This document shows positions 1 to 56,304 of a stretch of 56,304 bases of DNA, one piece after another. The stretch lies in NCBI RefSeq assembly GCF_030769565.1, contig NZ_JAVCAP010000007.1, positions 1 through 56,304 of the forward strand, in the 5' to 3' direction. The stretch comes from Methylophilus aquaticus (GTDB lineage Bacteria > Pseudomonadota > Gammaproteobacteria > Burkholderiales > Methylophilaceae). Within the stretch, counting starts at the first letter, position 1; each line of letters starts with the position of its first letter. A program made the translations under genes and the position numbers. The notes beneath the pieces were generated by a model, which was not told the origin of the DNA, ran no database searches, and saw nothing but the letters and a program-made list of their open reading frames with translations.

Positions 1-119
1 GCGTGGGTTCTTCGGGTACGTTTCATTGCTTTCTTTCTCTGCTTTCTGCCGCCTATCGGCTGCAAGGTTAAGCAAGAATATCACTTAAAACACTGTCCAG
101 TTTTCCGGGTCCACCTCTG
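1..119 (-). mobile_element. 5' end of an IS3-like insertion sequence (left copy, cut by window edge)
   Basis: These 119 bases are the exact reverse complement of 56186-56304. Read leftwards they run from TGGACCCGGAAAACTGGACA into an ATG at 26-24 that opens MKRTRRTH, which resembles the start of IS3-family OrfA transposases (from memory). The element breaks the hsdR frame: after the conserved VVDRKD the protein continues into element-encoded residues and stops at 68. The shared CAGAGG just outside TGGACC is present at both ends, so the precise element tip is uncertain by up to 6 bp. Only the first 8-9 transposase codons are present. Confidence 0.7.
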
Positions 120-1042
120 TCTTTACGGTCTACTACAAACAGGCATTTTTCAATGTCTGGGTTATCTTTGAGCAGCGTGGAAGCTTTAAACGAGGTGAGT
201 GTTTTGCCACTGCCAGTGGTGTGCCAGATATAGCCATTGCCACGGTTTTGGTGGATGCAATCGACAATTTTTTTAACTGCATAGATTTGATATGGCCGCA
301 TGGCGAGCAATTTTTGCTCACTGGCGACCAATACCATATAGCGGCTAATCATCTGCCCCAGGGTACATTTGGCTAAAAACAGATTGGCAAAGTCGTGCAG
401 GTGCGTGATTTTTTTGTTTTGCTCATCAGCCAATTGGTAAATCGGCAAAAAACGCTCATCGGCATTAAAGCTGAAATGCTCGTTTTTGTTATTGGCAAAA
501 TACAGCGTATTGCTCTGGTTGCTGACAATAAACAACTGCATAAAACACAGCAAGCTATTGCTGTAACCATTGCCTGCGTCATTTTTGTAATGGACGATTT
601 GCTCAATGGCCTTGCGCGGAATCACCTCAAAGGTTTTAAGCTCGATTTGTACCGCGGGGATGCCATTAATCAGCAAAATCACATCGTAACGGTGATGGCT
701 ATTGCTGGTGTTTATACGCAGTTGATTGATGACTTCAAAATCGTTTTTGCACCAATCTTTGGTGTTCACCAGGGTGTAGTGCAGTGGCGTGCCATCTTCG
801 CGCTGAAAATAGTTGGTCTCGCGTAGCTTTTTGGCAGCCAGGTAAACATCTGGCGTAATAATTTCATCACGCAGGCGGGCAAACTCGGCGTTGGTTAAGT
901 TGACGCGGTTGAGTGCTTCAAATTTTTGACGAAAATTGGCTTCCAGCGATTCGCGGTCACGAATATCGGGCCGATACGCATACTTAAGCTCTGCAAGTTT
1001 GCGAATTAAATCTTTTTCGATTTGGTACTCGGTGGCAACCAT
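68..1042 (-). pseudogene. hsdR: Type I restriction endonuclease HsdR, N-terminal part, truncated by an IS
   Basis: This is the motor/nuclease subunit of a type I restriction-modification system, cut short. Residues 1-308 are HsdR. The PD-(D/E)xK nuclease core is visible as D120, E134 and K136 (RYDVILLINGIPAVQIELK), typical of the EcoR124-like (type IC) branch. The helicase Walker A TTGSGKT is at 275-281 and the following strand reads FVVDRKD at 302-308. There the host gene ends and 16 IS-encoded residues run to the stop. Family members are around 1000 residues, so most of the helicase and the C-terminal domain are missing or lie beyond the IS. No hsdM or hsdS partner is in this part of the window. 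It is unlikely to restrict DNA in this form. Confidence 0.85.
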
Positions 1043-1135
1043 ACCTACCCTAGAAAAGTTATTTTTTTAATGAGTGCATTTTCTCATAAAAAAGTAAAGA
1101 AAGGCCAAGGGCCTGGAGAGTGATCAGTAGGCAAA

Positions 1136-2122
1136 CTACTTCTCTAAAGTAGACAGTTTTAGTGCCGCTTCCAGCCTGGGCCAATCCACCTCGTTAGGTA
1201 GCCCGAAACGCATCGCATTGGGTGCTGGAAAATAGCGCGTCCAGATGCCTTGTTCTGCCAGTGCCTGATGCAGGGCATGGCTATTGGGGTGGGTCACATA
1301 TTGAAACAGGGCGCTGCCACCTTGCGGGGCGAGGGCGTAACGGGTGAGTGTTTGTGCCAGCTTCAGTGAGGTTTGCTGTAGTTGACTGATCATGGCTTGT
1401 TGCCAGTCGCGATTTTGCAGTGCCAGGGTGGCGATCAATTGGCTTGGGCCGGTGACTGTCCATGGACCCAGTAAGGCCTGCACTTGCATCAGCGCCTGCG
1501 GTTCGCCTAATAAAAATCCCACGCGCAGCCCTGCCAGCCCAAAAAATTTACCCAGCGAGCGCAGCACCCATAAGCCGGGTTGTTCGCAGTGGCTGGCAAT
1601 GCTGTGCTCAGGGGTGCAATCCATAAAGGCTTCGTCCACTACCAGCCAGCCACCGCGCTGTTGCAGGGTTTGGTGCCAGCCTAGCAATTGTTCCGGTGCA
1701 TAGCGATGCCCGGTAGGGTTGTTGGGGTTGCACACGACCAGCACGTCACAGTGGGCAATCACTTCGTCGCTTGGTGATGTATCCAATAGGGTTAATGTGT
1801 GTCCGGCAGTTTTCCAGGCATGGGCGTGTTCTTGATACATGGTGCGTGGAATCGCCACCCGGCAGGGTGCGCGCAGGCGTGGCAGTACTTGTAAGGCCGC
1901 TTGTGACCCGGCCGTGGCAAGCACATGCTGGCAGCCATAATAGGCCGCTGCAGCTTCCAGCAGTTCATCGGCTTCTGCGGGCAAGCGCTGAAACAACGAG
2001 GGCGGCAACGGCGGAATCGGGTAGTGTTGCGGGTTGATGCCTGTTGATAAATCCAGCCATTCGGTCACCGGGATGCCGTAGCGTTGCGCCGCTTGTTGCA
2101 GGTTGCCACCATGTTCAAGCAT
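1136..2122 (-). CDS. cobD: L-threonine-O-3-phosphate decarboxylase (cobalamin biosynthesis)
   Basis: This PLP-dependent fold-type I enzyme makes (R)-1-aminopropan-2-ol O-2-phosphate, the linker between corrin ring and nucleotide loop. The preferred start is the internal ATG giving MLEHGGNL, which matches family N-termini; it overlaps the end of cbiB by 8 bp, implying translational coupling. A longer frame begins at 2149. Visible motifs are the CNPNNPTG substrate/PLP loop and the SLGKFFGLAGLRVG Schiff-base lysine region (about residue 192 from this start). The enzyme is called CobC in Pseudomonas nomenclature. Length (328 aa) is normal. It is the last gene of the leftward pair cbiB-cobD. Confidence 0.9.
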   Translation of the reverse strand: MLEHGGNLQQAAQRYGIPVTEWLDLSTGINPQHYPIPPLPPSLFQRLPAEADELLEAAAAYYGCQHVLATAGSQAALQVLPRLRAPCRVAIPRTMYQEHAHAWKTAGHTLTLLDTSPSDEVIAHCDVLVVCNPNNPTGHRYAPEQLLGWHQTLQQRGGWLVVDEAFMDCTPEHSIASHCEQPGLWVLRSLGKFFGLAGLRVGFLLGEPQALMQVQALLGPWTVTGPSQLIATLALQNRDWQQAMISQLQQTSLKLAQTLTRYALAPQGGSALFQYVTHPNSHALHQALAEQGIWTRYFPAPNAMRFGLPNEVDWPRLEAALKLSTLEK

Positions 2123-3068
2123 GTGGGAGGGCTCCCAGCAATAAGGCAATACTCAGCCAGCTCAGCATGCCACGACGTACCAGTTGCAAGGCTCTGGGAA
2201 TATCTTCAGCAGTGGGCGTCACTTGGGTGCCCAGGCGCGGCCTGTCATGCCATTCGCCGTGATAGCGGGCGCGTCCGCCCAGTTGCACATTCAGTGCGCC
2301 TGCGCCTGCCGCCATCACTGGCCCGGCATTCGGGCTATCCCATAACGGCGCCTGTGTTCGCCAGGCTTGCCAGGCGAGGCGCGTGTGTCCGAGCAAGGCG
2401 TAAGTGATGGCGGTCAGGCGTGCCGGAATATAATTCAATACATCATCGAGCCTTGCGGCGGCCCAGCCAAAGTGAAAATAGCGTGCGGTTTTATAGCCCC
2501 ACATGGCGTCCAGCGTATTCACCAAACGATAAGCGAGCGCGCCGGGGCCACCCGCCACAAAAAACCAGAATAAGGTGCCGAACACGCTGTCATTGCCGTT
2601 TTCAAGTAGCGATTCAATCGTGGCACTGACCGGTTCTATTGCTTCTACATCCCGGCTGACCATATACGAGGTCGCGCGTTGCGCCTGCTGAAATTGACCT
2701 GCCTGCAAAGCATGATAAACAGCCAGACCATGCTGGCGCAGGCTGCGGTGACCAATGGCAAAGTACAGTAAATACACATGCAGCGCCAAGGCCAGCCAGA
2801 CGGATAGGTGCATCAGTAAAACAATCGCAAGGATGGGGGGCAATACCAGCAGGATGATGCCAACGGCACCCCTGAGATATTGGCTGCGGAATGGCTGTTT
2901 GTGTGCTGGATTCAGCCGCTTTTCCAACTGGTTGACCAGCCAGCCAAAGCCCACCAGCGGGTGCCAGCGTTTCGGTTCGCCTAGCCAGTCATCAAGCAGC
3001 ACAGCACCGCAGGCAAGCCCGGCGAGTGTGAGATAATCGGGTAATGAATATGCAGGCAGTGAAAACAT
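2115..3068 (-). CDS. cbiB: Adenosylcobinamide-phosphate synthase
   Basis: This integral membrane enzyme attaches aminopropanol phosphate to adenosylcobyric acid. The recognisable family signature is [19 protein letters not shown] near the N-terminus, followed by several hydrophobic helices, [14 protein letters not shown] and [24 protein letters not shown] prefer the start [12 protein letters not shown] at 3068; the frame stays open to 3164 but that extension is proline/arginine-rich and unlike the family. From 3068 the gene overlaps the divergent cobQ start by about 25 bp. The product hands its substrate step to CobD, encoded immediately downstream with an 8-bp overlap. Confidence 0.9.
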
Positions 3069-4549
3069 TAATGGTTCAGGGCACCACTTCGGATGCCGGT
3101 AAAAGTACGCTGGTGGCTGGATTGTGTCGCGTATTGTACCGCAGCGGGGTGGCGGTGGCGCCATTCAAGCCGCAAAACATGGCCTTGAATGCGGCCGTGA
3201 CCGAAGATGGCGGCGAGATTGGCCGCGCGCAGGCGGTGCAGGCGATGGCGTGTGGCTTGCCACCGCATACCGATATGAATCCGGTGCTATTGAAGCCTAA
3301 TTCGGATACCGGTTGCCAGGTGATCATTCATGGCCAGGTAGTGGGTAATCAGGAAGCGAGTACTTACCACGACTACAAAAAAACCGCCATGCAGGCAGTG
3401 CTGCAATCCTATCAGCGTCTGCAACAACAGTATGCCTGCATCGTGGTCGAAGGCGCAGGCAGCCCGGCTGAAATCAATCTGCGCGCGAATGATATTGCCA
3501 ATATGGGCTTCGCCGAAGCGGTGGATTGCCCGGTGATTTTGGTGGCGGATATTGATAAAGGCGGCGTGTTTGCGCACCTGGTCGGCACGCTGGCATTGCT
3601 CTCTGACAGCGAGCAGGCCAGGGTAGTGGGCTTTGTCATTAATAAATTCCGCGGCGATATTGCTCTGCTACAGCCTGGTCTGGATTGGCTGGAAGCCCGT
3701 ACCGGCAAACCGGTGATCGGCGTGCTGCCTTATCTGCACGATTTGCACCTTGAAGCAGAGGATGCCATTGCCAACAGCCATACGAAAAAAGCAGATGCTC
3801 AGCTCACGGTGATCGTGCCCGTGTTGCCGCATATCGCCAACCATACCGACTTTGATGCCCTGCGTTTGCATCCGCAAGTTGACCTCCAGTTTGTGCGCTT
3901 GAGTGAGCCTATCCCGGCCGCGGATTTGATCATTTTGCCAGGCAGCAAAAATGTCCGTGGTGACCTGACAGCCCTAAAAGCCCATGGTTGGGAGAGCGCC
4001 ATTGCACGGCATTTACGCTACGGCGGCAAACTGCTGGGCATCTGCGGTGGTTTTCAGATGCTGGGCCAGCAGTTGCATGATCCCTTGGCGATTGAAGGCG
4101 AGGCAGGCAGTAGTGCAGGCCTGGGCTGGCTTGAAATGGAAACTACGCTGGAAACACACAAACAGCTCAAGCAAGTATCTGGCAAGTTAGCTTTTGCTGA
4201 TGCAGAATTGTTAGGGTATGAAATTCATATGGGCGTCAGTACCGGGTCTGCTTTAGCGCGTCCGGCACACCTGATTAAGGATCAGGCTGAAGGTGCGATC
4301 TCAGCAGATGGGCAGGTGGCAGGCAGTTATATGCATGGCCTGTTTGACCACCCGCAAGCCTGCGCTGCATGGTTGCAATGGGCGGGGATATCTACCCAGG
4401 TGGCGTATGACTACACGCAATTGCGTGAACAGAGTCTGGAGAAGCTGGCGGACAGTTTGCGCCAGCACCTGGATTGGAAAGCGCTGGCGCCTTACCTGCC
4501 AGCAGGGGTTAACCCAGATTTTCCATTAGGCGATTTTCAATCTACTTGA
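3044..4549 (+). CDS. cobQ: Cobyric acid synthase (glutamine-hydrolysing)
   Basis: This enzyme amidates positions b, d, e and g of adenosylcobyrinic acid a,c-diamide using glutamine and ATP. The N-terminal ATPase domain shows the P-loop [10 protein letters not shown] at 13-22. The C-terminal class I glutaminase domain has [12 protein letters not shown] with nucleophile Cys334 and the histidine in YMHGLFDHP (His431). Possible starts are 3044, 3050 and 3071; the conserved [13 protein letters not shown] begins at 3071, so the first nine residues are uncertain. It is the only rightward gene in the B12 block. It diverges from cbiB and converges on ybcJ. Length of 501 aa is typical. Confidence 0.93.
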
Positions 4550-4557
4550 ACGTCAAC

Positions 4558-4659
4558 TTATCCATTTTGTGTCTTTTTTGCGCAAATTAATCGGCCAATA
4601 GAATGACTATTGCCCTCAAATTTCCCCAATAAATCCATCAAACTGTCCAGCGTTGCCAT
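4558..4659 (-). CDS. Possible 33-residue small protein
   Basis: A short leftward frame begins MATLDSLMDLLGKF and ends at TAA 4558. A good Shine-Dalgarno AAGGA lies 6 nt upstream of its ATG at 4659. It occupies the gap between the convergent cobQ and ybcJ and would be the last gene of the leftward B12 run. I do not recognise the sequence. It could be a chance frame; the ribosome site is the main support. Confidence 0.3.
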   Translation of the reverse strand: MATLDSLMDLLGKFEGNSHSIGRLICAKKTQNG

Positions 4660-4695
4660 TTCAAGTCCTTATGGAAAATATGGGTTTAACGCCGC

Positions 4696-4914
4696 TTAAG
4701 CGGCGACGACTTGAATGGTGTACTCAAATGCCTGCACCACTTGCCCGGCGCGGATTTTGGCGGTTTTCCGGCGTTCAATCTGACCATCTACTGAAACCAA
4801 GCCTTCGGCCACCATGGATTTTCCCTGACCACCGCTGTCAGCCACGCCTTCCAGTTTAAGCAGGTCGCATATGGCGATATATTCACCTTTAAGTTGAAAT
4901 GTTGAAGTGGTCAT
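4696..4914 (-). CDS. ybcJ: S4-domain RNA-binding protein, YbcJ family
   Basis: This 72-residue protein consists almost only of an S4 RNA-binding fold: LKGEYIAICDLLKLEGVADSGG followed by the basic GLVSVDGQIERRKTAKIRAGQ strand-turn. I chose the ATG at 4914 because AAGGA lies about 7 nt upstream and family members begin here; the longer frame from 5013 runs into the next gene. E. coli YbcJ is a small RNA-binding protein of unknown partner. Why it sits at the end of a B12 operon is not evident. Confidence 0.85.
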   Translation of the reverse strand: MTTSTFQLKGEYIAICDLLKLEGVADSGGQGKSMVAEGLVSVDGQIERRKTAKIRAGQVVQAFEYTIQVVAA

Positions 4915-4943
4915 CAGGATTTCCTTTGTTAACAAGCGTGTGC

Positions 4944-5759
4944 TTAAGGCTTGCTTTGTGATTCGGGGGGCAAATTCACTTCCAGCGTCAGCGAAGCATT
5001 CTGGCTTTCCCACAGCAGCTCATTCAGCTGGTGATGGACAGTCACAAATAAAAAATTCAGCCCGGCTTTTTGCGGATAGAAGCTAAATTCCCCTTGCGCA
5101 TTCGCATGTATATTGGATGCTCTGACGTTATCAATGTCATACAAATCTTCAATTCTGCGCTTGGTAAAATGCTCGTTGTCGGTGACCACAATAATACGCG
5201 CATTGGGCACCGGTTTGCCGTTTTCCAGTACCTGGAAGGCCAGCGCACTGCCTAACAGCAGGCCATTAGGTGAAGCCAGCGGGATAATTTCGAGGCCTTT
5301 GTTAAACGGCTTGGGCGCATACTTTTGTTGACCCTTGAAAATATACGTGTCGGCATAGCTGTAGTAATTCATGGTGGTGGCCTTGCCCGTCACCCGTTTC
5401 ATGTCATCTGCAAAGTACAGCCTTTTATCCGCCGTTTCGACCGCTTTATAGATGGGTCCAACGCGTTGGCCGGTGCTAATCCGGTAGGAGCCCTCTTCGG
5501 TCAATTGCGGTTCCAGATATACCGCCGCTTTGGTTTTTGCGACTGGGCGAATGGCAGAGACCGTGCCGTTGGGCGCGGTGATCGTAAAGTTCGGCGAGTC
5601 CATGGCAAAGTCAGCCTGGAACGGAAACTCGGTAAACGCAGATTCAATCGTCAGGCGGTGATGCGTGACATTGAACTGGTTGGGTTTTAAAAAGGGGACA
5701 TGGGCTTGCGCAGAGAGCGAAGTTACACATGCAATAATCGTCAATAATATCTTGTGCAT
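4944..5759 (-). CDS. Periplasmic DUF4198-family protein
   Basis: The protein starts with a clear signal peptide (MHKILLTIIACVTSLSAQA, cleavage near residue 19) followed by HVPFLKP. It continues as a beta-rich secreted domain with a C-terminal Ig/transthyretin-like segment (GKPVPNARIIVVTDNE). DUF4198 proteins are often encoded near cobalt or nickel uptake genes (family knowledge, moderate certainty). Its place between cobU and ybcJ in a B12 operon suggests a role in cobalt acquisition. No catalytic motif is visible. Confidence 0.65.
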   Translation of the reverse strand: MHKILLTIIACVTSLSAQAHVPFLKPNQFNVTHHRLTIESAFTEFPFQADFAMDSPNFTITAPNGTVSAIRPVAKTKAAVYLEPQLTEEGSYRISTGQRVGPIYKAVETADKRLYFADDMKRVTGKATTMNYYSYADTYIFKGQQKYAPKPFNKGLEIIPLASPNGLLLGSALAFQVLENGKPVPNARIIVVTDNEHFTKRRIEDLYDIDNVRASNIHANAQGEFSFYPQKAGLNFLFVTVHHQLNELLWESQNASLTLEVNLPPESQSKP

Positions 5760-5774
5760 TTGATTTCTTTCTTG

Positions 5775-6299
5775 TTATTTAAGCTTCAAGGGCAAGCCTG
5801 CCGCAATAAAACTGACCTGGTTTGCCACGCTGGCTACATGCTGGTTCAGGCGGCCTTGTTCGTCCTGAAACTGGCGGTTGATTTCACCGAGCGGCACAAT
5901 GCCCATGCCGACTTCGTTGCTGACTAAAAAAACGTGGGCTTGCAGTTGTGGCAGTGCGGCCAGCAAGGCCTGTTTTTCTGCCTGCCAGTCCAGCCGTTCC
6001 GGTTTGTCGCAGTCAGGGCAGATGCACTGTGCCAGCCACAAAGTCAAACAATCCACAATCAGGCAGGTGTCGGGTGCATCGTTGTCCAGCAAAGTCTGGC
6101 CCAGGTTAAACGGCGCTTCTACCAAGCCCCAGTAAGGCGGGCGGCGGGTTTTGTGATGTTCCACGCGTTTGGCAAATTCATCGTCATACACCTGTGCGGT
6201 GGCAATATAAGTCACCGGCAGTTCAAGCACAGAGGCCAGGCGCTCGGCGTAGGCACTTTTGCCACTGCGGGCGCCGCCTAAAATCAAATGGGTGCTCAT
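5775..6299 (-). CDS. cobU: Bifunctional adenosylcobinamide kinase / cobinamide-phosphate guanylyltransferase
   Basis: This enzyme phosphorylates adenosylcobinamide and then transfers GMP to give adenosylcobinamide-GDP. The P-loop GGARSGKS is at residues 8-15. The guanylylated histidine region is VEHHKTRRP (His47/His48), and the family motif NEVGMGIVPLGEINRQFQD is present. The 174-aa length is standard. Its ATG overlaps the stop of the upstream BtuF-like gene as ATGA (4 bp), so it is translationally coupled within the leftward operon. Called CobP in Pseudomonas. Confidence 0.93.
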   Translation of the reverse strand: MSTHLILGGARSGKSAYAERLASVLELPVTYIATAQVYDDEFAKRVEHHKTRRPPYWGLVEAPFNLGQTLLDNDAPDTCLIVDCLTLWLAQCICPDCDKPERLDWQAEKQALLAALPQLQAHVFLVSNEVGMGIVPLGEINRQFQDEQGRLNQHVASVANQVSFIAAGLPLKLK

Positions 6300-7099
6300 G
6301 TGTCGCTCCTTTGCTGTTGCCAGCGTTGCATGATGGCCTGCAGTTGCGGCAGGCCTTCGCCAAACAGGGCGGGGCCAGGCTGCAAAATATCGACAGACTT
6401 GATTTCGTACACATGCCCGTCACGAATGGCAGGCATGGCATGCCAGCCCGCGCGTGCTTTGACTTTTTCTGGCTGAAACTTCTTGCCACACCACGAGCCG
6501 ATGATGATGTCCGGTTGCCTGGCCAGCACTTGTTCTGCCGTGACTGTGCGGTCACGTGCGCTATGAAAGGCGCTGAGTTCGGGGAAGCAATCCTCGCCAC
6601 CGGCGGCCGTGATCAACTCAGCCGCCCAGCGGATACTGCACATCATGGGCTCATCCCACTCTTCAAAATACACTTTGGGTTTGCGCGTCCAGGTGGCCGC
6701 TTGCTGCCGCGCAGCTGCCAGTTGTGCCTGATAAGTGTCTACCAGCTGCTGTGCCTTCTCACTTGCGCCGACCAGATCGCCGACGGTCAATATCATCTGC
6801 AATGTGTCATCCAGGCTACGCTGGTTGAACACATGTACCTGACAACCGGCTTTGATTAATGAGGCCGCAATATCGGCTTGCAGGTTGGAGAAACAGAGCA
6901 CCAGATCTGGTTGCAATGCCAGGATTTTCTCGATATTGGCACTGGTAAAGGCACTGATCTTGGGTTTCTCTTTACGTGCAATTGCAGGCCGTGTGGTGAA
7001 GCCCGAAATACCGACAATGCGGTCTTGCTCACCCAACAGGTAAAGCACTTCGACGGTTTCCGTGGTCAGGCAAACAATGCGCTCAGGCCAGCGTTTCAT
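6296..7099 (-). CDS. BtuF-like cobalamin/corrinoid-binding protein without signal peptide
   Basis: The fold is that of class III periplasmic binding proteins for vitamin B12 and siderophores. Visible features are RIVCLTTETVEVLYLLG, ISGFTTRP, then ILALQPDLVLCFSNLQADIAASL, a long helical linker, and a second lobe with VLARQPDIIIGSWCGKKF. The protein begins directly at the first beta strand (MKRWPERIVCLTTE) and no in-frame upstream extension offers a signal peptide. It therefore appears cytoplasmic unless exported differently. It overlaps both neighbours by 4 bp (bluB upstream, cobU downstream). No BtuC/BtuD permease or ATPase is in the window. Confidence 0.75.
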   Translation of the reverse strand: MKRWPERIVCLTTETVEVLYLLGEQDRIVGISGFTTRPAIARKEKPKISAFTSANIEKILALQPDLVLCFSNLQADIAASLIKAGCQVHVFNQRSLDDTLQMILTVGDLVGASEKAQQLVDTYQAQLAAARQQAATWTRKPKVYFEEWDEPMMCSIRWAAELITAAGGEDCFPELSAFHSARDRTVTAEQVLARQPDIIIGSWCGKKFQPEKVKARAGWHAMPAIRDGHVYEIKSVDILQPGPALFGEGLPQLQAIMQRWQQQRSDT

Positions 7100-7767
7100 G
7101 ATTGCCCCTCGTTATTTTGCCAGCCGTTTTCCATCAGCATCTCTGAGAGCGGTTTTTCTGTGGTCCAGCCTTCTTCTACCAGCATGGGTGACTTGTAAAA
7201 GCTGTTCACGTAGCCCAGGCATAAAATCGCCACCGGTTTGGCGCCCTCAGGCATGTTCAATAACTGCGCCAGTTGTTGCGGGTCAAACAAACTGACCCAG
7301 CCCATGCCTATGCCTTCGGCGCGCGCCGCCAGCCACAGGTTTTGAATGGCACAACTGACTGAAGCCAGGTCCATCTCTGGCATGGTACGGCGGCCAAAAA
7401 TATGTTGTTCACGCTGGTCGCACAAGGTCGCGACCAGCACTTCACCACAGTCCAGAATACCTTCCACCTTGAGCCGCATAAACTCCGCCATCCGAGCCGT
7501 ATTTTCAACTTCGCCTATTGCTTGTGCTGTGTGCTTGCGCTCTTCATCGACTAGCTTGTGGATAGACTGGCGCAAGGTAGCATCGCTAATGCGGATAAAA
7601 CGCCATGGTTGCATCAATCCCACGCTGGGCGCGTGGTGCGCGGCGTGCAGCAGTTTTTGCAGTAATTCGGGTGCAATCGGCGTCGGCAGAAAATGCCGCA
7701 TATCGCGCCGCTCGGCAATTACCTTGTAAATCGCCGCTTTATCGGCGTCTGAATAGGCAAAACTCAT
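7096..7767 (-). CDS. bluB: 5,6-dimethylbenzimidazole synthase
   Basis: This flavin-dependent nitroreductase-fold enzyme cannibalises reduced FMN with O2 to make the lower ligand of B12. The FMN-binding start AERRDMRHFLPTPI, the APSVGLMQPWRFI segment and GIGMGWVSLFDP match BluB rather than general nitroreductases. The 223-aa length is normal. The ATG overlaps the stop of cbiA/cobB by 4 bp and its own stop overlaps the BtuF-like start by 4 bp. Its presence suggests that the organism makes the aerobic-type DMB ligand itself. Confidence 0.9.
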   Translation of the reverse strand: MSFAYSDADKAAIYKVIAERRDMRHFLPTPIAPELLQKLLHAAHHAPSVGLMQPWRFIRISDATLRQSIHKLVDEERKHTAQAIGEVENTARMAEFMRLKVEGILDCGEVLVATLCDQREQHIFGRRTMPEMDLASVSCAIQNLWLAARAEGIGMGWVSLFDPQQLAQLLNMPEGAKPVAILCLGYVNSFYKSPMLVEEGWTTEKPLSEMLMENGWQNNEGQS

Positions 7768-9050
7768 GGCAGGAAAAACTGTGCCGCCAGGGCTGGGTTA
7801 GACGGAAAGTAAAAATGCAAAAAGCTGGCCGTAATACTGCCTTGTTGATAGACCGGCTCACCCACGCCATATTTTCCTTTGCCTTGCGCAATCACCGGTA
7901 AAGTGGTGTCAAAACGGCCATAGTGAAAGGTATGTGCGCCTATGCTGATGGATTCCTCATCTGCATAGGTAAAGGCGGCATGCTGTGTCCCCAGGCCTTG
8001 TAGTTTGGGTTGAATCTCAGCGCTACCCGGCAACAGGCCGAAAACAGGTTGACCATTCAGTGTTTCGCCCAGTGTAAGCATGCCGCCGCACTCAGCCAAA
8101 ATGGGTTTACCCGCCTGAACAGCCGCGAGCAAACCTTCGCGCATCGCGGTGTTAGGGTGCAGTTGATCCAGATGCAATTCTGGGTAACCGCCCGGGAGCC
8201 AGTAAGCATCTGCCTCGGGCAATTGCGCATCCTGCAAGGGGGAGAAAAACTGAATGGTGGCACCCAGGGTTTGCAGCAGATCGAGGTTGGCCTGATAAGT
8301 GAAACAGAAGGCTGCATCTTTGGCCACGGCGATGGTTTTGCCTTGTAACAGTGGTGCGGTTATATGCGGTTCTGGCGCTGCAAACTGCACTGCCGGCGGT
8401 AATGGAATCTCTGGCCCCAGCAGTTGTGCAGCCGCTTCTATGCGCTGGTCAATATCGGTAATTTCCTGTGCCAGATGCAAACCCAGGTGACGTTCTGGCA
8501 GGCTCAGTTGCGTGTCGTGTTTCATCGCGCCTAGCCAGGGAATATCTGCTGGCAGCGCAGCTTGAATCATCTTGGCATGGCCATCGCTACCGACCTGGTT
8601 GGCGATGACGCCTGCCTTTTTTAAAGCGGGCCTGAAGGCATACAAGCCATACGCAATCGCAGCAAAGGTTTGCGCCATGGATTTGGCATTGATCACCAAG
8701 CCGACCGGGATGCCAAAACGCTCGGCAATATCGGCGCACGACGGCGTGCCATCGTAGAGCCCCATCACGCCTTCGAGCAGAATGACGTCATTTTCTTGTG
8801 CGGCTTTGTAGAGCAGGCGTTGCGCATCAGCTTCTCCACACATGCCAAGGTCCAGGTTATACACCGGCTTGCCGGTCGCTACTTGCAGAATCATGCCGTC
8901 AATAAAGTCCGGCCCGCATTTAAACGCTTGTACGCGCAGGCCACGGTTTTTATAGGCCCGCGCCAGGGCGGCCGTGGTCATGGTTTTGCCTTGCCCTGAA
9001 GCAGGGGCGGCCATCAGCATGGCATGGCAGGTAGCTACAGTTGCTTGCAT
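7764..9050 (-). CDS. cobB: Cobyrinic acid a,c-diamide synthase
   Basis: This glutamine- and ATP-dependent amidase acts on the a and c carboxylates of cobyrinic or hydrogenobyrinic acid (CbiA/CobB family). The P-loop APASGQGKTMTT is near residues 15-26, followed by FKCGPDFIDG and EGVMGLYDG. The C-terminal glutaminase-like domain has ILAECGGMLTLGE with the nucleophilic cysteine. Its start overlaps the cobO stop as TAATG and its end overlaps bluB by 4 bp. The sequence does not tell whether the substrate carries cobalt. Confidence 0.9.
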   Translation of the reverse strand: MQATVATCHAMLMAAPASGQGKTMTTAALARAYKNRGLRVQAFKCGPDFIDGMILQVATGKPVYNLDLGMCGEADAQRLLYKAAQENDVILLEGVMGLYDGTPSCADIAERFGIPVGLVINAKSMAQTFAAIAYGLYAFRPALKKAGVIANQVGSDGHAKMIQAALPADIPWLGAMKHDTQLSLPERHLGLHLAQEITDIDQRIEAAAQLLGPEIPLPPAVQFAAPEPHITAPLLQGKTIAVAKDAAFCFTYQANLDLLQTLGATIQFFSPLQDAQLPEADAYWLPGGYPELHLDQLHPNTAMREGLLAAVQAGKPILAECGGMLTLGETLNGQPVFGLLPGSAEIQPKLQGLGTQHAAFTYADEESISIGAHTFHYGRFDTTLPVIAQGKGKYGVGEPVYQQGSITASFLHFYFPSNPALAAQFFLP

Positions 9051-9655
9051 TACAGGTCTATCCCAGCCTGCGCCTTGATGCCTGCGCGCCAGGCGTGTTT
9101 CACGTCCATGAGTTCAGACACGGTGTCGGCAGCATTTCTCAACGCCTCGGACGCGCCGCGGCCAGTGATCACCACGTGCTGCATGGGTGGGCGTTTGGCT
9201 ATCGCATCCAGCACCATCTGCTCGTCCAGGTAACCATATTTGAAGGTATAAGTGAGTTCGTCCAGCACCACGAGATTGATCGCAGGATCTTGCAGCATCC
9301 CGGCCACGATTTGCCAGCCACGCATGGCGGTTTCGGTATCGCTCTGGCGGTCTTGGGTGTTCCAGGTAAAGCCTTCGCCCAGCACATGCCAGGTGACGGC
9401 CGGGTGTTGGCGGAAAAAAGCTTCTTCGCCGGTATCTGAGCGGCCTTTGATGAATTGGGCCACGCCGACACGCATACCATGGCCCAGTGAGCGGGCCACC
9501 ATGCCAAAGGCGGAAGAGCTTTTGCCTTTGCCGTTGCCAGTGAGGATCAGCAGCAGGCCTTTTTCCTGGTTGGCCTGTTCTATTTTTTCATCGATGACCG
9601 CTTTTTTGCGGACCATGCGCGCCTTGTGGCGGCTATCGCGATCATTCGTTTCCAT
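9050..9655 (-). CDS. cobO: Cob(I)yrinic acid a,c-diamide adenosyltransferase
   Basis: This enzyme transfers the 5'-deoxyadenosyl group from ATP to Co(I) corrinoid (CobA/BtuR/CobO family). The P-loop GNGKGKSS is at about 40-47, and the family blocks AQFIKG, WNTQDR and LDELTYTFKYGYLD are present. I start it at METNDRDSRHK (9655); an in-frame upstream extension to 9724 would run into the preceding membrane-protein gene and is not family-like. The ribosome site is weak. The product has 201 aa. Confidence 0.9.
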   Translation of the reverse strand: METNDRDSRHKARMVRKKAVIDEKIEQANQEKGLLLILTGNGKGKSSSAFGMVARSLGHGMRVGVAQFIKGRSDTGEEAFFRQHPAVTWHVLGEGFTWNTQDRQSDTETAMRGWQIVAGMLQDPAINLVVLDELTYTFKYGYLDEQMVLDAIAKRPPMQHVVITGRGASEALRNAADTVSELMDVKHAWRAGIKAQAGIDL

Positions 9656-9671
9656 ACTAAATTCTAAAGAA

Positions 9672-10241
9672 TTAAACTTTTTCGTGAACAGAGCGTTTGG
9701 CCAGACCAAACACCACGTGCGCAATCAATGCCGCAACCACCCAGAAAGCAATCGCTTCCAGCTGTTTGGGGAAGTATTTCACCAGGCGTGGCAAGAACTC
9801 GGCTATGGTTGGGTCAGTGTAGCGGCCACCAAAGAAGTAGAAGCCACCGCTGGAGAACAACTCAGCAATGGCGGATGCAACCACGACTATGCCAGTCAGT
9901 TTAAACAGGCTGCTGAGTGCCCATTGTGTGTTGTCTGACGTCCAGCGACCTGCCAGCCACATGGTGCCATAGGCGGGTAACAGGAAACCGTAAGCAGGTG
10001 TAACGCAGAAATTACTCACGCCGCCCCAGGTCACTGCAGCCATATCCAGACCTGCACACAAAGCCAGTAGGGCGACAAACAGGAGAGTTGAGCGCAGGTA
10101 ATAACCGGCGATAAAAAACGCAGCATAAGACGCGCTAGGCAAAAAATCGATAGATGCGAAGTGATGGCCGCGTGTGACAATGACCATCAGTGCAATGACC
10201 AACGCGATTGCCAGAGATTGAGTTGAAATGTTACGTGGCAT
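9672..10241 (-). CDS. Multi-pass membrane protein of the B12 operon
   Basis: The 189-residue product has about five or six hydrophobic segments, with a conserved-looking cytoplasmic/periplasmic loop NFCVTPAYGFLLPAYGTMWLAGRW and a basic C-terminus. I do not recognise the family with certainty. Its position directly after the riboswitch-controlled btuB and 16 bp before cobO argues for transport of cobalt, a corrinoid or a precursor. It could be one of the B12-regulated cobalt transporters (Cbt types) or an ECF-type substrate-binding component. No ATPase or energising subunit is adjacent. Confidence 0.55.
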   Translation of the reverse strand: MPRNISTQSLAIALVIALMVIVTRGHHFASIDFLPSASYAAFFIAGYYLRSTLLFVALLALCAGLDMAAVTWGGVSNFCVTPAYGFLLPAYGTMWLAGRWTSDNTQWALSSLFKLTGIVVVASAIAELFSSGGFYFFGGRYTDPTIAEFLPRLVKYFPKQLEAIAFWVVAALIAHVVFGLAKRSVHEKV

Positions 10242-10281
10242 GCCAGCGTCTCCCTAAAAGTATATTGTAATAAATTGCAAG

Positions 10282-10327
10282 AGGTGGATTTTAGCCCAAT
10301 TCAGCTTGGGGTGGGCAAAATCCACCT
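10282..10327 (-). terminator. Strong hairpin between btuB and the membrane-protein gene
   Basis: AGGTGGATTTTAGCCCA and TGGGCAAAATCCACCT form a stem of about 16 bp with one unpaired base. It lies directly after the btuB stop. Only a weak U-rich run follows on the minus strand, so it may attenuate or protect the btuB message rather than fully terminate it. Confidence 0.5.
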
Positions 10328-10335
10328 TTCCGGGG

Positions 10336-12219
10336 TTACTTCATATCGTAGTTTAGGCTGATAAACACATTGGTCCCCATGGTGTTGTAATCCACGGTTG
10401 ATGAGGCTGCGGCCAATACATAGTCTTTGTTCAAAATGTTATTGGCACGGGCTTGCAGGCGCCAGTCCTCATTTAGCTTGTAGCTCAGTGTTGAGTTAAG
10501 TAAAGAGTAACCTGCCAGCACTTTGGTGTTGGCAGCATTGTCATAACGTTTTGACGCACTTGTGACTTCAGTGCTCCAGTTCCAGTCGCCATACTTATAT
10601 TGCAATACAAGATTACTGTAGCGCTGACTGCGTCTCGCTAATAAGTTATCGGTATTTTCGTTACGTGGTGATTGTATTGTAAAGTTACCCGTCAGTTGCC
10701 ACTGCTGATTAAATGCATAAGCCCCTTCTGCAGTGACGCCTTGTATCTCCACTTTACCTGCATTTATAGGGCAGAATCCGGCAAAACTTGTGCCACAGGT
10801 TGCGGTCACTGGCCCAGCATTTTGAATGAGGTCGCGAATATGATTGTCAAACATCGTCAGCTTGGCTTGGACTGTTGCATTTTGATAGCGCAAACTGGCT
10901 TCAAAGTTATCAGATTTTTCCGGTTGAAGTGTCGGGTCGCCAAAGTTGGGAAAATATAGCTGGTTGAATGTTGGCGCCCTGAATGCTGATCCGTATTGCG
11001 CCGTGATTTGCCACTGGGGTGACAGTGCGTAGCCGTAGCCAATCCCGCCGGTCACAAAGTTGCCATACTGGGTGTTGTGATCCTCTCGTAATGAGAGTTG
11101 TGCACTGTGTGCTTCATGTTGCGCAGTGTATCCAAGCGTGAAACTATCATTGTTTCGGGTGCGATCAATATTGCGCGTGTTATTGGTGGAGGTCTGGATA
11201 TCCTGCTCGAGTCTGTCATAGGCGAAAGTGAGCACCCCAACCGGGAGCTTAAAGTCGTGTTGCCAAGTTAATTGCGCCTGTTCTGTTTCGAATTTACTTT
11301 GACGCGTTGGTCTATCAAAGTTGAATGAGCGGTCTTTCCCGATGCCAAATTTCAGGGTGCTGTTCCAGTATTCTGTCACACGGTCTTTTAAGGTTGCACT
11401 GTAAACTTGCTGGTGCATCGTAGCGTAATTTTCAAAGCCACTGTCGTAATGATTTTTGCCGTCAGATTCAAAAAAATTGACACTCAAACTGTGCCCGTCA
11501 GCAATGTTAAGGGTGGCGTAAGCGGAGCCCCCCTGATTGTTGTATCCATCCCGGTCTTTGTCTATTGCAGTGGGAGGGTGTTTTTTTGCAGAAATCCCTC
11601 TTGTATCGTAGCTGGTCATTTGAGCACCGAATTGCAGAGCTTTGTATTTGGAGTCAAACCCTGCATTTCCAGTATAAGTATCGTAACTGCCCGCGCCAAC
11701 ATTCCCGTAAAAAAGGGTTTTGTTCTGTTGGCTTCTGCGCGTGAATATCTGGATGACGCCACCAATGGCATCTGCACCGTACAAGCTTGAAGCGGGTCCA
11801 CGCAGTATTTCAATGCGGTCAATGAGTGAGAGCGGCAAATTTTCAAAGGCCGTGGTCCCTGTTGTGGCAGAGTTGATGCGGATGCCATCCACTAACACTA
11901 CCAGTTGGTCGGCATTTGTTCCTCGCATATATACGCTTGCCGCATTTCCCATGCCGCCATTGGTAAGAATCTGAATGCCAGGCTGAAGCTTGAGCAAGTC
12001 AACCAATCCCCCGCCAGAAACACGTTCAATTTCCTGACGATCAATAATCGTAATATCACCTGTCGCAGTTTTGGTTGAAATTGGCGTTCTGGTTGCGGTG
12101 ACCGTGATGTCGTCAAGCATGAGTGCTGCCAGCAGCGAGGAGTGGTCTTGAGCATTATTTTCAGCAAATACTAATGCTGGATAGGCGGCGATGAGTGCCG
12201 TAAAGATATTTTTATACAT
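10336..12219 (-). CDS. btuB: TonB-dependent vitamin B12 outer-membrane receptor
   Basis: This 22-stranded barrel with N-terminal plug imports cobalamin with TonB energy. A signal peptide (MYKNIFTALIAAYPALVFA, about 1-19) precedes the TonB box DDITVTATR at 36-44. The plug shows LLKLQPGIQI, YMRGTNADQLVVLVDGIR and RIEILRGPASSLYGADAIGGVIQIFT. The barrel ends with an aromatic terminus (NVFISLNYDMK). I chose the ATG at 12219, which has AGGGA upstream and begins the signal peptide; the frame stays open to 12249. A cobalamin riboswitch lies immediately upstream, so the gene should be repressed by adenosylcobalamin. Confidence 0.92.
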   Translation of the reverse strand: MYKNIFTALIAAYPALVFAENNAQDHSSLLAALMLDDITVTATRTPISTKTATGDITIIDRQEIERVSGGGLVDLLKLQPGIQILTNGGMGNAASVYMRGTNADQLVVLVDGIRINSATTGTTAFENLPLSLIDRIEILRGPASSLYGADAIGGVIQIFTRRSQQNKTLFYGNVGAGSYDTYTGNAGFDSKYKALQFGAQMTSYDTRGISAKKHPPTAIDKDRDGYNNQGGSAYATLNIADGHSLSVNFFESDGKNHYDSGFENYATMHQQVYSATLKDRVTEYWNSTLKFGIGKDRSFNFDRPTRQSKFETEQAQLTWQHDFKLPVGVLTFAYDRLEQDIQTSTNNTRNIDRTRNNDSFTLGYTAQHEAHSAQLSLREDHNTQYGNFVTGGIGYGYALSPQWQITAQYGSAFRAPTFNQLYFPNFGDPTLQPEKSDNFEASLRYQNATVQAKLTMFDNHIRDLIQNAGPVTATCGTSFAGFCPINAGKVEIQGVTAEGAYAFNQQWQLTGNFTIQSPRNENTDNLLARRSQRYSNLVLQYKYGDWNWSTEVTSASKRYDNAANTKVLAGYSLLNSTLSYKLNEDWRLQARANNILNKDYVLAAASSTVDYNTMGTNVFISLNYDMK

Positions 12220-12249
12220 GATATTCCCTGAGCGCATGCGACCCCGCAT

Positions 12250-12369
12250 GCCGTAATGGACACGTTGAAAGCATGGCGGAAATGGGAATACAAGAATGGC
12301 AAGAGATATTCAGGCTTGATGATCTCTTGATTCGAACCCCGTCACCCCGCGGTGTTTCAACACTTAATC
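12250..12369 (-). promoter_or_regulatory. Expression-platform region between the B12 box and btuB
   Basis: This untranslated stretch holds two possible hairpins on the minus strand. One is AAGAGATCATC / GATATCTCTT-like. The other is a GCATGCGGGGTCGCATGC stem that lies just upstream of the btuB AGGGA ribosome site and could control its access. No T-rich terminator is evident, which would favour translational control. This is inference from inspection only. Confidence 0.4.
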
Positions 12370-12560
12370 GTCGCGAGGCCGGTCTCCGGGCTTGCAAGTC
12401 TTGATGTATCGCCTTCCCGGTGTTACCCAGTGGCCTATTGATACATCCGCACTTGCTTACCGTTGCGGGGGCAGCACAGGATTAGTAACGCGTATGGTTA
12501 CGCACCTGTTTCCCAGTTTCATCTTTTGCCGCGAATACGGCGCAAGACACCTGACAACTT
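12370..12560 (-). ncRNA. Cobalamin riboswitch upstream of btuB
   Basis: Read leftwards the conserved elements appear in order: a CTGGGAAACAGGTGCG block (12505-12521), the core GCTGCCCCCGCAACGGTAAG (about 12456-12476), and the B12 box AAGCCCGGAGACCGGCCT at 12393-12376. These match the cobalamin riboswitch consensus closely. Another 150 bases with potential hairpins (AAGAGAT / ATCTCTT about 12300-12328, and GCATGC repeats about 12234-12251 close to the ribosome site) separate it from the btuB ATG and probably form the expression platform. Confidence 0.93.
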
Positions 12561-12610
12561 GGCCGGATTGTAGCCGAGAATGCAGGTTTATCCTAGCCTC
12601 AGCTGAGGTG

Positions 12611-12616
12611 TGTCAA
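12611..12616 (-). promoter_or_regulatory. Candidate -35 box for the riboswitch transcript
   Basis: A perfect TTGACA on the minus strand lies about 55 bases before the first riboswitch helix. The matching -10 is not clear: TAGGAT sits only 15 nt away, while TACAAT at 12572-12567 has no good -35 of its own. Confidence 0.35.
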
Positions 12617-12660
12617 GGGTTTGAAATTATTAAGTCACTTTTAAAAACTGCGCTTAGCTG

Positions 12661-12690
12661 TTGACTTTAATGGATTTTTTCAATTATAGT
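12661..12690 (+). promoter_or_regulatory. Sigma-70-type promoter of the zapB-like/zapA pair
   Basis: TTGACT (12661-12666) and TATAGT (12685-12690) are separated by 18 nt. The predicted start point, about 7 nt after the -10, falls on or next to the A of the ATG at 12697, so the message would have little or no leader. Confidence 0.6.
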
Positions 12691-12696
12691 GCGACG

Positions 12697-12897
12697 ATGG
12701 ATGCTGATTTTAAAAGTCTTGAGGAGCGTGTGGCAAAGTTAATTGCCTTGTGCCAGACTCTGCGTGAGGAAAATATGCAGATGCGGCAGGAAGTGACGCG
12801 CTTGCATCAGGAGTCGCAATCTCTTAAGCTGAATATGACGCAAGCCAGTGTCCAGCTTGAGCGTCTGCTTACTGCATTGCCCGATGAGGAAGCTTGA
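12697..12897 (+). CDS. Small coiled-coil protein, TIGR02449/ZapB-like
   Basis: The 66-residue product is one continuous heptad-patterned helix (MDADFKSLEERVAKLIALCQ and following), as in the TIGR02449 and ZapB-like proteins commonly encoded just before zapA. Such proteins are thought to work with ZapA at the FtsZ ring. A longer frame from TTG 12661 exists, but those bases form the promoter, so ATG 12697 is chosen. No Shine-Dalgarno is visible. The stop lies 2 bp before the zapA ATG. Confidence 0.75.
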   Translation: MDADFKSLEERVAKLIALCQTLREENMQMRQEVTRLHQESQSLKLNMTQASVQLERLLTALPDEEA

Positions 12898-12899
12898 GT

Positions 12900-13202
12900 A
12901 TGGCCAGTAATCCAATCGATATCGAGATCATGGGGCGTGCATTCAGTGTGACCTGCACTGATGAAGAGCGTGACAGCCTGTTACAGGCGGTGGGATATCT
13001 GGATGGTAAAATGCGCGAAATTCGTGATGCAGGTAAAATGGTCAGTGTGGAGCGCATCGCCATTATGGCGGCATTAAATATTGCCCACGAATTATTAAAT
13101 ACGCGTAGTGGTGGGGTAGATGTGGGTCAGGTGAAAAAAAGCATTTCTACCATGCAGCAGCAGATTGATGATGTGCTGTCTGGTCAGCATAAATTGTTAT
13201 AA
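12900..13202 (+). CDS. zapA: Cell division protein ZapA
   Basis: ZapA crosslinks FtsZ filaments. The N-terminal domain PIDIEIMGRAFSVTCTDEER and the following helix with DGKMREIRDAGKMVSVERIAIMAALNIAHELL are characteristic, then a C-terminal coiled coil. The ATG at 12900 has GAGGA about 9 nt upstream; the frame also contains a TTG at 12894, less likely. The product has 100 aa. It is co-transcribed with the zapB-like gene and followed by 6S RNA, the usual proteobacterial order. Confidence 0.9.
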   Translation: MASNPIDIEIMGRAFSVTCTDEERDSLLQAVGYLDGKMREIRDAGKMVSVERIAIMAALNIAHELLNTRSGGVDVGQVKKSISTMQQQIDDVLSGQHKLL

Positions 13203-13282
13203 CCCTCTTCATTTCACAAAATTTTCACCGTTATTGATAGTGAATGACGTATCATTATTCAACATTCTTGCGATAAGCTGGG

Positions 13283-13484
13283 GTGTACTAAGGCGTTGCC
13301 TGAGTCTAAATTCCTTGAACTAGTCTCTGTTATAGGTTTCGGCTCATCAGGTGCTGTGCGATCGCACTAAGTTGGGGGTCCTTTTAAGGCTCCCCTGGCG
13401 TGTGAACCTAATGTACCTTAGGCTGTTACCACCTGAACTTTTTTGGTTCAGGATTAATGGCTCAGGTAACCCCTTAGTACATCT
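13283..13484 (+). ncRNA. ssrS: 6S RNA
   Basis: Downstream of zapA lies a roughly 200-nt segment closed by a long stem. GTACTAAGG (13285-13293) pairs with CCTTAGTAC (13472-13480), continued inwards by GTTGCCTGAG (13295-13304) with CTCAGGTAAC (13461-13470). The middle holds an unpaired bubble with a small hairpin CCTGAAC/GTTCAGG (about 13432-13452) on the 3' side. Size, rod-like shape and the zapA-ssrS synteny fit 6S RNA, which binds sigma-70 RNA polymerase in stationary phase. The call rests on structure and location, not on a database match. Confidence 0.75.
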
Positions 13485-13511
13485 TCAGTGCATGGACTCA
13501 TTTCAAATCAA

Positions 13512-13871
13512 TCAACGCAGGCTGTGGTACATCAGGTCTGCCAGCGTCACCACTTCCAGACAACTTTCATGACAGGCCTCCAGCACAATGGGCGGTGCGT
13601 AGCCAGCTTCGCTCGCTTCGAGCCAGCGCGCTGCGCACAAACACCATCTGTCCCCCGCCTTGAGTCCGGGAAAATCAAATTCAGGCCTTGGTGTGGATAA
13701 ATCATTGCCTTGTGCCTGCGAAAATACCAGAAACTCATCTGTCATTTCAGCGCATACCGTATGACGGCCACGGTCTTCTGGATGAAAGCTGCAGCAACCG
13801 TCACGCATAAAGCCGGTAACCGGACGGGTACTGCAAGAAATAAGCGGAGTGCCGAGGACGTTTTTTGCCAT
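13512..13871 (-). CDS. DUF2237-family protein
   Basis: The 119-residue cytosolic protein matches the DUF2237 family. It starts NVLGTPLISCSTRPVTGFMRDGCC and contains HTVCAEMTDEFLVFS, GNDLSTPRPEFDFPGL and GDRWCLCAARW, all strongly conserved in the family. The many conserved cysteines suggest metal binding, but no function is established. It is a single leftward gene between 6S RNA and the EVE gene. Confidence 0.85.
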   Translation of the reverse strand: MAKNVLGTPLISCSTRPVTGFMRDGCCSFHPEDRGRHTVCAEMTDEFLVFSQAQGNDLSTPRPEFDFPGLKAGDRWCLCAARWLEASEAGYAPPIVLEACHESCLEVVTLADLMYHSLR

Positions 13872-13940
13872 GTTTTTTTAAGAGTGAGGTGACTTCGTTT
13901 ATGATACGCAGATTCACGATATAGAAGAAGGTTTTCTCGC

Positions 13941-14405
13941 ATGGCACGTTATTGGCTGATGAAGTCTGAACCCGCTGATGTTTCAATTGACGATCTGGCC
14001 GGGTTTCCCAACCAGACGGTGGACTGGTATGGCATTCGCAATTATCAGGCACGCAACTTTATGCGTGACCAGATGCTGGTTGGCGATGGCGTACTGTTTT
14101 ACCATTCTAACTGTGAGACCCCCGGTATTGTCGGCTTGTGTGAGGTGAGTGCACTGGCGTACCCGGATCGCTTCCAGTTTGTGCAGGGCCACAAATATTT
14201 TGATCCTAAATCCACGCCGGAGAATCCGCGCTGGGTCAATGTCGATGTCAAACTGGTGCGTAAAACCCGCTTGCTGAGCTTGAAAGAAATGCGTGATACG
14301 CCTGCACTGGCCACTATGCGGGTGTTGCAAAAAGGCAACCGACTATCGATTACCCCAGTCGATCCCAGAGAGTGGGCATTTATTCACACATTGTTAAATA
14401 CGTAG
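13941..14405 (+). CDS. EVE-domain protein
   Basis: The 154-residue protein is a single EVE domain: YWLMKSEPADVSIDDL, then WYGIRNYQARNFMRD, GDGVLFYHSNCETPGIVGLCEV and the C-terminal WAFIHTLL. EVE domains belong to the PUA/YTH superfamily and are thought to read modified bases in DNA or RNA; stand-alone bacterial forms of this type are widespread and housekeeping-like. The sequence gives no more specific role. Confidence 0.9.
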   Translation: MARYWLMKSEPADVSIDDLAGFPNQTVDWYGIRNYQARNFMRDQMLVGDGVLFYHSNCETPGIVGLCEVSALAYPDRFQFVQGHKYFDPKSTPENPRWVNVDVKLVRKTRLLSLKEMRDTPALATMRVLQKGNRLSITPVDPREWAFIHTLLNT

Positions 14406-14468
14406 CTCATCTTTGTGTTGAGGACTATATGCCTTTATTGATGCGATGTATTTCTGATTGATGCCGCG

Positions 14469-15647
14469 GTGAAAACGCAACGACCGAATGGAATACTTTA
14501 TATCCTGATTTCAGGATTTATGATCGCTTTTGTTGGCGCCTTGCTTTTTTTGTGGATTTTCTTTTCCAGCATGCGTGCCATGCATCAAACCACGCGCGAT
14601 CTTTATGAACATCCTTATGCCGTGACCAATGCGGCCCTCCAGCTGAAAACAAGTTTGTACCAGATTCGCAGTAGCCTGCTATTCGCTACCCTGGCGCAAT
14701 CTAAGGGGCAGGCGCTGCAAGACACGATCCAGTTTATTCGTGATCAGGAGAGCTTGCTCGAAAAAAATATTCGGATAATCGCGAGCAGCTATTCAGGGGA
14801 CAAGCAGCAAATCTCTAAGCTTCAAGCCGAATTGCAGGCCTTGTATCATATACGGGCTGCGATTTTGGAGAAACTGCAAACCGGACATTATGTTGAGGCC
14901 GATCGTATAATTGAAATCAACGGCAGTCCAAAGTTTGTTGAGATTGCCAAGCTTACCGAGTCAGTGCTGGCGTTTGCCCAGCAGCGGGCCAATGCCTATG
15001 TCAGCGAGAGTCAGAAACAACTCGAAGGGCACACCAGAAAAGGCTTGATGTATGCGACTTTGCTGCTCACTCTGTTTTTGATTGTGAGTGTAGTGCTGGT
15101 ATGGCGCATGTATCGTCTGCATGCCGAGGTGGATAAGTTTGCCTTTACCGATTTTCTGACTGGCATTGCCAATCGCCGCCGCTTTATGTTTGAGCTTGAG
15201 TCGGAAATCCGGCGTAGCCAGCGCTATGGATCGCCTTTTTCATTTGCGATGGTGGATATTGACCATTTCAAAAAAATCAATGATCGCTACGGCCATCTGG
15301 TGGGTGATCTGGTACTACAGAATTTTTGCCTCAAATGCGTGAGCGCCTTGCGCACCAGCGATATGATTGGGCGTTTGGGCGGTGAGGAGTTTGGGATCTT
15401 AATGCCAATGACCGATTTGCATGAAGCAGCCCGCGTGATTGAGCGGCTACGTTCGGAAATTGACCATAGCGTAGTGACCGAAAACGGGCAGCAAATTCAC
15501 TACACAGCGTCATTCGGGCTGGTGGCATCCTCTCATCATCATCTGGACCTCAGCCTGACACAAATGATGAAATCGGCCGATGCTGCGCTTTATAACGCCA
15601 AACAGCAGGGGCGCAATCGCGTGTATATTGCTAACGGGTCACTGTAG
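14469..15647 (+). CDS. Membrane-bound diguanylate cyclase
   Basis: The product makes the second messenger c-di-GMP. A transmembrane helix at about 10-32 and another at about 192-212 enclose a helical periplasmic sensor of roughly 155 residues, four-helix-bundle-like. The C-terminal GGDEF domain carries the active site GGEEF at 304-308. The inhibitory I-site RxxD (RTSD, 295-298) sits just upstream, so product inhibition is expected. The chosen start is GTG 14469. The sensed signal is unknown. It is followed by the PNPOx-like gene on the same strand. Confidence 0.85.
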   Translation: MKTQRPNGILYILISGFMIAFVGALLFLWIFFSSMRAMHQTTRDLYEHPYAVTNAALQLKTSLYQIRSSLLFATLAQSKGQALQDTIQFIRDQESLLEKNIRIIASSYSGDKQQISKLQAELQALYHIRAAILEKLQTGHYVEADRIIEINGSPKFVEIAKLTESVLAFAQQRANAYVSESQKQLEGHTRKGLMYATLLLTLFLIVSVVLVWRMYRLHAEVDKFAFTDFLTGIANRRRFMFELESEIRRSQRYGSPFSFAMVDIDHFKKINDRYGHLVGDLVLQNFCLKCVSALRTSDMIGRLGGEEFGILMPMTDLHEAARVIERLRSEIDHSVVTENGQQIHYTASFGLVASSHHHLDLSLTQMMKSADAALYNAKQQGRNRVYIANGSL

Positions 15648-15686
15648 ACTTATCAATGCTGGATTTAACAAAAAATGGAGAAGCTT

Positions 15687-16343
15687 GTGAGTGAATCTTT
15701 ATACGGAACACAACATCGTGCCATGCAGTCCGAATTTGAGACGACAGCGCTGGCAGATGCGGTCAACAGCTTTATTGTAGTCAACGAAATTCCCCCGGAA
15801 CATCAGGCATTTATCGAAAGCCGGGATATGTTTTTTCTCTCCACGATTGATCATCGCGGGTTCCCGACATGCTCGTATAAAGGAGGGGCTCCCGGCTTTG
15901 TTAAAGTGCTGGATGCGCGCACCATTGCTTTTCCCAGTTATGATGGTAATGGCATGTTCCTGTCCATGGGCAATATGACTGCCAATCAAAAAATGGGCAT
16001 GCTGTTTATCGACTTTGAAACGCCGCACCGGGTACGGGTACATGGCACGGCAACTGTCAGTCGCGATGATCCCTTGCTGGCCGAGTATAAAGAGGCTGAA
16101 TTGATGGTGCGTGTGACGCTGGAAGAGATGTTTATCAATTGTCCGCGCTACATCCATCGCTATGCGCGCGCGCAGACCAGTCAGTATGTGCCACAGGCGC
16201 ACTGTGAAACGCCACTGGCGCAGTGGAAGCGCATTGAGCCGTTGCAGCCCGTACTCGATGCAGAAACGCAGGCACAGGCGGCAGCCAAAGGTCTGATCAG
16301 TCCGGAAGAGTATGGCGCACTGGTGGTTGCCGGTAAGGGATAG
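15687..16343 (+). CDS. Pyridoxamine-5'-phosphate-oxidase-like FMN-binding protein
   Basis: The split-barrel flavin-binding fold is visible in FFLSTIDHRGFPTCSYKGG, TIAFPSYDGNGMFLSMGN and VRVHGTATVSRDD. The family includes many reductases or oxidases of unknown substrate, and this one is not the B6 biosynthetic PdxH. I prefer the GTG at 15687, because GGAGAAG lies about 4 nt upstream; an in-frame ATG at 15675 overlaps that ribosome site and is the alternative. Confidence 0.7.
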   Translation: MSESLYGTQHRAMQSEFETTALADAVNSFIVVNEIPPEHQAFIESRDMFFLSTIDHRGFPTCSYKGGAPGFVKVLDARTIAFPSYDGNGMFLSMGNMTANQKMGMLFIDFETPHRVRVHGTATVSRDDPLLAEYKEAELMVRVTLEEMFINCPRYIHRYARAQTSQYVPQAHCETPLAQWKRIEPLQPVLDAETQAQAAAKGLISPEEYGALVVAGKG

Positions 16344-16400
16344 CCTCATTCTTTTCTCGCTGTCGCGGAATTTCCAGCGCGTTTGCCGGTCTGCCTGACC

Positions 16401-17273
16401 ATGAGAAATCATTTACCCCTGCCTCTCCGGCGGCGAACGCTGGCTGGTTTGATTGCCCTGATGCTCTCGGCATGCAAACCGGCCACCTTGCTCAACGCCA
16501 TGATTCCCACCCGGCAGTTACAGTGTTTCAACAATATTGCCTATGGCATGTCGCCCAGACAGCGCCTCGACATTTACCGGCCACAGTCAATATCCGCGCA
16601 GCCTCTGCCTGTGATCCTGTTCTTCTACGGAGGCAGTTGGGATTCAGGCAGCAAGTCGGATTATCTGTTTGTTGCCGAGGCGCTGGTGAGCAGAGGCTAC
16701 CTTGTGGTGATCGCCGACTATCGGCTGTATCCTGAAGTCAAATTTCCAGCGCTGATGCAAGATCCGGCACTGGCGTTTAGCTGGGTCAAGCAGCATATTG
16801 CCGAATATTCAGGCAACCCGGACAGGGTGTTTCTGATGGGGCACTCGGCCGGGGCACAGCTGGCAGCCATGCTGTCACTCAATGCGGAATATCTGGCAGC
16901 GGTGAACCTGCAACCACAGCAGATTGCCGGCATGATAGGCCTTGCAGGTCCCTATGATTTTCTGCCCCTGACTTCGGCGCGGCTGAAAGCGATTTTTGCG
17001 CCTGAGGCCAGCGAGTGGACATCGCAACCGATCCGTTTCGTGAATGGCCACAACCCGCCCATGCTGTTATTGGTTGGCTTGCGCGATAAAGTGGTTTGGC
17101 CCCGCAATACCTTCAACCTCGCCACTAGCATTCAGACGCATGGCGGGCCGGTGCAAGTGATCGATTACGCCACGTATGACCATGTGGACATGGTCGCCAA
17201 GCTCGCCAAACCGCTGCGCGGGCAAAGTACTTTGCTAGACGATATTGTGCAGTGGATGCAGCAGCCTGGCTAA
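16401..17273 (+). CDS. Alpha/beta-hydrolase lipoprotein (esterase-like)
   Basis: The N-terminus is a lipoprotein signal (basic start, hydrophobic stretch, lipobox LSAC with Cys25). The hydrolase core shows an oxyanion-hole motif FFYGGSW (where HGGGW is usual), the nucleophile elbow GHSAG (Ser149) and a late DHVDM histidine. It resembles carboxylesterase/kynurenine-formamidase-like enzymes of the hormone-sensitive-lipase group. The true substrate is unknown. The frame also has an ATG at 16383, but that lengthens the signal peptide unusually. Confidence 0.75.
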   Translation: MRNHLPLPLRRRTLAGLIALMLSACKPATLLNAMIPTRQLQCFNNIAYGMSPRQRLDIYRPQSISAQPLPVILFFYGGSWDSGSKSDYLFVAEALVSRGYLVVIADYRLYPEVKFPALMQDPALAFSWVKQHIAEYSGNPDRVFLMGHSAGAQLAAMLSLNAEYLAAVNLQPQQIAGMIGLAGPYDFLPLTSARLKAIFAPEASEWTSQPIRFVNGHNPPMLLLVGLRDKVVWPRNTFNLATSIQTHGGPVQVIDYATYDHVDMVAKLAKPLRGQSTLLDDIVQWMQQPG

Positions 17274-17423
17274 TCCCCCCTTGCAAAGGGTTTGGTTTAA
17301 ACGCGATATACGCATTGAAGACCAGGCACCACTGCTGGCTGCGTGTGCCACAGGCACGGTATTCCTCGTGGTTACTTACCCTGCGATCCGTGCCAAATAG
17401 CTGGAGTTTTAAGCCCTGGCGCA

Positions 17424-17713
17424 TGCTGGTCAATTTGCAACGACGCTATGGGTGCATCATCGGTCAGCATTACCCGGCGCCGCTGGTGGATATTGCAACA
17501 GCCGCCCGGCAGGCCAGGCAGTCACTTGGTGAGGTTCGTGCCGAGATGCAAAATAATGGTGCAATGCGGCGCATTTTGCAGCAGCATGCTTCCCGTAAAT
17601 CCTCTCATTTTTCGCCACGGCCTGCTTCAATCAGACCGCTAGACGCAACGTCAGTCAACACAGCACGCCCGATTTCAGTGGTGCAGCCTGTACAAGCTTC
17701 TCTCCCTTTCTGA
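17424..17713 (+). CDS. Hypothetical basic protein
   Basis: A 96-codon frame starts MLVNLQRRYGCIIGQHYP and continues with ARQARQSLGEVRAEMQNNGA, then a low-complexity Ser/Pro/Arg tail ending QPVQASLPF. A GGAG lies about 18 nt upstream, which is too far to be convincing. The frame remains open upstream to 17252 inside the previous gene. I do not recognise it, and it may be a chance frame or a decayed gene. Confidence 0.3.
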
Positions 17714-18120
17714 TCGTGAGACACCGTTAGCAGCAGAAGTCTATGGGTAGCATGGATGGTGCGGTAAGTAAGTGTGCATTCGCATTTTTAATGCACACTT
17801 ATGGTGCATCTTTGCCCAGGTGAGCGAATTTAAGCTTTTGGATCATGGCTGAGCGGCTTTCTCGGCATTGGTTTCTCCCGTATGTAATTGCCCCCTTACT
17901 TTCTATATTTTTCTATGTATCACTATGATTATAAAAGTATTTTTTAATTATTTAATTTGACTTTGGTGGCTTTTCACGGAGTAAGCCTCATCTGAAAAAG
18001 CCCCCTTTACACGGAGCGCTCAAGTTGGAATGCATCTTGCTGAATCATTACTGAAAGCCTTAGGGTAATCGCTGGCAATGAGGATAACAATCAAGAAGCA
18101 GTTACAGATTGGAGCACCGT
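17714..18120. other. Intergenic region with one perfect inverted repeat
   Basis: About 400 bases without a gene. It holds the 11-bp inverted repeat AAGTGTGCATT / AATGCACACTT (17770-17780 and 17790-17800, 9-nt loop) and then becomes AT-rich at 17900-17965, where a promoter for the protease gene is likely. I see no clear -35/-10 pair and no RNA gene. Confidence 0.5.
17770..17800. repeat. Perfect 11-bp inverted repeat
   Basis: AAGTGTGCATT and AATGCACACTT flank a 9-base T-rich loop. A further partial copy (GGTGCATC) follows at 17804. Without a T-tract after the stem it fits an operator or an mRNA hairpin better than a terminator. Confidence 0.5.
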
Positions 18121-19128
18121 ATGTCGAAATTATTAACGGGTTTACTGATGTGGTGTCTGAGTGCACCATTAATGGCAGAAACATCTCCTGAATTGATGCA
18201 AGCGCTCAATAGTCGCGTGTTGCGTATTCAGGTTGGGTTAATCAATGGACAATACGGGTTAGGCTCAGGCGTCGTGGTGGCTGAAAATCAGGTCGTGACC
18301 AATTGCCATGTGGTGGCAAATGCCAGCAGTATCAGCGTGATCAGCGGTGGCGCGGCCTACCATGCTGTAGGGGTGAAGCCAGACTGGAAGCATGATGTCT
18401 GCATGCTGCAAATGGAAGATCTGCCATTGACCCCTGTCGCTATGAAATCAAGTAGCGAATTGAGATACGAGCAATCGGTATTCACCATTGGTTACCCCAG
18501 CTTTGTCCCCGCCCCGGTCAGCACCCAAGGTGTTGTTAAAGGCCTGTTTACCATGGATGACTCGGTGATCGTGCGCGCAACCAGCAGTTTTAGACAAGGG
18601 GCGAGCGGTGGTGGCCTGTTCGATGAGTCAGGTGCACTGGTTGGTTTGATTACCCTGAAAAGCCCTGGCAAGGATGCCTACTATTACTACATGTCCATTG
18701 ATTGGGTGCAGGCGCTGATCAGCAAGCCTGCGGGGCCGATTGTGGTGAAAAGCGAATTGCCATTCTGGGGTAAGCCTGCTGCACAGTGGCCTTACTTTAT
18801 GAAAGTGGTTTATCCCTATCTGCATAAAGACTGGAAGGGCTTGAAAACCGTAGCGCAGGAGTGGACCAGCCAAGAGCCCGGCAATACTGAAGCATGGTTT
18901 TATCTGGCTGCCGCCGAGTATGAAACCAAAGATTTGAATATGGCTGAGCAACACCTGCATCGCGTAGTCAGCATGAACGATCAACATGCCCAGGCTTTTT
19001 ACTATCTCGGGATGATTGCAGAAAGCAATGGCCAGCATCGTGAAGCCATGGCAAATGTGGATGTACTTAGCCATCTGGATGTGGACAAAGCTGAAGAGCT
19101 TAAGGTGGCCATGAAAATACTGCCTTAA
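18121..19128 (+). CDS. Exported trypsin-like serine protease with TPR repeats
   Basis: A signal peptide (MSKLLTGLLMWCLSAPLMA) is followed by a chymotrypsin/DegP-type protease fold with the catalytic triad His63 (TNCHVV), Asp92 (KHDVCML) and Ser162 (QGASGGGLFD). From about residue 230 to the end there are two to three TPR-like helix pairs (GNTEAWFYLAAAEYE; QAFYYLGMIAES). It lacks a PDZ domain, so it is not DegP itself. I use ATG 18121 because GGAG lies 6 nt upstream. A rho-independent terminator follows, indicating a one-gene unit. Confidence 0.85.
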   Translation: MSKLLTGLLMWCLSAPLMAETSPELMQALNSRVLRIQVGLINGQYGLGSGVVVAENQVVTNCHVVANASSISVISGGAAYHAVGVKPDWKHDVCMLQMEDLPLTPVAMKSSSELRYEQSVFTIGYPSFVPAPVSTQGVVKGLFTMDDSVIVRATSSFRQGASGGGLFDESGALVGLITLKSPGKDAYYYYMSIDWVQALISKPAGPIVVKSELPFWGKPAAQWPYFMKVVYPYLHKDWKGLKTVAQEWTSQEPGNTEAWFYLAAAEYETKDLNMAEQHLHRVVSMNDQHAQAFYYLGMIAESNGQHREAMANVDVLSHLDVDKAEELKVAMKILP

Positions 19129-19143
19129 TCTGGCTGGTATATG

Positions 19144-19173
19144 AAAAGCGCCCGTATGCGGGCGCTTTTTTAT
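19144..19173 (+). terminator. Rho-independent terminator
   Basis: AAAAGCGCCCG and CGGGCGCTTTTTT form a GC-rich stem with a 3-nt loop and a T run, 15 bp after the protease stop codon. Confidence 0.9.
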
Positions 19174-19264
19174 TGCTTGTGTTCTATTGCTTGGTGCCTG
19201 GAAGGTTGCTGCGTGGTTTGCTGAAGTTGGCAAGTCAGCAGATGCGCCAGAGCATTGATCAGGA

Positions 19265-19414
19265 TCAAACCACTTCTATGTCCAGTTCCTCCACGTGGTA
19301 ATAATGTTCCTCATCCCAGAGTGTGAAATCCTGCGCCGTATACATGGCTTCCTGTAAATGCTGACAGGTTGCAATACAATGATTTTCTTCATCCATTACT
19401 TGGTATTGGGTCAT
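19265..19414 (-). CDS. Small acidic protein (49 residues)
   Basis: This short leftward gene reads MTQYQVMDEENHCIATCQHL, then QEAMYTAQDFTLWDEEHYYH and VEELDIEVV. It has a strong Shine-Dalgarno (AGGAAAGG about 7 nt before ATG 19414), and its very acidic C-terminal half is unlike random translation. Two cysteines and three histidines are present. I do not know the family. It stands alone between the protease terminator and the SAH riboswitch. Confidence 0.6.
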   Translation of the reverse strand: MTQYQVMDEENHCIATCQHLQEAMYTAQDFTLWDEEHYYHVEELDIEVV

Positions 19415-19619
19415 GATGGCTACCTTTCCTGAGATCTGGTTCGCGTGTGTTGACGTGGTATGACTAGCATGACATCAGGCATCAGAATTGATTCTGTGAA
19501 TAAAGATTGCGTTGGTATTTCAGTTTTAAAAATTGGACATACAGGATTTTTTGCACCGTCAGGGAATTGATTTGACAGAGCTTGGTCTGTGTATTCAGGG
19601 ATTTGCTTACTGCGGTTTT
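19415..19619. other. Intergenic region upstream of the ahcY promoter
   Basis: About 200 bases lie between the small leftward gene and the ahcY promoter. A leftward frame covers 19420-19752, but it also spans the riboswitch and promoter and looks non-coding. I see no conserved element here apart from the AT-rich approach to the promoter. Confidence 0.4.
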
Positions 19620-19648
19620 TTGTAAAATGGCAGGGTTGACGGTATAAT
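19620..19648 (+). promoter_or_regulatory. Promoter of the SAH riboswitch-ahcY-metF transcript
   Basis: TTGTAA (19620-19625) and a perfect TATAAT (19643-19648) are spaced 17 nt apart. Transcription would start near 19655, just before the first helix of the SAH riboswitch. Confidence 0.75.
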
Positions 19649-19654
19649 CCACAA

Positions 19655-19736
19655 CTTCTGAGGAACGCTGCGAGAGTTTCCCGACTCCCAGGCTCAGAGC
19701 GTTTGCTACTCAATAGCATTCCAACGGCGTTCACTT
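19655..19736 (+). ncRNA. S-adenosylhomocysteine (SAH) riboswitch
   Basis: The conserved segments appear in order: CTGAGGAACGCTGCGAG (19658-19674), CTCCCAGGCTCAG (19685-19697) and CAACGGCGTTCAC (19722-19734). CTGAG pairs with CTCAG, and AACGC with GCGTT. This matches the SAH riboswitch consensus of beta- and gammaproteobacteria, located as usual before ahcY. It is expected to turn expression on when SAH accumulates. Confidence 0.93.
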
Positions 19737-19837
19737 TTAACTGTGCGGGCACGGAAAAAAGTGGGCGAGCTTTTGTTAAGTCGAATGTTCAATCAAGCTT
19801 TTCCTGCCCAGTTTTCATTTTTTTAAGGATTTGAAAC

Positions 19838-21247
19838 ATGAATACTGTGGCTGATATCAAAGATTATGTCATTGCGGACATCGCGCTGGCCGACTGGGGT
19901 CGTAAAGAAATCGCGATTGCTGAAACTGAAATGCCGGGTTTGATGGCGATTCGTGAAGAATACGCGGCTGCCCAACCATTGAAGGGTGCGCGTATTACCG
20001 GCTCTCTGCATATGACCATTCAAACAGCGGTGCTGATTGAAACGCTGAAAGACCTGGGGGCTGATGTGCGCTGGGCTTCCTGCAATATTTTCTCAACGCA
20101 AGACCATGCAGCTGCTGCGATTGCCGCGGCAGGGACCCCTGTGTTTGCCGTCAAAGGTGAAACGCTGGAAGAGTACTGGGATTACACCCACCGTATTTTT
20201 GAGTGGTCTGATGGCGGTTACTCCAACATGATCCTGGATGATGGTGGCGATGCGACCTTGTTGCTGCATTTGGGCACCCGTGCTGAAAAAGACCTGTCTG
20301 TATTGGCTAACCCCGGTTCAGAAGAAGAAGTCTGTTTATTTAATGCCATTAAAGAAAAACTCAAAGTGGCGCCAAACTGGTACTCCACCCGGTTGAGTCA
20401 AATCAAAGGCGTGACGGAAGAAACCACGACTGGCGTACACCGTTTGTACCAGATGCATAAAGAAGGCAAGCTGGCTTTCCCTGCCATCAACGTCAATGAC
20501 TCCGTGACCAAATCCAAGTTCGATAACCTGTACGGTTGTCGTGAATCGCTGGTCGATGGCATCAAGCGTGCCACCGATGTGATGATTGCCGGCAAGGTGG
20601 CTGTGGTGGCCGGTTATGGCGATGTCGGTAAAGGTTCGGCTCAAGCGTTGCGTGCGTTGTCTGCACAGGTGTGGGTGACCGAGATTGATCCGATTTGTGC
20701 CTTACAGGCCGCGATGGAAGGCTACCGTGTGGTGACCATGGATTACGCTGCCGAGCATGCCGATATTTTTGTGACAGCCACTGGTAACTACCATGTGATT
20801 ACCCATGACCATATGGCCAAAATGAAAGATCAGGCCATTGTCTGCAACATCGGTCACTTTGATAACGAAATCGATGTCGCCAGTGTAGAAAAATACCAGT
20901 GGGAAGAAATCAAGCCACAAGTGGACCACATTATTTTCCCGGATGGCAAACGGATTATTCTGCTGGCCAAAGGCCGCTTGGTCAACCTGGGCTGTGGCAC
21001 CGGTCATCCAAGCTATGTCATGAGTTCCAGCTTTGCCAACCAGACGATTGCGCAAATCGAACTGTACACCCAGACTGACAAGTATCCGGTCGGTGTGTAC
21101 ACCTTGCCCAAGCATCTGGATGAAAAGGTGGCTGTGTTGCAGTTGAAAAAACTCAATGCGCAATTGACCACATTGTCTGATGCACAGGCGGCTTATATCG
21201 GCGTCAGCAAGAACGGCCCGTTCAAGCCTGAGCACTATCGTTACTAA
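19838..21247 (+). CDS. ahcY: Adenosylhomocysteinase
   Basis: The enzyme hydrolyses S-adenosylhomocysteine to adenosine and homocysteine with bound NAD. Typical blocks are [49 protein letters not shown], the NAD-binding GYGDVGKG at 259-266, and the C-terminal KPEHYRY. Length of 469 aa is typical of proteobacterial enzymes. AAGGA lies about 8 nt upstream of the ATG. The upstream SAH riboswitch links its expression to substrate level, and metF downstream supplies the methyl group for remethylation of homocysteine. Confidence 0.97.
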
Positions 21248-21257
21248 TGTTGCATGC

Positions 21258-21289
21258 CCAGTCCTGCACGACCACTCGTGCAGGACTGG
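21258..21289. repeat. Hairpin after ahcY
   Basis: CCAGTCCTGCACG and CGTGCAGGACTGG form a perfect 13-bp stem with a 6-nt loop. No T-tract follows. It could be a partial terminator or an mRNA 3'-end stabiliser, allowing less transcription into the holin-like gene and metF. Confidence 0.6.
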
Positions 21290-21344
21290 CTGAATTCCTG
21301 ACAGTCACATGGCGCGTAGCTGCTGTGCATCTGGCTTTCAATTG

Positions 21345-21360
21345 ACTGACTTGAGTCAGT
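21345..21360. repeat. 16-bp near-palindrome before the holin-like gene
   Basis: ACTGACTTGAGTCAGT is symmetrical except for its two central bases. It sits in the ahcY-holin spacer and could be a regulator site. There is no further support. Confidence 0.3.
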
Positions 21361-21465
21361 GAAACGACAAACTGCACGGCGCGCATGCTGTCATGCCTGA
21401 CCGGATGTCGCAATGACGCTTAGGTGATACACTGCCTCGTATCATCATCTGAACAGAGGCGTATC

Positions 21466-21813
21466 ATGATTAAACTACTTGCAGTCTGGGTATTAAATGC
21501 ATTGGCACTGATGGCGGTCGCTTATCTGGTGCCCGGTATTCATGTAGCCAGTTTTGGTGCCGCCTTGCTGGCGGCTGTGGTGATCGGCCTGGCCAATATG
21601 CTGGTAAGACCTGTGCTGGTGATCTTGACGCTGCCCATTACTTTGCTGACACTCGGGTTGTTTCTGTTGGTGATTAATGGATTGATTTTCTGGCTGGCGG
21701 GTGATTGGCTGCAGGGTTTCTCGGTCAGCTCATTCATGTCAGGTGTGCTCGGTGCGCTGGTATACAGTGTGATTGCCTGGATATTCAGTGCCATTGTCTT
21801 GGATAAAGATTAA
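21466..21813 (+). CDS. Phage-holin-family (YvlD-like) membrane protein
   Basis: The 115-residue protein has four transmembrane helices and matches the chromosomal 'phage holin family' of YvlD type: MIKLLAVWVLNALALMAVAY, then ANMLVRPVLVILTLPITLLTLGLF and NGLIFWLAG. Genes of this family often sit between ahcY and metF in betaproteobacteria, so it is not a sign of a prophage. The start ATG at 21466 has AGAGG upstream. Function is unknown. Confidence 0.85.
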   Translation: MIKLLAVWVLNALALMAVAYLVPGIHVASFGAALLAAVVIGLANMLVRPVLVILTLPITLLTLGLFLLVINGLIFWLAGDWLQGFSVSSFMSGVLGALVYSVIAWIFSAIVLDKD

Positions 21814-21817
21814 ACAA

Positions 21818-22651
21818 GTGAATAATAAAATCGATTACAGTTTTGAGTTTTTCCCCCCTAAAACTGCGGAGGGGATGGCTAATCTGCGCGAGGTGCGCAA
21901 GCAACTGGCGCCGTTTAAGCCTGAATTTTTCTCGGTGACCTTTGGTGCGGGCGGCTCTACCCGTGACCGAACCATGGAGAGCGTGCTGGAAATTCAGGCC
22001 GAGGGCTATGGCGCTGCGCCGCATATCTCCTGTATTTCTTCGAGCAAGGCTGAAATCAGTGAGTTGTTGCAAGCTTATCAGGCCAAAGGCATCAAGCGTC
22101 TGGTGACCTTGCGTGGCGATATTCCTTCCGGTGAAGTGAGCAGCGGCGATTTCAAATATGCCAACGAGCTAGTGCAATTTATTCGTGCCGAAACCGGTGA
22201 CTGGTTTCATCTTGAGGTGGCGGCTTACCCTGAGTTTCATCCGGAAGCTGGTTCCGCGCAAAAGGATCTGGACAATTTCAAGCGCAAGATGGATGCAGGC
22301 GCTGATTCTGCCATTACACAGTATTTCTATAATGTGGATGCGTATTTTCGTTTTGTGGAAGCCGCGCAAATGGTGGGCATTACGGCCCCGATCATTCCAG
22401 GCATTATGCCGATCTATAACTATACCCAGCTGGCACGTTTTTCCAGTGTGTGTGGCGCTGAAATTCCGCGCTGGTTACGCATGCGTCTGGAAGCTTACGG
22501 CGATGATCTGCCGTCGTTGCGCGCATTTGGTGTGGATGTGGTCACCGAGATTTGTGCCAAGCTGGCGCAGACGGGTGTGAATAAAATGCATTTTTATACG
22601 CTGAATCAGGCAGGCACCATACGCCAGATTATTGAACAACTTCCCGCTTAA
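21818..22651 (+). CDS. metF: 5,10-methylenetetrahydrofolate reductase
   Basis: This FAD-dependent enzyme makes 5-methyl-tetrahydrofolate for methionine synthesis. The blocks YSFEFFPPKTAEG, FSVTFGAGGSTRDRT, LVTLRGDIPSG and ITQYFYNVDAYFRF are characteristic. I take GTG 21818 (MNNKIDYSFEFFPPKT) as start, 4 bp after the previous stop; the longer frame from 21773 overlaps the preceding gene. The product has 277 aa. Together with ahcY this forms the homocysteine-methionine recycling unit under the SAH riboswitch. A bidirectional terminator follows. Confidence 0.95.
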   Translation: MNNKIDYSFEFFPPKTAEGMANLREVRKQLAPFKPEFFSVTFGAGGSTRDRTMESVLEIQAEGYGAAPHISCISSSKAEISELLQAYQAKGIKRLVTLRGDIPSGEVSSGDFKYANELVQFIRAETGDWFHLEVAAYPEFHPEAGSAQKDLDNFKRKMDAGADSAITQYFYNVDAYFRFVEAAQMVGITAPIIPGIMPIYNYTQLARFSSVCGAEIPRWLRMRLEAYGDDLPSLRAFGVDVVTEICAKLAQTGVNKMHFYTLNQAGTIRQIIEQLPA

Positions 22652-22667
22652 GCATGCACTGGGCAAT

Positions 22668-22696
22668 AAAAAAGCGCGAGTCTATCGCGCTTTTTT
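22668..22696. terminator. Bidirectional terminator between metF and smg
   Basis: AAAAAAGCGCGA and TCGCGCTTTTTT flank a 5-nt loop. A-run and T-run on either side let it serve both the rightward metF and the leftward smg transcript. Confidence 0.9.
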
Positions 22697-22712
22697 GTAA
22701 CTGCCGACCTCT

Positions 22713-23180
22713 TTACTGCAAGGAAATCCCTTGCGGGTTAAACAGGGCATCCTCCACAAACAGGTAGTCCTGCTTGCGGGTATCATCCCAGAGTACCATC
22801 ATGGTGATCCAGCGAATATCTTCCATACTCAGCGTTTCCTGCGGCAACACCATGGCACGATCAATGATCAAATCACGTTCGTACGCAGAAATAATGTCGC
22901 TTCTGTACAGCAGGCTCAGAAAATTGAGACTTTCATCATTGATTTTGCTGCGCTCCATATCGCAGAAAATCCGGATAGCTGCCGGGTCATGCTGATATTG
23001 CGGTTGTTGCACTGATCTGCGTAAATCCTTGACCCAGTCAACAGCATGTAAAATGTCCTGATGATTAAATCCAGCCTGAGACAGTTCGTAAGCCATGATG
23101 GCTTCGTCTGTTTCCTTGAGGTCTGTTGCCTCGTGTTTGTCCCAATAGTTTTGATAGATAAATATCAATACTTCCAACAT
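22713..23180 (-). CDS. smg: Smg protein (DUF494)
   Basis: The 155-residue protein matches the Smg/DUF494 family encoded next to dprA in many proteobacteria: MLEVLIFIYQNYWD at the start, then RIFCDMERSKINDESLNFL and REL-like helices with ERDLIIDRAM and WDDTRKQDYLFVED. Function is unknown. ATG 23180 has GGAGAG upstream. The leftward order is LysM protein-dprA-smg. Confidence 0.9.
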   Translation of the reverse strand: MLEVLIFIYQNYWDKHEATDLKETDEAIMAYELSQAGFNHQDILHAVDWVKDLRRSVQQPQYQHDPAAIRIFCDMERSKINDESLNFLSLLYRSDIISAYERDLIIDRAMVLPQETLSMEDIRWITMMVLWDDTRKQDYLFVEDALFNPQGISLQ

Positions 23181-23262
23181 GCTCACTCTCCAATAAGTGT
23201 ACTTGGTCACTTTGCTTCGACATTGAGGCACTTCAGTGTGCGTTGCCAACACAATGGGGTAG

Positions 23263-24387
23263 TTACGCTAATCGTTGAAATTGGCCATTGGCCAGATTCG
23301 CGACCACACCCTCTAACTCAAGTAGTGTTAGCATGGTCGAAACTTGACTGGCCGTCAAGCCTGAGCGGGCCGCAATCTGCTCGCCAAAGATCGGGTCAAA
23401 CCCCATGCAAGCCAATACAGTGCTGGCTTCATCGGGGAGTATGGCCCGTTCGGGTAATAGCCCATTCGGGCTAATCGAAAACGCACTGGCAGGCGATACC
23501 GCGAGGCGTATTTCACTCAAAATGTCTTCGGTAGATTCCACCAGTTTTGCCCCCTGCTTGATCAGCGCATGACAGCCCTTGGAAACCGGGGAGTGAATGG
23601 AGCCGGGCACGGCAAAGACTTCACGGCCTTGATCGGTGGCCTGTCTGGCAGTAATCAGTGAGCCGCTGTCCAGATTGGCCTCTACCACCAGACAGCCTTC
23701 AGACAGTCCGCTGATAATGCGGTTGCGCCGCGGAAAATTGTAAGAGATCGACGGGGTGCCCAGCGCAAACTCTGAAAGGATCAAGCCGTTTTGTACGATG
23801 GCATGTGCCAGCGCTTTGTGTCGTGCAGGGTAGACAATGTCCAGTCCGGTGCCTACTACCGCAATGGTTGCGCCGTCTGCTTTGAGTGCGCCGCGATGGG
23901 CGGCACCGTCAATGCCCAATGCCAGACCGCTCACCACACTGAATCCGGCGCGGCACAGGCTTTCGGCAAAGTTTTCGGCAGTGGCTTCGCCTTGCGGGGT
24001 GGCGTGCCGACTGCCGACAATGGCCAGGCCAGGGCGATTCAATACTTGCAAGTTACCTTTTGCATACAACACCGGTGGCGGTTGGTCGATGTCGAGCAGG
24101 CGCTTGGGGTAGGTGCTGTCTGCCAGGGTAATCAGATGGTTATCAGGCAATGCTAGCCACTCTAGCGTGATTGCCAGCTTAGGATTTTCAGGTGCTTGTT
24201 GAATCGCTTCTGCCACCTCTTTACTGACGAGTTCACGCAGTGCCGTATAAGGCGCCTGTAAAATGGCTTCGGGTGTTTTTAAGTGAAGCAGCAGCTGGCA
24301 GAACGTTGCGCTGCCTAGTCCTTGTACCAGACTGAGGGCTATCCAGTGTTGCGTTTCACTTGTCTGTGGTTCGGTTTGCATTGGCAC
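23263..24387 (-). CDS. dprA: DNA-processing protein DprA
   Basis: DprA loads RecA on incoming single-stranded DNA during natural transformation. The Rossmann-like core is clear: LAIVGSRHATPQGE, VVSGLALGIDGAAHRGAL, SEFALGTPSISYNFPRRNRIISGLS and SGSLITARQATDQGREVFAVPGS. A C-terminal winged-helix domain (GEQIAARSGLTASQVSTMLTLLELEG) is present as in the longer family members. Two Met codons in the first three residues leave the exact start open. Confidence 0.95.
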   Translation of the reverse strand: MPMQTEPQTSETQHWIALSLVQGLGSATFCQLLLHLKTPEAILQAPYTALRELVSKEVAEAIQQAPENPKLAITLEWLALPDNHLITLADSTYPKRLLDIDQPPPVLYAKGNLQVLNRPGLAIVGSRHATPQGEATAENFAESLCRAGFSVVSGLALGIDGAAHRGALKADGATIAVVGTGLDIVYPARHKALAHAIVQNGLILSEFALGTPSISYNFPRRNRIISGLSEGCLVVEANLDSGSLITARQATDQGREVFAVPGSIHSPVSKGCHALIKQGAKLVESTEDILSEIRLAVSPASAFSISPNGLLPERAILPDEASTVLACMGFDPIFGEQIAARSGLTASQVSTMLTLLELEGVVANLANGQFQRLA

Positions 24388-24393
24388 GGTTTT

Positions 24394-25428
24394 TCAAGGC
24401 GTTTGGACGACATCCTCAACGTGTACAGGTTGCGAAACCTGCATGACCAGTGCATAAGACAGTCGCGGGAACGTTTTGAACACCATGAGCAGCCCAAGAG
24501 GTTCGTCTGGCAGCTCTAATGTTTGCGGGTGTTTGGGGTCTGACTCCGGGTCAGTCATGCTGGCGCCTTTGCGCAAAATGGCAAGTACATGCCCATTTTC
24601 CAGGCCGTCATTTTCGCCACGGTTTAATACCACTACGCGGCCGGAGCCGGTTTCCACAATACCGTCACTGATGCGCGCAATTTGACCGCGTATTAATTTT
24701 TCCGGCGCATGCGGGATATAAGTCTGTGAAAGGTCATCTGTCATCTCTGCCAATTTGTCTCTGACCGCAATTTCTTCTTTCGCCTGAGTAATATTCAGCG
24801 TAGCCGTCTCGCCGTTACGCAATAATTTGGCCTCGCCCAGATAGTGGGCTTCCAGTCCCAATCTCTCATTTGTTTCAGGGTCCTTGACTGGATCGCCTTC
24901 ACGATAAATGGCCCAGAATTGGCGCGGAGTCTCTGGCATGTTTTTAACGTAAATATGCGTGCCTGGGCTTAATATCTGGCGCTCTTCCTGTGCCGCGACA
25001 ATACGCGGCGCTGCGTTGAGCTCTTCGGCGGTGACCAGCATGGGCTTGTTTAAAAAGGCCAAAATTACATTGGGCTGGATAGCCGGAATGGCTTCAGCTT
25101 TGATCGGCGATACAATGACACCGGGTTCCAGGGTGATGGATTCGCGCATCAGTTTCAGCACGGGTTTGCCAGAACTGGTGTCCAGTACAATCACATCACC
25201 CGGGTAAATCCAGTGCGGATTTTTGATGTGCTCACGGTTGAGTTGCCAGATTTGGGGCCACTGCCATGGATTTTTCAAGAATTTTGCCGAAATATCCCAC
25301 AGCGTATCGCCTTTCACTACCACGTGGCGGTCGGGATGAGACGGACGCAGCGGAATTTCTTCACCATGCGCAAACAAGCTGCCACACGCAAGCACGAGCG
25401 AGGTTATAATTTGAACAATTTTGGTCAT
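24394..25428 (-). CDS. Exported LysM-domain protein
   Basis: A signal peptide (MTKIVQIITSLVLACGSLFA) is followed by one LysM peptidoglycan-binding domain: HVVVKGDTLWDISAKFLKNPW to YPGDVIVL, about residues 36-82. The rest is a beta-rich domain of about 250 residues typical of the LysM proteins encoded upstream of dprA in proteobacteria. ATG 25428 is chosen because it begins the signal peptide. It ends 6 bp before the dprA start, so the two are probably co-transcribed. It diverges from def. Confidence 0.85.
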   Translation of the reverse strand: MTKIVQIITSLVLACGSLFAHGEEIPLRPSHPDRHVVVKGDTLWDISAKFLKNPWQWPQIWQLNREHIKNPHWIYPGDVIVLDTSSGKPVLKLMRESITLEPGVIVSPIKAEAIPAIQPNVILAFLNKPMLVTAEELNAAPRIVAAQEERQILSPGTHIYVKNMPETPRQFWAIYREGDPVKDPETNERLGLEAHYLGEAKLLRNGETATLNITQAKEEIAVRDKLAEMTDDLSQTYIPHAPEKLIRGQIARISDGIVETGSGRVVVLNRGENDGLENGHVLAILRKGASMTDPESDPKHPQTLELPDEPLGLLMVFKTFPRLSYALVMQVSQPVHVEDVVQTP

Positions 25429-25595
25429 GAACGCGTCTCTGTAATTAGCAGCCTGGAACCACAGCTTGGAACCCGCGCAAGCCAGTTGCGCAACTTTGAC
25501 CAATCTAGCATGGTAGTTCACATCTAATCAAGGCGAAAAAAAGGGCGTTTTACCCTGTTTTTAAAAGGCTATTTAAGTTGAGAGAATCGTAGAGC

Positions 25596-26111
25596 ATGGC
25601 ATTACTTCCGATTTTGCAATATCCAGACCCGCGACTGCACACCGTCGCCAAACCGGTCAAGGTTTTTGATGCCGCTTTGCGGCAACTGGTCGCAGACATG
25701 GCAGAGACCATGTACGATGCCCCCGGCATTGGGCTGGCGGCGACCCAGGTGGATCAGCACATTCAGTTGATTGTGATCGATTTGAGCAAAGAAAAAAACG
25801 ATTTACTGGTATTGATTAACCCTAAAATCACCGCGCAGTCCGGCAGTCAGGATTACGAAGAGGGCTGCCTGTCGGTGCCCGGGGTGTATGAGAGCGTGAC
25901 TCGCGCCGAGTTTATTACGGTGGAGGCGCAGGATGCGCAAGGCAAGACCTTCAAACTGGATGCTGACGGTTTGCTCAGTGTTTGCATCCAGCATGAGATG
26001 GATCATCTCAAGGGCAAAGTGTTTGTCGAATATCTTTCCTCACTCAAGCGTAACCGCATTCGCACCAAAATGGTCAAGCATGCGCGTGAAATTGACCGCA
26101 ACAGCTATTAA
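25596..26111 (+). CDS. def: Peptide deformylase
   Basis: This metalloenzyme removes the formyl group from nascent proteins. All three motifs are intact: GIGLAATQ (44-51), EGCLSVPG (89-96, ligand Cys91) and QHEMDH (132-137, ligands His133 and His137, catalytic Glu134). The 171-aa length is standard. It is 13 bp upstream of fmt, the usual order. Confidence 0.97.
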
Positions 26112-26124
26112 AAAAGGATTTTTC

Positions 26125-27045
26125 ATGCGTGTGATCTATGCCGGAACGCCGGAGTTTGCGGTGCCTGCTTTGCAAGGGCTGATGGATGCCGGACACGAGA
26201 TCGGCATGGTGCTGACGCAGCCTGACCGGCCAGCCGGTCGTGGCATGCAACTCAAGGCCAGCCCGGTCAAACAACTGGCCTTGCAACACGGCTTGCGCGT
26301 GTATCAGCCAGAAAGCCTGAAACCGCCTGAGGTACAGGCCGAAATTGCTGCGGTGCAGGCCGAGGTGTTGATTGTGGCCGCTTATGGCCTGATTATTCCT
26401 ACCGCCGTGCTCAATTTTCCCAGCCGGGGCTGCTATAACATTCATGGTTCGCTATTGCCACGCTGGCGCGGTGCTGCCCCTATTCATCGCGCGATACTGG
26501 CTGGGGATGCCGAAACCGGTGTCACTATCATGGAAGTGGTGCCCAAGCTGGATGCCGGTAATATGGTCAGCAAATGGGCTGTGCCGATTACCGAGGCCGA
26601 TACGACGCAAACACTGCATGACGCGATTAGCCGTGAAGGCGCACGTTTGATGGTGGCCGCCATGCATACTTTACAAACCACCGGCCAGTTACCTTCTGAG
26701 GTTCAGGATGAGTCGCTGGTGACCTATGCGCACAAGCTCGAAAAATCCGAGTCGGCGATTGACTGGACGCAATCCGCGCAGCAGCTGTCTCGACAGGTGC
26801 GTGCATTTAACCCGTTTCCGGTAGCGACTGCCCAATTTAAAGAACAGGTGTGCAAAGTGTGGTTTGCGCAGGCCGCTGAAGGCTCGGGTACGCCAGGGAT
26901 CGTCATCCATACCCAACCCTTGCAAGTGGCTTGTGGCAGCGGCGTATTGGAAATCCATGCGTTGCAAATGCCCGGTGGCAAGCGGCAAACGGCCCAGCAG
27001 TTTGTGCAAGGGCAGCATGTACAGGCAGGCGACAGGTTTCTTTGA
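26125..27045 (+). CDS. fmt: Methionyl-tRNA formyltransferase
   Basis: The enzyme formylates initiator Met-tRNA with 10-formyl-tetrahydrofolate. It begins MRVIYAGTPEFAVPAL and contains the folate-site motif HGSLLPRWRGAAPIHRAI and a C-terminal OB-like domain. ATG 26125 is chosen over the longer open frame because it starts the family motif and AAAGGA lies about 9 nt upstream. The product has 306 aa, normal. Confidence 0.97.
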   Translation: MRVIYAGTPEFAVPALQGLMDAGHEIGMVLTQPDRPAGRGMQLKASPVKQLALQHGLRVYQPESLKPPEVQAEIAAVQAEVLIVAAYGLIIPTAVLNFPSRGCYNIHGSLLPRWRGAAPIHRAILAGDAETGVTIMEVVPKLDAGNMVSKWAVPITEADTTQTLHDAISREGARLMVAAMHTLQTTGQLPSEVQDESLVTYAHKLEKSESAIDWTQSAQQLSRQVRAFNPFPVATAQFKEQVCKVWFAQAAEGSGTPGIVIHTQPLQVACGSGVLEIHALQMPGGKRQTAQQFVQGQHVQAGDRFL

Positions 27046-27120
27046 TGGCGGGCATTGAAAAACGGCCGCCATCACCGCATATAGCATTGTGAACGCATGC
27101 AAGAATTCTAGGAGATTTTA

Positions 27121-27993
27121 ATGTTTGGAAACTGGACCAAGACCTTTGTGCTGATGGCAGCCATTACCGCACTGTTTGTGGCGGTAGGTGGGGCATTGGG
27201 TGGTCAGGGTGGGATGTTGATTGCATTATTGCTGGCGGGCGGTATGAACTTTTATGCCTATTGGTTTAGTGACCAGGCTGTACTGAAAATGTACGGTGCT
27301 GTAGAAATTAACCCAGAAAACAATTTTGGCGAAGGGCGTTTCAAGGGCTATTACAGCATGGTGAAAGAACTGGCCGAAAATGCGCAGTTACCCATGCCGC
27401 GTGTCTTTGTGATCAACGAAAGTCAGCCCAATGCTTTTGCGACTGGCCGTAATCCTGAACATGCTGCGGTAGCTGCCACCACGGGCATTATGCAGATTCT
27501 GGATGCGCGCGAGCTGCGCGGCGTGATGGCGCATGAACTGGCGCACGTCAAAAACCGGGATACACTGATTTCTACCATTTCTGCGACTGTTGCCGGGGCA
27601 ATTTCATCGATTGCCCAATTTGGCATGATGTTCGGCGGCGGCCATCGCGACGGCGATGACAGGCCCAATCCGATCATCGGTATTTTGATCATGGTGCTGG
27701 CGCCGCTGGCCGCTTCGCTGATCCAGATGGCCATTTCGCGTTCACGTGAATATGAAGCGGACCGTATGGGCGCCGAGATCAGTCGCGATCCCAAGGCGCT
27801 GGCCGCCGCGCTGGAAAAAATTCACAGTTACGCCCATCGCATTCCCAATCCGGTGGCTGAAGCGCACCCCGAAACTGGGCAAATGATGATTATTAACCCG
27901 TTGTCAGGTGCAGATCTGGCGGGACTATTTAGCACCCACCCGCAAACTGAAGAGCGGATACGGCGTTTGCTGTCGCTGGCGCATCAATATTAA
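27121..27993 (+). CDS. htpX: Membrane zinc protease HtpX
   Basis: HtpX is an inner-membrane quality-control metalloprotease. Two N-terminal transmembrane helices are followed by the zinc motif HELAH at 138-142, two further hydrophobic helices, and the downstream glutamate ligand region [17 protein letters not shown]. The 290-aa length is typical. AGGAG lies about 6 nt upstream of the ATG. A terminator follows. Confidence 0.95.
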
Positions 27994-28020
27994 ACGCACG
28001 CAGTGTGATGGCTAACGTCA

Positions 28021-28047
28021 GAAAAGCCTGTTTTAACAGGCTTTTTT
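28021..28047 (+). terminator. Rho-independent terminator after htpX
   Basis: AAAAGCCTGTT and AACAGGCTTTTTT form a stem with a tiny loop and a T run, 28 bp after the htpX stop codon. Confidence 0.9.
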
Positions 28048-28130
28048 GTTGGGTAGAGTTTCATCGATGATTAAACTGTGTATTTGCTGCGCATCAAGTA
28101 GAATAACGCTTTTATTTAAAGAGTGCTCAC

Positions 28131-29420
28131 TTGCAGATTGCACAGATGATTGCCGCCTATGCGGTGACCGAGGTGTTGGCCGGTCATAATTTAACGGTTT
28201 CCATGCCCAAGGCGCTGAGCCGTGTCAGGCAGGCGACCCCGCAGCAGCAGGCGGCTGCACAGGATCTAAGTTATCTCACGTTGCGGTTTTATGCCGAGGC
28301 TGCGGCCTATCTTGCAGCACTTACGCCCAAGCCGGTCAGTGATGACAGGATACACGCGCTGTTGTTGGTGGCACTGGCGCAGCTATTGCATAGTGATGCT
28401 GATCATTTTACCGTGGTGAATCAGGCCGTGGAGGCTGCCGGCGCAACCAGGCTGCGCTGGGCCAAAGGGTTGGTCAATGCTGTGCTGCGTAATTTTTTGC
28501 GCCAGCGCGCCGAACTGCAATCGCGATTCACTGCGCGTGAAGAAGTGGTTTTCAACTATCCACAGTGGTGGATAGACCTGCTGAAACAGCAATATTCCGA
28601 GCAATGGCAAGCCATGCTGGTACAGGGTAATCAGCATCCCCCCATGACCTTGCGTGTCAATGTGCGTAAAACCTCGGTGCAGGCATATCTGGAGACGTTA
28701 TTGCAGGCAGGCATGGCGGCGCAAGCTTTGGGAGGGGCGGCCGTTAAACTGGAGAAACCTGTCCCTGTACATCAATTGCCCGGATTTGCCGAAGGCTGGA
28801 TCAGTGTGCAAGATGCCGGTGCACAGTGGGCTGCGCCATTGCTGGATGTACAGACCGGCATGCGTGTGCTGGATGCGTGCAGTGCACCCGGCGGCAAAAC
28901 CTGCCATATTCTTGAAAGCGTAGAAGCCGAGGTGACGGCGGTTGATCTGGAACCGGTCCGCTTGCAGCGTGTCGCAGACAACCTGCACAGGCTGTCATTG
29001 CTGGCCCATGTCAAACTGGGGGATGCGGGTAACGCCGACTGGTATGACGGGTGCCCGTTTGACCGTATTCTGGCAGATGTGCCTTGCAGTGCTTCCGGGA
29101 TTGTTCGTCGGCATGTGGACATGAAATGGTTGCGCCGACCACAAGATATCGAACGCTTTGCCACACAGCAGCAGCAAATTTTGTCTAATTTGTGGCAAAT
29201 GCTGGCAAAAGGCGGTAAATTGCTCTATGTGACCTGCTCGGTATTCCATCAGGAAAACGACATGCAAATCCAGCATTTTTTAAGTCAGCATACCGATGCG
29301 CAGCGGTTACCGGTACTCTTTAATGAATCGGATTTGCCATGTGTATTGGCAAAAGGCGGGCAATTACTTCCTACGTCTGCTCATGACGGATTGTTTTATG
29401 CGTTATTACAAAAACTCTAA
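28131..29420 (+). CDS. rsmB: 16S rRNA m5C967 methyltransferase
   Basis: The N-terminal NusB-like RNA-binding domain (about 1-130) is followed by a Rossmann methyltransferase domain with the SAM motif LDACSAPGGKT and the catalytic cysteines in ADVPCSASG and VTCSVF. The 429-residue length is typical. The start is TTG 28131 (MQIAQMIAA); an ATG five codons later is the alternative. It ends inside the start of the DUF4390 gene (23-bp overlap), so the operon rsmB-DUF4390-ntrY-ntrX is likely. Confidence 0.95.
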   Translation: MQIAQMIAAYAVTEVLAGHNLTVSMPKALSRVRQATPQQQAAAQDLSYLTLRFYAEAAAYLAALTPKPVSDDRIHALLLVALAQLLHSDADHFTVVNQAVEAAGATRLRWAKGLVNAVLRNFLRQRAELQSRFTAREEVVFNYPQWWIDLLKQQYSEQWQAMLVQGNQHPPMTLRVNVRKTSVQAYLETLLQAGMAAQALGGAAVKLEKPVPVHQLPGFAEGWISVQDAGAQWAAPLLDVQTGMRVLDACSAPGGKTCHILESVEAEVTAVDLEPVRLQRVADNLHRLSLLAHVKLGDAGNADWYDGCPFDRILADVPCSASGIVRRHVDMKWLRRPQDIERFATQQQQILSNLWQMLAKGGKLLYVTCSVFHQENDMQIQHFLSQHTDAQRLPVLFNESDLPCVLAKGGQLLPTSAHDGLFYALLQKL

Positions 29421-29970
29421 ACACTTGATACTGTTGATCATGTTGTCTGTTGTTGCACTGCTGGTGCAGGCAGCAGGTAATCACGCCCACGTGAAAAATG
29501 CAGAAATGGTATTGAGAGACGAAACCTGGACACTGGATGCCGATCTGGATGTGCAGTTAGGGCATGCACTGGAAGAAGCTTTGAGTAAAGGGATTGCACT
29601 GACTTTTCTCTATGAATTCCAGCTTACAAAGCCATTAAAATACTGGTTTGATGACGAGGTTGTCACCGAACGTCGCTCAATCAGCCTCAATTACCATGCG
29701 CTGACCAAACAATATCTGTTGCAGTTTGACAAGACCCAGAAAGCATTTGATACGCTGGGGGATGCGAGGCGCGAACTCGGCGCCATTCGTGACTGGCGTC
29801 TGGCGCCACATGCCGTGCTAGAAAAAAATCAATCCTATCAGGCTGCGCTGAAAATGCATTTGGATCGCAGCAAATTGCCAAAAGCATTGCAGGTTGATGC
29901 GTTGGGTGAAAGTGAATGGGAACTGGTCAGCCCAACTTTTAGCTGGTGGGTTAAGGAGAGTGTGCGCTAA
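29398..29970 (+). CDS. DUF4390 exported protein
   Basis: The protein has an N-terminal signal/anchor (KHLILLIMLSVVALLVQAA) and a beta-rich domain with LRDETWTLDADLDVQLGHALEEAL and YLLQFDKTQKAFDTLGDA, matching DUF4390. Members lie between rsmB and an ntrY-like kinase in many betaproteobacteria. ATG 29398 overlaps the rsmB end and fits the signal peptide. The product has 190 aa. Function is unknown; it may be part of the signal-sensing unit with the kinase. Confidence 0.8.
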   Translation: MRYYKNSKHLILLIMLSVVALLVQAAGNHAHVKNAEMVLRDETWTLDADLDVQLGHALEEALSKGIALTFLYEFQLTKPLKYWFDDEVVTERRSISLNYHALTKQYLLQFDKTQKAFDTLGDARRELGAIRDWRLAPHAVLEKNQSYQAALKMHLDRSKLPKALQVDALGESEWELVSPTFSWWVKESVR

Positions 29971-29973
29971 CTT

Positions 29974-32133
29974 ATGCGTTACGTGCTCTTTTTATGTATA
30001 GCGCTGGCAGCTGCCTTGCTTTATCTGTTGTCGCTGGCCAGTGCCAATACGGCGATCAGTGGTGATTATTATATTGTCCTGCTTTATGTCAATGGTGCGC
30101 TCGCACTGTTGATGCTGAGTGTGATCGGGTATCAGCTACGACATTTGTATCTGGCAGCCAAAACCAAGCAGGTAGGCAGTCGTCTTAATTTCAGATTGCT
30201 GGTCACCTTCGCGCTGATGGCATTGATTCCTGGTTTGATTGTCTATCTGGTATCGGTTAATTTTCTTTCAAGATCTATTGAATCCTGGTTTAACGTGAAA
30301 GTTGAGTCTGCGCTGGATGGCGGCTTGAATCTTGGTCAGCGTGCGCTTGATATTATGCTGGCCGATGTAAAAGAGAAATCGCAAAGCATGGCCGTTTCAC
30401 TGGCGCTGCAAAATTCAGGCTCGCATTACAGTCAATTGAATGATTTACGCGAAAAGGCCGGTATCCAGGATGCCGCACTGTTGAGTCCGCAAGGGGCTAT
30501 TCTGGCGGTTAGCAGTGCTGACCCCAGGAGTTTTCTGCCCGATTTGCCTTCCGTTCCACAATTACGGCAGGCACGCCTTGCAGTATACGGAAAAATTGAG
30601 CCAGTAGTGGGGAAGGGGCTCTACATGCGGGTGCTGGCGCCGGTTGAGGCGATTGGAATCACCGGTGAAATGCGCATCTTGCAATTAATGCAGCCCGTGC
30701 CCAAAGCCCTGTCAAATACGGCGGAGTCAGTGCAAGAGGTATACCGTGAGTACCAAACACTCTCGTACAGCCGGCAGTCGCTCAAAGATATTTTCATGCT
30801 CACCTTGACCATGATCCTGCTGCTGGCCATGCTGGGTGCACTGGCTATCGCATTTGCCTTGAGCCGTCGGATGGCGCAGCCATTGACGGTACTGGCCGAG
30901 GGAACGCGTCTTATTGCAACCGGAGATTACTCCCAACAGTTGCCTTCGTTTGGCAACGATGAGTTAAGCGTTCTGGTGAAGTCATTTAATAGTATGACCC
31001 GTCAGTTGCAGGAAGCCAAGAAAGCCTCAGAGCAAAGCCGACAGCATGTAGAGTCAGCGCGAGCTTATCTGGAAACCATTCTTTCACACTTGAGTTCGGG
31101 TGTGATGACGATTAACGAACGTGCAGAGTTACGCGTGTACAACTTGTCAGCGACTGGCATTCTCGGTATTTCACTGGTGTCATTCAAAAATAAGGTGTTT
31201 ACGGAAATCGCAGTTGAGAGCCCTTACCTCAACCAGTTTGTAGAAGTGGTGATGCAACATTATCAGGCAACCTTGCAGTTTGATGATGATGAGCGCCACC
31301 TGACCCAACAGATAGAGATTGAAGGCGTGCATGGCAAGCAAGTATTGATGCTCAGGGTAACGCGTCTGCCTGAAGGCGAGGGCCACGGCCTGGTTGTGGT
31401 GTTTGATGATGTGACTACCATGGCGCAGGCGCAGCGAGATGCTGCCTGGGCGGAAGTGGCCAGACGTCTGGCGCATGAAATTAAAAATCCGCTGACACCT
31501 ATTCAGTTGTCTGCCGAAAGATTGCAACTCAAATTGCATGACAAGCTGGAAAGCCGTGATGCAGAAATGCTGCTTAAATCGACCGATACCATTGTTAATC
31601 AGGTGCAAGCCATGAAAAATATGGTCAACGAGTTTAGTGAATATGCGCGAACGCCCTCTGCGCAGTTGGTTAAACTGGATTTAAATGCTTTAATTCAAGA
31701 TGTCAGCCGGCTGTACAATGCTTCTTCAGTTAAACTGGTGCTGGCCTTGCATCACCAACTGCCGGAAATACAGATTGATGCCACCATGATGCGGCAGATT
31801 CTGCATAACTTGCTGCAAAATGCTCAGGATGCACTGACACTGGTGGAGGACCCACAAATCGTCATTTTGACCGATTATGATGGCGAGCGTGTAAAATTGT
31901 CTGTCACGGATAACGGTAGTGGCTTTCCAACCGAGGTCATGGCCAGAGTATTTGAACCTTATGTCACAACCAAATCGCATGGCACAGGGTTGGGGTTGGC
32001 GATTGTGAAAAAAATGATAGAAGAGCAGCGAGGCCAAATTCGCATCGATAATTTGCCTCAGGGCGGTGCCAGTGTCACCATCAGCCTGCCAGTAGATAAA
32101 CAACAACGTCGGCGCGTAGAGCGCATCGTGTGA
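29974..32133 (+). CDS. ntrY: NtrY-like membrane sensor histidine kinase
   Basis: The 719-residue kinase has three to four N-terminal transmembrane helices (about 1-100), a periplasmic region, a further transmembrane helix (about 270-292), and a HAMP domain ([23 protein letters not shown]). A PAS-like domain and the histidine kinase core follow. The phosphorylated His501 lies in [20 protein letters not shown]-box [10 protein letters not shown] and G-boxes DNGSGFP and [11 protein letters not shown] are intact. It is translationally coupled to the response-regulator gene downstream. In the family it controls nitrogen or redox responses; the signal here is unknown. Confidence 0.9.
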
Positions 32134-32147
32134 GGAAGTGCAGCAAC

Positions 32148-33410
32148 ATGGCATCACGAAATATATTGGTGGTTGATGACGAGATTGGCATTCGCGAGTT
32201 GTTAAGTGACATCCTGCGTGATGAAGGTCACCATGTGCGTCTGGCTGAAAATGCGCAAGTGGCCAGAGAAGAACGTCTCAAGCTGCGTCCTGATCTGGTG
32301 CTGCTGGATATCTGGATGCCGGATTGTGACGGCATCAGTTTGCTCAAAGAATGGGCCAATGCCGGCCTGCTGACCATGCCGGTGATCATGATGTCAGGCC
32401 ATGGCACCATAGATACTGCCATTGAAGCCACACGGCTGGGCGCATTCGACTTCCTTGAAAAACCTATTGCCCTGCAAAAACTGCTCAAAACTGTAGGCGC
32501 TGCGATCAAACATACCGAACACCTGGCGCATACCGAAGTCAACCTTTCCAGTTTTGGCAAAAGTGCCGTCATTCAAGAGCTCAAGCAGCGCCTGGAGCAG
32601 TTGGCGCGCCATAAAAACGTCTTGTTCCTGATTGGTAAAAAAGGCGGCAGTGTGGCCTTGTGTGCCAAATTTCTACGTCCGCAAAACGCGCCGTGGGTGG
32701 CGCTCACCGAGTATGACAAACTGGTGTCTGCCCCGATGGAAATTCTGGAACAGGCGCGCGAAGGCGTGGTGTTTGTTGATGAAGTCACCAGACTGGGTAA
32801 AACCGAACAAAAAGGCTTAAGCCTGATTATCGCCAAAGCCGAAAAGTATGGTGCACGGGTGATTTGTGCCAGTGAACATGGATTGCCCAAGTTGATAGAG
32901 AAATCACTGCTTGAACAGTCGTTGTTGCAAACGCTCGCAGGGTCAGCCGTCAAAGTCCCCTGTATTGACGAACACAAAGAAGATATTCCAGACCTGGTCA
33001 ATGCGATGGCGACCTTGATGGTCGAGGCCAGCAAAATAGACTACAAAGCGTTTGATATTGCCGCCTTGAATGCCTTGCGCAATGCTGATTGGCCTGGAGA
33101 TCTCGATGAACTGGAGGCGGTTGTTCAAAATCTCCTGATGACCAGTTTGGAGGATGTCATTACGCAAGCTGATGTCGCCAGAGTTCTCGCCGATTTTCAC
33201 GGGCAACCTGCCGAGACGGTTGAGCAGCATATGCCGCTCAATCTTGATCAACCCTTACGCGAGGCTCGCGATGATTTTGAGCGTTATTTCTTTCAGTATC
33301 ATATGCGTCTGGTCAAAAATAACATGAGCCGTTTGTCCGAAATTTCAGGCCTTGAGCGTACGCACCTATACCGAAAACTTAAGCAATTAGGCATTAAAAT
33401 CAAAGGATAA
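32148..33410 (+). CDS. ntrX: NtrX-like response regulator with degenerate AAA+ domain
   Basis: An intact receiver domain (phospho-acceptor Asp54 in LLDIWMPD) is followed by an NtrC-type central region and a Fis-type helix-turn-helix (NMSRLSEISGLERTHLYRKLKQLGI). The AAA+ domain is degraded. The Walker A position reads IGKKGGSV (162-169) instead of GxxGxGK, and the segment that should contain the sigma-54-contacting GAFTGA loop is missing, while Walker B VVFVDE (207-212) survives. It therefore cannot act as a normal sigma-54 activator and probably binds DNA as a repressor or sigma-70 regulator. ATG 32148 has GAGGAAG upstream; the GTG at 32130 is the alternative. Confidence 0.85.
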   Translation: MASRNILVVDDEIGIRELLSDILRDEGHHVRLAENAQVAREERLKLRPDLVLLDIWMPDCDGISLLKEWANAGLLTMPVIMMSGHGTIDTAIEATRLGAFDFLEKPIALQKLLKTVGAAIKHTEHLAHTEVNLSSFGKSAVIQELKQRLEQLARHKNVLFLIGKKGGSVALCAKFLRPQNAPWVALTEYDKLVSAPMEILEQAREGVVFVDEVTRLGKTEQKGLSLIIAKAEKYGARVICASEHGLPKLIEKSLLEQSLLQTLAGSAVKVPCIDEHKEDIPDLVNAMATLMVEASKIDYKAFDIAALNALRNADWPGDLDELEAVVQNLLMTSLEDVITQADVARVLADFHGQPAETVEQHMPLNLDQPLREARDDFERYFFQYHMRLVKNNMSRLSEISGLERTHLYRKLKQLGIKIKG

Positions 33411-33435
33411 TATTCCCTGAATCGGGAAACCTGAA

Positions 33436-33467
33436 AGCAAAAAGCCGGATTGTCCCCGGCTTTTTTG
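33436..33467. terminator. Terminator between ntrX and the DoxX gene
   Basis: AAAAAGCCGG and CCGGCTTTTTT form a stem with a loop of about 9 nt and runs of A and T on both sides, so it can serve both converging transcripts. Confidence 0.85.
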
Positions 33468-33487
33468 TACTACCATGCAATTGCTAA

Positions 33488-33865
33488 TTACTTACGGTTA
33501 TCCAGGCTGCATGCAGTTTGTGGGTAAATGCTTAACAGCCACATGCCACCGGCAATCCCCATATAAGCAAAAAGCGCATCCAATGAAGCCTGGCCTAATA
33601 CCAGCGCCATGAATACAGCCAATAAGCCCAGCACAATTGCCGAGAGTTTGGTTTTAAAGCCAAGAATCAAGCTCAACCCGAACACAAACTGAATCAAAAT
33701 CAGCAGTGGCGCAAAGACAGCGGGTAAGCCAAATTGCCCTAGCATCATCTGATATTGCACATAGCCGTCAGGCGTGTTTAAAATTGCCATCAGCTTTAAA
33801 ATGACTACTCCGAAAAACACCAGCCCTAGCAAAATTCTGGCCGCTGCAGTTTGAAAACGACACAT
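33488..33865 (-). CDS. DoxX-family membrane protein
   Basis: The 125-residue protein has four transmembrane helices and the DoxX pattern: RILLGLVFFGVVILKL at the start, LLILIQFVFGLSLILGFKTKLSAIVLG in the middle. Family members are linked to quinone/thiosulfate redox or oxidative stress, without a settled role for most. It is a single gene converging on ntrX. Confidence 0.8.
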   Translation of the reverse strand: MCRFQTAAARILLGLVFFGVVILKLMAILNTPDGYVQYQMMLGQFGLPAVFAPLLILIQFVFGLSLILGFKTKLSAIVLGLLAVFMALVLGQASLDALFAYMGIAGGMWLLSIYPQTACSLDNRK

Positions 33866-34070
33866 AACTTTTCCTCAAATTTTATTTTAATGAAGGCGGT
33901 ATGATGCCTGTCGCTAATCACAAATGCAACATTACAGATAGTCGGGTCGCGCCCATGTGGGTTTTGAAGTTGTTTGCAAGATCATTATTTGAAATGTTGG
34001 GTTGAATTCTGATGAAGAGACATGCGAAGAAGTGCATTTAATCGTTTAAAATTTGAAAAGAAAGTTAAGG

Positions 34071-34098
34071 TTGGCATTAACTTTTTATTTAATATAAC
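34071..34098 (+). promoter_or_regulatory. Promoter of the lipoprotein gene
   Basis: TTGGCA (34071-34076) and TATAAC (34093-34098) are spaced 16 nt apart in an AT-rich region, 20 bp before the next start codon. Confidence 0.55.
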
Positions 34099-34118
34099 GA
34101 CTCATCGAAAAGGGATGT

Positions 34119-34532
34119 ATGAAAAATAATAAACTTATAGTATTACCTGCTTTATTTATCCATTTGCTTTTAAATGGATGTGCGACTGTTACTCAGGGTA
34201 CTCAACAGGCAATCAGCTTTAAACTCGAACCCCCAACTACTTTATGTGAGGTGAGTCGTGTTGGCGATGGTAAACTTGGTCGTGTCAGTGCGTCATCAAA
34301 CACTATTTATGTGGGCAAAGATAAGGATGACATTATTGTCACTTGCAATGCGCCTGGGTATGAACAGTCCACAACCAAGGTCGTGAGTGGTGCTACTGGT
34401 GCAGGCGTGACCGGCGTGCTGCTGGATTTTGGGATTACCGATATGATTACAGGGGCGATGTATCGTTATCCTGAAGAAGTGACTATTGCGCTTAGTCCAT
34501 TAAAAGCGGCGGTTCAATCCCAATCAGAGTAA
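34119..34532 (+). CDS. Putative lipoprotein
   Basis: A lipoprotein signal ends in the lipobox LNGC (Cys at about residue 21), followed by ATVTQGTQQAISF, then a PEGA-like beta segment with a Cys pair (TLCEVSR ... VTCNAPGYE) and a hydrophobic glycine-rich stretch (GATGAGVTGVLLDFGITDMITGAMY). Similar small lipoproteins are common in proteobacteria but have no known function. AAGGG lies about 4 nt upstream of the ATG. The gene is flanked by its own promoter and a hairpin. Confidence 0.7.
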   Translation: MKNNKLIVLPALFIHLLLNGCATVTQGTQQAISFKLEPPTTLCEVSRVGDGKLGRVSASSNTIYVGKDKDDIIVTCNAPGYEQSTTKVVSGATGAGVTGVLLDFGITDMITGAMYRYPEEVTIALSPLKAAVQSQSE

Positions 34533-34554
34533 ATCACTTTCTCATCCGATGGTT

Positions 34555-34587
34555 CGACGCTTTTCAGTCCTTTTCTGAAAAGCGTCG
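34555..34587. terminator. Hairpin after the lipoprotein gene
   Basis: CGACGCTTTTCAG and CTGAAAAGCGTCG form a perfect 13-bp stem with a 7-nt loop. No T-tract follows, so it may be an imperfect terminator or an mRNA-stabilising element. Confidence 0.5.
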
Positions 34588-34676
34588 GTGTTATCACGCG
34601 AGTTTCTGTCGTTGTGTTTCGGTCCAGTTTCATATTGATTGCTGTTATTCACCGAAAAAGTTAAGTAAGGTTGATA

Positions 34677-35105
34677 TTGACACACCTCACGATAGAACAA
34701 TGCAGCTACCAACAGTGGGCATGGCCGGACTGCCAGAAAATCCGAAAGATCGTTTTTATTGTCGAACAGCATGTCCCTGATTTATTAGAGTGGGATGTCG
34801 CTGATGTCAAAGCCATTCATTTACTGGTACGCGCTGATGCCAGGCCGGTAGCGTGTGCACGTGTGCTTCCGGATGGTCATATCGGCCGTATGGCAGTATT
34901 AAAAGAATGGCGCGGGCGGGGTGTCGGTGCGGCACTGTTACAGTATGCGGTGAACATATGTCGGGAACTGCCCGTTGCACAGGCGCAGCTGTCAGCACAA
35001 AGTCATGCAATTGGTTTTTATGCGCGCGCCGGGTTTATCGTTTGCAGTTCGCCTTATCTCGACGCCAATATCCCGCATGTCGATATGGTGCTCAAGCTGG
35101 TATAA
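34677..35105 (+). CDS. GNAT-family N-acetyltransferase
   Basis: The 142-residue enzyme has the GNAT acetyl-CoA loop WRGRGVGAALLQYA and the preceding strand GHIGRMAVLKE; the N-terminal IRKIVFIVEQHVP resembles the ElaA group. The substrate is unknown. The start is likely a TTG: 34677 has TAAGG 6 nt upstream, while 34671 is a longer alternative; no ATG is available. Confidence 0.8.
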   Translation: MTHLTIEQCSYQQWAWPDCQKIRKIVFIVEQHVPDLLEWDVADVKAIHLLVRADARPVACARVLPDGHIGRMAVLKEWRGRGVGAALLQYAVNICRELPVAQAQLSAQSHAIGFYARAGFIVCSSPYLDANIPHVDMVLKLV

Positions 35106-35153
35106 TTAGCGCCTGAGTTTTGTTTAACCTCCAGACATATTAAGGGAATTTTC

Positions 35154-35696
35154 ATGTCAAAAATCGTATTAAAAGCCGGTGAAGCCACCGTGTTTTCTGA
35201 AGGCAAAGATGTGACTGCCGCCATGCCTGAAATCGTGATTGGTGCTGTTGATGGCCCGGTAGGGACTGCGTTTGCCAACATGATGGCGCAAACCAAAGGC
35301 CACACTGCCATGTTTGCTGTACGTGATATCAACCAGATGGTGCGTCCAGCTACAATGATGGTGCCTAAAGTGACTTTGAAAGATTCGCTGAATATTGAGC
35401 TGTTCGGTGGCGTGGTTCAAGCCGGCGTGGCTGATGGTATTACCGATGCGGTGATCGAAGGCATTATCCCTAAAGAACTGGTGAATGACTTGTGCATTAT
35501 TGCTTTGCTGTGGGTGGATCCGGGCTGTGCTAAAGAAGCCAATCTGGACAAGGCTGACTTGTACAAAAATAACTACGAAGCGATCAAGCTGGCCTTGAAA
35601 CGTGCTTTGAACGACGAGCCTAGTATTGATGAACTGATTGCCAACCGTCACAAAATCAAACACTGTATGTGGGAAGATAGCTGGGATCAAAAGTAA
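35154..35696 (+). CDS. fae: Formaldehyde-activating enzyme paralog (Fae family, His22-type residue replaced)
   Basis: Fae condenses formaldehyde with tetrahydromethanopterin in C1 metabolism. The protein clearly belongs to the family: IVIGAVDGPVGTAFANMM, VTLKDSLNIELFGG, VADGITDAVIEGIIP and NNYEAIKLALKRALNDEPS. However, where Fae of Methylobacterium extorquens has catalytic His22 (in VAHIDLIIG, recalled from memory), this one has Met24 (AAMPEIVIG). It also has a longer C-terminus (CMWEDSWDQK). It is therefore more likely a Fae2/Fae3-type paralog whose activity is unproven. AAGGGA lies upstream of the ATG and a terminator follows, so it is a single-gene unit. Confidence 0.8.
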   Translation: MSKIVLKAGEATVFSEGKDVTAAMPEIVIGAVDGPVGTAFANMMAQTKGHTAMFAVRDINQMVRPATMMVPKVTLKDSLNIELFGGVVQAGVADGITDAVIEGIIPKELVNDLCIIALLWVDPGCAKEANLDKADLYKNNYEAIKLALKRALNDEPSIDELIANRHKIKHCMWEDSWDQK

Positions 35697-35749
35697 GCAG
35701 GCATCAAAGGTCAGTCGAGATTAGAAATAACTCTGACTGCTTGCAATCA

Positions 35750-35772
35750 AACCCCGCGGTTGCGGGGTTTTT
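35750..35772 (+). terminator. Rho-independent terminator after fae
   Basis: ACCCCGC and GCGGGGTTTTT form a GC stem with a 4-nt loop and T run, about 55 bp after the fae stop codon. Confidence 0.9.
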
Positions 35773-35792
35773 GTTATCCATGGGGAATGTTG

Positions 35793-36191
35793 ATGCGCGC
35801 ATTGATCAGACGATATCTGGCAGTCGTATATGAAACCTTGCTGATGCTGGCGTTGACCCTCAGCCTGACTGCGCTTTATTACTTGTTTGTCGGTGAGGCA
35901 AATAGTGGACTCAAGCGTTTTGGCTTGCAGGTGTTGTTGTATCTGGCAATGGGGGCTTATTTTGTACGTTGCTGGGTGGCTAGTGGCCAAACACTGGCTT
36001 CGCAAACCTGGCGGTTGCGTGTCGTGAGTGCCTCCGGTGGGCGGTTGACTTTATCTGCGGCCTTGTTGCGTTATGCGGTGGTCAGTGTGTTGCTGCTTCC
36101 GGCAGGGCTGACCTTGTGGTGGGCACTGATTGATCCCGAACACTGCTTTTTACATGACCGGCTGTTGGGGACCCGCATTGTGCGTAGTTAA
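35793..36191 (+). CDS. RDD-family membrane protein
   Basis: The 132-residue protein has two to three transmembrane helices and the RDD-family layout: RRYLAVVYETLLMLAL at the start, GQTLASQTWRLRVVSASGGRLTL in the loop and DPEHCFLHDRLLGTRIV at the end. ATG 35793 is chosen because GGGGA lies about 7 nt upstream; ATG 35787 is possible. Function is unknown. It converges on lptG. Confidence 0.8.
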   Translation: MRALIRRYLAVVYETLLMLALTLSLTALYYLFVGEANSGLKRFGLQVLLYLAMGAYFVRCWVASGQTLASQTWRLRVVSASGGRLTLSAALLRYAVVSVLLLPAGLTLWWALIDPEHCFLHDRLLGTRIVRS

Positions 36192-36201
36192 TTGTACGGT
36201 A

Positions 36202-37290
36202 TTAACGCCGCTCTACCACATACAGCATGCCCAGTCCGGTGACTAAAAACAGCAAAGTCGGGCTGATGGCGCTGAGCAGCGGGGACCAGTCATTGAGTAC
36301 GCCCAGATGGACAAATACACGGTTCATGATCTGATAGACCACGCCCAGAAAAATACCGGCAAAAATTTTGGCGCTGATGCCGCCTGCGCGTTGCTGCAGG
36401 AAACCGAATGGCAATGCCAGCACCACCATCACAAGGCAGGCCAAGGGGTAAATCAGTTTGGACCATAATGCCACCTCGTAACGCGTGCTTTTTTGCGCAT
36501 TGCGATGCAAATGTTCAATAAAATGATAGAGGCTCCAGGCCGACATTTTTTCCGGTAACACCAGCAACACATTCAGCAGTTCTGGACGAATCAGTGAGTC
36601 CCAATTGGCCTGTTGCAGGTGTTTTGACTTAACGGCATTTTGTTCAACTTGCTGATTGCGCTCAATGGTCGTCTGCGTCACATTGGTGAGTGACCAGTGA
36701 TCGTCTTCAAAGTGACCATCTGCCGCCGAGCTGATTTTACGCAGGCGGAACAGTTGGTCAAATTCATAGATGTGGATGTCGACCAAGCTACTGTCAGGCA
36801 TCACGGTTTTAACATTGACGAAACTTCGCCCATCCTTGATCCACAGACCGGACTGAAAGTCCTGTGCGACCACCGAGTCGGTCGCCTGAATACGGATACG
36901 CTGAGCCATCTTTTCGGTGAACGGCGCAATTGATTCACCGATTAAAAATGTCACAATCGCAAACAGTGCTCCTATGCGGAGCAGAATTTTGCTGATATCC
37001 AGCAAGGATAATCCGCTGGTGCGCATGACAATCAGCTCGGAATTGGCGCCAAAGGTTCCCAGGCTGTAAACCACACCTAATAGAACAGCCACAGGTGCAA
37101 CTTCATAGATATGCCCTGGAACGCTAAGCAGTACGAAGATAAGTATGCTGTTAATGCCATAATGTCCGCGTCCCAAGCTATCCAACTCCTGTAGCAAGTC
37201 AAAAAACGAGAACATGGCAAGCAGTCCAAGCATCACCAGCATGATGTTAAAGCTGATTTCGCGCCAAAAGTATTTTCTGAGAATGTTCAC
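36202..37290 (-). CDS. lptG: LPS export permease LptG
   Basis: LptG forms with LptF and LptB the ABC transporter that extracts lipopolysaccharide from the inner membrane. The family start YFWREISFNIMLVMLGLLAMFSFFDLL and the block SELIVMRTSGLSLLDI are present. Three N-terminal transmembrane helices, a periplasmic beta-jellyroll (about 100-265) and three C-terminal helices are visible. It is 27 bp downstream of lptF. Confidence 0.93.
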   Translation of the reverse strand: MNILRKYFWREISFNIMLVMLGLLAMFSFFDLLQELDSLGRGHYGINSILIFVLLSVPGHIYEVAPVAVLLGVVYSLGTFGANSELIVMRTSGLSLLDISKILLRIGALFAIVTFLIGESIAPFTEKMAQRIRIQATDSVVAQDFQSGLWIKDGRSFVNVKTVMPDSSLVDIHIYEFDQLFRLRKISSAADGHFEDDHWSLTNVTQTTIERNQQVEQNAVKSKHLQQANWDSLIRPELLNVLLVLPEKMSAWSLYHFIEHLHRNAQKSTRYEVALWSKLIYPLACLVMVVLALPFGFLQQRAGGISAKIFAGIFLGVVYQIMNRVFVHLGVLNDWSPLLSAISPTLLFLVTGLGMLYVVERR

Positions 37291-37317
37291 GGTCTGGATT
37301 TGATTCTTGGTCTGGGC

Positions 37318-38451
37318 TTAAGGCTTGCGAAAAAAACGGTTAAACAGTTGCGGCACCAATGGCTGCAAATGTTGCCGTCTGTAATACAAATAAACGGTCA
37401 GTAGTACAAAGCAGCCGTGCACTGGCCACAAGCCTATCCACGGATTGATTTTTCCCTGAGAGAGCCAAGCCTGAAAAATACTTAGAATGTTGTTATATAC
37501 AATAAAAATGAGCAGGGCACTCATGATATTGAGTGAGCGTCCAGCGCGCGGATTGACGAAGCTGAGCGGAATCGCCATCAGTACCAGAATGGTTGCAGAA
37601 ATTGGAATGGCCAGCCGCCATTGAAATTCGGCATGGTCAGCTTGTGACGGATCTGTCAGTAAATCATAAGTCGACTTGGCCTGGGTGGTAATGGGCTCCG
37701 GCGCCGATTCTTTGGTTTCAATGCGAATCTCGTACCGTTCAAATTCGGTGGTGGAGATTTCAAGCACATTAGGCTGCGTTTCGTAACGTTGGCCGTGGTG
37801 CAGTACCAAAAAGTGATCACCGTTTTCAGCTTGATATCGACTGCCGCGGTTGGCCGTAATAATGCCGGTTTTATTGTCTTGCCTGGTTTGGGCGAAAATG
37901 TTCTTCACTTCATAGCCCAGTTTGTCAAAACTTTCTACAAAGTAAATACGTTCTCCATTGCTGGATTCTTTAAATGTACCAGGACTGATGGATGCCAGCT
38001 CATCCCGTTTTTTTAATTGTTCCCGGTAAGCTTCGGCTTTGTCGGTGGCCCAGGGCATGACATACAGGCTGAGCAGGGTGATGATTAAAATGACAGGCGT
38101 CACCAGACGCAGTATCGGCCATAGCCATTGTTTCAGACTCAGGCCTGCGCTGAACCAGATCACCATTTCAGAATCGCGATGCCAACGTGTCAATGTCAGT
38201 AATACTGATAAAAAGATAGCCAGTGACAGAATCATCGGCATCAGCTTGATCAGGCTGAACGTAAGGATGGTGCCAATCGCATCATTTGGCAAAATGCCTT
38301 TAGAAACTTGGCGCACAATATTGCCCGCACGTTGTGCGACAACGATCCCGAGGATAATCAGAAAAATGGCTGAAGCTGAGGTCATCAGCTCCATGGACAA
38401 TGCACGTTTGAAAATTTTCAATTTGAACGCACCGCTTTGAAATCGGCTCAA
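37318..38451 (-). CDS. lptF: LPS export permease LptF
   Basis: This is the partner permease of LptG. It has FKRALSMELMTSASAIFLIILGIVVAQRAG at the first helix, LPMILSLAIFLSVLLTLTRWHRDSEMVIWFSAGLSL, a periplasmic jellyroll and three C-terminal helices. The true start may be a few codons inside the frame, since the first ten residues are not family-like. The gene diverges from pepA, and the 57-bp gap must hold both promoters. Confidence 0.93.
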   Translation of the reverse strand: MSRFQSGAFKLKIFKRALSMELMTSASAIFLIILGIVVAQRAGNIVRQVSKGILPNDAIGTILTFSLIKLMPMILSLAIFLSVLLTLTRWHRDSEMVIWFSAGLSLKQWLWPILRLVTPVILIITLLSLYVMPWATDKAEAYREQLKKRDELASISPGTFKESSNGERIYFVESFDKLGYEVKNIFAQTRQDNKTGIITANRGSRYQAENGDHFLVLHHGQRYETQPNVLEISTTEFERYEIRIETKESAPEPITTQAKSTYDLLTDPSQADHAEFQWRLAIPISATILVLMAIPLSFVNPRAGRSLNIMSALLIFIVYNNILSIFQAWLSQGKINPWIGLWPVHGCFVLLTVYLYYRRQHLQPLVPQLFNRFFRKP

Positions 38452-38508
38452 AACACTAGATAATAGAATTATTGCTCAACCTGCAAGGCTGAATATAAAA
38501 GGACAAAG

Positions 38509-39990
38509 ATGGAATTTAGCATAAAAAACGGTAGCCCGGAAAAATTGCGTACTGATTGTTTGATTGTGGGTGTTTTTGAAGGTAAAAAGCTGACGGAAGC
38601 TGCCAAAGTGATCGACAGTATTTCCGAAAAAGCGATTTCGGCGGCATTGAAGTCTGGCGATCTGGAAGGCAAGGCAGGTGGCACTTTGTTACTACGGCAA
38701 TTGGCGGGAGTGAGTGCTGCACGTGTCATGCTGGTAGGTTTGGGTAAAGCGGACGAGTTCAGTGCGCCGGTGTTGCGCAAGGCTTTTCGTGCCGCACTCA
38801 AGGCGTTGCCAGCCGGTGTTGAATCCGTTGCAACAGATTTTGCCAGCCTGACTATCAAAAAATTTGCGGTGCAGCAAACAGTCTCTGCATTGGCAGAGGT
38901 GGCACTCGATGCCACTTATCAGGTGAATGCAGTCAAAGAAAAGAAGGCGGACCCGCATCCACTCAAGCAGGTGATTTTACTGGTTGAAAAAGCAGAGGTT
39001 GCTGCAGCCGAATCCGGCCTTAAGCAAGGTGAGGGGTTGGGCAAAGGGGTTGCGCTGGCCAAAGATTTGGGCAATTTACCGCCAAATATTTGCACCCCGG
39101 TCTATCTGGGCAAGCAGGCCGAAAAGCTCGCCAAAGACTATGGTTTCAAGGTCGAAGTGCTGGAGCAGCCGGACATTGAAAAATTAAAAATGGGCTCTTT
39201 CCTCGGTGTGACGCGTGGCAGCGAAGAGCCTCCTCGCTTTATTGTCTTGCAACATCATAAAGGCAGAAAATCGCAGAAGCCGGTGGTGCTGGTAGGTAAA
39301 GGCATTACGTTTGATACCGGTGGTATTTCGCTCAAGCCGGGTGCTGACATGGATGAAATGAAATATGACATGTGCGGCGCAGCGGCCGTGCTTGGTGTGT
39401 TTAAAGCGATTGGTGAACTGGATTTACCGTTCAATGTGGTCGGGCTGATCCCGACCTGTGAGAACATGCCGAGTGGTCGTGCTACCAAGCCGGGAGATGT
39501 GCTGACCAGTATGTCAGGCCAGACCATAGAAGTGTTGAATACCGATGCCGAGGGGCGTCTTGTTTTGTGTGATGCGCTGACTTATGCCGAGCGGTTTGAA
39601 CCCGCCGCCGTGATTGATATTGCCACCTTGACCGGTGCGTGTGTGATTGCGTTGGGCCATCATCCAAGCGGCCTGTTTGCCAACAACGAAGGGCTGGCCA
39701 AAGCCTTGCTGGCCGCGGGTGAAAAATCGCATGACCGCGCATGGCAAATGCCATTGTGGGACGATTATCAAAGTCAGCTGGACAGCAATTTTGCTGATAT
39801 TGCCAACATTGGTGGCCGCGCTGGTGGCAGCATTACCGCAGCTTGTTTTCTATCGCGTTTTGCCAAAAAGTACGACTGGGCGCATCTGGACATCGCCGGT
39901 ACTGCCTGGAAATCAGGTAAGGAAAAGGGCGGTACCGGGCGTCCGGTGCCCTTGCTGGTGACCTATCTGCTGCAAGAAGCCGGTGTGTAA
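38509..39990 (+). CDS. pepA: Leucyl aminopeptidase (M17)
   Basis: This two-metal cytosolic aminopeptidase shows GKGITFDTGGISLKPG, MKYDMCGAAAVLG and the signature NTDAEGRLVL, which supply the zinc/manganese ligands. The 493-aa length is standard. In E. coli PepA also binds DNA as an accessory factor in Xer recombination; nothing here shows whether this holds. It is followed by holC, the usual order. Confidence 0.96.
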   Translation: MEFSIKNGSPEKLRTDCLIVGVFEGKKLTEAAKVIDSISEKAISAALKSGDLEGKAGGTLLLRQLAGVSAARVMLVGLGKADEFSAPVLRKAFRAALKALPAGVESVATDFASLTIKKFAVQQTVSALAEVALDATYQVNAVKEKKADPHPLKQVILLVEKAEVAAAESGLKQGEGLGKGVALAKDLGNLPPNICTPVYLGKQAEKLAKDYGFKVEVLEQPDIEKLKMGSFLGVTRGSEEPPRFIVLQHHKGRKSQKPVVLVGKGITFDTGGISLKPGADMDEMKYDMCGAAAVLGVFKAIGELDLPFNVVGLIPTCENMPSGRATKPGDVLTSMSGQTIEVLNTDAEGRLVLCDALTYAERFEPAAVIDIATLTGACVIALGHHPSGLFANNEGLAKALLAAGEKSHDRAWQMPLWDDYQSQLDSNFADIANIGGRAGGSITAACFLSRFAKKYDWAHLDIAGTAWKSGKEKGGTGRPVPLLVTYLLQEAGV

Positions 39991-40034
39991 GTGACTGATG
40001 TGCTCCAAGGCTGTAAATTGACTGGACCCATGCG

Positions 40035-40457
40035 ATGACCAAGATTCGGTTTTATACGGATGTCGCCGATCCGATTGTATTGATCAGGCATCTGGCTGAA
40101 CAGGCGCTGACGCGTCAGCGCCGAGTGACTGTGTATGTGCGAGATCAGTTACATGCAAGCACGCTGGCGGATGCTTTATGGCAGCAGCCCGGCCCATCAT
40201 TTATGCCCAATGCATTGGCGGATGACAGTCATGCAGCTTACACGCCGCTGCTGTTTGCATGGCAGCCTGCGCAGATCCAGCAGGATGACCTGCTGTTTAA
40301 CTGCCAGCCTGAGCAACCGACATTTTTCAGCCGCTTTCGCCATCTGTTTGAGATTATTGGATCTGATGCCGCAGAAAAGGCGGCAGGCAGGCAACGCTAT
40401 GCGTTCTATCGTGATCGCGGCTATGACATTCAACATATCAAAGCGCCGCCTGCATAA
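40035..40457 (+). CDS. holC: DNA polymerase III chi subunit
   Basis: HolC links the clamp loader to single-strand binding protein. The 140-residue protein has the family pattern RFYTDVADPIVLIRHLAEQALTRQRRVTVYV, then TLADALWQQ, SFMPNA and the C-terminal RQRYAFYRDRGYDIQHIK. Its position after pepA matches other proteobacteria. Confidence 0.92.
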   Translation: MTKIRFYTDVADPIVLIRHLAEQALTRQRRVTVYVRDQLHASTLADALWQQPGPSFMPNALADDSHAAYTPLLFAWQPAQIQQDDLLFNCQPEQPTFFSRFRHLFEIIGSDAAEKAAGRQRYAFYRDRGYDIQHIKAPPA

Positions 40458-40477
40458 TGCAACAAGGAGAGCCACGC

Positions 40478-41287
40478 GTGGATAACACCGATATTCCGGT
40501 ATTGACCAAGAAAGTATCTAAAAACAATGTGCCTGCCGCAGTCGATATGGCGGAGCTGGTTGCGCAGGTCAAGCAGGCATTGTTGCCAGAATTAAGCGCA
40601 GCGTTGCGCAATGAGCTTGCCGAGCACATGCAGCATGAGGTCAGTGCACATATGCAATCACAGGTGCAGAGCCAGGAGCAATCCTTACAGCAACCACTTG
40701 AGGCCATGTTAACCAGGCATGCCGAAGCTGAGCAGCGCACGTTTACTGATTATGCGCAATTGATTCAGCAATCGTTAATTACAGAAGCCCGTGCACAAAT
40801 TGGTGACAGCATACAGTCGATTGAGCAAGCTTTTCGTGAAGCGATGACCAATGTTGGCAAGCAGCAAGTGCAGGCCGTTGAAGAAACGCTATCAGGATTG
40901 CTGGCCGTACAACACGAAAGTTTTGCTGAAAAACGCCAGCAGCTGTCAGAAGAATTGCAGCAATCGCTGGAGGTGTATGTCAAACAGCTGCAAGACGAAA
41001 GTCAGCATAAGCTGGCAACCGAGCACGAAGTGGTTGAGTCCAACCTGACATTGGAATATCGTCAGTCACTTGAAAAAGCTTTTTCCGAATTTGCTGCCAA
41101 GCAAACTGCAGAGTTCAAGTATCAGTTCACAGCAGATTTGCCGGCTGTGGAAAAGGCATTGGAAGATAAGATCAATGCGCTGGTGGCAACGCACATGGAA
41201 GAAATCAAGGCGCAATTGACCGCTCAACTCAAGTCTAAAATTCTAGAAGTGTTGCAAGGCATCAAGTTTGTGATGCCTACTGTATGA
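40478..41287 (+). CDS. Coiled-coil protein after holC
   Basis: The protein is almost wholly helical and rich in Gln/Glu/Ala (AEHMQHEVSAHMQSQVQSQE and similar), from about residue 25 to 250, with no transmembrane segment. I prefer GTG 40478 (MDNTDIPVLTKKV), with AAGGAG 9 nt upstream; the ATG at 40457 overlaps the holC stop. Proteins of this kind behind holC are annotated only as hypothetical. The length of the coiled coil suggests a structural or scaffold role. Confidence 0.65.
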   Translation: MDNTDIPVLTKKVSKNNVPAAVDMAELVAQVKQALLPELSAALRNELAEHMQHEVSAHMQSQVQSQEQSLQQPLEAMLTRHAEAEQRTFTDYAQLIQQSLITEARAQIGDSIQSIEQAFREAMTNVGKQQVQAVEETLSGLLAVQHESFAEKRQQLSEELQQSLEVYVKQLQDESQHKLATEHEVVESNLTLEYRQSLEKAFSEFAAKQTAEFKYQFTADLPAVEKALEDKINALVATHMEEIKAQLTAQLKSKILEVLQGIKFVMPTV

Positions 41288-41349
41288 TTACCCGATAAAA
41301 ACCATATTTTTATATGGCAGGCGATGCATGCCAGTGATGCTGATTGCAA

Positions 41350-42129
41350 TCATATGCCCAGTGTCAGCATCACTGGAGTGTGGTCACTGGGGCGCTCCAG
41401 TTTACGTGGTGCTTTGTCTATGATGCAGTCAAGGCAGTGCGATCTCAACGCTTCACTGACCAATATATGGTCTATGCGCATCCCCATGTTTCGACGGAAT
41501 GCCGCCATCCGGTAATCCCACCAGCTAAACTGCCCGGCTTCTTTGTTAAATAGCCTGAAGCTGTCATGGAATCCCAAATCCAGCAGGCGCTGAAAGGCTT
41601 CTCGCTCCGGCGGACTGACCAGTACCTGCCCTTCCCACGCCGCTGGATCATGGCAGTCAGTGTCATCCGGAGCTATATTGTAATCGCCCAGTACCGCCAG
41701 TCTGTCGTGCTGTTTTAGCTCTGCTGCCAGCCAGTCTTGCAGCGCTGCCAGCCATTGCAGCTTATACTGGTATTTGTCGGAATCTACGGACTGGCCATTG
41801 ACCACATAGGCCGACACCACACGAATGCCTCCTATGGTGGCCGCTACAATGCGCTTTTGCGCATCTACAAACCCTGGGATGTCAAATTGGACTTGCGCAA
41901 TGGGATGCGGGCTGATGATGGCCACCCCGTTATAGGTTTTCTGACCATTATGCACCGCATTAAACCCGGCTTCAGCCAATGCTGCATACGGGAACTTGCT
42001 GTCCTCCTGCTTGGTTTCCTGCAGGCATAGCACATCTGGCCGCTGGCTGTTTAACCAGTCGAGTACATGGGGTAAACGCACAGTCAGTGAATTGACATTC
42101 CAGGTGGCAAGTTTTAACGCAGTGCTCAC
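41350..42129 (-). CDS. xth: Exodeoxyribonuclease III
   Basis: This AP endonuclease/3'-exonuclease of base-excision repair shows the full set of motifs: ATWNVNSLTVRL, DVLCLQETK, VLGDYNIAPDDTD, and the C-terminal RIDHILVSEAL and SDHTPVMLTL. The 259-aa length is typical. It is a single leftward gene between the coiled-coil gene and the MFS gene. Confidence 0.95.
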   Translation of the reverse strand: MSTALKLATWNVNSLTVRLPHVLDWLNSQRPDVLCLQETKQEDSKFPYAALAEAGFNAVHNGQKTYNGVAIISPHPIAQVQFDIPGFVDAQKRIVAATIGGIRVVSAYVVNGQSVDSDKYQYKLQWLAALQDWLAAELKQHDRLAVLGDYNIAPDDTDCHDPAAWEGQVLVSPPEREAFQRLLDLGFHDSFRLFNKEAGQFSWWDYRMAAFRRNMGMRIDHILVSEALRSHCLDCIIDKAPRKLERPSDHTPVMLTLGI

Positions 42130-42295
42130 GATTATATTTTCCAGGTTGCAGGGAGATCTCGCTATTTTACACGAGTCATACCAGCAGGTTAGTGACGATC
42201 ATTGCTGGCGCATCGGCTATCAGACAAATAGCGTATTTTGCTGTAGGCCGGTACTCGGTAAAGTGGTGGTTTGAATCGATAGTCAGGGCCATGTC

Positions 42296-43516
42296 ATGGG
42301 TACTAAAGTAGCAGGCAAACGCCATATTTTTCCTCACTTTTCTCGTATCGAATGGCTGCTTGTCATGGCCATCATTCTGGTGGCGATAGATTTGCGGCCC
42401 GGCATTGTATCTATGGGGCCAGCCATGCCTAGCATGATTGCGGCGTTTAGCCTCAGCCATACCGTGGCCTCTTTACTGACCGCGATTCCCGACTTGCTGA
42501 TGGGGGCGCTGGCTTTGCCCACCCCTTGGCTAGTAAGACGGTTCGGTGTCCATCGCGTGCTGCTGTCAGCCTTGCTGCTGCTTTGTCTGTCCACTGGTTT
42601 GCGTGCCTTTGCTACTGACAGCTTGCAACTGATGCTGGCGACCATCGGGGTAGGAGGTGGTATTGCAGTGGCTGGCGCCATGTTTGCCGGCATTGTCAAA
42701 GCCTGTTTTGCCAGGCAGGCAGCACTGATGATGGGTATTTATGCAACGGCACTTTCATTGGGCAGCGCTTTGTCTGCCGGACTAACCGGCTGGCTGTTGC
42801 AAGTGGCTGGCTGGCGGTTGGCTGTGGGTGTATGGGCTTTGTTTGGGTTGAGTGCAATGGTCATCTGGTATGTGGTGATACGACAGCCTTTTTCAGTGCT
42901 GCATCCGACACATTTATTGCCAGCCGGATCAATCAATGCTGGACATGTCGGTTTGCCACTGCGTAACGCCAAAGCCTGGCTGCTTGCGATTTACTTTGCC
43001 TGCATCAACTTTTTGTTTTACTCACTATTGACCTGGACGGCGGACATGTATCAGGAAGCCGGTATTTCTGTGACAGCGGCAGGGGCCGTGTTAGCCGGCT
43101 TCACTGTTTTTTTTATGTTGGCCAGCCTGCTGGTAGGTATGCTGAGTAAGAAGCTGGACCGTCGCGGCTGGTTGTTTGGCTGCGCCATGCTCTCAACAAT
43201 TGGGCTGGTTGGCATGGTCGCTACCCCCGGTGCATGGCCATGGGTATGGGTGCCATTGTCTGCTTGTGGCCTCGGCGGTGCATTTGCTTTGGCAATGACG
43301 CTACCCTTGGACTATACCCATTCGCCGGATGAGGCCAATCGCTGGAATGCCTTTGTGCTCACCGTCGGGTACTTGATTGCAGCAAGCGGGCCATTTCTGA
43401 TGGGCGTCATCCGTGATGAAAGCGGAAATTTTGTGCAGGCTTATCAAATGCTCGCTGGCGTCTCACTGTTGATGGTAATGATTGCACCTTTTCTCAAACC
43501 GCAAAAAACAGATTAA
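42296..43516 (+). CDS. MFS transporter, CynX/NimT family
   Basis: The 406-residue carrier has about twelve transmembrane helices. The first contains DLRPGIVSMGPAMPSM, the signature of the CynX/NimT/YeaN family, followed by LLTAIPDLLMGALALPTPWLVRRFG. Members transport cyanate, nitroimidazole or unknown small compounds. No cyanase or other enzyme gene is adjacent to define the substrate. Confidence 0.85.
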   Translation: MGTKVAGKRHIFPHFSRIEWLLVMAIILVAIDLRPGIVSMGPAMPSMIAAFSLSHTVASLLTAIPDLLMGALALPTPWLVRRFGVHRVLLSALLLLCLSTGLRAFATDSLQLMLATIGVGGGIAVAGAMFAGIVKACFARQAALMMGIYATALSLGSALSAGLTGWLLQVAGWRLAVGVWALFGLSAMVIWYVVIRQPFSVLHPTHLLPAGSINAGHVGLPLRNAKAWLLAIYFACINFLFYSLLTWTADMYQEAGISVTAAGAVLAGFTVFFMLASLLVGMLSKKLDRRGWLFGCAMLSTIGLVGMVATPGAWPWVWVPLSACGLGGAFALAMTLPLDYTHSPDEANRWNAFVLTVGYLIAASGPFLMGVIRDESGNFVQAYQMLAGVSLLMVMIAPFLKPQKTD

Positions 43517-43714
43517 GTTTTTTATACTTATTAACCATTAACGCTCGTTGTTAAAGCGCATAGTTTGCGTGAAAACGCATGGCTGTTTTTGCTTTTGGAA
43601 AGCGCCAGCATCCTGTATAAAGATGAGGATATTTGATCTGTGACAGATGATGTGATGCCCCGCTTCATCGTTGTGCTGTATGGATTCTCCCGCGTTTATG
43701 TTGGCTGATTTTTA

Positions 43715-46700
43715 ATGAACCCCAAATTCTGTCATTACCTTCTACATCTGGCATGCATCGCACTTGGTGTCGTGGTTTCTACAGTGAGCGCAACTGAAAG
43801 TATCAGCCTGCAATTAAAGTGGCGCCACCAGTTTCAGTTTGCCGGCTATTACGCTGCCCAGCTCAATGGTTACTACAAAGATGAAGGACTGGATGTTCAT
43901 ATTGTAGAAGGCCACGCAAACAAACCTCCCTTACAAGAAGTGTTGACAGGCCACACCCAATATGGAGTCGGCGATTCGGATATTTTGTTGTCTCGTATTT
44001 CTGGCAAACCGGTGGTTGCATTGGCGGCTATCTTTCAACATTCCCCTTATGTATTGCTAAGCCTCAAAGAGCAAAATATCGCGTATCCAGCCGATTTGAT
44101 TGGCAAGCGGATTATGCTGTCGAACGATCAGGGCGCCACCCAATTCAGTGCCTTGCTCAGAAAGCAGCATCTCGATGTGGCCAATATGACGGTTGTGCCC
44201 CATAGCTGGCGCTTGCAAGACCTGATTGAAGGCAAAGTCGATGTGATTTCTGCTTATGCCATCGATGAGCCCATCCATCTTGAAAAAATGGGCTATACCC
44301 CCTCGATGATCAGTTACCAGACGTTTGGTGTGGATTTTTACGGCGACGTGCTGTTCACCACTGATCAGGAGCTGGCAGACCATCCTGCACGGGTAGAAAA
44401 GTTTCTGCGTGCAACCAAAAGAGGCTGGATGTATGCACTCAATCATCGCAAGGAACTGGGCGCACAGATTGCGACCATGCCGGGTGTCGCCCAGCGCGGC
44501 ATTGATCAGCAACTGTTGCAAAAAGAGGCTTCGCTGATGGCTCCCTATGTGCTCACCGATGTAGTCACCATCGGACACATGAATGAAGAGCGTTGGGAAA
44601 CCATTGCCCAGTCCTATGCCGATCTTGGCATTATTCCGGCCAATTACGCTCTGGACGGATTTATGTATCAGGGTGCCAGAAAGTTTCCCCTGAAGTGGCT
44701 GCTGGCAGGCTCATTGGCGCTGCTGGTTGTGCTGGGCCTGAGCGTATTATGGAATATACAAATTCGTCGACAGGTCGTGCATCGCACGCGTGCCTTGCAA
44801 AATGAGGTAGACAGGCGTACCCAGGCTGAAAGCCTGCTTAAAATTGCAGGTAGTGTGGCGCAAATTGGTGGCTGGAGCATGGATGTCAGGACGGAGCTGG
44901 TCAGCTGGTCAGATGAAGTGGCTGCCATTCATGAAATGCCGGCAGGCTACTCGCCGACCGTCGATGAGGGGATTGCATTGTTTGTGCCTGAATATCGGGC
45001 GCTGATCAAGAACGCAGTGATCCAGTGCCTGCAAGACGGCACGCCGTATGATCTGGAGCTGGAAAAAATGACGGCCACTGGCAGGCGCATCTGGGTACGC
45101 ACCATGGGCCGGGCTGTACGGGATGCGGATGGAAACATTGTCCGTTTACAGGGTTCTTTTCAGGATATATCAGCGCGCAAACAGCTAGAGGCGATTAAAC
45201 AGGGACATGCCAGAATTCAGGCGATGATGCTGGCGAATCTTCCTTTGTCCGAAGTGTTGAATGCCGCGGTTCAATTGATAGAGGCCCAATTACCTGATGC
45301 AATTTGTGCCGCTTTTATGCTGGATAAGGATGGTCAGCGGTTGCTGCATTCGGCCTCCACACAGTTGCCTGAAGATTATCTGCGTGCCATCGATGGGATT
45401 ACGGTGGATGGGCGCGATGCGGTTGGATTTGAGCAGCGCCGCCTGGTAGTAGCGCATATCCGCGCGCATCCGCTGGCCAGTCACTGCCAAAGTGCCGCCC
45501 TCGCTCATGGCTTGCAGGCTTACTGGATGGCGTCTATCGTTTCACATAGCCAGCATCATTTGGGCATGTTGGCGATTTACCGTCGAGAGCCCTATGTGCC
45601 AACGGCAGCAGAAATTGAGTTTGTGGAAAGCTATGCACAGATTCTTGGCCTGGCCATCGAGCGTCAACATTCGGACGAGCAGCTTGACTTGATGCAGAGT
45701 GGTATTTCCCGGTTAAATGATATTTTTATGATTACCGAGGCGCCTTTAAACGAACCCATGCATCAAAAAGTGGTTTTTTTGAATGAGGCATTTTATCGAA
45801 TTACCGGTAAGCCTCTGAAAGATGTCATGGGTCTGTCTCCATTTGAGATTTTTCAGGGGACAAAATCCCAGCAGGAAGTGCTGCAAAACGTAGAGTTTGC
45901 GCTGCGAAACATGCAGCCGGTCAAAGCAGATATCATCACCCACAATCACCAGGGTGATCAAATCTGGCTTGAAATGGATGCGCTACCCCTCCATGATAAA
46001 AGCGGCTGGTATACCCATTGGGTCGTTGTGATGCGTGATGTCACCGAGCGCAAGCGGGCCGACGCGCACATTCGACAACTGGCTTATTACGATACCATGA
46101 CCGGGTTGCCCAACCGGTTGTTGCTACAGGAAAAGCTGGCAATGCATCTGGACAGTGCCGCCCGTACTCGCTCGGGCGTAGCTTTGTTATTTGTAGATAT
46201 TGATAACTTTAAATCGCTGAATGACACCCATGGTCATGATGTCGGCGATGCCTTGCTGGTCGAGGTCGCCCAGCGCATTGTGCAATCTGTGCGTCGTACG
46301 GATACGGTCAGCCGTCTCGGTGGAGACGAGTTCGTGGTGGTCCTTGATAAGTTAAGCAAGGACCCGCAACAGGCCGCCCACAAAACGGCACAAGTATGTG
46401 AAAAAATCCTGTCTGCCTTCAAGCAACCATTTAATCTGGCGCATTATCAGCATTACACAACCTCCAGTATCGGGGTTGCCATGGTTGACCCGCACGTGGC
46501 GACCAGCGTTGAGGAGCAGCTACGTCGCGCAGATCTGGCGATGTATCAGGCAAAAGAAGCCGGCAGAAATACCTTTCGCTTTTTTGATGCCTCCATGGAA
46601 ACCGAATTGCGTGCACGGGTGGCGCTGGAAGCGGACTTGCATCAAGCAATAGCGCATGCGCAATTCTTGCTGCATTTTCAGCCACAGTACGATCAGCATC

Positions 46701-47410
46701 ACAGTATTGTCGGGGCAGAAGCGCTTGTGCGCTGGCAACATCCTGAGCACGGCTTGATCATGCCAGGAGAGTTTATCCCGGTAGCCGAAAGCTCCGGTCA
46801 GATTGTGGAGATTGGCCAGTGGGTCATGCGTGCGGCCTGCCATCAATTATTACGCTGGGCACAGCACGCACAATACCAGCACCTTGTGCTTTCGGTGAAC
46901 GTCAGTCCCAAGCAATGTTTGCAACCCGATTTTGTCCCTCAGGTGCAAGCATTGGTGGCTGACACAGGCATAGACCCGGCTAAATTAAAGCTTGAGCTGA
47001 CAGAGAGTATGCTGGTGGACAATATAGAAGATATTATCGATAAAATGACAGCGCTCAAGCAGACCGGTGTCTGTTTCTCGCTGGATGACTTTGGGACTGG
47101 CTACTCTTCGCTGTCTTACCTGAAGCGCTTACCCTTCGACCAGCTTAAAATTGACCAGTCTTTTATCCGCGACATGCTACAGGGCAGTGATCACGAAAGT
47201 ATTGTGAAGGCCATTGTCTCGCTCGGTCAAAGTTTACGTCTTGAAGTGCTGGCAGAAGGGGTGGAAACCGAGGCACAGTTACACCGACTGAAATGGTTGG
47301 GCTGTCATACTTTCCAAGGCTATTATTTTACCAAACCGCTCCCTATCGAGCAGTTTGAGCCCTTTGTCGCGCACTCGATGCCAGGACGCTCTGCGCGTGA
47401 GGTAGGCTAG
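43715..47410 (+). CDS. Transmembrane c-di-GMP protein: NMT1-like sensor, PAS, GAF, PAS, GGDEF and EAL
   Basis: A signal peptide (about 1-26) precedes an NMT1/THI5-like substrate-binding domain (about 28-310): LQLKWRHQFQFAGYYAAQLNG, GVGDSDILLSRISG and VDVISAYAIDEP. One transmembrane helix follows at 328-348. The cytoplasmic part has a PAS domain (about 375-490), a GAF domain (about 505-650), a second PAS (about 655-785), a GGDEF domain with intact GGDEF (869-873) and RxxD I-site (860-863), and an EAL domain with EALVRW (1002-1007) and DDFGTGYSS (1124-1132). Both catalytic domains look active. The periplasmic domain resembles binding proteins for thiamine pyrimidines or nitrate/sulfonate-like ligands, so it probably senses a small solute. 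Confidence 0.9.
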   Translation: MNPKFCHYLLHLACIALGVVVSTVSATESISLQLKWRHQFQFAGYYAAQLNGYYKDEGLDVHIVEGHANKPPLQEVLTGHTQYGVGDSDILLSRISGKPVVALAAIFQHSPYVLLSLKEQNIAYPADLIGKRIMLSNDQGATQFSALLRKQHLDVANMTVVPHSWRLQDLIEGKVDVISAYAIDEPIHLEKMGYTPSMISYQTFGVDFYGDVLFTTDQELADHPARVEKFLRATKRGWMYALNHRKELGAQIATMPGVAQRGIDQQLLQKEASLMAPYVLTDVVTIGHMNEERWETIAQSYADLGIIPANYALDGFMYQGARKFPLKWLLAGSLALLVVLGLSVLWNIQIRRQVVHRTRALQNEVDRRTQAESLLKIAGSVAQIGGWSMDVRTELVSWSDEVAAIHEMPAGYSPTVDEGIALFVPEYRALIKNAVIQCLQDGTPYDLELEKMTATGRRIWVRTMGRAVRDADGNIVRLQGSFQDISARKQLEAIKQGHARIQAMMLANLPLSEVLNAAVQLIEAQLPDAICAAFMLDKDGQRLLHSASTQLPEDYLRAIDGITVDGRDAVGFEQRRLVVAHIRAHPLASHCQSAALAHGLQAYWMASIVSHSQHHLGMLAIYRREPYVPTAAEIEFVESYAQILGLAIERQHSDEQLDLMQSGISRLNDIFMITEAPLNEPMHQKVVFLNEAFYRITGKPLKDVMGLSPFEIFQGTKSQQEVLQNVEFALRNMQPVKADIITHNHQGDQIWLEMDALPLHDKSGWYTHWVVVMRDVTERKRADAHIRQLAYYDTMTGLPNRLLLQEKLAMHLDSAARTRSGVALLFVDIDNFKSLNDTHGHDVGDALLVEVAQRIVQSVRRTDTVSRLGGDEFVVVLDKLSKDPQQAAHKTAQVCEKILSAFKQPFNLAHYQHYTTSSIGVAMVDPHVATSVEEQLRRADLAMYQAKEAGRNTFRFFDASMETELRARVALEADLHQAIAHAQFLLHFQPQYDQHHSIVGAEALVRWQHPEHGLIMPGEFIPVAESSGQIVEIGQWVMRAACHQLLRWAQHAQYQHLVLSVNVSPKQCLQPDFVPQVQALVADTGIDPAKLKLELTESMLVDNIEDIIDKMTALKQTGVCFSLDDFGTGYSSLSYLKRLPFDQLKIDQSFIRDMLQGSDHESIVKAIVSLGQSLRLEVLAEGVETEAQLHRLKWLGCHTFQGYYFTKPLPIEQFEPFVAHSMPGRSAREVG

Positions 47411-47613
47411 TTTTCCATATCCTGCACCCGTGCAGTTTAATCTCCGCATAGCGGTGTCTGGACTTGCAGGGGAAAAGAAAATATAATTTAGCACATACAA
47501 TGTGTTGTATATGCATGTCATTTTCGATTGCGCATTTTTCTTCATCCGGGCTATGCATGCTGCACCCAGCATTGCCCACGTTTGACACCCCTGTTCCTAT
47601 TTTCTCATTGACG

Positions 47614-47651
47614 CACTTGACCATGCCATTGGCAGCGCAGCCAAGCAAGTG
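47614..47651 (+). promoter_or_regulatory. Nested hairpin in the leader of the SulP gene
   Basis: Outer arms CACTTG / CAAGTG enclose inner arms TTGGC / GCCAA. The structure lies 23 bp before the SulP ATG and close to its ribosome site TTGGAGAG. It could regulate translation, but no known element matches. Confidence 0.3.
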
Positions 47652-47674
47652 CCGCAACATTTTTTGGAGAGTTT

Positions 47675-49210
47675 ATGTTATCCATCCCCCAGCGATTGTC
47701 TCGATTGGAGGAGGTCAAGGTGAACCTGCTCAGCGGCTTGACCGTGGCTCTCGCCATGGTGCCGGAAGCCATTGCTTTTGCCTTGATTGCGCATGTTTCG
47801 CCACTCACCGGCTTGTACGCTGCCGTGATGGTTTCATTGATCACCTCTGCATTTGGCGGCCGCCCCGGCATGATTTCCGGTGCAACCGGTGCCCTGGCAG
47901 TGGTGATGGTGGCATTGGTCGTGCAGCATGGTGTGCAATATCTGTTTGCCACCGTGGTATTGATGGGCCTGCTGCAAATACTGTTTGCCGTAGCCAGGCT
48001 GGGCAAGTTTATCCGCATGGTGCCGCATCCGGTGATGCTGGGCTTTGTCAACGGTTTGGCCATTGTGATTTTTCTGGCGCAGTTTGGCCACTTTAAAACC
48101 ACCGCCCCGGATGGAACCGTGACCTGGATGACTGGCCCGCCGTTATACACCATGGTGGGCCTGATTGTGCTGACCATGGTCATTATTTACCTGCTGCCCA
48201 AGTTGACCAAAGCTATTCCATCGACCCTGGCTGCGATTATGGTGGTCACCTTCGGGGTGATTTATGGCGGGTTCGAGACCAAAACTGTGGGTGATCTAGG
48301 GTCTATTGCAGGCGGGCTACCAAGTTTTCATGTGCCAGACGTGCCATGGAATCTGCAAACGCTTACCATCATCTTCCCCTATGCGCTGATTCTGGCCGCC
48401 GTTGGCCTGATTGAAACCTTGCTGACCCTGAACCTTATTGATGAAATGACAGAAACGCGTGGCCGCCCAAACCGTGAGGCGATGGCACAAGGAGCCGCCA
48501 ATGTGGTCACCGCCTTGTTTGGCGGCATGGGCGGCTGTGCCATGATCGGCCAGAGCATGATCAATATCAATAATGGTGCGTTAAAACGGCTGTCAGGCAT
48601 TGCGACTGCATTGTTCCTGCTCTCTTTCATTCTGTTTGCTTCCAAATGGATCGAGATGATTCCCTTGGCTGCATTAATCGGCGTCATGTTTGTCGTGGCT
48701 GAAAAAACCTTTGAATGGGGCACGCTGAACCTGTTTGGCAAAGTGCCCAGGCAGGATGTGTTTGTCGGTTTGCTGGTAGGGGGCGTGACCATCGTGGCCG
48801 ATCTGGCGATTGCCGTGATAGCCGGGGTGATCGTGTCGGCACTGGTGTTTGCCTGGAATCACGCCAGGCAGATGACGGTGCAGGCGGAAACAGACGCTCG
48901 CGGCAAGAAAGTCTATACCCTGAATGGCACGCTGTTTTTTGCCTCGGTGGCCAACTTTCAGGCCTTGTTCAATATTGCTGAGGATCCCCAGCAAGTGGTG
49001 ATTGATTTTAAACAGGCCAGGGTAGTAGACCATTCTGCGCTGGTGGCTGTGGATAGTCTGGCGGCCAGATATCGGGCCGCAGGCAAGCAATTGCAGCTCA
49101 GGCACCTGAGTAAGGATTGTCAGGAGCTGCTGGAAAACGCAAAAGACATGATAGAAGTGAATCTGCTGGAAGACCCGAAATATCGGGTATCGGATGACAA
49201 ATTGGCTTAA
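47675..49210 (+). CDS. SulP-family anion transporter with STAS domain
   Basis: The 511-residue protein has the SulP membrane domain (NLLSGLTVALAMVPEAIAFALIAHVSPLTGLYAAVM, then MISGATGALAVVMVALV and the TETRGRPNREAMAQGAANV loop) with about 10-12 helices. A C-terminal STAS domain (about 400-495: LNGTLFFASVANFQALF, VVIDFKQARVVDHSALVAVD) follows. Substrates in the family are sulfate, bicarbonate or dicarboxylates; the sequence does not decide. GGAGAG precedes the ATG. Confidence 0.9.
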   Translation: MLSIPQRLSRLEEVKVNLLSGLTVALAMVPEAIAFALIAHVSPLTGLYAAVMVSLITSAFGGRPGMISGATGALAVVMVALVVQHGVQYLFATVVLMGLLQILFAVARLGKFIRMVPHPVMLGFVNGLAIVIFLAQFGHFKTTAPDGTVTWMTGPPLYTMVGLIVLTMVIIYLLPKLTKAIPSTLAAIMVVTFGVIYGGFETKTVGDLGSIAGGLPSFHVPDVPWNLQTLTIIFPYALILAAVGLIETLLTLNLIDEMTETRGRPNREAMAQGAANVVTALFGGMGGCAMIGQSMININNGALKRLSGIATALFLLSFILFASKWIEMIPLAALIGVMFVVAEKTFEWGTLNLFGKVPRQDVFVGLLVGGVTIVADLAIAVIAGVIVSALVFAWNHARQMTVQAETDARGKKVYTLNGTLFFASVANFQALFNIAEDPQQVVIDFKQARVVDHSALVAVDSLAARYRAAGKQLQLRHLSKDCQELLENAKDMIEVNLLEDPKYRVSDDKLA

Positions 49211-49247
49211 GGCGTGACCCGTGCCGTGCGCTCACGCAAGCTATATT

Positions 49248-49271
49248 AAAAGCCTCGGTCGGGGCTTTTTT
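49248..49271 (+). terminator. Terminator between SulP and arsC
   Basis: AAAAGCCTC and GGGGCTTTTTT make a short stem with a T run, 37 bp after the SulP stop codon. The A run also allows leftward use for the ars operon. Confidence 0.8.
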
Positions 49272-49304
49272 GATGCACGCAAAAACTGGCGCGGGGGTAT
49301 GCAC

Positions 49305-49790
49305 TTAAGCGTTAACAATCTCCTGCCCAATTTTGTCCATCGCTGCTTTTAAGGCGGTTTTGTCAGTCGCCAGTTGTGCCAGCGGCAGGGCCAGAAAAGC
49401 TTCAATACGCGCGCGTAAAATACGGTAAGCCGTGTAAAAAGCCGCTTCAATCTCCGCCTCTGTGCCAGTAGCATGTGCCGGGTCGTCCACGCCCCAGTGG
49501 GTGCGAATCACCGGCCCCAGATAGGCCGGGCAGGTTTCCCCCGCCGCGCTGCCACAGACTGTAATCACAATATCCGGCGTGACGGGCAAAGAATCCCACG
49601 ACTTGCTGAAGTAACCTTCGTTGGCAATCCCTTCTTTGGCCAGCAGGGCCAGTGAGCGCGGGTGCACATAGCCAGTCGGTTTGCTGCCCGCGCTCATGGC
49701 GCGCCAGCCTTGCGGGGCCAGGTGGTTAAAGGTGGCTTCGCCCAGAATAGAACGACAGGAGTTGCCGGTGCATAAAAATAAAATATTCAT
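49305..49790 (-). CDS. arsC: Arsenate reductase (LMW-phosphatase type, thioredoxin-linked)
   Basis: The enzyme reduces arsenate to arsenite. It begins with the phosphatase loop LCTGNSCRS (nucleophile Cys7 in C-x5-R) and has the two resolving cysteines in VCGSAAGETCP (Cys79, Cys87), as in thioredoxin-coupled ArsC. ATG 49790 is chosen because the family starts there; a longer frame opens at 49814. The product has 161 aa. It is the last gene of the leftward arsR-arsI-acr3-arsC operon. Confidence 0.93.
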   Translation of the reverse strand: MNILFLCTGNSCRSILGEATFNHLAPQGWRAMSAGSKPTGYVHPRSLALLAKEGIANEGYFSKSWDSLPVTPDIVITVCGSAAGETCPAYLGPVIRTHWGVDDPAHATGTEAEIEAAFYTAYRILRARIEAFLALPLAQLATDKTALKAAMDKIGQEIVNA

Positions 49791-49810
49791 TGGATGACTT
49801 TCTGCATCAA

Positions 49811-50869
49811 TCAAGCTTCATACCATGAGCGACTGCGGTTGACGATAGACACCACCGAGAGCATCACCGGCACTTCAATCAATACGCCCACCACCGTTGC
49901 CAGTGCGGCGCCGGAATGAAAACCAAACAGGGCAATGGCGGTGGCGACCGCCAGTTCAAAAAAATTGGAGGCACCAATCAAGGCAGAAGGCCCGGCCACA
50001 CAGTGGGCCACCTTGAGTTTCTTATTCAGCCAGTAAGCCAGCATCGCATTAAAATAAACCTGAATGGTGATCGGAACTGCCAGCAAGCCGATAATCACCG
50101 GCTGTTCTAAAATTTGCTCGCCCTGAAAAGCAAATAGCAGTACCAGAGTCAGCAACAAAGCCGAGAGCGAGAGCGGTTGCACCGTGTTAAGCAGCCTGTT
50201 CAGCGCCCCTTGTCCGCGCCGTAACAGTTGCTTGCGCAATAACTGGCTGATGATGACAGGCACCACAATAAACAGCATGACCGATAAAAACAGGGTGGCC
50301 CATGGCACCGTGATGCTTGATAAACCCAGTAGCAAAGCCACCAGTGGCGCAAAGGCAAACAGCATGATCACATCGTTAATCGCCACTTGCGACAAGGTGA
50401 ATTTTGGCTCGCCGCCACACAGCCCGCTCCACACAAATACCATGGCGGTGCATGGCGCCGCGGCCAGCAAAATCAGGCCTGCGATATAGCTGTCAATCTG
50501 CTCCGCAGGCAGCCAGTTGGCAAACAGGTGGCGTATGAAGAGCCATGCCAGCAAGGCCATGGAAAACGGTTTGACTACCCAGTTAATCAACAGCGTCACA
50601 CCGATGCCACGACTGTGGTCCAGTACTTCACGCATGGCGCTAAAATCAATTTTCAGCAGCATCGGGATAATCATCAGCCAGATCAGCACCGCCACTGGCA
50701 GGTTGACCTCGGCCACCTTGATGCCGCCTATCCATTGGAAGGCATCTGGAAACAGTTTGCCCAGTAAAACTCCCACCACGATGCAACCCAGCACCCACCA
50801 GGTCAGGTTGCGTTCAAACGTGCCGATGCCCGCGCTTGCAGGGCTTGCTTGTGTATTGGATGCGGTCAT
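49811..50869 (-). CDS. acr3: Arsenite efflux permease ACR3
   Basis: This ten-helix carrier extrudes arsenite from the cell. Characteristic segments are NLTWWVLGCIVVGVLLGKLFP, the conserved cysteine in APCTAMVFVWSGL, NDVIMLFAFAPLVALLLG and IGASNFFELAVATAIALFG. The 352-aa length is typical. No ArsA ATPase is present, so transport is likely driven by the ion gradient. The gene stands between arsI and arsC. Confidence 0.95.
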   Translation of the reverse strand: MTASNTQASPASAGIGTFERNLTWWVLGCIVVGVLLGKLFPDAFQWIGGIKVAEVNLPVAVLIWLMIIPMLLKIDFSAMREVLDHSRGIGVTLLINWVVKPFSMALLAWLFIRHLFANWLPAEQIDSYIAGLILLAAAPCTAMVFVWSGLCGGEPKFTLSQVAINDVIMLFAFAPLVALLLGLSSITVPWATLFLSVMLFIVVPVIISQLLRKQLLRRGQGALNRLLNTVQPLSLSALLLTLVLLFAFQGEQILEQPVIIGLLAVPITIQVYFNAMLAYWLNKKLKVAHCVAGPSALIGASNFFELAVATAIALFGFHSGAALATVVGVLIEVPVMLSVVSIVNRSRSWYEA

Positions 50870-50910
50870 TTTTAATCCCTAATAGAGTGGCGATGCAAAA
50901 GCTGCCGGTA

Positions 50911-51369
50911 TTACGGTTTGCTGCGCGCAATAAACGCCACCTTTTGTGGCGCTGGTGCACAACAAGCCTGACTGGCGTCGCTGCTGGTCTGGCTATCATT
51001 AAAAGTGGGGGCGCTTTCCAGCGTATGGTAGGTTTCCCACGCAATCCCCGAAGGATCCTGCACCCAGTGCTTGTCCGACTTTGCATAGCAGCACACTGTG
51101 CCTGCTTCAGTCAGTGTTGCCAGCTCCGCCTGATCGAGCCTGGCCTTGATCTCCGCCAGCTCTGCTTCCGACTCGGCCTGAATGCCGATATGGTCCATGC
51201 CGGGTACAGCGCCGCGCGCACTGATGGCAAAATTCACACGTGGATCATCCAGCATCCACTTTGCATAATCCGGCTTGGCCACGGTTGGTGGCGCACCAAA
51301 CAGCGTGGAATAAAAAGTGATACTTTGCGGCAAATCCGCCACCGCAATATGTAAGTGCATCCGTTTCAT
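50911..51369 (-). CDS. arsI: ArsI-type C-As lyase / CadI-family VOC protein
   Basis: The vicinal-oxygen-chelate fold is visible in MHLHIAVADLPQSITFYSTLFG, YAKWMLDDPRVNFAIS and DHIGIQAESEAEL. The adjacent cysteine pair in TVCCYAKSDKHWVQDPSG (Cys93-Cys94) corresponds to the trivalent organoarsenical-binding pair of ArsI, which cleaves the carbon-arsenic bond with Fe(II) and O2. A second pair (QACCAPAP) is near the C-terminus. The tight position between arsR and acr3 supports an arsenic role. Start may be M1 or M4. Confidence 0.85.
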   Translation of the reverse strand: MKRMHLHIAVADLPQSITFYSTLFGAPPTVAKPDYAKWMLDDPRVNFAISARGAVPGMDHIGIQAESEAELAEIKARLDQAELATLTEAGTVCCYAKSDKHWVQDPSGIAWETYHTLESAPTFNDSQTSSDASQACCAPAPQKVAFIARSKP

Positions 51370-51372
51370 GTG

Positions 51373-51705
51373 TTAGCCTTTCTGTGGGGGCGAGCAATAG
51401 CTATCCGGGCAACATGCGGTGTCTCCGGCACAACAGTTTTCTGTGAGGTAGGCCAGCAAGCCATTCATCGCGGCATAATCCGCCGAGTAATAAATAAAGC
51501 GGCTCTCCTGCCGCGCAGCAATCAAGCCCGCGTGGCTCAACTCTTTCAAATGAAATGACAGCGTACTGTTGGGGATATTGAGTGTTTCTGAAATGGCCCC
51601 TGCCGCCAGACCTGGCGTACCGGCTTGCACCAGCAACCTGAAAATATCCAGGCGCGCTTCCTGAGCGATGGCGCCGAGTTGTGCAACAGCTGTTTTTTTA
51701 TCCAT
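51373..51705 (-). CDS. arsR: ArsR-family arsenic-responsive repressor
   Basis: The 110-residue protein has the winged helix-turn-helix of ArsR/SmtB regulators (LDIFRLLVQAGTPGLAAGAISETLNIPNSTLSFHLKELSHAGLI). Its metalloid site is not the usual ELCVCDL; instead cysteine pairs cluster at the C-terminus (NCCAGDTACCPDSYC), as in ArsR types with C-terminal As(III) sites. It is the first gene of the operon and presumably represses it. No Shine-Dalgarno is evident before ATG 51705. Confidence 0.92.
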   Translation of the reverse strand: MDKKTAVAQLGAIAQEARLDIFRLLVQAGTPGLAAGAISETLNIPNSTLSFHLKELSHAGLIAARQESRFIYYSADYAAMNGLLAYLTENCCAGDTACCPDSYCSPPQKG

Positions 51706-51710
51706 GCACT

Positions 51711-51745
51711 ATATTTCCATAAATATAGAAATATTTCAAGCGCGC
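51711..51745 (-). promoter_or_regulatory. Promoter and likely ArsR operator of the ars operon
   Basis: On the minus strand TTGAAA (51740-51735) is followed after 17-18 nt by AAATAT/AATATA just before the arsR ATG. The inverted repeat ATATTTC / GAAATAT (51711-51717 and 51728-51734) overlaps this promoter, as expected for an autoregulated ArsR site. Confidence 0.5.
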
Positions 51746-51904
51746 TTGAGTTTCATACTAGCCTGATGAGGCTTGCAAGTTCTATTGGTTAGCATATTAC
51801 CCAAACAGCTAAGAAGTGCTAAGAATCCTGCAATTAATCATTATCAATGAAGTAAGATGCATTTTTCGCCACAATAAATTGAATAAGACTCTTCAGATAC
51901 CAAT

Positions 51905-52234
51905 ATGAAATTAACTGAACGTGACATCTGTACTAAATTCATCACGCCCGCCATTCAAAAAGCGGGTTGGGATATTCAAACCCAAGTCCGTGAAGAGGTG
52001 AGTTTTACCAAAGGCCGCATTATCGAGCGCGGCAAGTTACATAGTCGTGGCAAACGCAAACGTGCCGATTACATCCTCTATTACAAATCCAATATTCCTT
52101 TTCTGATAGCATCAATCCAAGAGCAACACTGCATCGTCGCCAAAGTCGATGCACTGATAGCGCTATGCGACCAACTCAAAAGCCGCGTTCAACAAACCAT
52201 TGCCGATGCTTTGGTGGCGCAGGCGGTGGCTTAG
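51905..52234 (+). pseudogene. In-frame HsdR-HsdS fusion relic of a type I restriction system
   Basis: Residues 1 to about 68 are the start of a type I restriction subunit of the EcoEI/EcoKI-like branch (MKLTERDICTKFITPAIQKA, GKLHSRGKRKRADYILYYKS, IPFLIA), ending just before the conserved EAK of the nuclease motif. Without a break in frame, residues from about 70 to 109 are the end of a specificity subunit HsdS (EQHCIVAKVDALIALCDQLK, ADALVAQAVA). A single deletion from within hsdR through hsdM to the end of hsdS, in a locus ordered R-M-S, would explain it. The product has neither nuclease, helicase nor DNA-recognition domain. It ends 3 bp before the RT-nitrilase gene. Confidence 0.8.
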
Positions 52235-52237
52235 ATT

Positions 52238-55200
52238 ATGAGTTTAGTCAACCCTAAATATAAACAGCTTAAGCCGACCTTGGATTATTTGTCTGACCCT
52301 GTTGTTTTAGCCCAAGCGTGGAAAAAAAGTCATAGCTACATTCGCTCGCATAATTGGTATGCAGATACGCTAGAGCTTGATGCCTCGACTTTTAACTTAG
52401 AAGAAAACATCCATAATTGGTCAGAAGAGTTAAAAAAGCAAACATACAAACCTTCTCCAATGCGTCTCGTACCAGCGCCAAAGGGAGATGTTTGGTCATT
52501 TAAAAAAATCAAAGGTCAATGGGAGTGGAAGCCCAATAAAGACATTGGCAGTGAGCCATTACGTCCTTTGGCGCATATAAACATTAAAGATCAGACCATT
52601 GCCACTGCAATTATGATGTGTGTCGCAGACGCGGTAGAGACAATCCAAGGTGCTACATCTGATAGAGATAATGTCAGTAGTTATGGGAATCGTTTATTTT
52701 GCAAATGGGACGATAAAAAAACAAAGGCAAATTTTGGATGGGGAAATAGCACAACATACAGCAAGTACTTTCAGGATTACGAGAGATTTTTAACTCGTTC
52801 AGCAAAATCTGCTAATTTAATAGATGAGTTGAATCAAATTTTTGAGGGCTCTCAACAGGTATATGAAGTTCAACTGGACATGTCTGCTTTTTATGACTCT
52901 ATCCATCGTGATGAATTGTTAAAGGAGCTAAGAGAATTAGTTGATGATTTTTATAAGTTGGCTAAAAGCGAAACAGATGCGTTCTGGAATGTAGTGAATG
53001 ACGCGTTTAATTGGCAATGGCATAAAACCGAATTTGTCTTGAATGATTGCTTAAAAGTACCCTTAAAAGATGAAGGTCTACCTCAGGGGTTGGTTGCGAG
53101 TGGTTTTTTTGCCAACGTTTACTTAATTAAGTTTGATAACGCCTGTAAAGCACTCAAGCGTTCTCATGGCCTAGATATTTCAATTCATGACTATTGTCGA
53201 TATGTTGATGACATTAGACTGATCATTTCAATTGATAAAGAAAAAATAGAAAGTGCTGAAGAGTTAATTAAAAAGAACCTTGTAAATGAACTGCAAGACT
53301 TACTACCCAAAGGGATTATATTAAATCCTGATAAAACGAAGATTATTAAATGGAACGGTGAAGAAGGCGAAACTGTAAAACAAATGGAAGGGATACAGTC
53401 TCTCGCTAGTGGTCCGATTGATATGGATTCATTAGAATTTGCAGAGAGTTCATTAGACAACCTTTTCACCCGTGCAGAGGCACCTCATCTAAATGAGGAC
53501 ATTGCTCAGCACCCCTTAGCGATTATCCACCAACCTAAATTAGAAGTGCGTGAAGACACCTTATTGAGGTTTGCAGCTAATCGTTGGACAAAGCTTTTTA
53601 AATCACGAAGAAAGCTAACAAACCAGAAAGAAATGTTGGCTTTAGATGCAGCTCAAGAAGCTGTTGCAAGAAGATTTGTTGCAAGTTGGTCAAGAAACCC
53701 TGCGCTCACTCTTTTATTAAAAAAAGGGCTCCAACTTTTTCCTAATAAAGAATTAGTTGAAACAGTTTGGACTTCATTAATAAACAAACTCAGTGATAAA
53801 ACGCCAATACGTGAAAGATACATTGCTTATTATTGTTTGGCAGAAATTTGCAGATTTTCAGCAACTGAATTAAAAAAAATCACTGACATTGACGTCCCAG
53901 ACTCAATTAAACTCGCTGAGTATTTTGATTGGTTAGAGAATGCAACAAGGTCTCTGTTAGAAACACACGCTACCCCTTGGTATTTAACTCAACAAGCTTG
54001 CCTTGTTCTTGTTGGGAAAGCATATTCTGTAAAATCAGAAAATGACTTAGTACTCAGCTACGTTTTGAAAATCTCAAATGGAGAGTTAGTTCATGGCGAT
54101 AGCAGTCAGGTATTACCTGCTGCCACTGTAGCTTGGCAGATAACGCAGTCAGAGAAGGTAATAGACTGTATAAAACATTGGCTCGCCACCCTTGATGAGC
54201 TACAAAAAAAACAATCATTAATCCTACTGCTAGAAAATGATTCAGAATTGTTTAATCGTCTTTATTTAGCAATTGATGATGATAGGAGGGTCATTTATAA
54301 CCAAATTAGAAGAAGTTATGGAATGGAAATTGTTCCATTACCACCTGACTTATCAATATGGAGTAGCGAAGCTAATCTCGCCTCTGTTATCAAGTCGCCA
54401 TCAAATCCTTTTATTCATGAAAACGCTCTGATTGCTCTTGCAAAGGCATCAATTGATGCAATAAAAATAAATCCTGATGTAAAGTTGTTACCGCATTTGC
54501 TCATGATTAAATGCGAAGATTGGTTTAGCGTACAGAATCCTCATAAGGTCAAACTCTCTTTATCCCATGTAAATGACGTCCACGACTTAATTGAGGATAC
54601 AAGGTATAAAAAACCAACATGGTTAAGCAATAATGTTGCATCGAATAAGCTTTATGAATTGGGTTGTCTGTTAAGGGCATGTGCTATTAGTGACTGCGAC
54701 TTTACTGCGCAAAAAGCACTCTTCCGTCAAAATCAGAGTGTTTATTATGGAATTAAGAGTTGCTGGTTTAAGCGCACCACAGGGATGATGCATTCACCAG
54801 AAGCTCTGGTTGGTGAAACAGCACCAATGTCTAGTTGGGTAACTGAGTTGTTATTTAATTTACTGCAATGGCCAGGTTTAGATATTGAAAACTGGGAGTA
54901 TGAATGGCCAACTGAAATTAATATCGACACCCTACTCAAGGGACTTTCATCCAGAGAAGATCACCAAAAGAGAATTTTTGGTGTGGCATCCGATACTGCC
55001 TTTTACATAGAAAGAATCAAAACAGTTTCGCCTCTTAATGGCAATTTAAGAGTGATAAATGTTCAAACATTGATGCCAACAAACGAGAGTTTAAAAGAGG
55101 ATTTTGAGCAAAATACTCCAGACATAAGAGTTGCGCACAGAAATCATTTATCTGATATTTGCAACATTATTCTAAAAAAGCTTAAGGCAACCGATGATGT

Positions 55201-55945
55201 TTTAAAACCTAAATCTGAAATTAAAAAACAGAAAATAAAAACGGAAGCTAACCTGATTATATTTCCAGAACTATCAGTTCATCAGGGCGATATTGACCTT
55301 CTGGAAGCGCTATCTGCCACAACTAACGCGATAATTTTTGCTGGAATTGTTTTCCATAAGCATGAAGGTAAGTTAATTAATCGCGCCTTATGGTTGATAC
55401 CAAATCACTCACCAGAAAAGGGTATTCGATGGATTAAACGTTGGCAAGGTAAGGAAAATATGACCAACGATGAGCTAGGCCATATTTCACCATGGAGACC
55501 ATATCAACTAATTATAGAATTGAAGAACTCTCTACCGATTGAAAAAAATCGAGGATATAGATTGTCTGGTTCTGTTTGCTATGACGCTACCGATATGAAG
55601 TTAACAGCAGATTTGCGAGATATATCTGATGCATATTTGGTAGTGGCACTAAATAACGACATTACAACTTTTGATAACATGATTGATGCCTTACATTATC
55701 ATATGTACCAACATGTTCTCTTAGTGAACACGGGGGAGTATGGCGGCAGTGCTGCAAAAGCGCCCTTTAAATTGCCTCATCATCGCACTATTGTTCACAA
55801 TCATGGAAATCATCAAATCGCTGTTTCTATTTTTGAGATCGATATGATGTCTTTGTTAGATGACCAAGCTCCAAAACCTGAAGAAACTTACCAAAGAATT
55901 CGAAAAATGAAACCCGCGGGTATCCAAAAGCCTGGATTAACCTAA
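52238..55945 (+). CDS. drt1: Reverse transcriptase-nitrilase fusion, DRT type 1 (UG1)-like anti-phage protein
   Basis: The 1235-residue protein has an N-terminal reverse transcriptase domain (about 50-400): motif A VQLDMSAFYDSI (Asp214), motif B GLPQGLVASGFFANVYL (280-296), motif C YVDD (322-325) and LNPDKTKII (362-370). A long helical region (about 430-930) links it to a C-terminal nitrilase-like domain (about 935-1205) with an apparent full triad: Glu1011 in FPELSV, Lys1072 in QGKENM and Cys1114 in SVCYDATD. RT joined to C-terminal nitrilase is the architecture of defence-associated reverse transcriptase type 1 (UG1). The gene is much more AT-rich than the cobalamin and ars genes, suggesting transfer. 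It starts 3 bp after the hsd relic; only GGCGGTGG-like bases could serve as ribosome site. Confidence 0.88.
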   Translation: MSLVNPKYKQLKPTLDYLSDPVVLAQAWKKSHSYIRSHNWYADTLELDASTFNLEENIHNWSEELKKQTYKPSPMRLVPAPKGDVWSFKKIKGQWEWKPNKDIGSEPLRPLAHINIKDQTIATAIMMCVADAVETIQGATSDRDNVSSYGNRLFCKWDDKKTKANFGWGNSTTYSKYFQDYERFLTRSAKSANLIDELNQIFEGSQQVYEVQLDMSAFYDSIHRDELLKELRELVDDFYKLAKSETDAFWNVVNDAFNWQWHKTEFVLNDCLKVPLKDEGLPQGLVASGFFANVYLIKFDNACKALKRSHGLDISIHDYCRYVDDIRLIISIDKEKIESAEELIKKNLVNELQDLLPKGIILNPDKTKIIKWNGEEGETVKQMEGIQSLASGPIDMDSLEFAESSLDNLFTRAEAPHLNEDIAQHPLAIIHQPKLEVREDTLLRFAANRWTKLFKSRRKLTNQKEMLALDAAQEAVARRFVASWSRNPALTLLLKKGLQLFPNKELVETVWTSLINKLSDKTPIRERYIAYYCLAEICRFSATELKKITDIDVPDSIKLAEYFDWLENATRSLLETHATPWYLTQQACLVLVGKAYSVKSENDLVLSYVLKISNGELVHGDSSQVLPAATVAWQITQSEKVIDCIKHWLATLDELQKKQSLILLLENDSELFNRLYLAIDDDRRVIYNQIRRSYGMEIVPLPPDLSIWSSEANLASVIKSPSNPFIHENALIALAKASIDAIKINPDVKLLPHLLMIKCEDWFSVQNPHKVKLSLSHVNDVHDLIEDTRYKKPTWLSNNVASNKLYELGCLLRACAISDCDFTAQKALFRQNQSVYYGIKSCWFKRTTGMMHSPEALVGETAPMSSWVTELLFNLLQWPGLDIENWEYEWPTEINIDTLLKGLSSREDHQKRIFGVASDTAFYIERIKTVSPLNGNLRVINVQTLMPTNESLKEDFEQNTPDIRVAHRNHLSDICNIILKKLKATDDVLKPKSEIKKQKIKTEANLIIFPELSVHQGDIDLLEALSATTNAIIFAGIVFHKHEGKLINRALWLIPNHSPEKGIRWIKRWQGKENMTNDELGHISPWRPYQLIIELKNSLPIEKNRGYRLSGSVCYDATDMKLTADLRDISDAYLVVALNNDITTFDNMIDALHYHMYQHVLLVNTGEYGGSAAKAPFKLPHHRTIVHNHGNHQIAVSIFEIDMMSLLDDQAPKPEETYQRIRKMKPAGIQKPGLT

Positions 55946-56065
55946 TAAATCCATATTTCATTTTTTCAAAGAATCATGTCGTGTATTTGTCAGGTTGCTG
56001 TCGTGTTTGTAAACTCTTGATGGTTTCATAATAGCTCAACGTTTTTTCAAACAAGGAGAGTTAAA
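55946..56065. other. Short AT-rich spacer between drt1 and the cut xre gene
   Basis: This 120-bp gap carries a TTGATGG...CATAAT-like promoter candidate around 56015-56035 and the ribosome site AAGGAGAG before the xre ATG. No terminator hairpin with a T-tract is evident after drt1. Confidence 0.3.
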
Positions 56066-56224
56066 ATGATTGAGACTAATAAAAATCCCCCACGCCTACT
56101 AACTCCAATTGAATTTGGGTTGCTAGTATTAATGACTAGAAACTCTCGCAAATGGTCACAAGAAACACTTGCTGAACTTAGTCACCAGAGGTGGACCCGG
56201 AAAACTGGACAGTGTTTTAAGTGA
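56066..56224 (+). pseudogene. XRE-type helix-turn-helix regulator, truncated by an IS
   Basis: The frame starts after AAGGAGAG and reads MIETNKNPPRLLTPIEFGLL, then RKWSQETLAELSH, the first helices of an XRE/Cro-type DNA-binding domain. At about 56186 the insertion sequence begins, so the recognition helix and the remainder are lost and 12 IS-derived residues run to a stop. The intact gene may have regulated the defence locus, but this is inference. Confidence 0.65.
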
Positions 56225-56304
56225 TATTCTTGCTTAACCTTGCAGCCGATAGGCGGCAGAAAGCAGAGAAAGAAAGCAATGAAACGTACCCGAAGAACCC
56301 ACGC
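56186..56304 (+). mobile_element. 5' end of an IS3-like insertion sequence (right copy, cut by window edge)
   Basis: This is the same 119 bp as 1-119, in inverted orientation. The element starts at or just before TGGACCCGGAAAACTGGACA (56192) and reaches the transposase start ATG at 56279 (MKRTRRTH). It points out of the window, so the two copies face away from each other. No target duplication can be recognised because the far ends are missing. Confidence 0.7.

Follow-up and report, generated by a model that had tools for sequence, protein, structure and literature searches.

A complete DRT1-family reverse transcriptase–nitrilase gene behind the remains of type I restriction–modification genes in Methylophilus aquaticus

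What does a single gene joining a reverse transcriptase (RT) to a predicted nitrilase do at the end of a Methylophilus contig, and how did it come to lie there? The window, meaning the whole stretch of DNA analysed here, is an entire contig of 56,304 bases that stops 359 nt past the gene in question, drt1 (52238..55945, + strand). The evidence as a whole is best explained, with high probability, by drt1 being an abortive-infection gene of the DRT1 type that works through a cycle like that of the homologue 9YFD (Neville et al. 2026, PMC13275509) and was left behind by a deletion in an hsdR-hsdM-hsdS-drt1 operon. The kind of system and its mechanism have already been published for the homologue, and the window drt1 is a further complete member.

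Family membership of the drt1 product

The gene is one uninterrupted frame of 1235 amino acids, from ATG to TAA, comprising an RT, an alpha-helical repeat region and a predicted C-terminal nitrilase. The earlier note had claimed a single frame of 1235 codons belonging to DRT1/UG1, and both claims hold. The PADLOC model Drt1a matches the product with 1285.7 bits, residues 4-1229 lying on positions 4-1176 of the 1176-position model, and a full-length family score of this size excludes a chance match. The top PDB sequence match is 9yfd, named ‘Defense-associated reverse transcriptase 1’ (E = 3.1e-172). Pfam recognizes RVT_1 alone (residues 188-371, 41.6 bits, cut-off 29.6), NCBIfam gives RT matches below cut-off only, and neither set of models names a nitrilase domain. 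Judged by sequence, the product is a full-length DRT1/UG1 family member.

A search of genome contigs yielded 43 distinct DRT1 loci, of which nine were dropped for lacking one matching frame of at least 1180 aa (L051, L061, L062, L068, L069, L070, L071, L072 and L074); L002, from the search of the order, was included, whereas L003 duplicated L035 and was left out. The family alignment thus has 37 rows, namely the window protein, residues 1-1211 of 9YFD and 35 loci, and six test proteins (four plasmid and two viral-contig relatives) were joined later. Across the 37 rows, 89 positions are invariant. Window DRT1 and 9YFD share 31.3% identity over 1162 aligned positions, with 37.0% in the RT domain (100/270 aligned positions), a low 21.4% in the helical repeat and 43.5% in the nitrilase part.

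An IQ-TREE tree of 47 RT domains (37 DRT1, four UG5 and six other RTs) agrees with the family assignment, placing the window among the 37 DRT1 rows, which group together with a support of 88/78, and setting the UG5 and other RTs apart; the support is moderate, and the outside rows are long-branched and flagged by a program warning. Within the group, the window protein is sister to L032, from a Syntrophobacteraceae metagenome-assembled genome (MAG), with a support of 99/93, and L032 is also its closest relative by identity (43.6% over 1203 positions).

Predicted active sites, priming serine and C-terminal lid

The RT domain occupies approximately residues 100-375 (52535..53362, +). D214 (52877-52879) and the YVDD motif at residues 322-325 lie where an RT active site had been proposed, and the aspartates D214, D324 and D325 are identical in 37/37 alignment rows and in the six plasmid and viral relatives added (6/6). 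Beyond the domain, only 8/62 aligned positions of region 376-440 are identical to 9YFD, and Q387 and S391 are the sole invariant positions of this region in the 37-row alignment. S391 aligns to S402, the priming serine of 9YFD, and the stretch from Q387 to S391 (53396..53410, +) retains both its Gln and its Ser in 37/37 and 6/6 rows. On the strength of the alignment, the invariant Gln adjoining the priming serine is new here, and Q387 is a residue open to functional testing.

The nitrilase domain and the C-terminal tail span residues 921-1235 (54998..55942, +). The Glu1011-Lys1072-Cys1114 triad described in the earlier note stands as far as it goes, all three being at the positions given and the same in 37/37 alignment rows and 6/6 added relatives, but it leaves out one member, E1079, which is Glu in 36/37 rows, Asp in one, and Glu in the 6/6 added rows. 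The DRT1 paper speaks of a catalytic tetrad and, in the parts consulted, names C1116 alone (PMC13275509); E1079 is probably the fourth member of that tetrad.

An AlphaFold2 model of residues 921-1235, built from 34 aligned sequences (L038 was left out for an undetermined residue, and L002 and 9YFD were not included), has a mean pLDDT of 86.9 and a pTM of 0.88. Foldseek returned 112 matches to it at E <= 0.001, and the best 50 of these are all carbon-nitrogen hydrolases by name, including mouse nitrilase-2, aliphatic amidase, formamidase and glutamine-dependent NAD synthetase, with moderate TM-scores of 0.47-0.59 (query length); 9yfd is absent from the best 50 of the 112 (library to April 2026). 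The C-terminal domain is predicted to take the nitrilase fold, and structure prediction, with its nitrilase and amidase matches, supports the claim made earlier to that effect.

Near its end, the tail carries the putative lid motif K1223-x-x-P-A1227-G (55904..55921, +). K1223 and A1227 are identical in 36/36 rows reaching the tail and in 6/6 added rows, and their spacing is that of K1219 and A1223 in 9YFD. Since the 9YFD row comprises residues 1-1211, its tail past 1211 was compared by numbering; the tail of L139 after its R-K is as long as that of 9YFD, with K and A falling at numbers 1219 and 1223, and this, in our reading of the alignment, supports the lid numbering. R1210 of 9YFD, a tail contact, aligns to D1208 in the window protein and is Arg in 17/37 rows, so the tail contact in the window protein may differ in detail. 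The priming serine and lid of one solved protein are thus kept in alignment rows from Pseudomonadota, Planctomycetota, Chloroflexota, Gemmatimonadota, Thermodesulfobacteriota, Myxococcota and Bacillota.

Probable horizontal arrival of drt1 and the scar of a putative hsd operon

The GC content of drt1 is 37.5%, compared with 50.1% for the window, and its third-position GC is 31.8%, whereas two further genes of the window stand at 53.8% and 55.7%. Within the genus, DRT1 sequence is present in 2/22 genomes, as the window copy and a broken stub in the congener G435; a protein search matched 4/100 genomes of the family, with the window, the G435 stub and two weak RT matches. In the order, the Drt1a model matches 88/399 genomes at E <= 0.001, a level also reached by 3/14 control genomes; only G000, G223 and G307 match the full model, the match in G374 covers 121 positions, and the remaining matches among those listed are partial RT or nitrilase stretches. 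Low GC and patchy distribution fit horizontal arrival, and together with the nearest relative in Syntrophobacteraceae they support the earlier claim of horizontal acquisition. The accompanying claim that the host is a methylotroph is compatible with the gene content: two genes exceed the RuMP hexulose-phosphate-synthase family cut-off, but 2/14 control genomes pass too, so that this is not proof. No DRT1 match was found among 50,697 phage records, viral contigs gave two DRT1 loci, which served as test rows alone, and nine plasmid records have a DRT1 match, query coverage reaching 80% or more in four of them.

Immediately upstream of drt1 lies a 109-aa ORF (51905..52234, +) in which the N-terminus of HsdR is fused in frame to the C-terminus of HsdS, its stop codon standing 3 nt ahead of the drt1 ATG with ATT as the spacer. 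Residues 3-69 match the EcoAI-type HsdR model NF046051 from its first position (78.7 bits), HsdS models align through their C-terminal end to approximately residues 62-108, and PADLOC reports REase_I (72.8 bits) and Specificity_I (31.0 bits). Complete HsdR, HsdM and HsdS are absent at 51905-52234, where these two ends are all that remains. A close duplicate of the other EcoAI-type hsdR of the genome (C13) was considered as the source of the scar and rejected, as blastn of 51300-56304 gave no hit to it at E <= 1e-3. The earlier note does not mention this ORF or the adjoining restriction–modification (R-M) remains.

In G435 (L114, reverse complement), hsdR (1203-3557), hsdM (3573-5051) and hsdS (5054-6793), named from the scar matches and by phmmer with relatives, are followed by ATT and a GTG-started DRT1. 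The three hsd frames are full length and the 3-nt ATT junction is the same as in the window; the DRT1 stub can be aligned with the window, apart from a 1-nt loss, as far as roughly codon 62 and then breaks off. Window position 52099 corresponds to 1406 of the G435 locus and 52121 to 6662, so that the window lacks about 5.2 kb; this assignment leaves out some 21 nt of the deletion junction, which bears on microhomology at its ends. Judging from this one congener, drt1 probably stood fourth in an operon of the order hsdR-hsdM-hsdS-drt1, and a deletion of roughly 5.2 kb would have taken most of the R-M genes, leaving drt1 behind the fusion ORF. On the simplest history, the window lineage apparently lost the R-M part of this operon and G435 its DRT1 part. 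Scar-related DNA spanning both ends occurs in 4/22 genomes of the genus, the window's own included; both hsdR and hsdS ends are present in G443, where other genes follow hsdS, and in G496, where the contig stops 231 nt past the hsdS match. Restriction and DRT1 each appear to have outlived the other, and such opposite decay in two congeneric species bears on their mutual dependence. The scar, with the opposite decay in a congener, is new here and constitutes a modest evolutionary addition.

When the three G435 Hsd proteins were used as queries against the 43 DRT1 loci, a type I R-M match was found in eight. L067 and L068 have hsdR, hsdM and hsdS ahead of DRT1, which is split in L068; L041 and L055 have hsdM and hsdR matches; L057 has an hsdM match and an upstream neighbour that is HsdR by PADLOC; L062 has hsdR on the opposite strand; and L036 and L046 retain short remnants, of HsdR and HsdS, respectively, that overlap the DRT1 start. 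Type I R-M was not found in the other 35/43 loci with these queries, which miss distant R-M families, and some flanks are short. For 20 loci, a single upstream neighbour on the same strand was scanned with PADLOC: 15/20 hit a defence family at E <= 1e-5, the four LmuB-like hits and the one PDC-M58A hit among these being only weak or modest, and 5/20 hit none. Thus, DRT1 often lies among defence genes, hsd linkage being one recurring form. Given that L067 and the window fall on separate branches of the DRT1 tree, the hsd-DRT1 linkage may, on these few cases, have arisen more than once. Literature searches of titles and abstract openings found no published hsd-DRT1 link, which is not proof of absence. 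It is also conceivable, though doubtful, that DRT1 has landed repeatedly in the slot behind hsdS of type I R-M operons, that it serves there as a suicidal second line guarding R-M, much as PrrC guards an R-M system, and that, upon loss of the R-M genes, an in-frame hsd stub is kept since DRT1 translation needs it.

Proposed cycle, alternatives and known systems

DRT1 is reported to protect E. coli by itself and to prime template-free DNA on its own S402; the RT-dead protein is monomeric, whereas the wild type assembles into tetramers and filaments, and the C-terminal tail shuts the nitrilase pocket of a neighbouring subunit (PMC13275509). Defence is abolished by D324N/D325N, C1116A and S402A, and is lowered to the level of tail deletions by K1219A and A1223F; T4 phages that escape are altered in dda, a helicase gene that is necessary yet insufficient (PMC13275509). 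The earlier statement that the cooperation of RT and nitrilase is not established is therefore outdated as to self-primed template-free DNA adducts leading to a dormant filament, and holds for the substrate and the full trigger.

Because the residues essential in the homologue are all present, we infer the same cycle for the window protein, with an antiphage function by homology. As homology to 9YFD suggests, the RT would make short template-free DNA joined to Ser391 of its own protein, and these adducts would drive the formation of tetramers and then filaments. In the filaments, the tail of one subunit (K1223, A1227) would close the nitrilase pocket of another (E1011, K1072, E1079, C1114), rendering it dormant. 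Phage infection would release the dormant state, and the freed nitrilase would act on some molecule, stopping the infection and sacrificing the cell.

Self-sufficiency bears on Drt1b, a membrane protein adjoining about 18% of drt1 genes (PMC13275509). A Drt1b-family gene lies right behind drt1 in 3/4 plasmid relatives examined, and the contig break so close to drt1 would accommodate a partner beyond it; however, no Drt1b-family match was found in the window's genome, an assembly of 45 contigs that may be incomplete, by a search that matched a known Drt1b plasmid, and strong defence by DRT1 without Drt1b has been reported (PMC13275509). It is thus improbable that the window DRT1 needs Drt1b or another partner past the contig end. 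The downstream ORF at 56066 has no family match and no relative in the other 21 genomes of the genus.

There is a similarly slim chance that drt1, despite its open frame, is an inactive relic inherited from the R-M operon deletion and perhaps hardly expressed. The R-M genes upstream are mostly lost and the congener copy is broken; moreover, 5/43 relatives are split, so an open frame does not prove use, and a consensus scan has no + strand promoter-like site from 51600 to the drt1 start. Against this, the 1235 codons are stop-free with all known essential residues kept, and the scan is limited to sigma-70-type sites and finds fewer than in shuffles (seven promoter-like sites vs 12.7, and four terminator-like vs 3.5), no positive claim being based on it. 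A UG5-nitrilase (DRT5-type) gene is hardly credible and was ruled out, for although the RT-plus-nitrilase plan is common to both and the UG5-nitrilase model scores 139.2 bits, Drt1a scores 1285.7 bits and the RT tree sets the window apart from the four UG5 rows.

The preferred reading, a DRT1 abortive-infection gene with a 9YFD-like cycle, can be set against the known systems. The 9YFD DRT1 (Neville et al. 2026, 1229 aa) is collinear with the window protein over its full length and shares the YVDD aspartates, priming Ser, nitrilase Cys and lid Lys/Ala; it differs in its modest identity (31.3%), in having two extra residues that separate its invariant Gln from its priming Ser, in R1210, which is Asp in the window, and in its branch of the DRT1 tree. 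The DRT1 of L032 is the nearest relative and tree sister, but no type I R-M match was found in the flanks examined, and its upstream gene matches only weakly, to a candidate defence family. In L067 (Saccharospirillum) and G435, drt1 directly follows hsdS of an EcoAI-like type I R-M operon, as it would have done in the window; their R-M frames are full length, in contrast to the 109-aa fusion, the drt1 of G435 is a broken stub, and L067 DRT1 belongs to another tree branch. UG5-nitrilase/DRT5 systems likewise combine an RT and a nitrilase, which is either fused to the RT or encoded next to it, but their model scores far more weakly and their RTs form a separate group.

Residue conservation and gene integrity in DRT1

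Near the priming serine (S391), DRT1 carries a glutamine, Q387 (53396-53398), four residues N-terminal to it, which is invariant, being Gln in all 37 rows of the family alignment and in the six added rows of plasmid and viral relatives (6/6). The residue is kept although the surrounding region of DRT1 is variable. In the solved structure 9YFD and in two of the added relatives, a two-residue insert separates the invariant Gln from the priming Ser.

The gene itself lies in two separate frames or pieces at five of 43 genome-contig loci (L051, L061, L062, L068 and L071), so breakage of DRT1 seems to be fairly common, unless the split copies represent misassembly.

Surroundings of the HsdR/HsdS scar and the congener locus

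The HsdR/HsdS scar, the fusion ORF directly 5' of drt1, is adjoined by a putative arsenic-resistance cluster (49305-51705, minus strand), whose genes, read by eye, are ArsR-like, ACR3-like and arsenate-reductase-like. In the congener genome G443, which has a related hsdRMS locus (L115; C4:377000-390000), two ORFs of 233 and 171 aa (8115-9335 of the locus, reverse complement) lie 3' of hsdS, at the place that DRT1 takes in the window lineage. The first ORF behind hsdS appears DUF3800-like by eye.

Contig ends

The same sequence stands at both contig ends (1-119 and 56186-56304), and a genome search with the right-end copy as query placed it at 20 sites; by its look, this repeat is a putative IS element. 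The right-end copy breaks a short ORF starting at 56066, which resembles an HTH gene by eye and had no match in the Pfam search. At the left end lies a second type I restriction gene (71-1042, minus strand), which scores 409.9 bits with PADLOC REase_I and 116.7 bits with Pfam HSDR_N (residues 3-308). It looks truncated because its frame reaches the contig end, where the putative IS copy starts. It belongs to an HsdR family other than that of the scar.

Plasmid neighbourhoods of DRT1

In the plasmid records described here (L135, L136 and L137), DRT1 is accompanied by the membrane protein Drt1b, the pair being found 3' of a viperin gene in Pseudoalteromonas, 3' of Qat genes in Vibrio tubiashii, and, in Photobacterium, close to CRISPR genes of type I-F that are accompanied by a TniQ gene.
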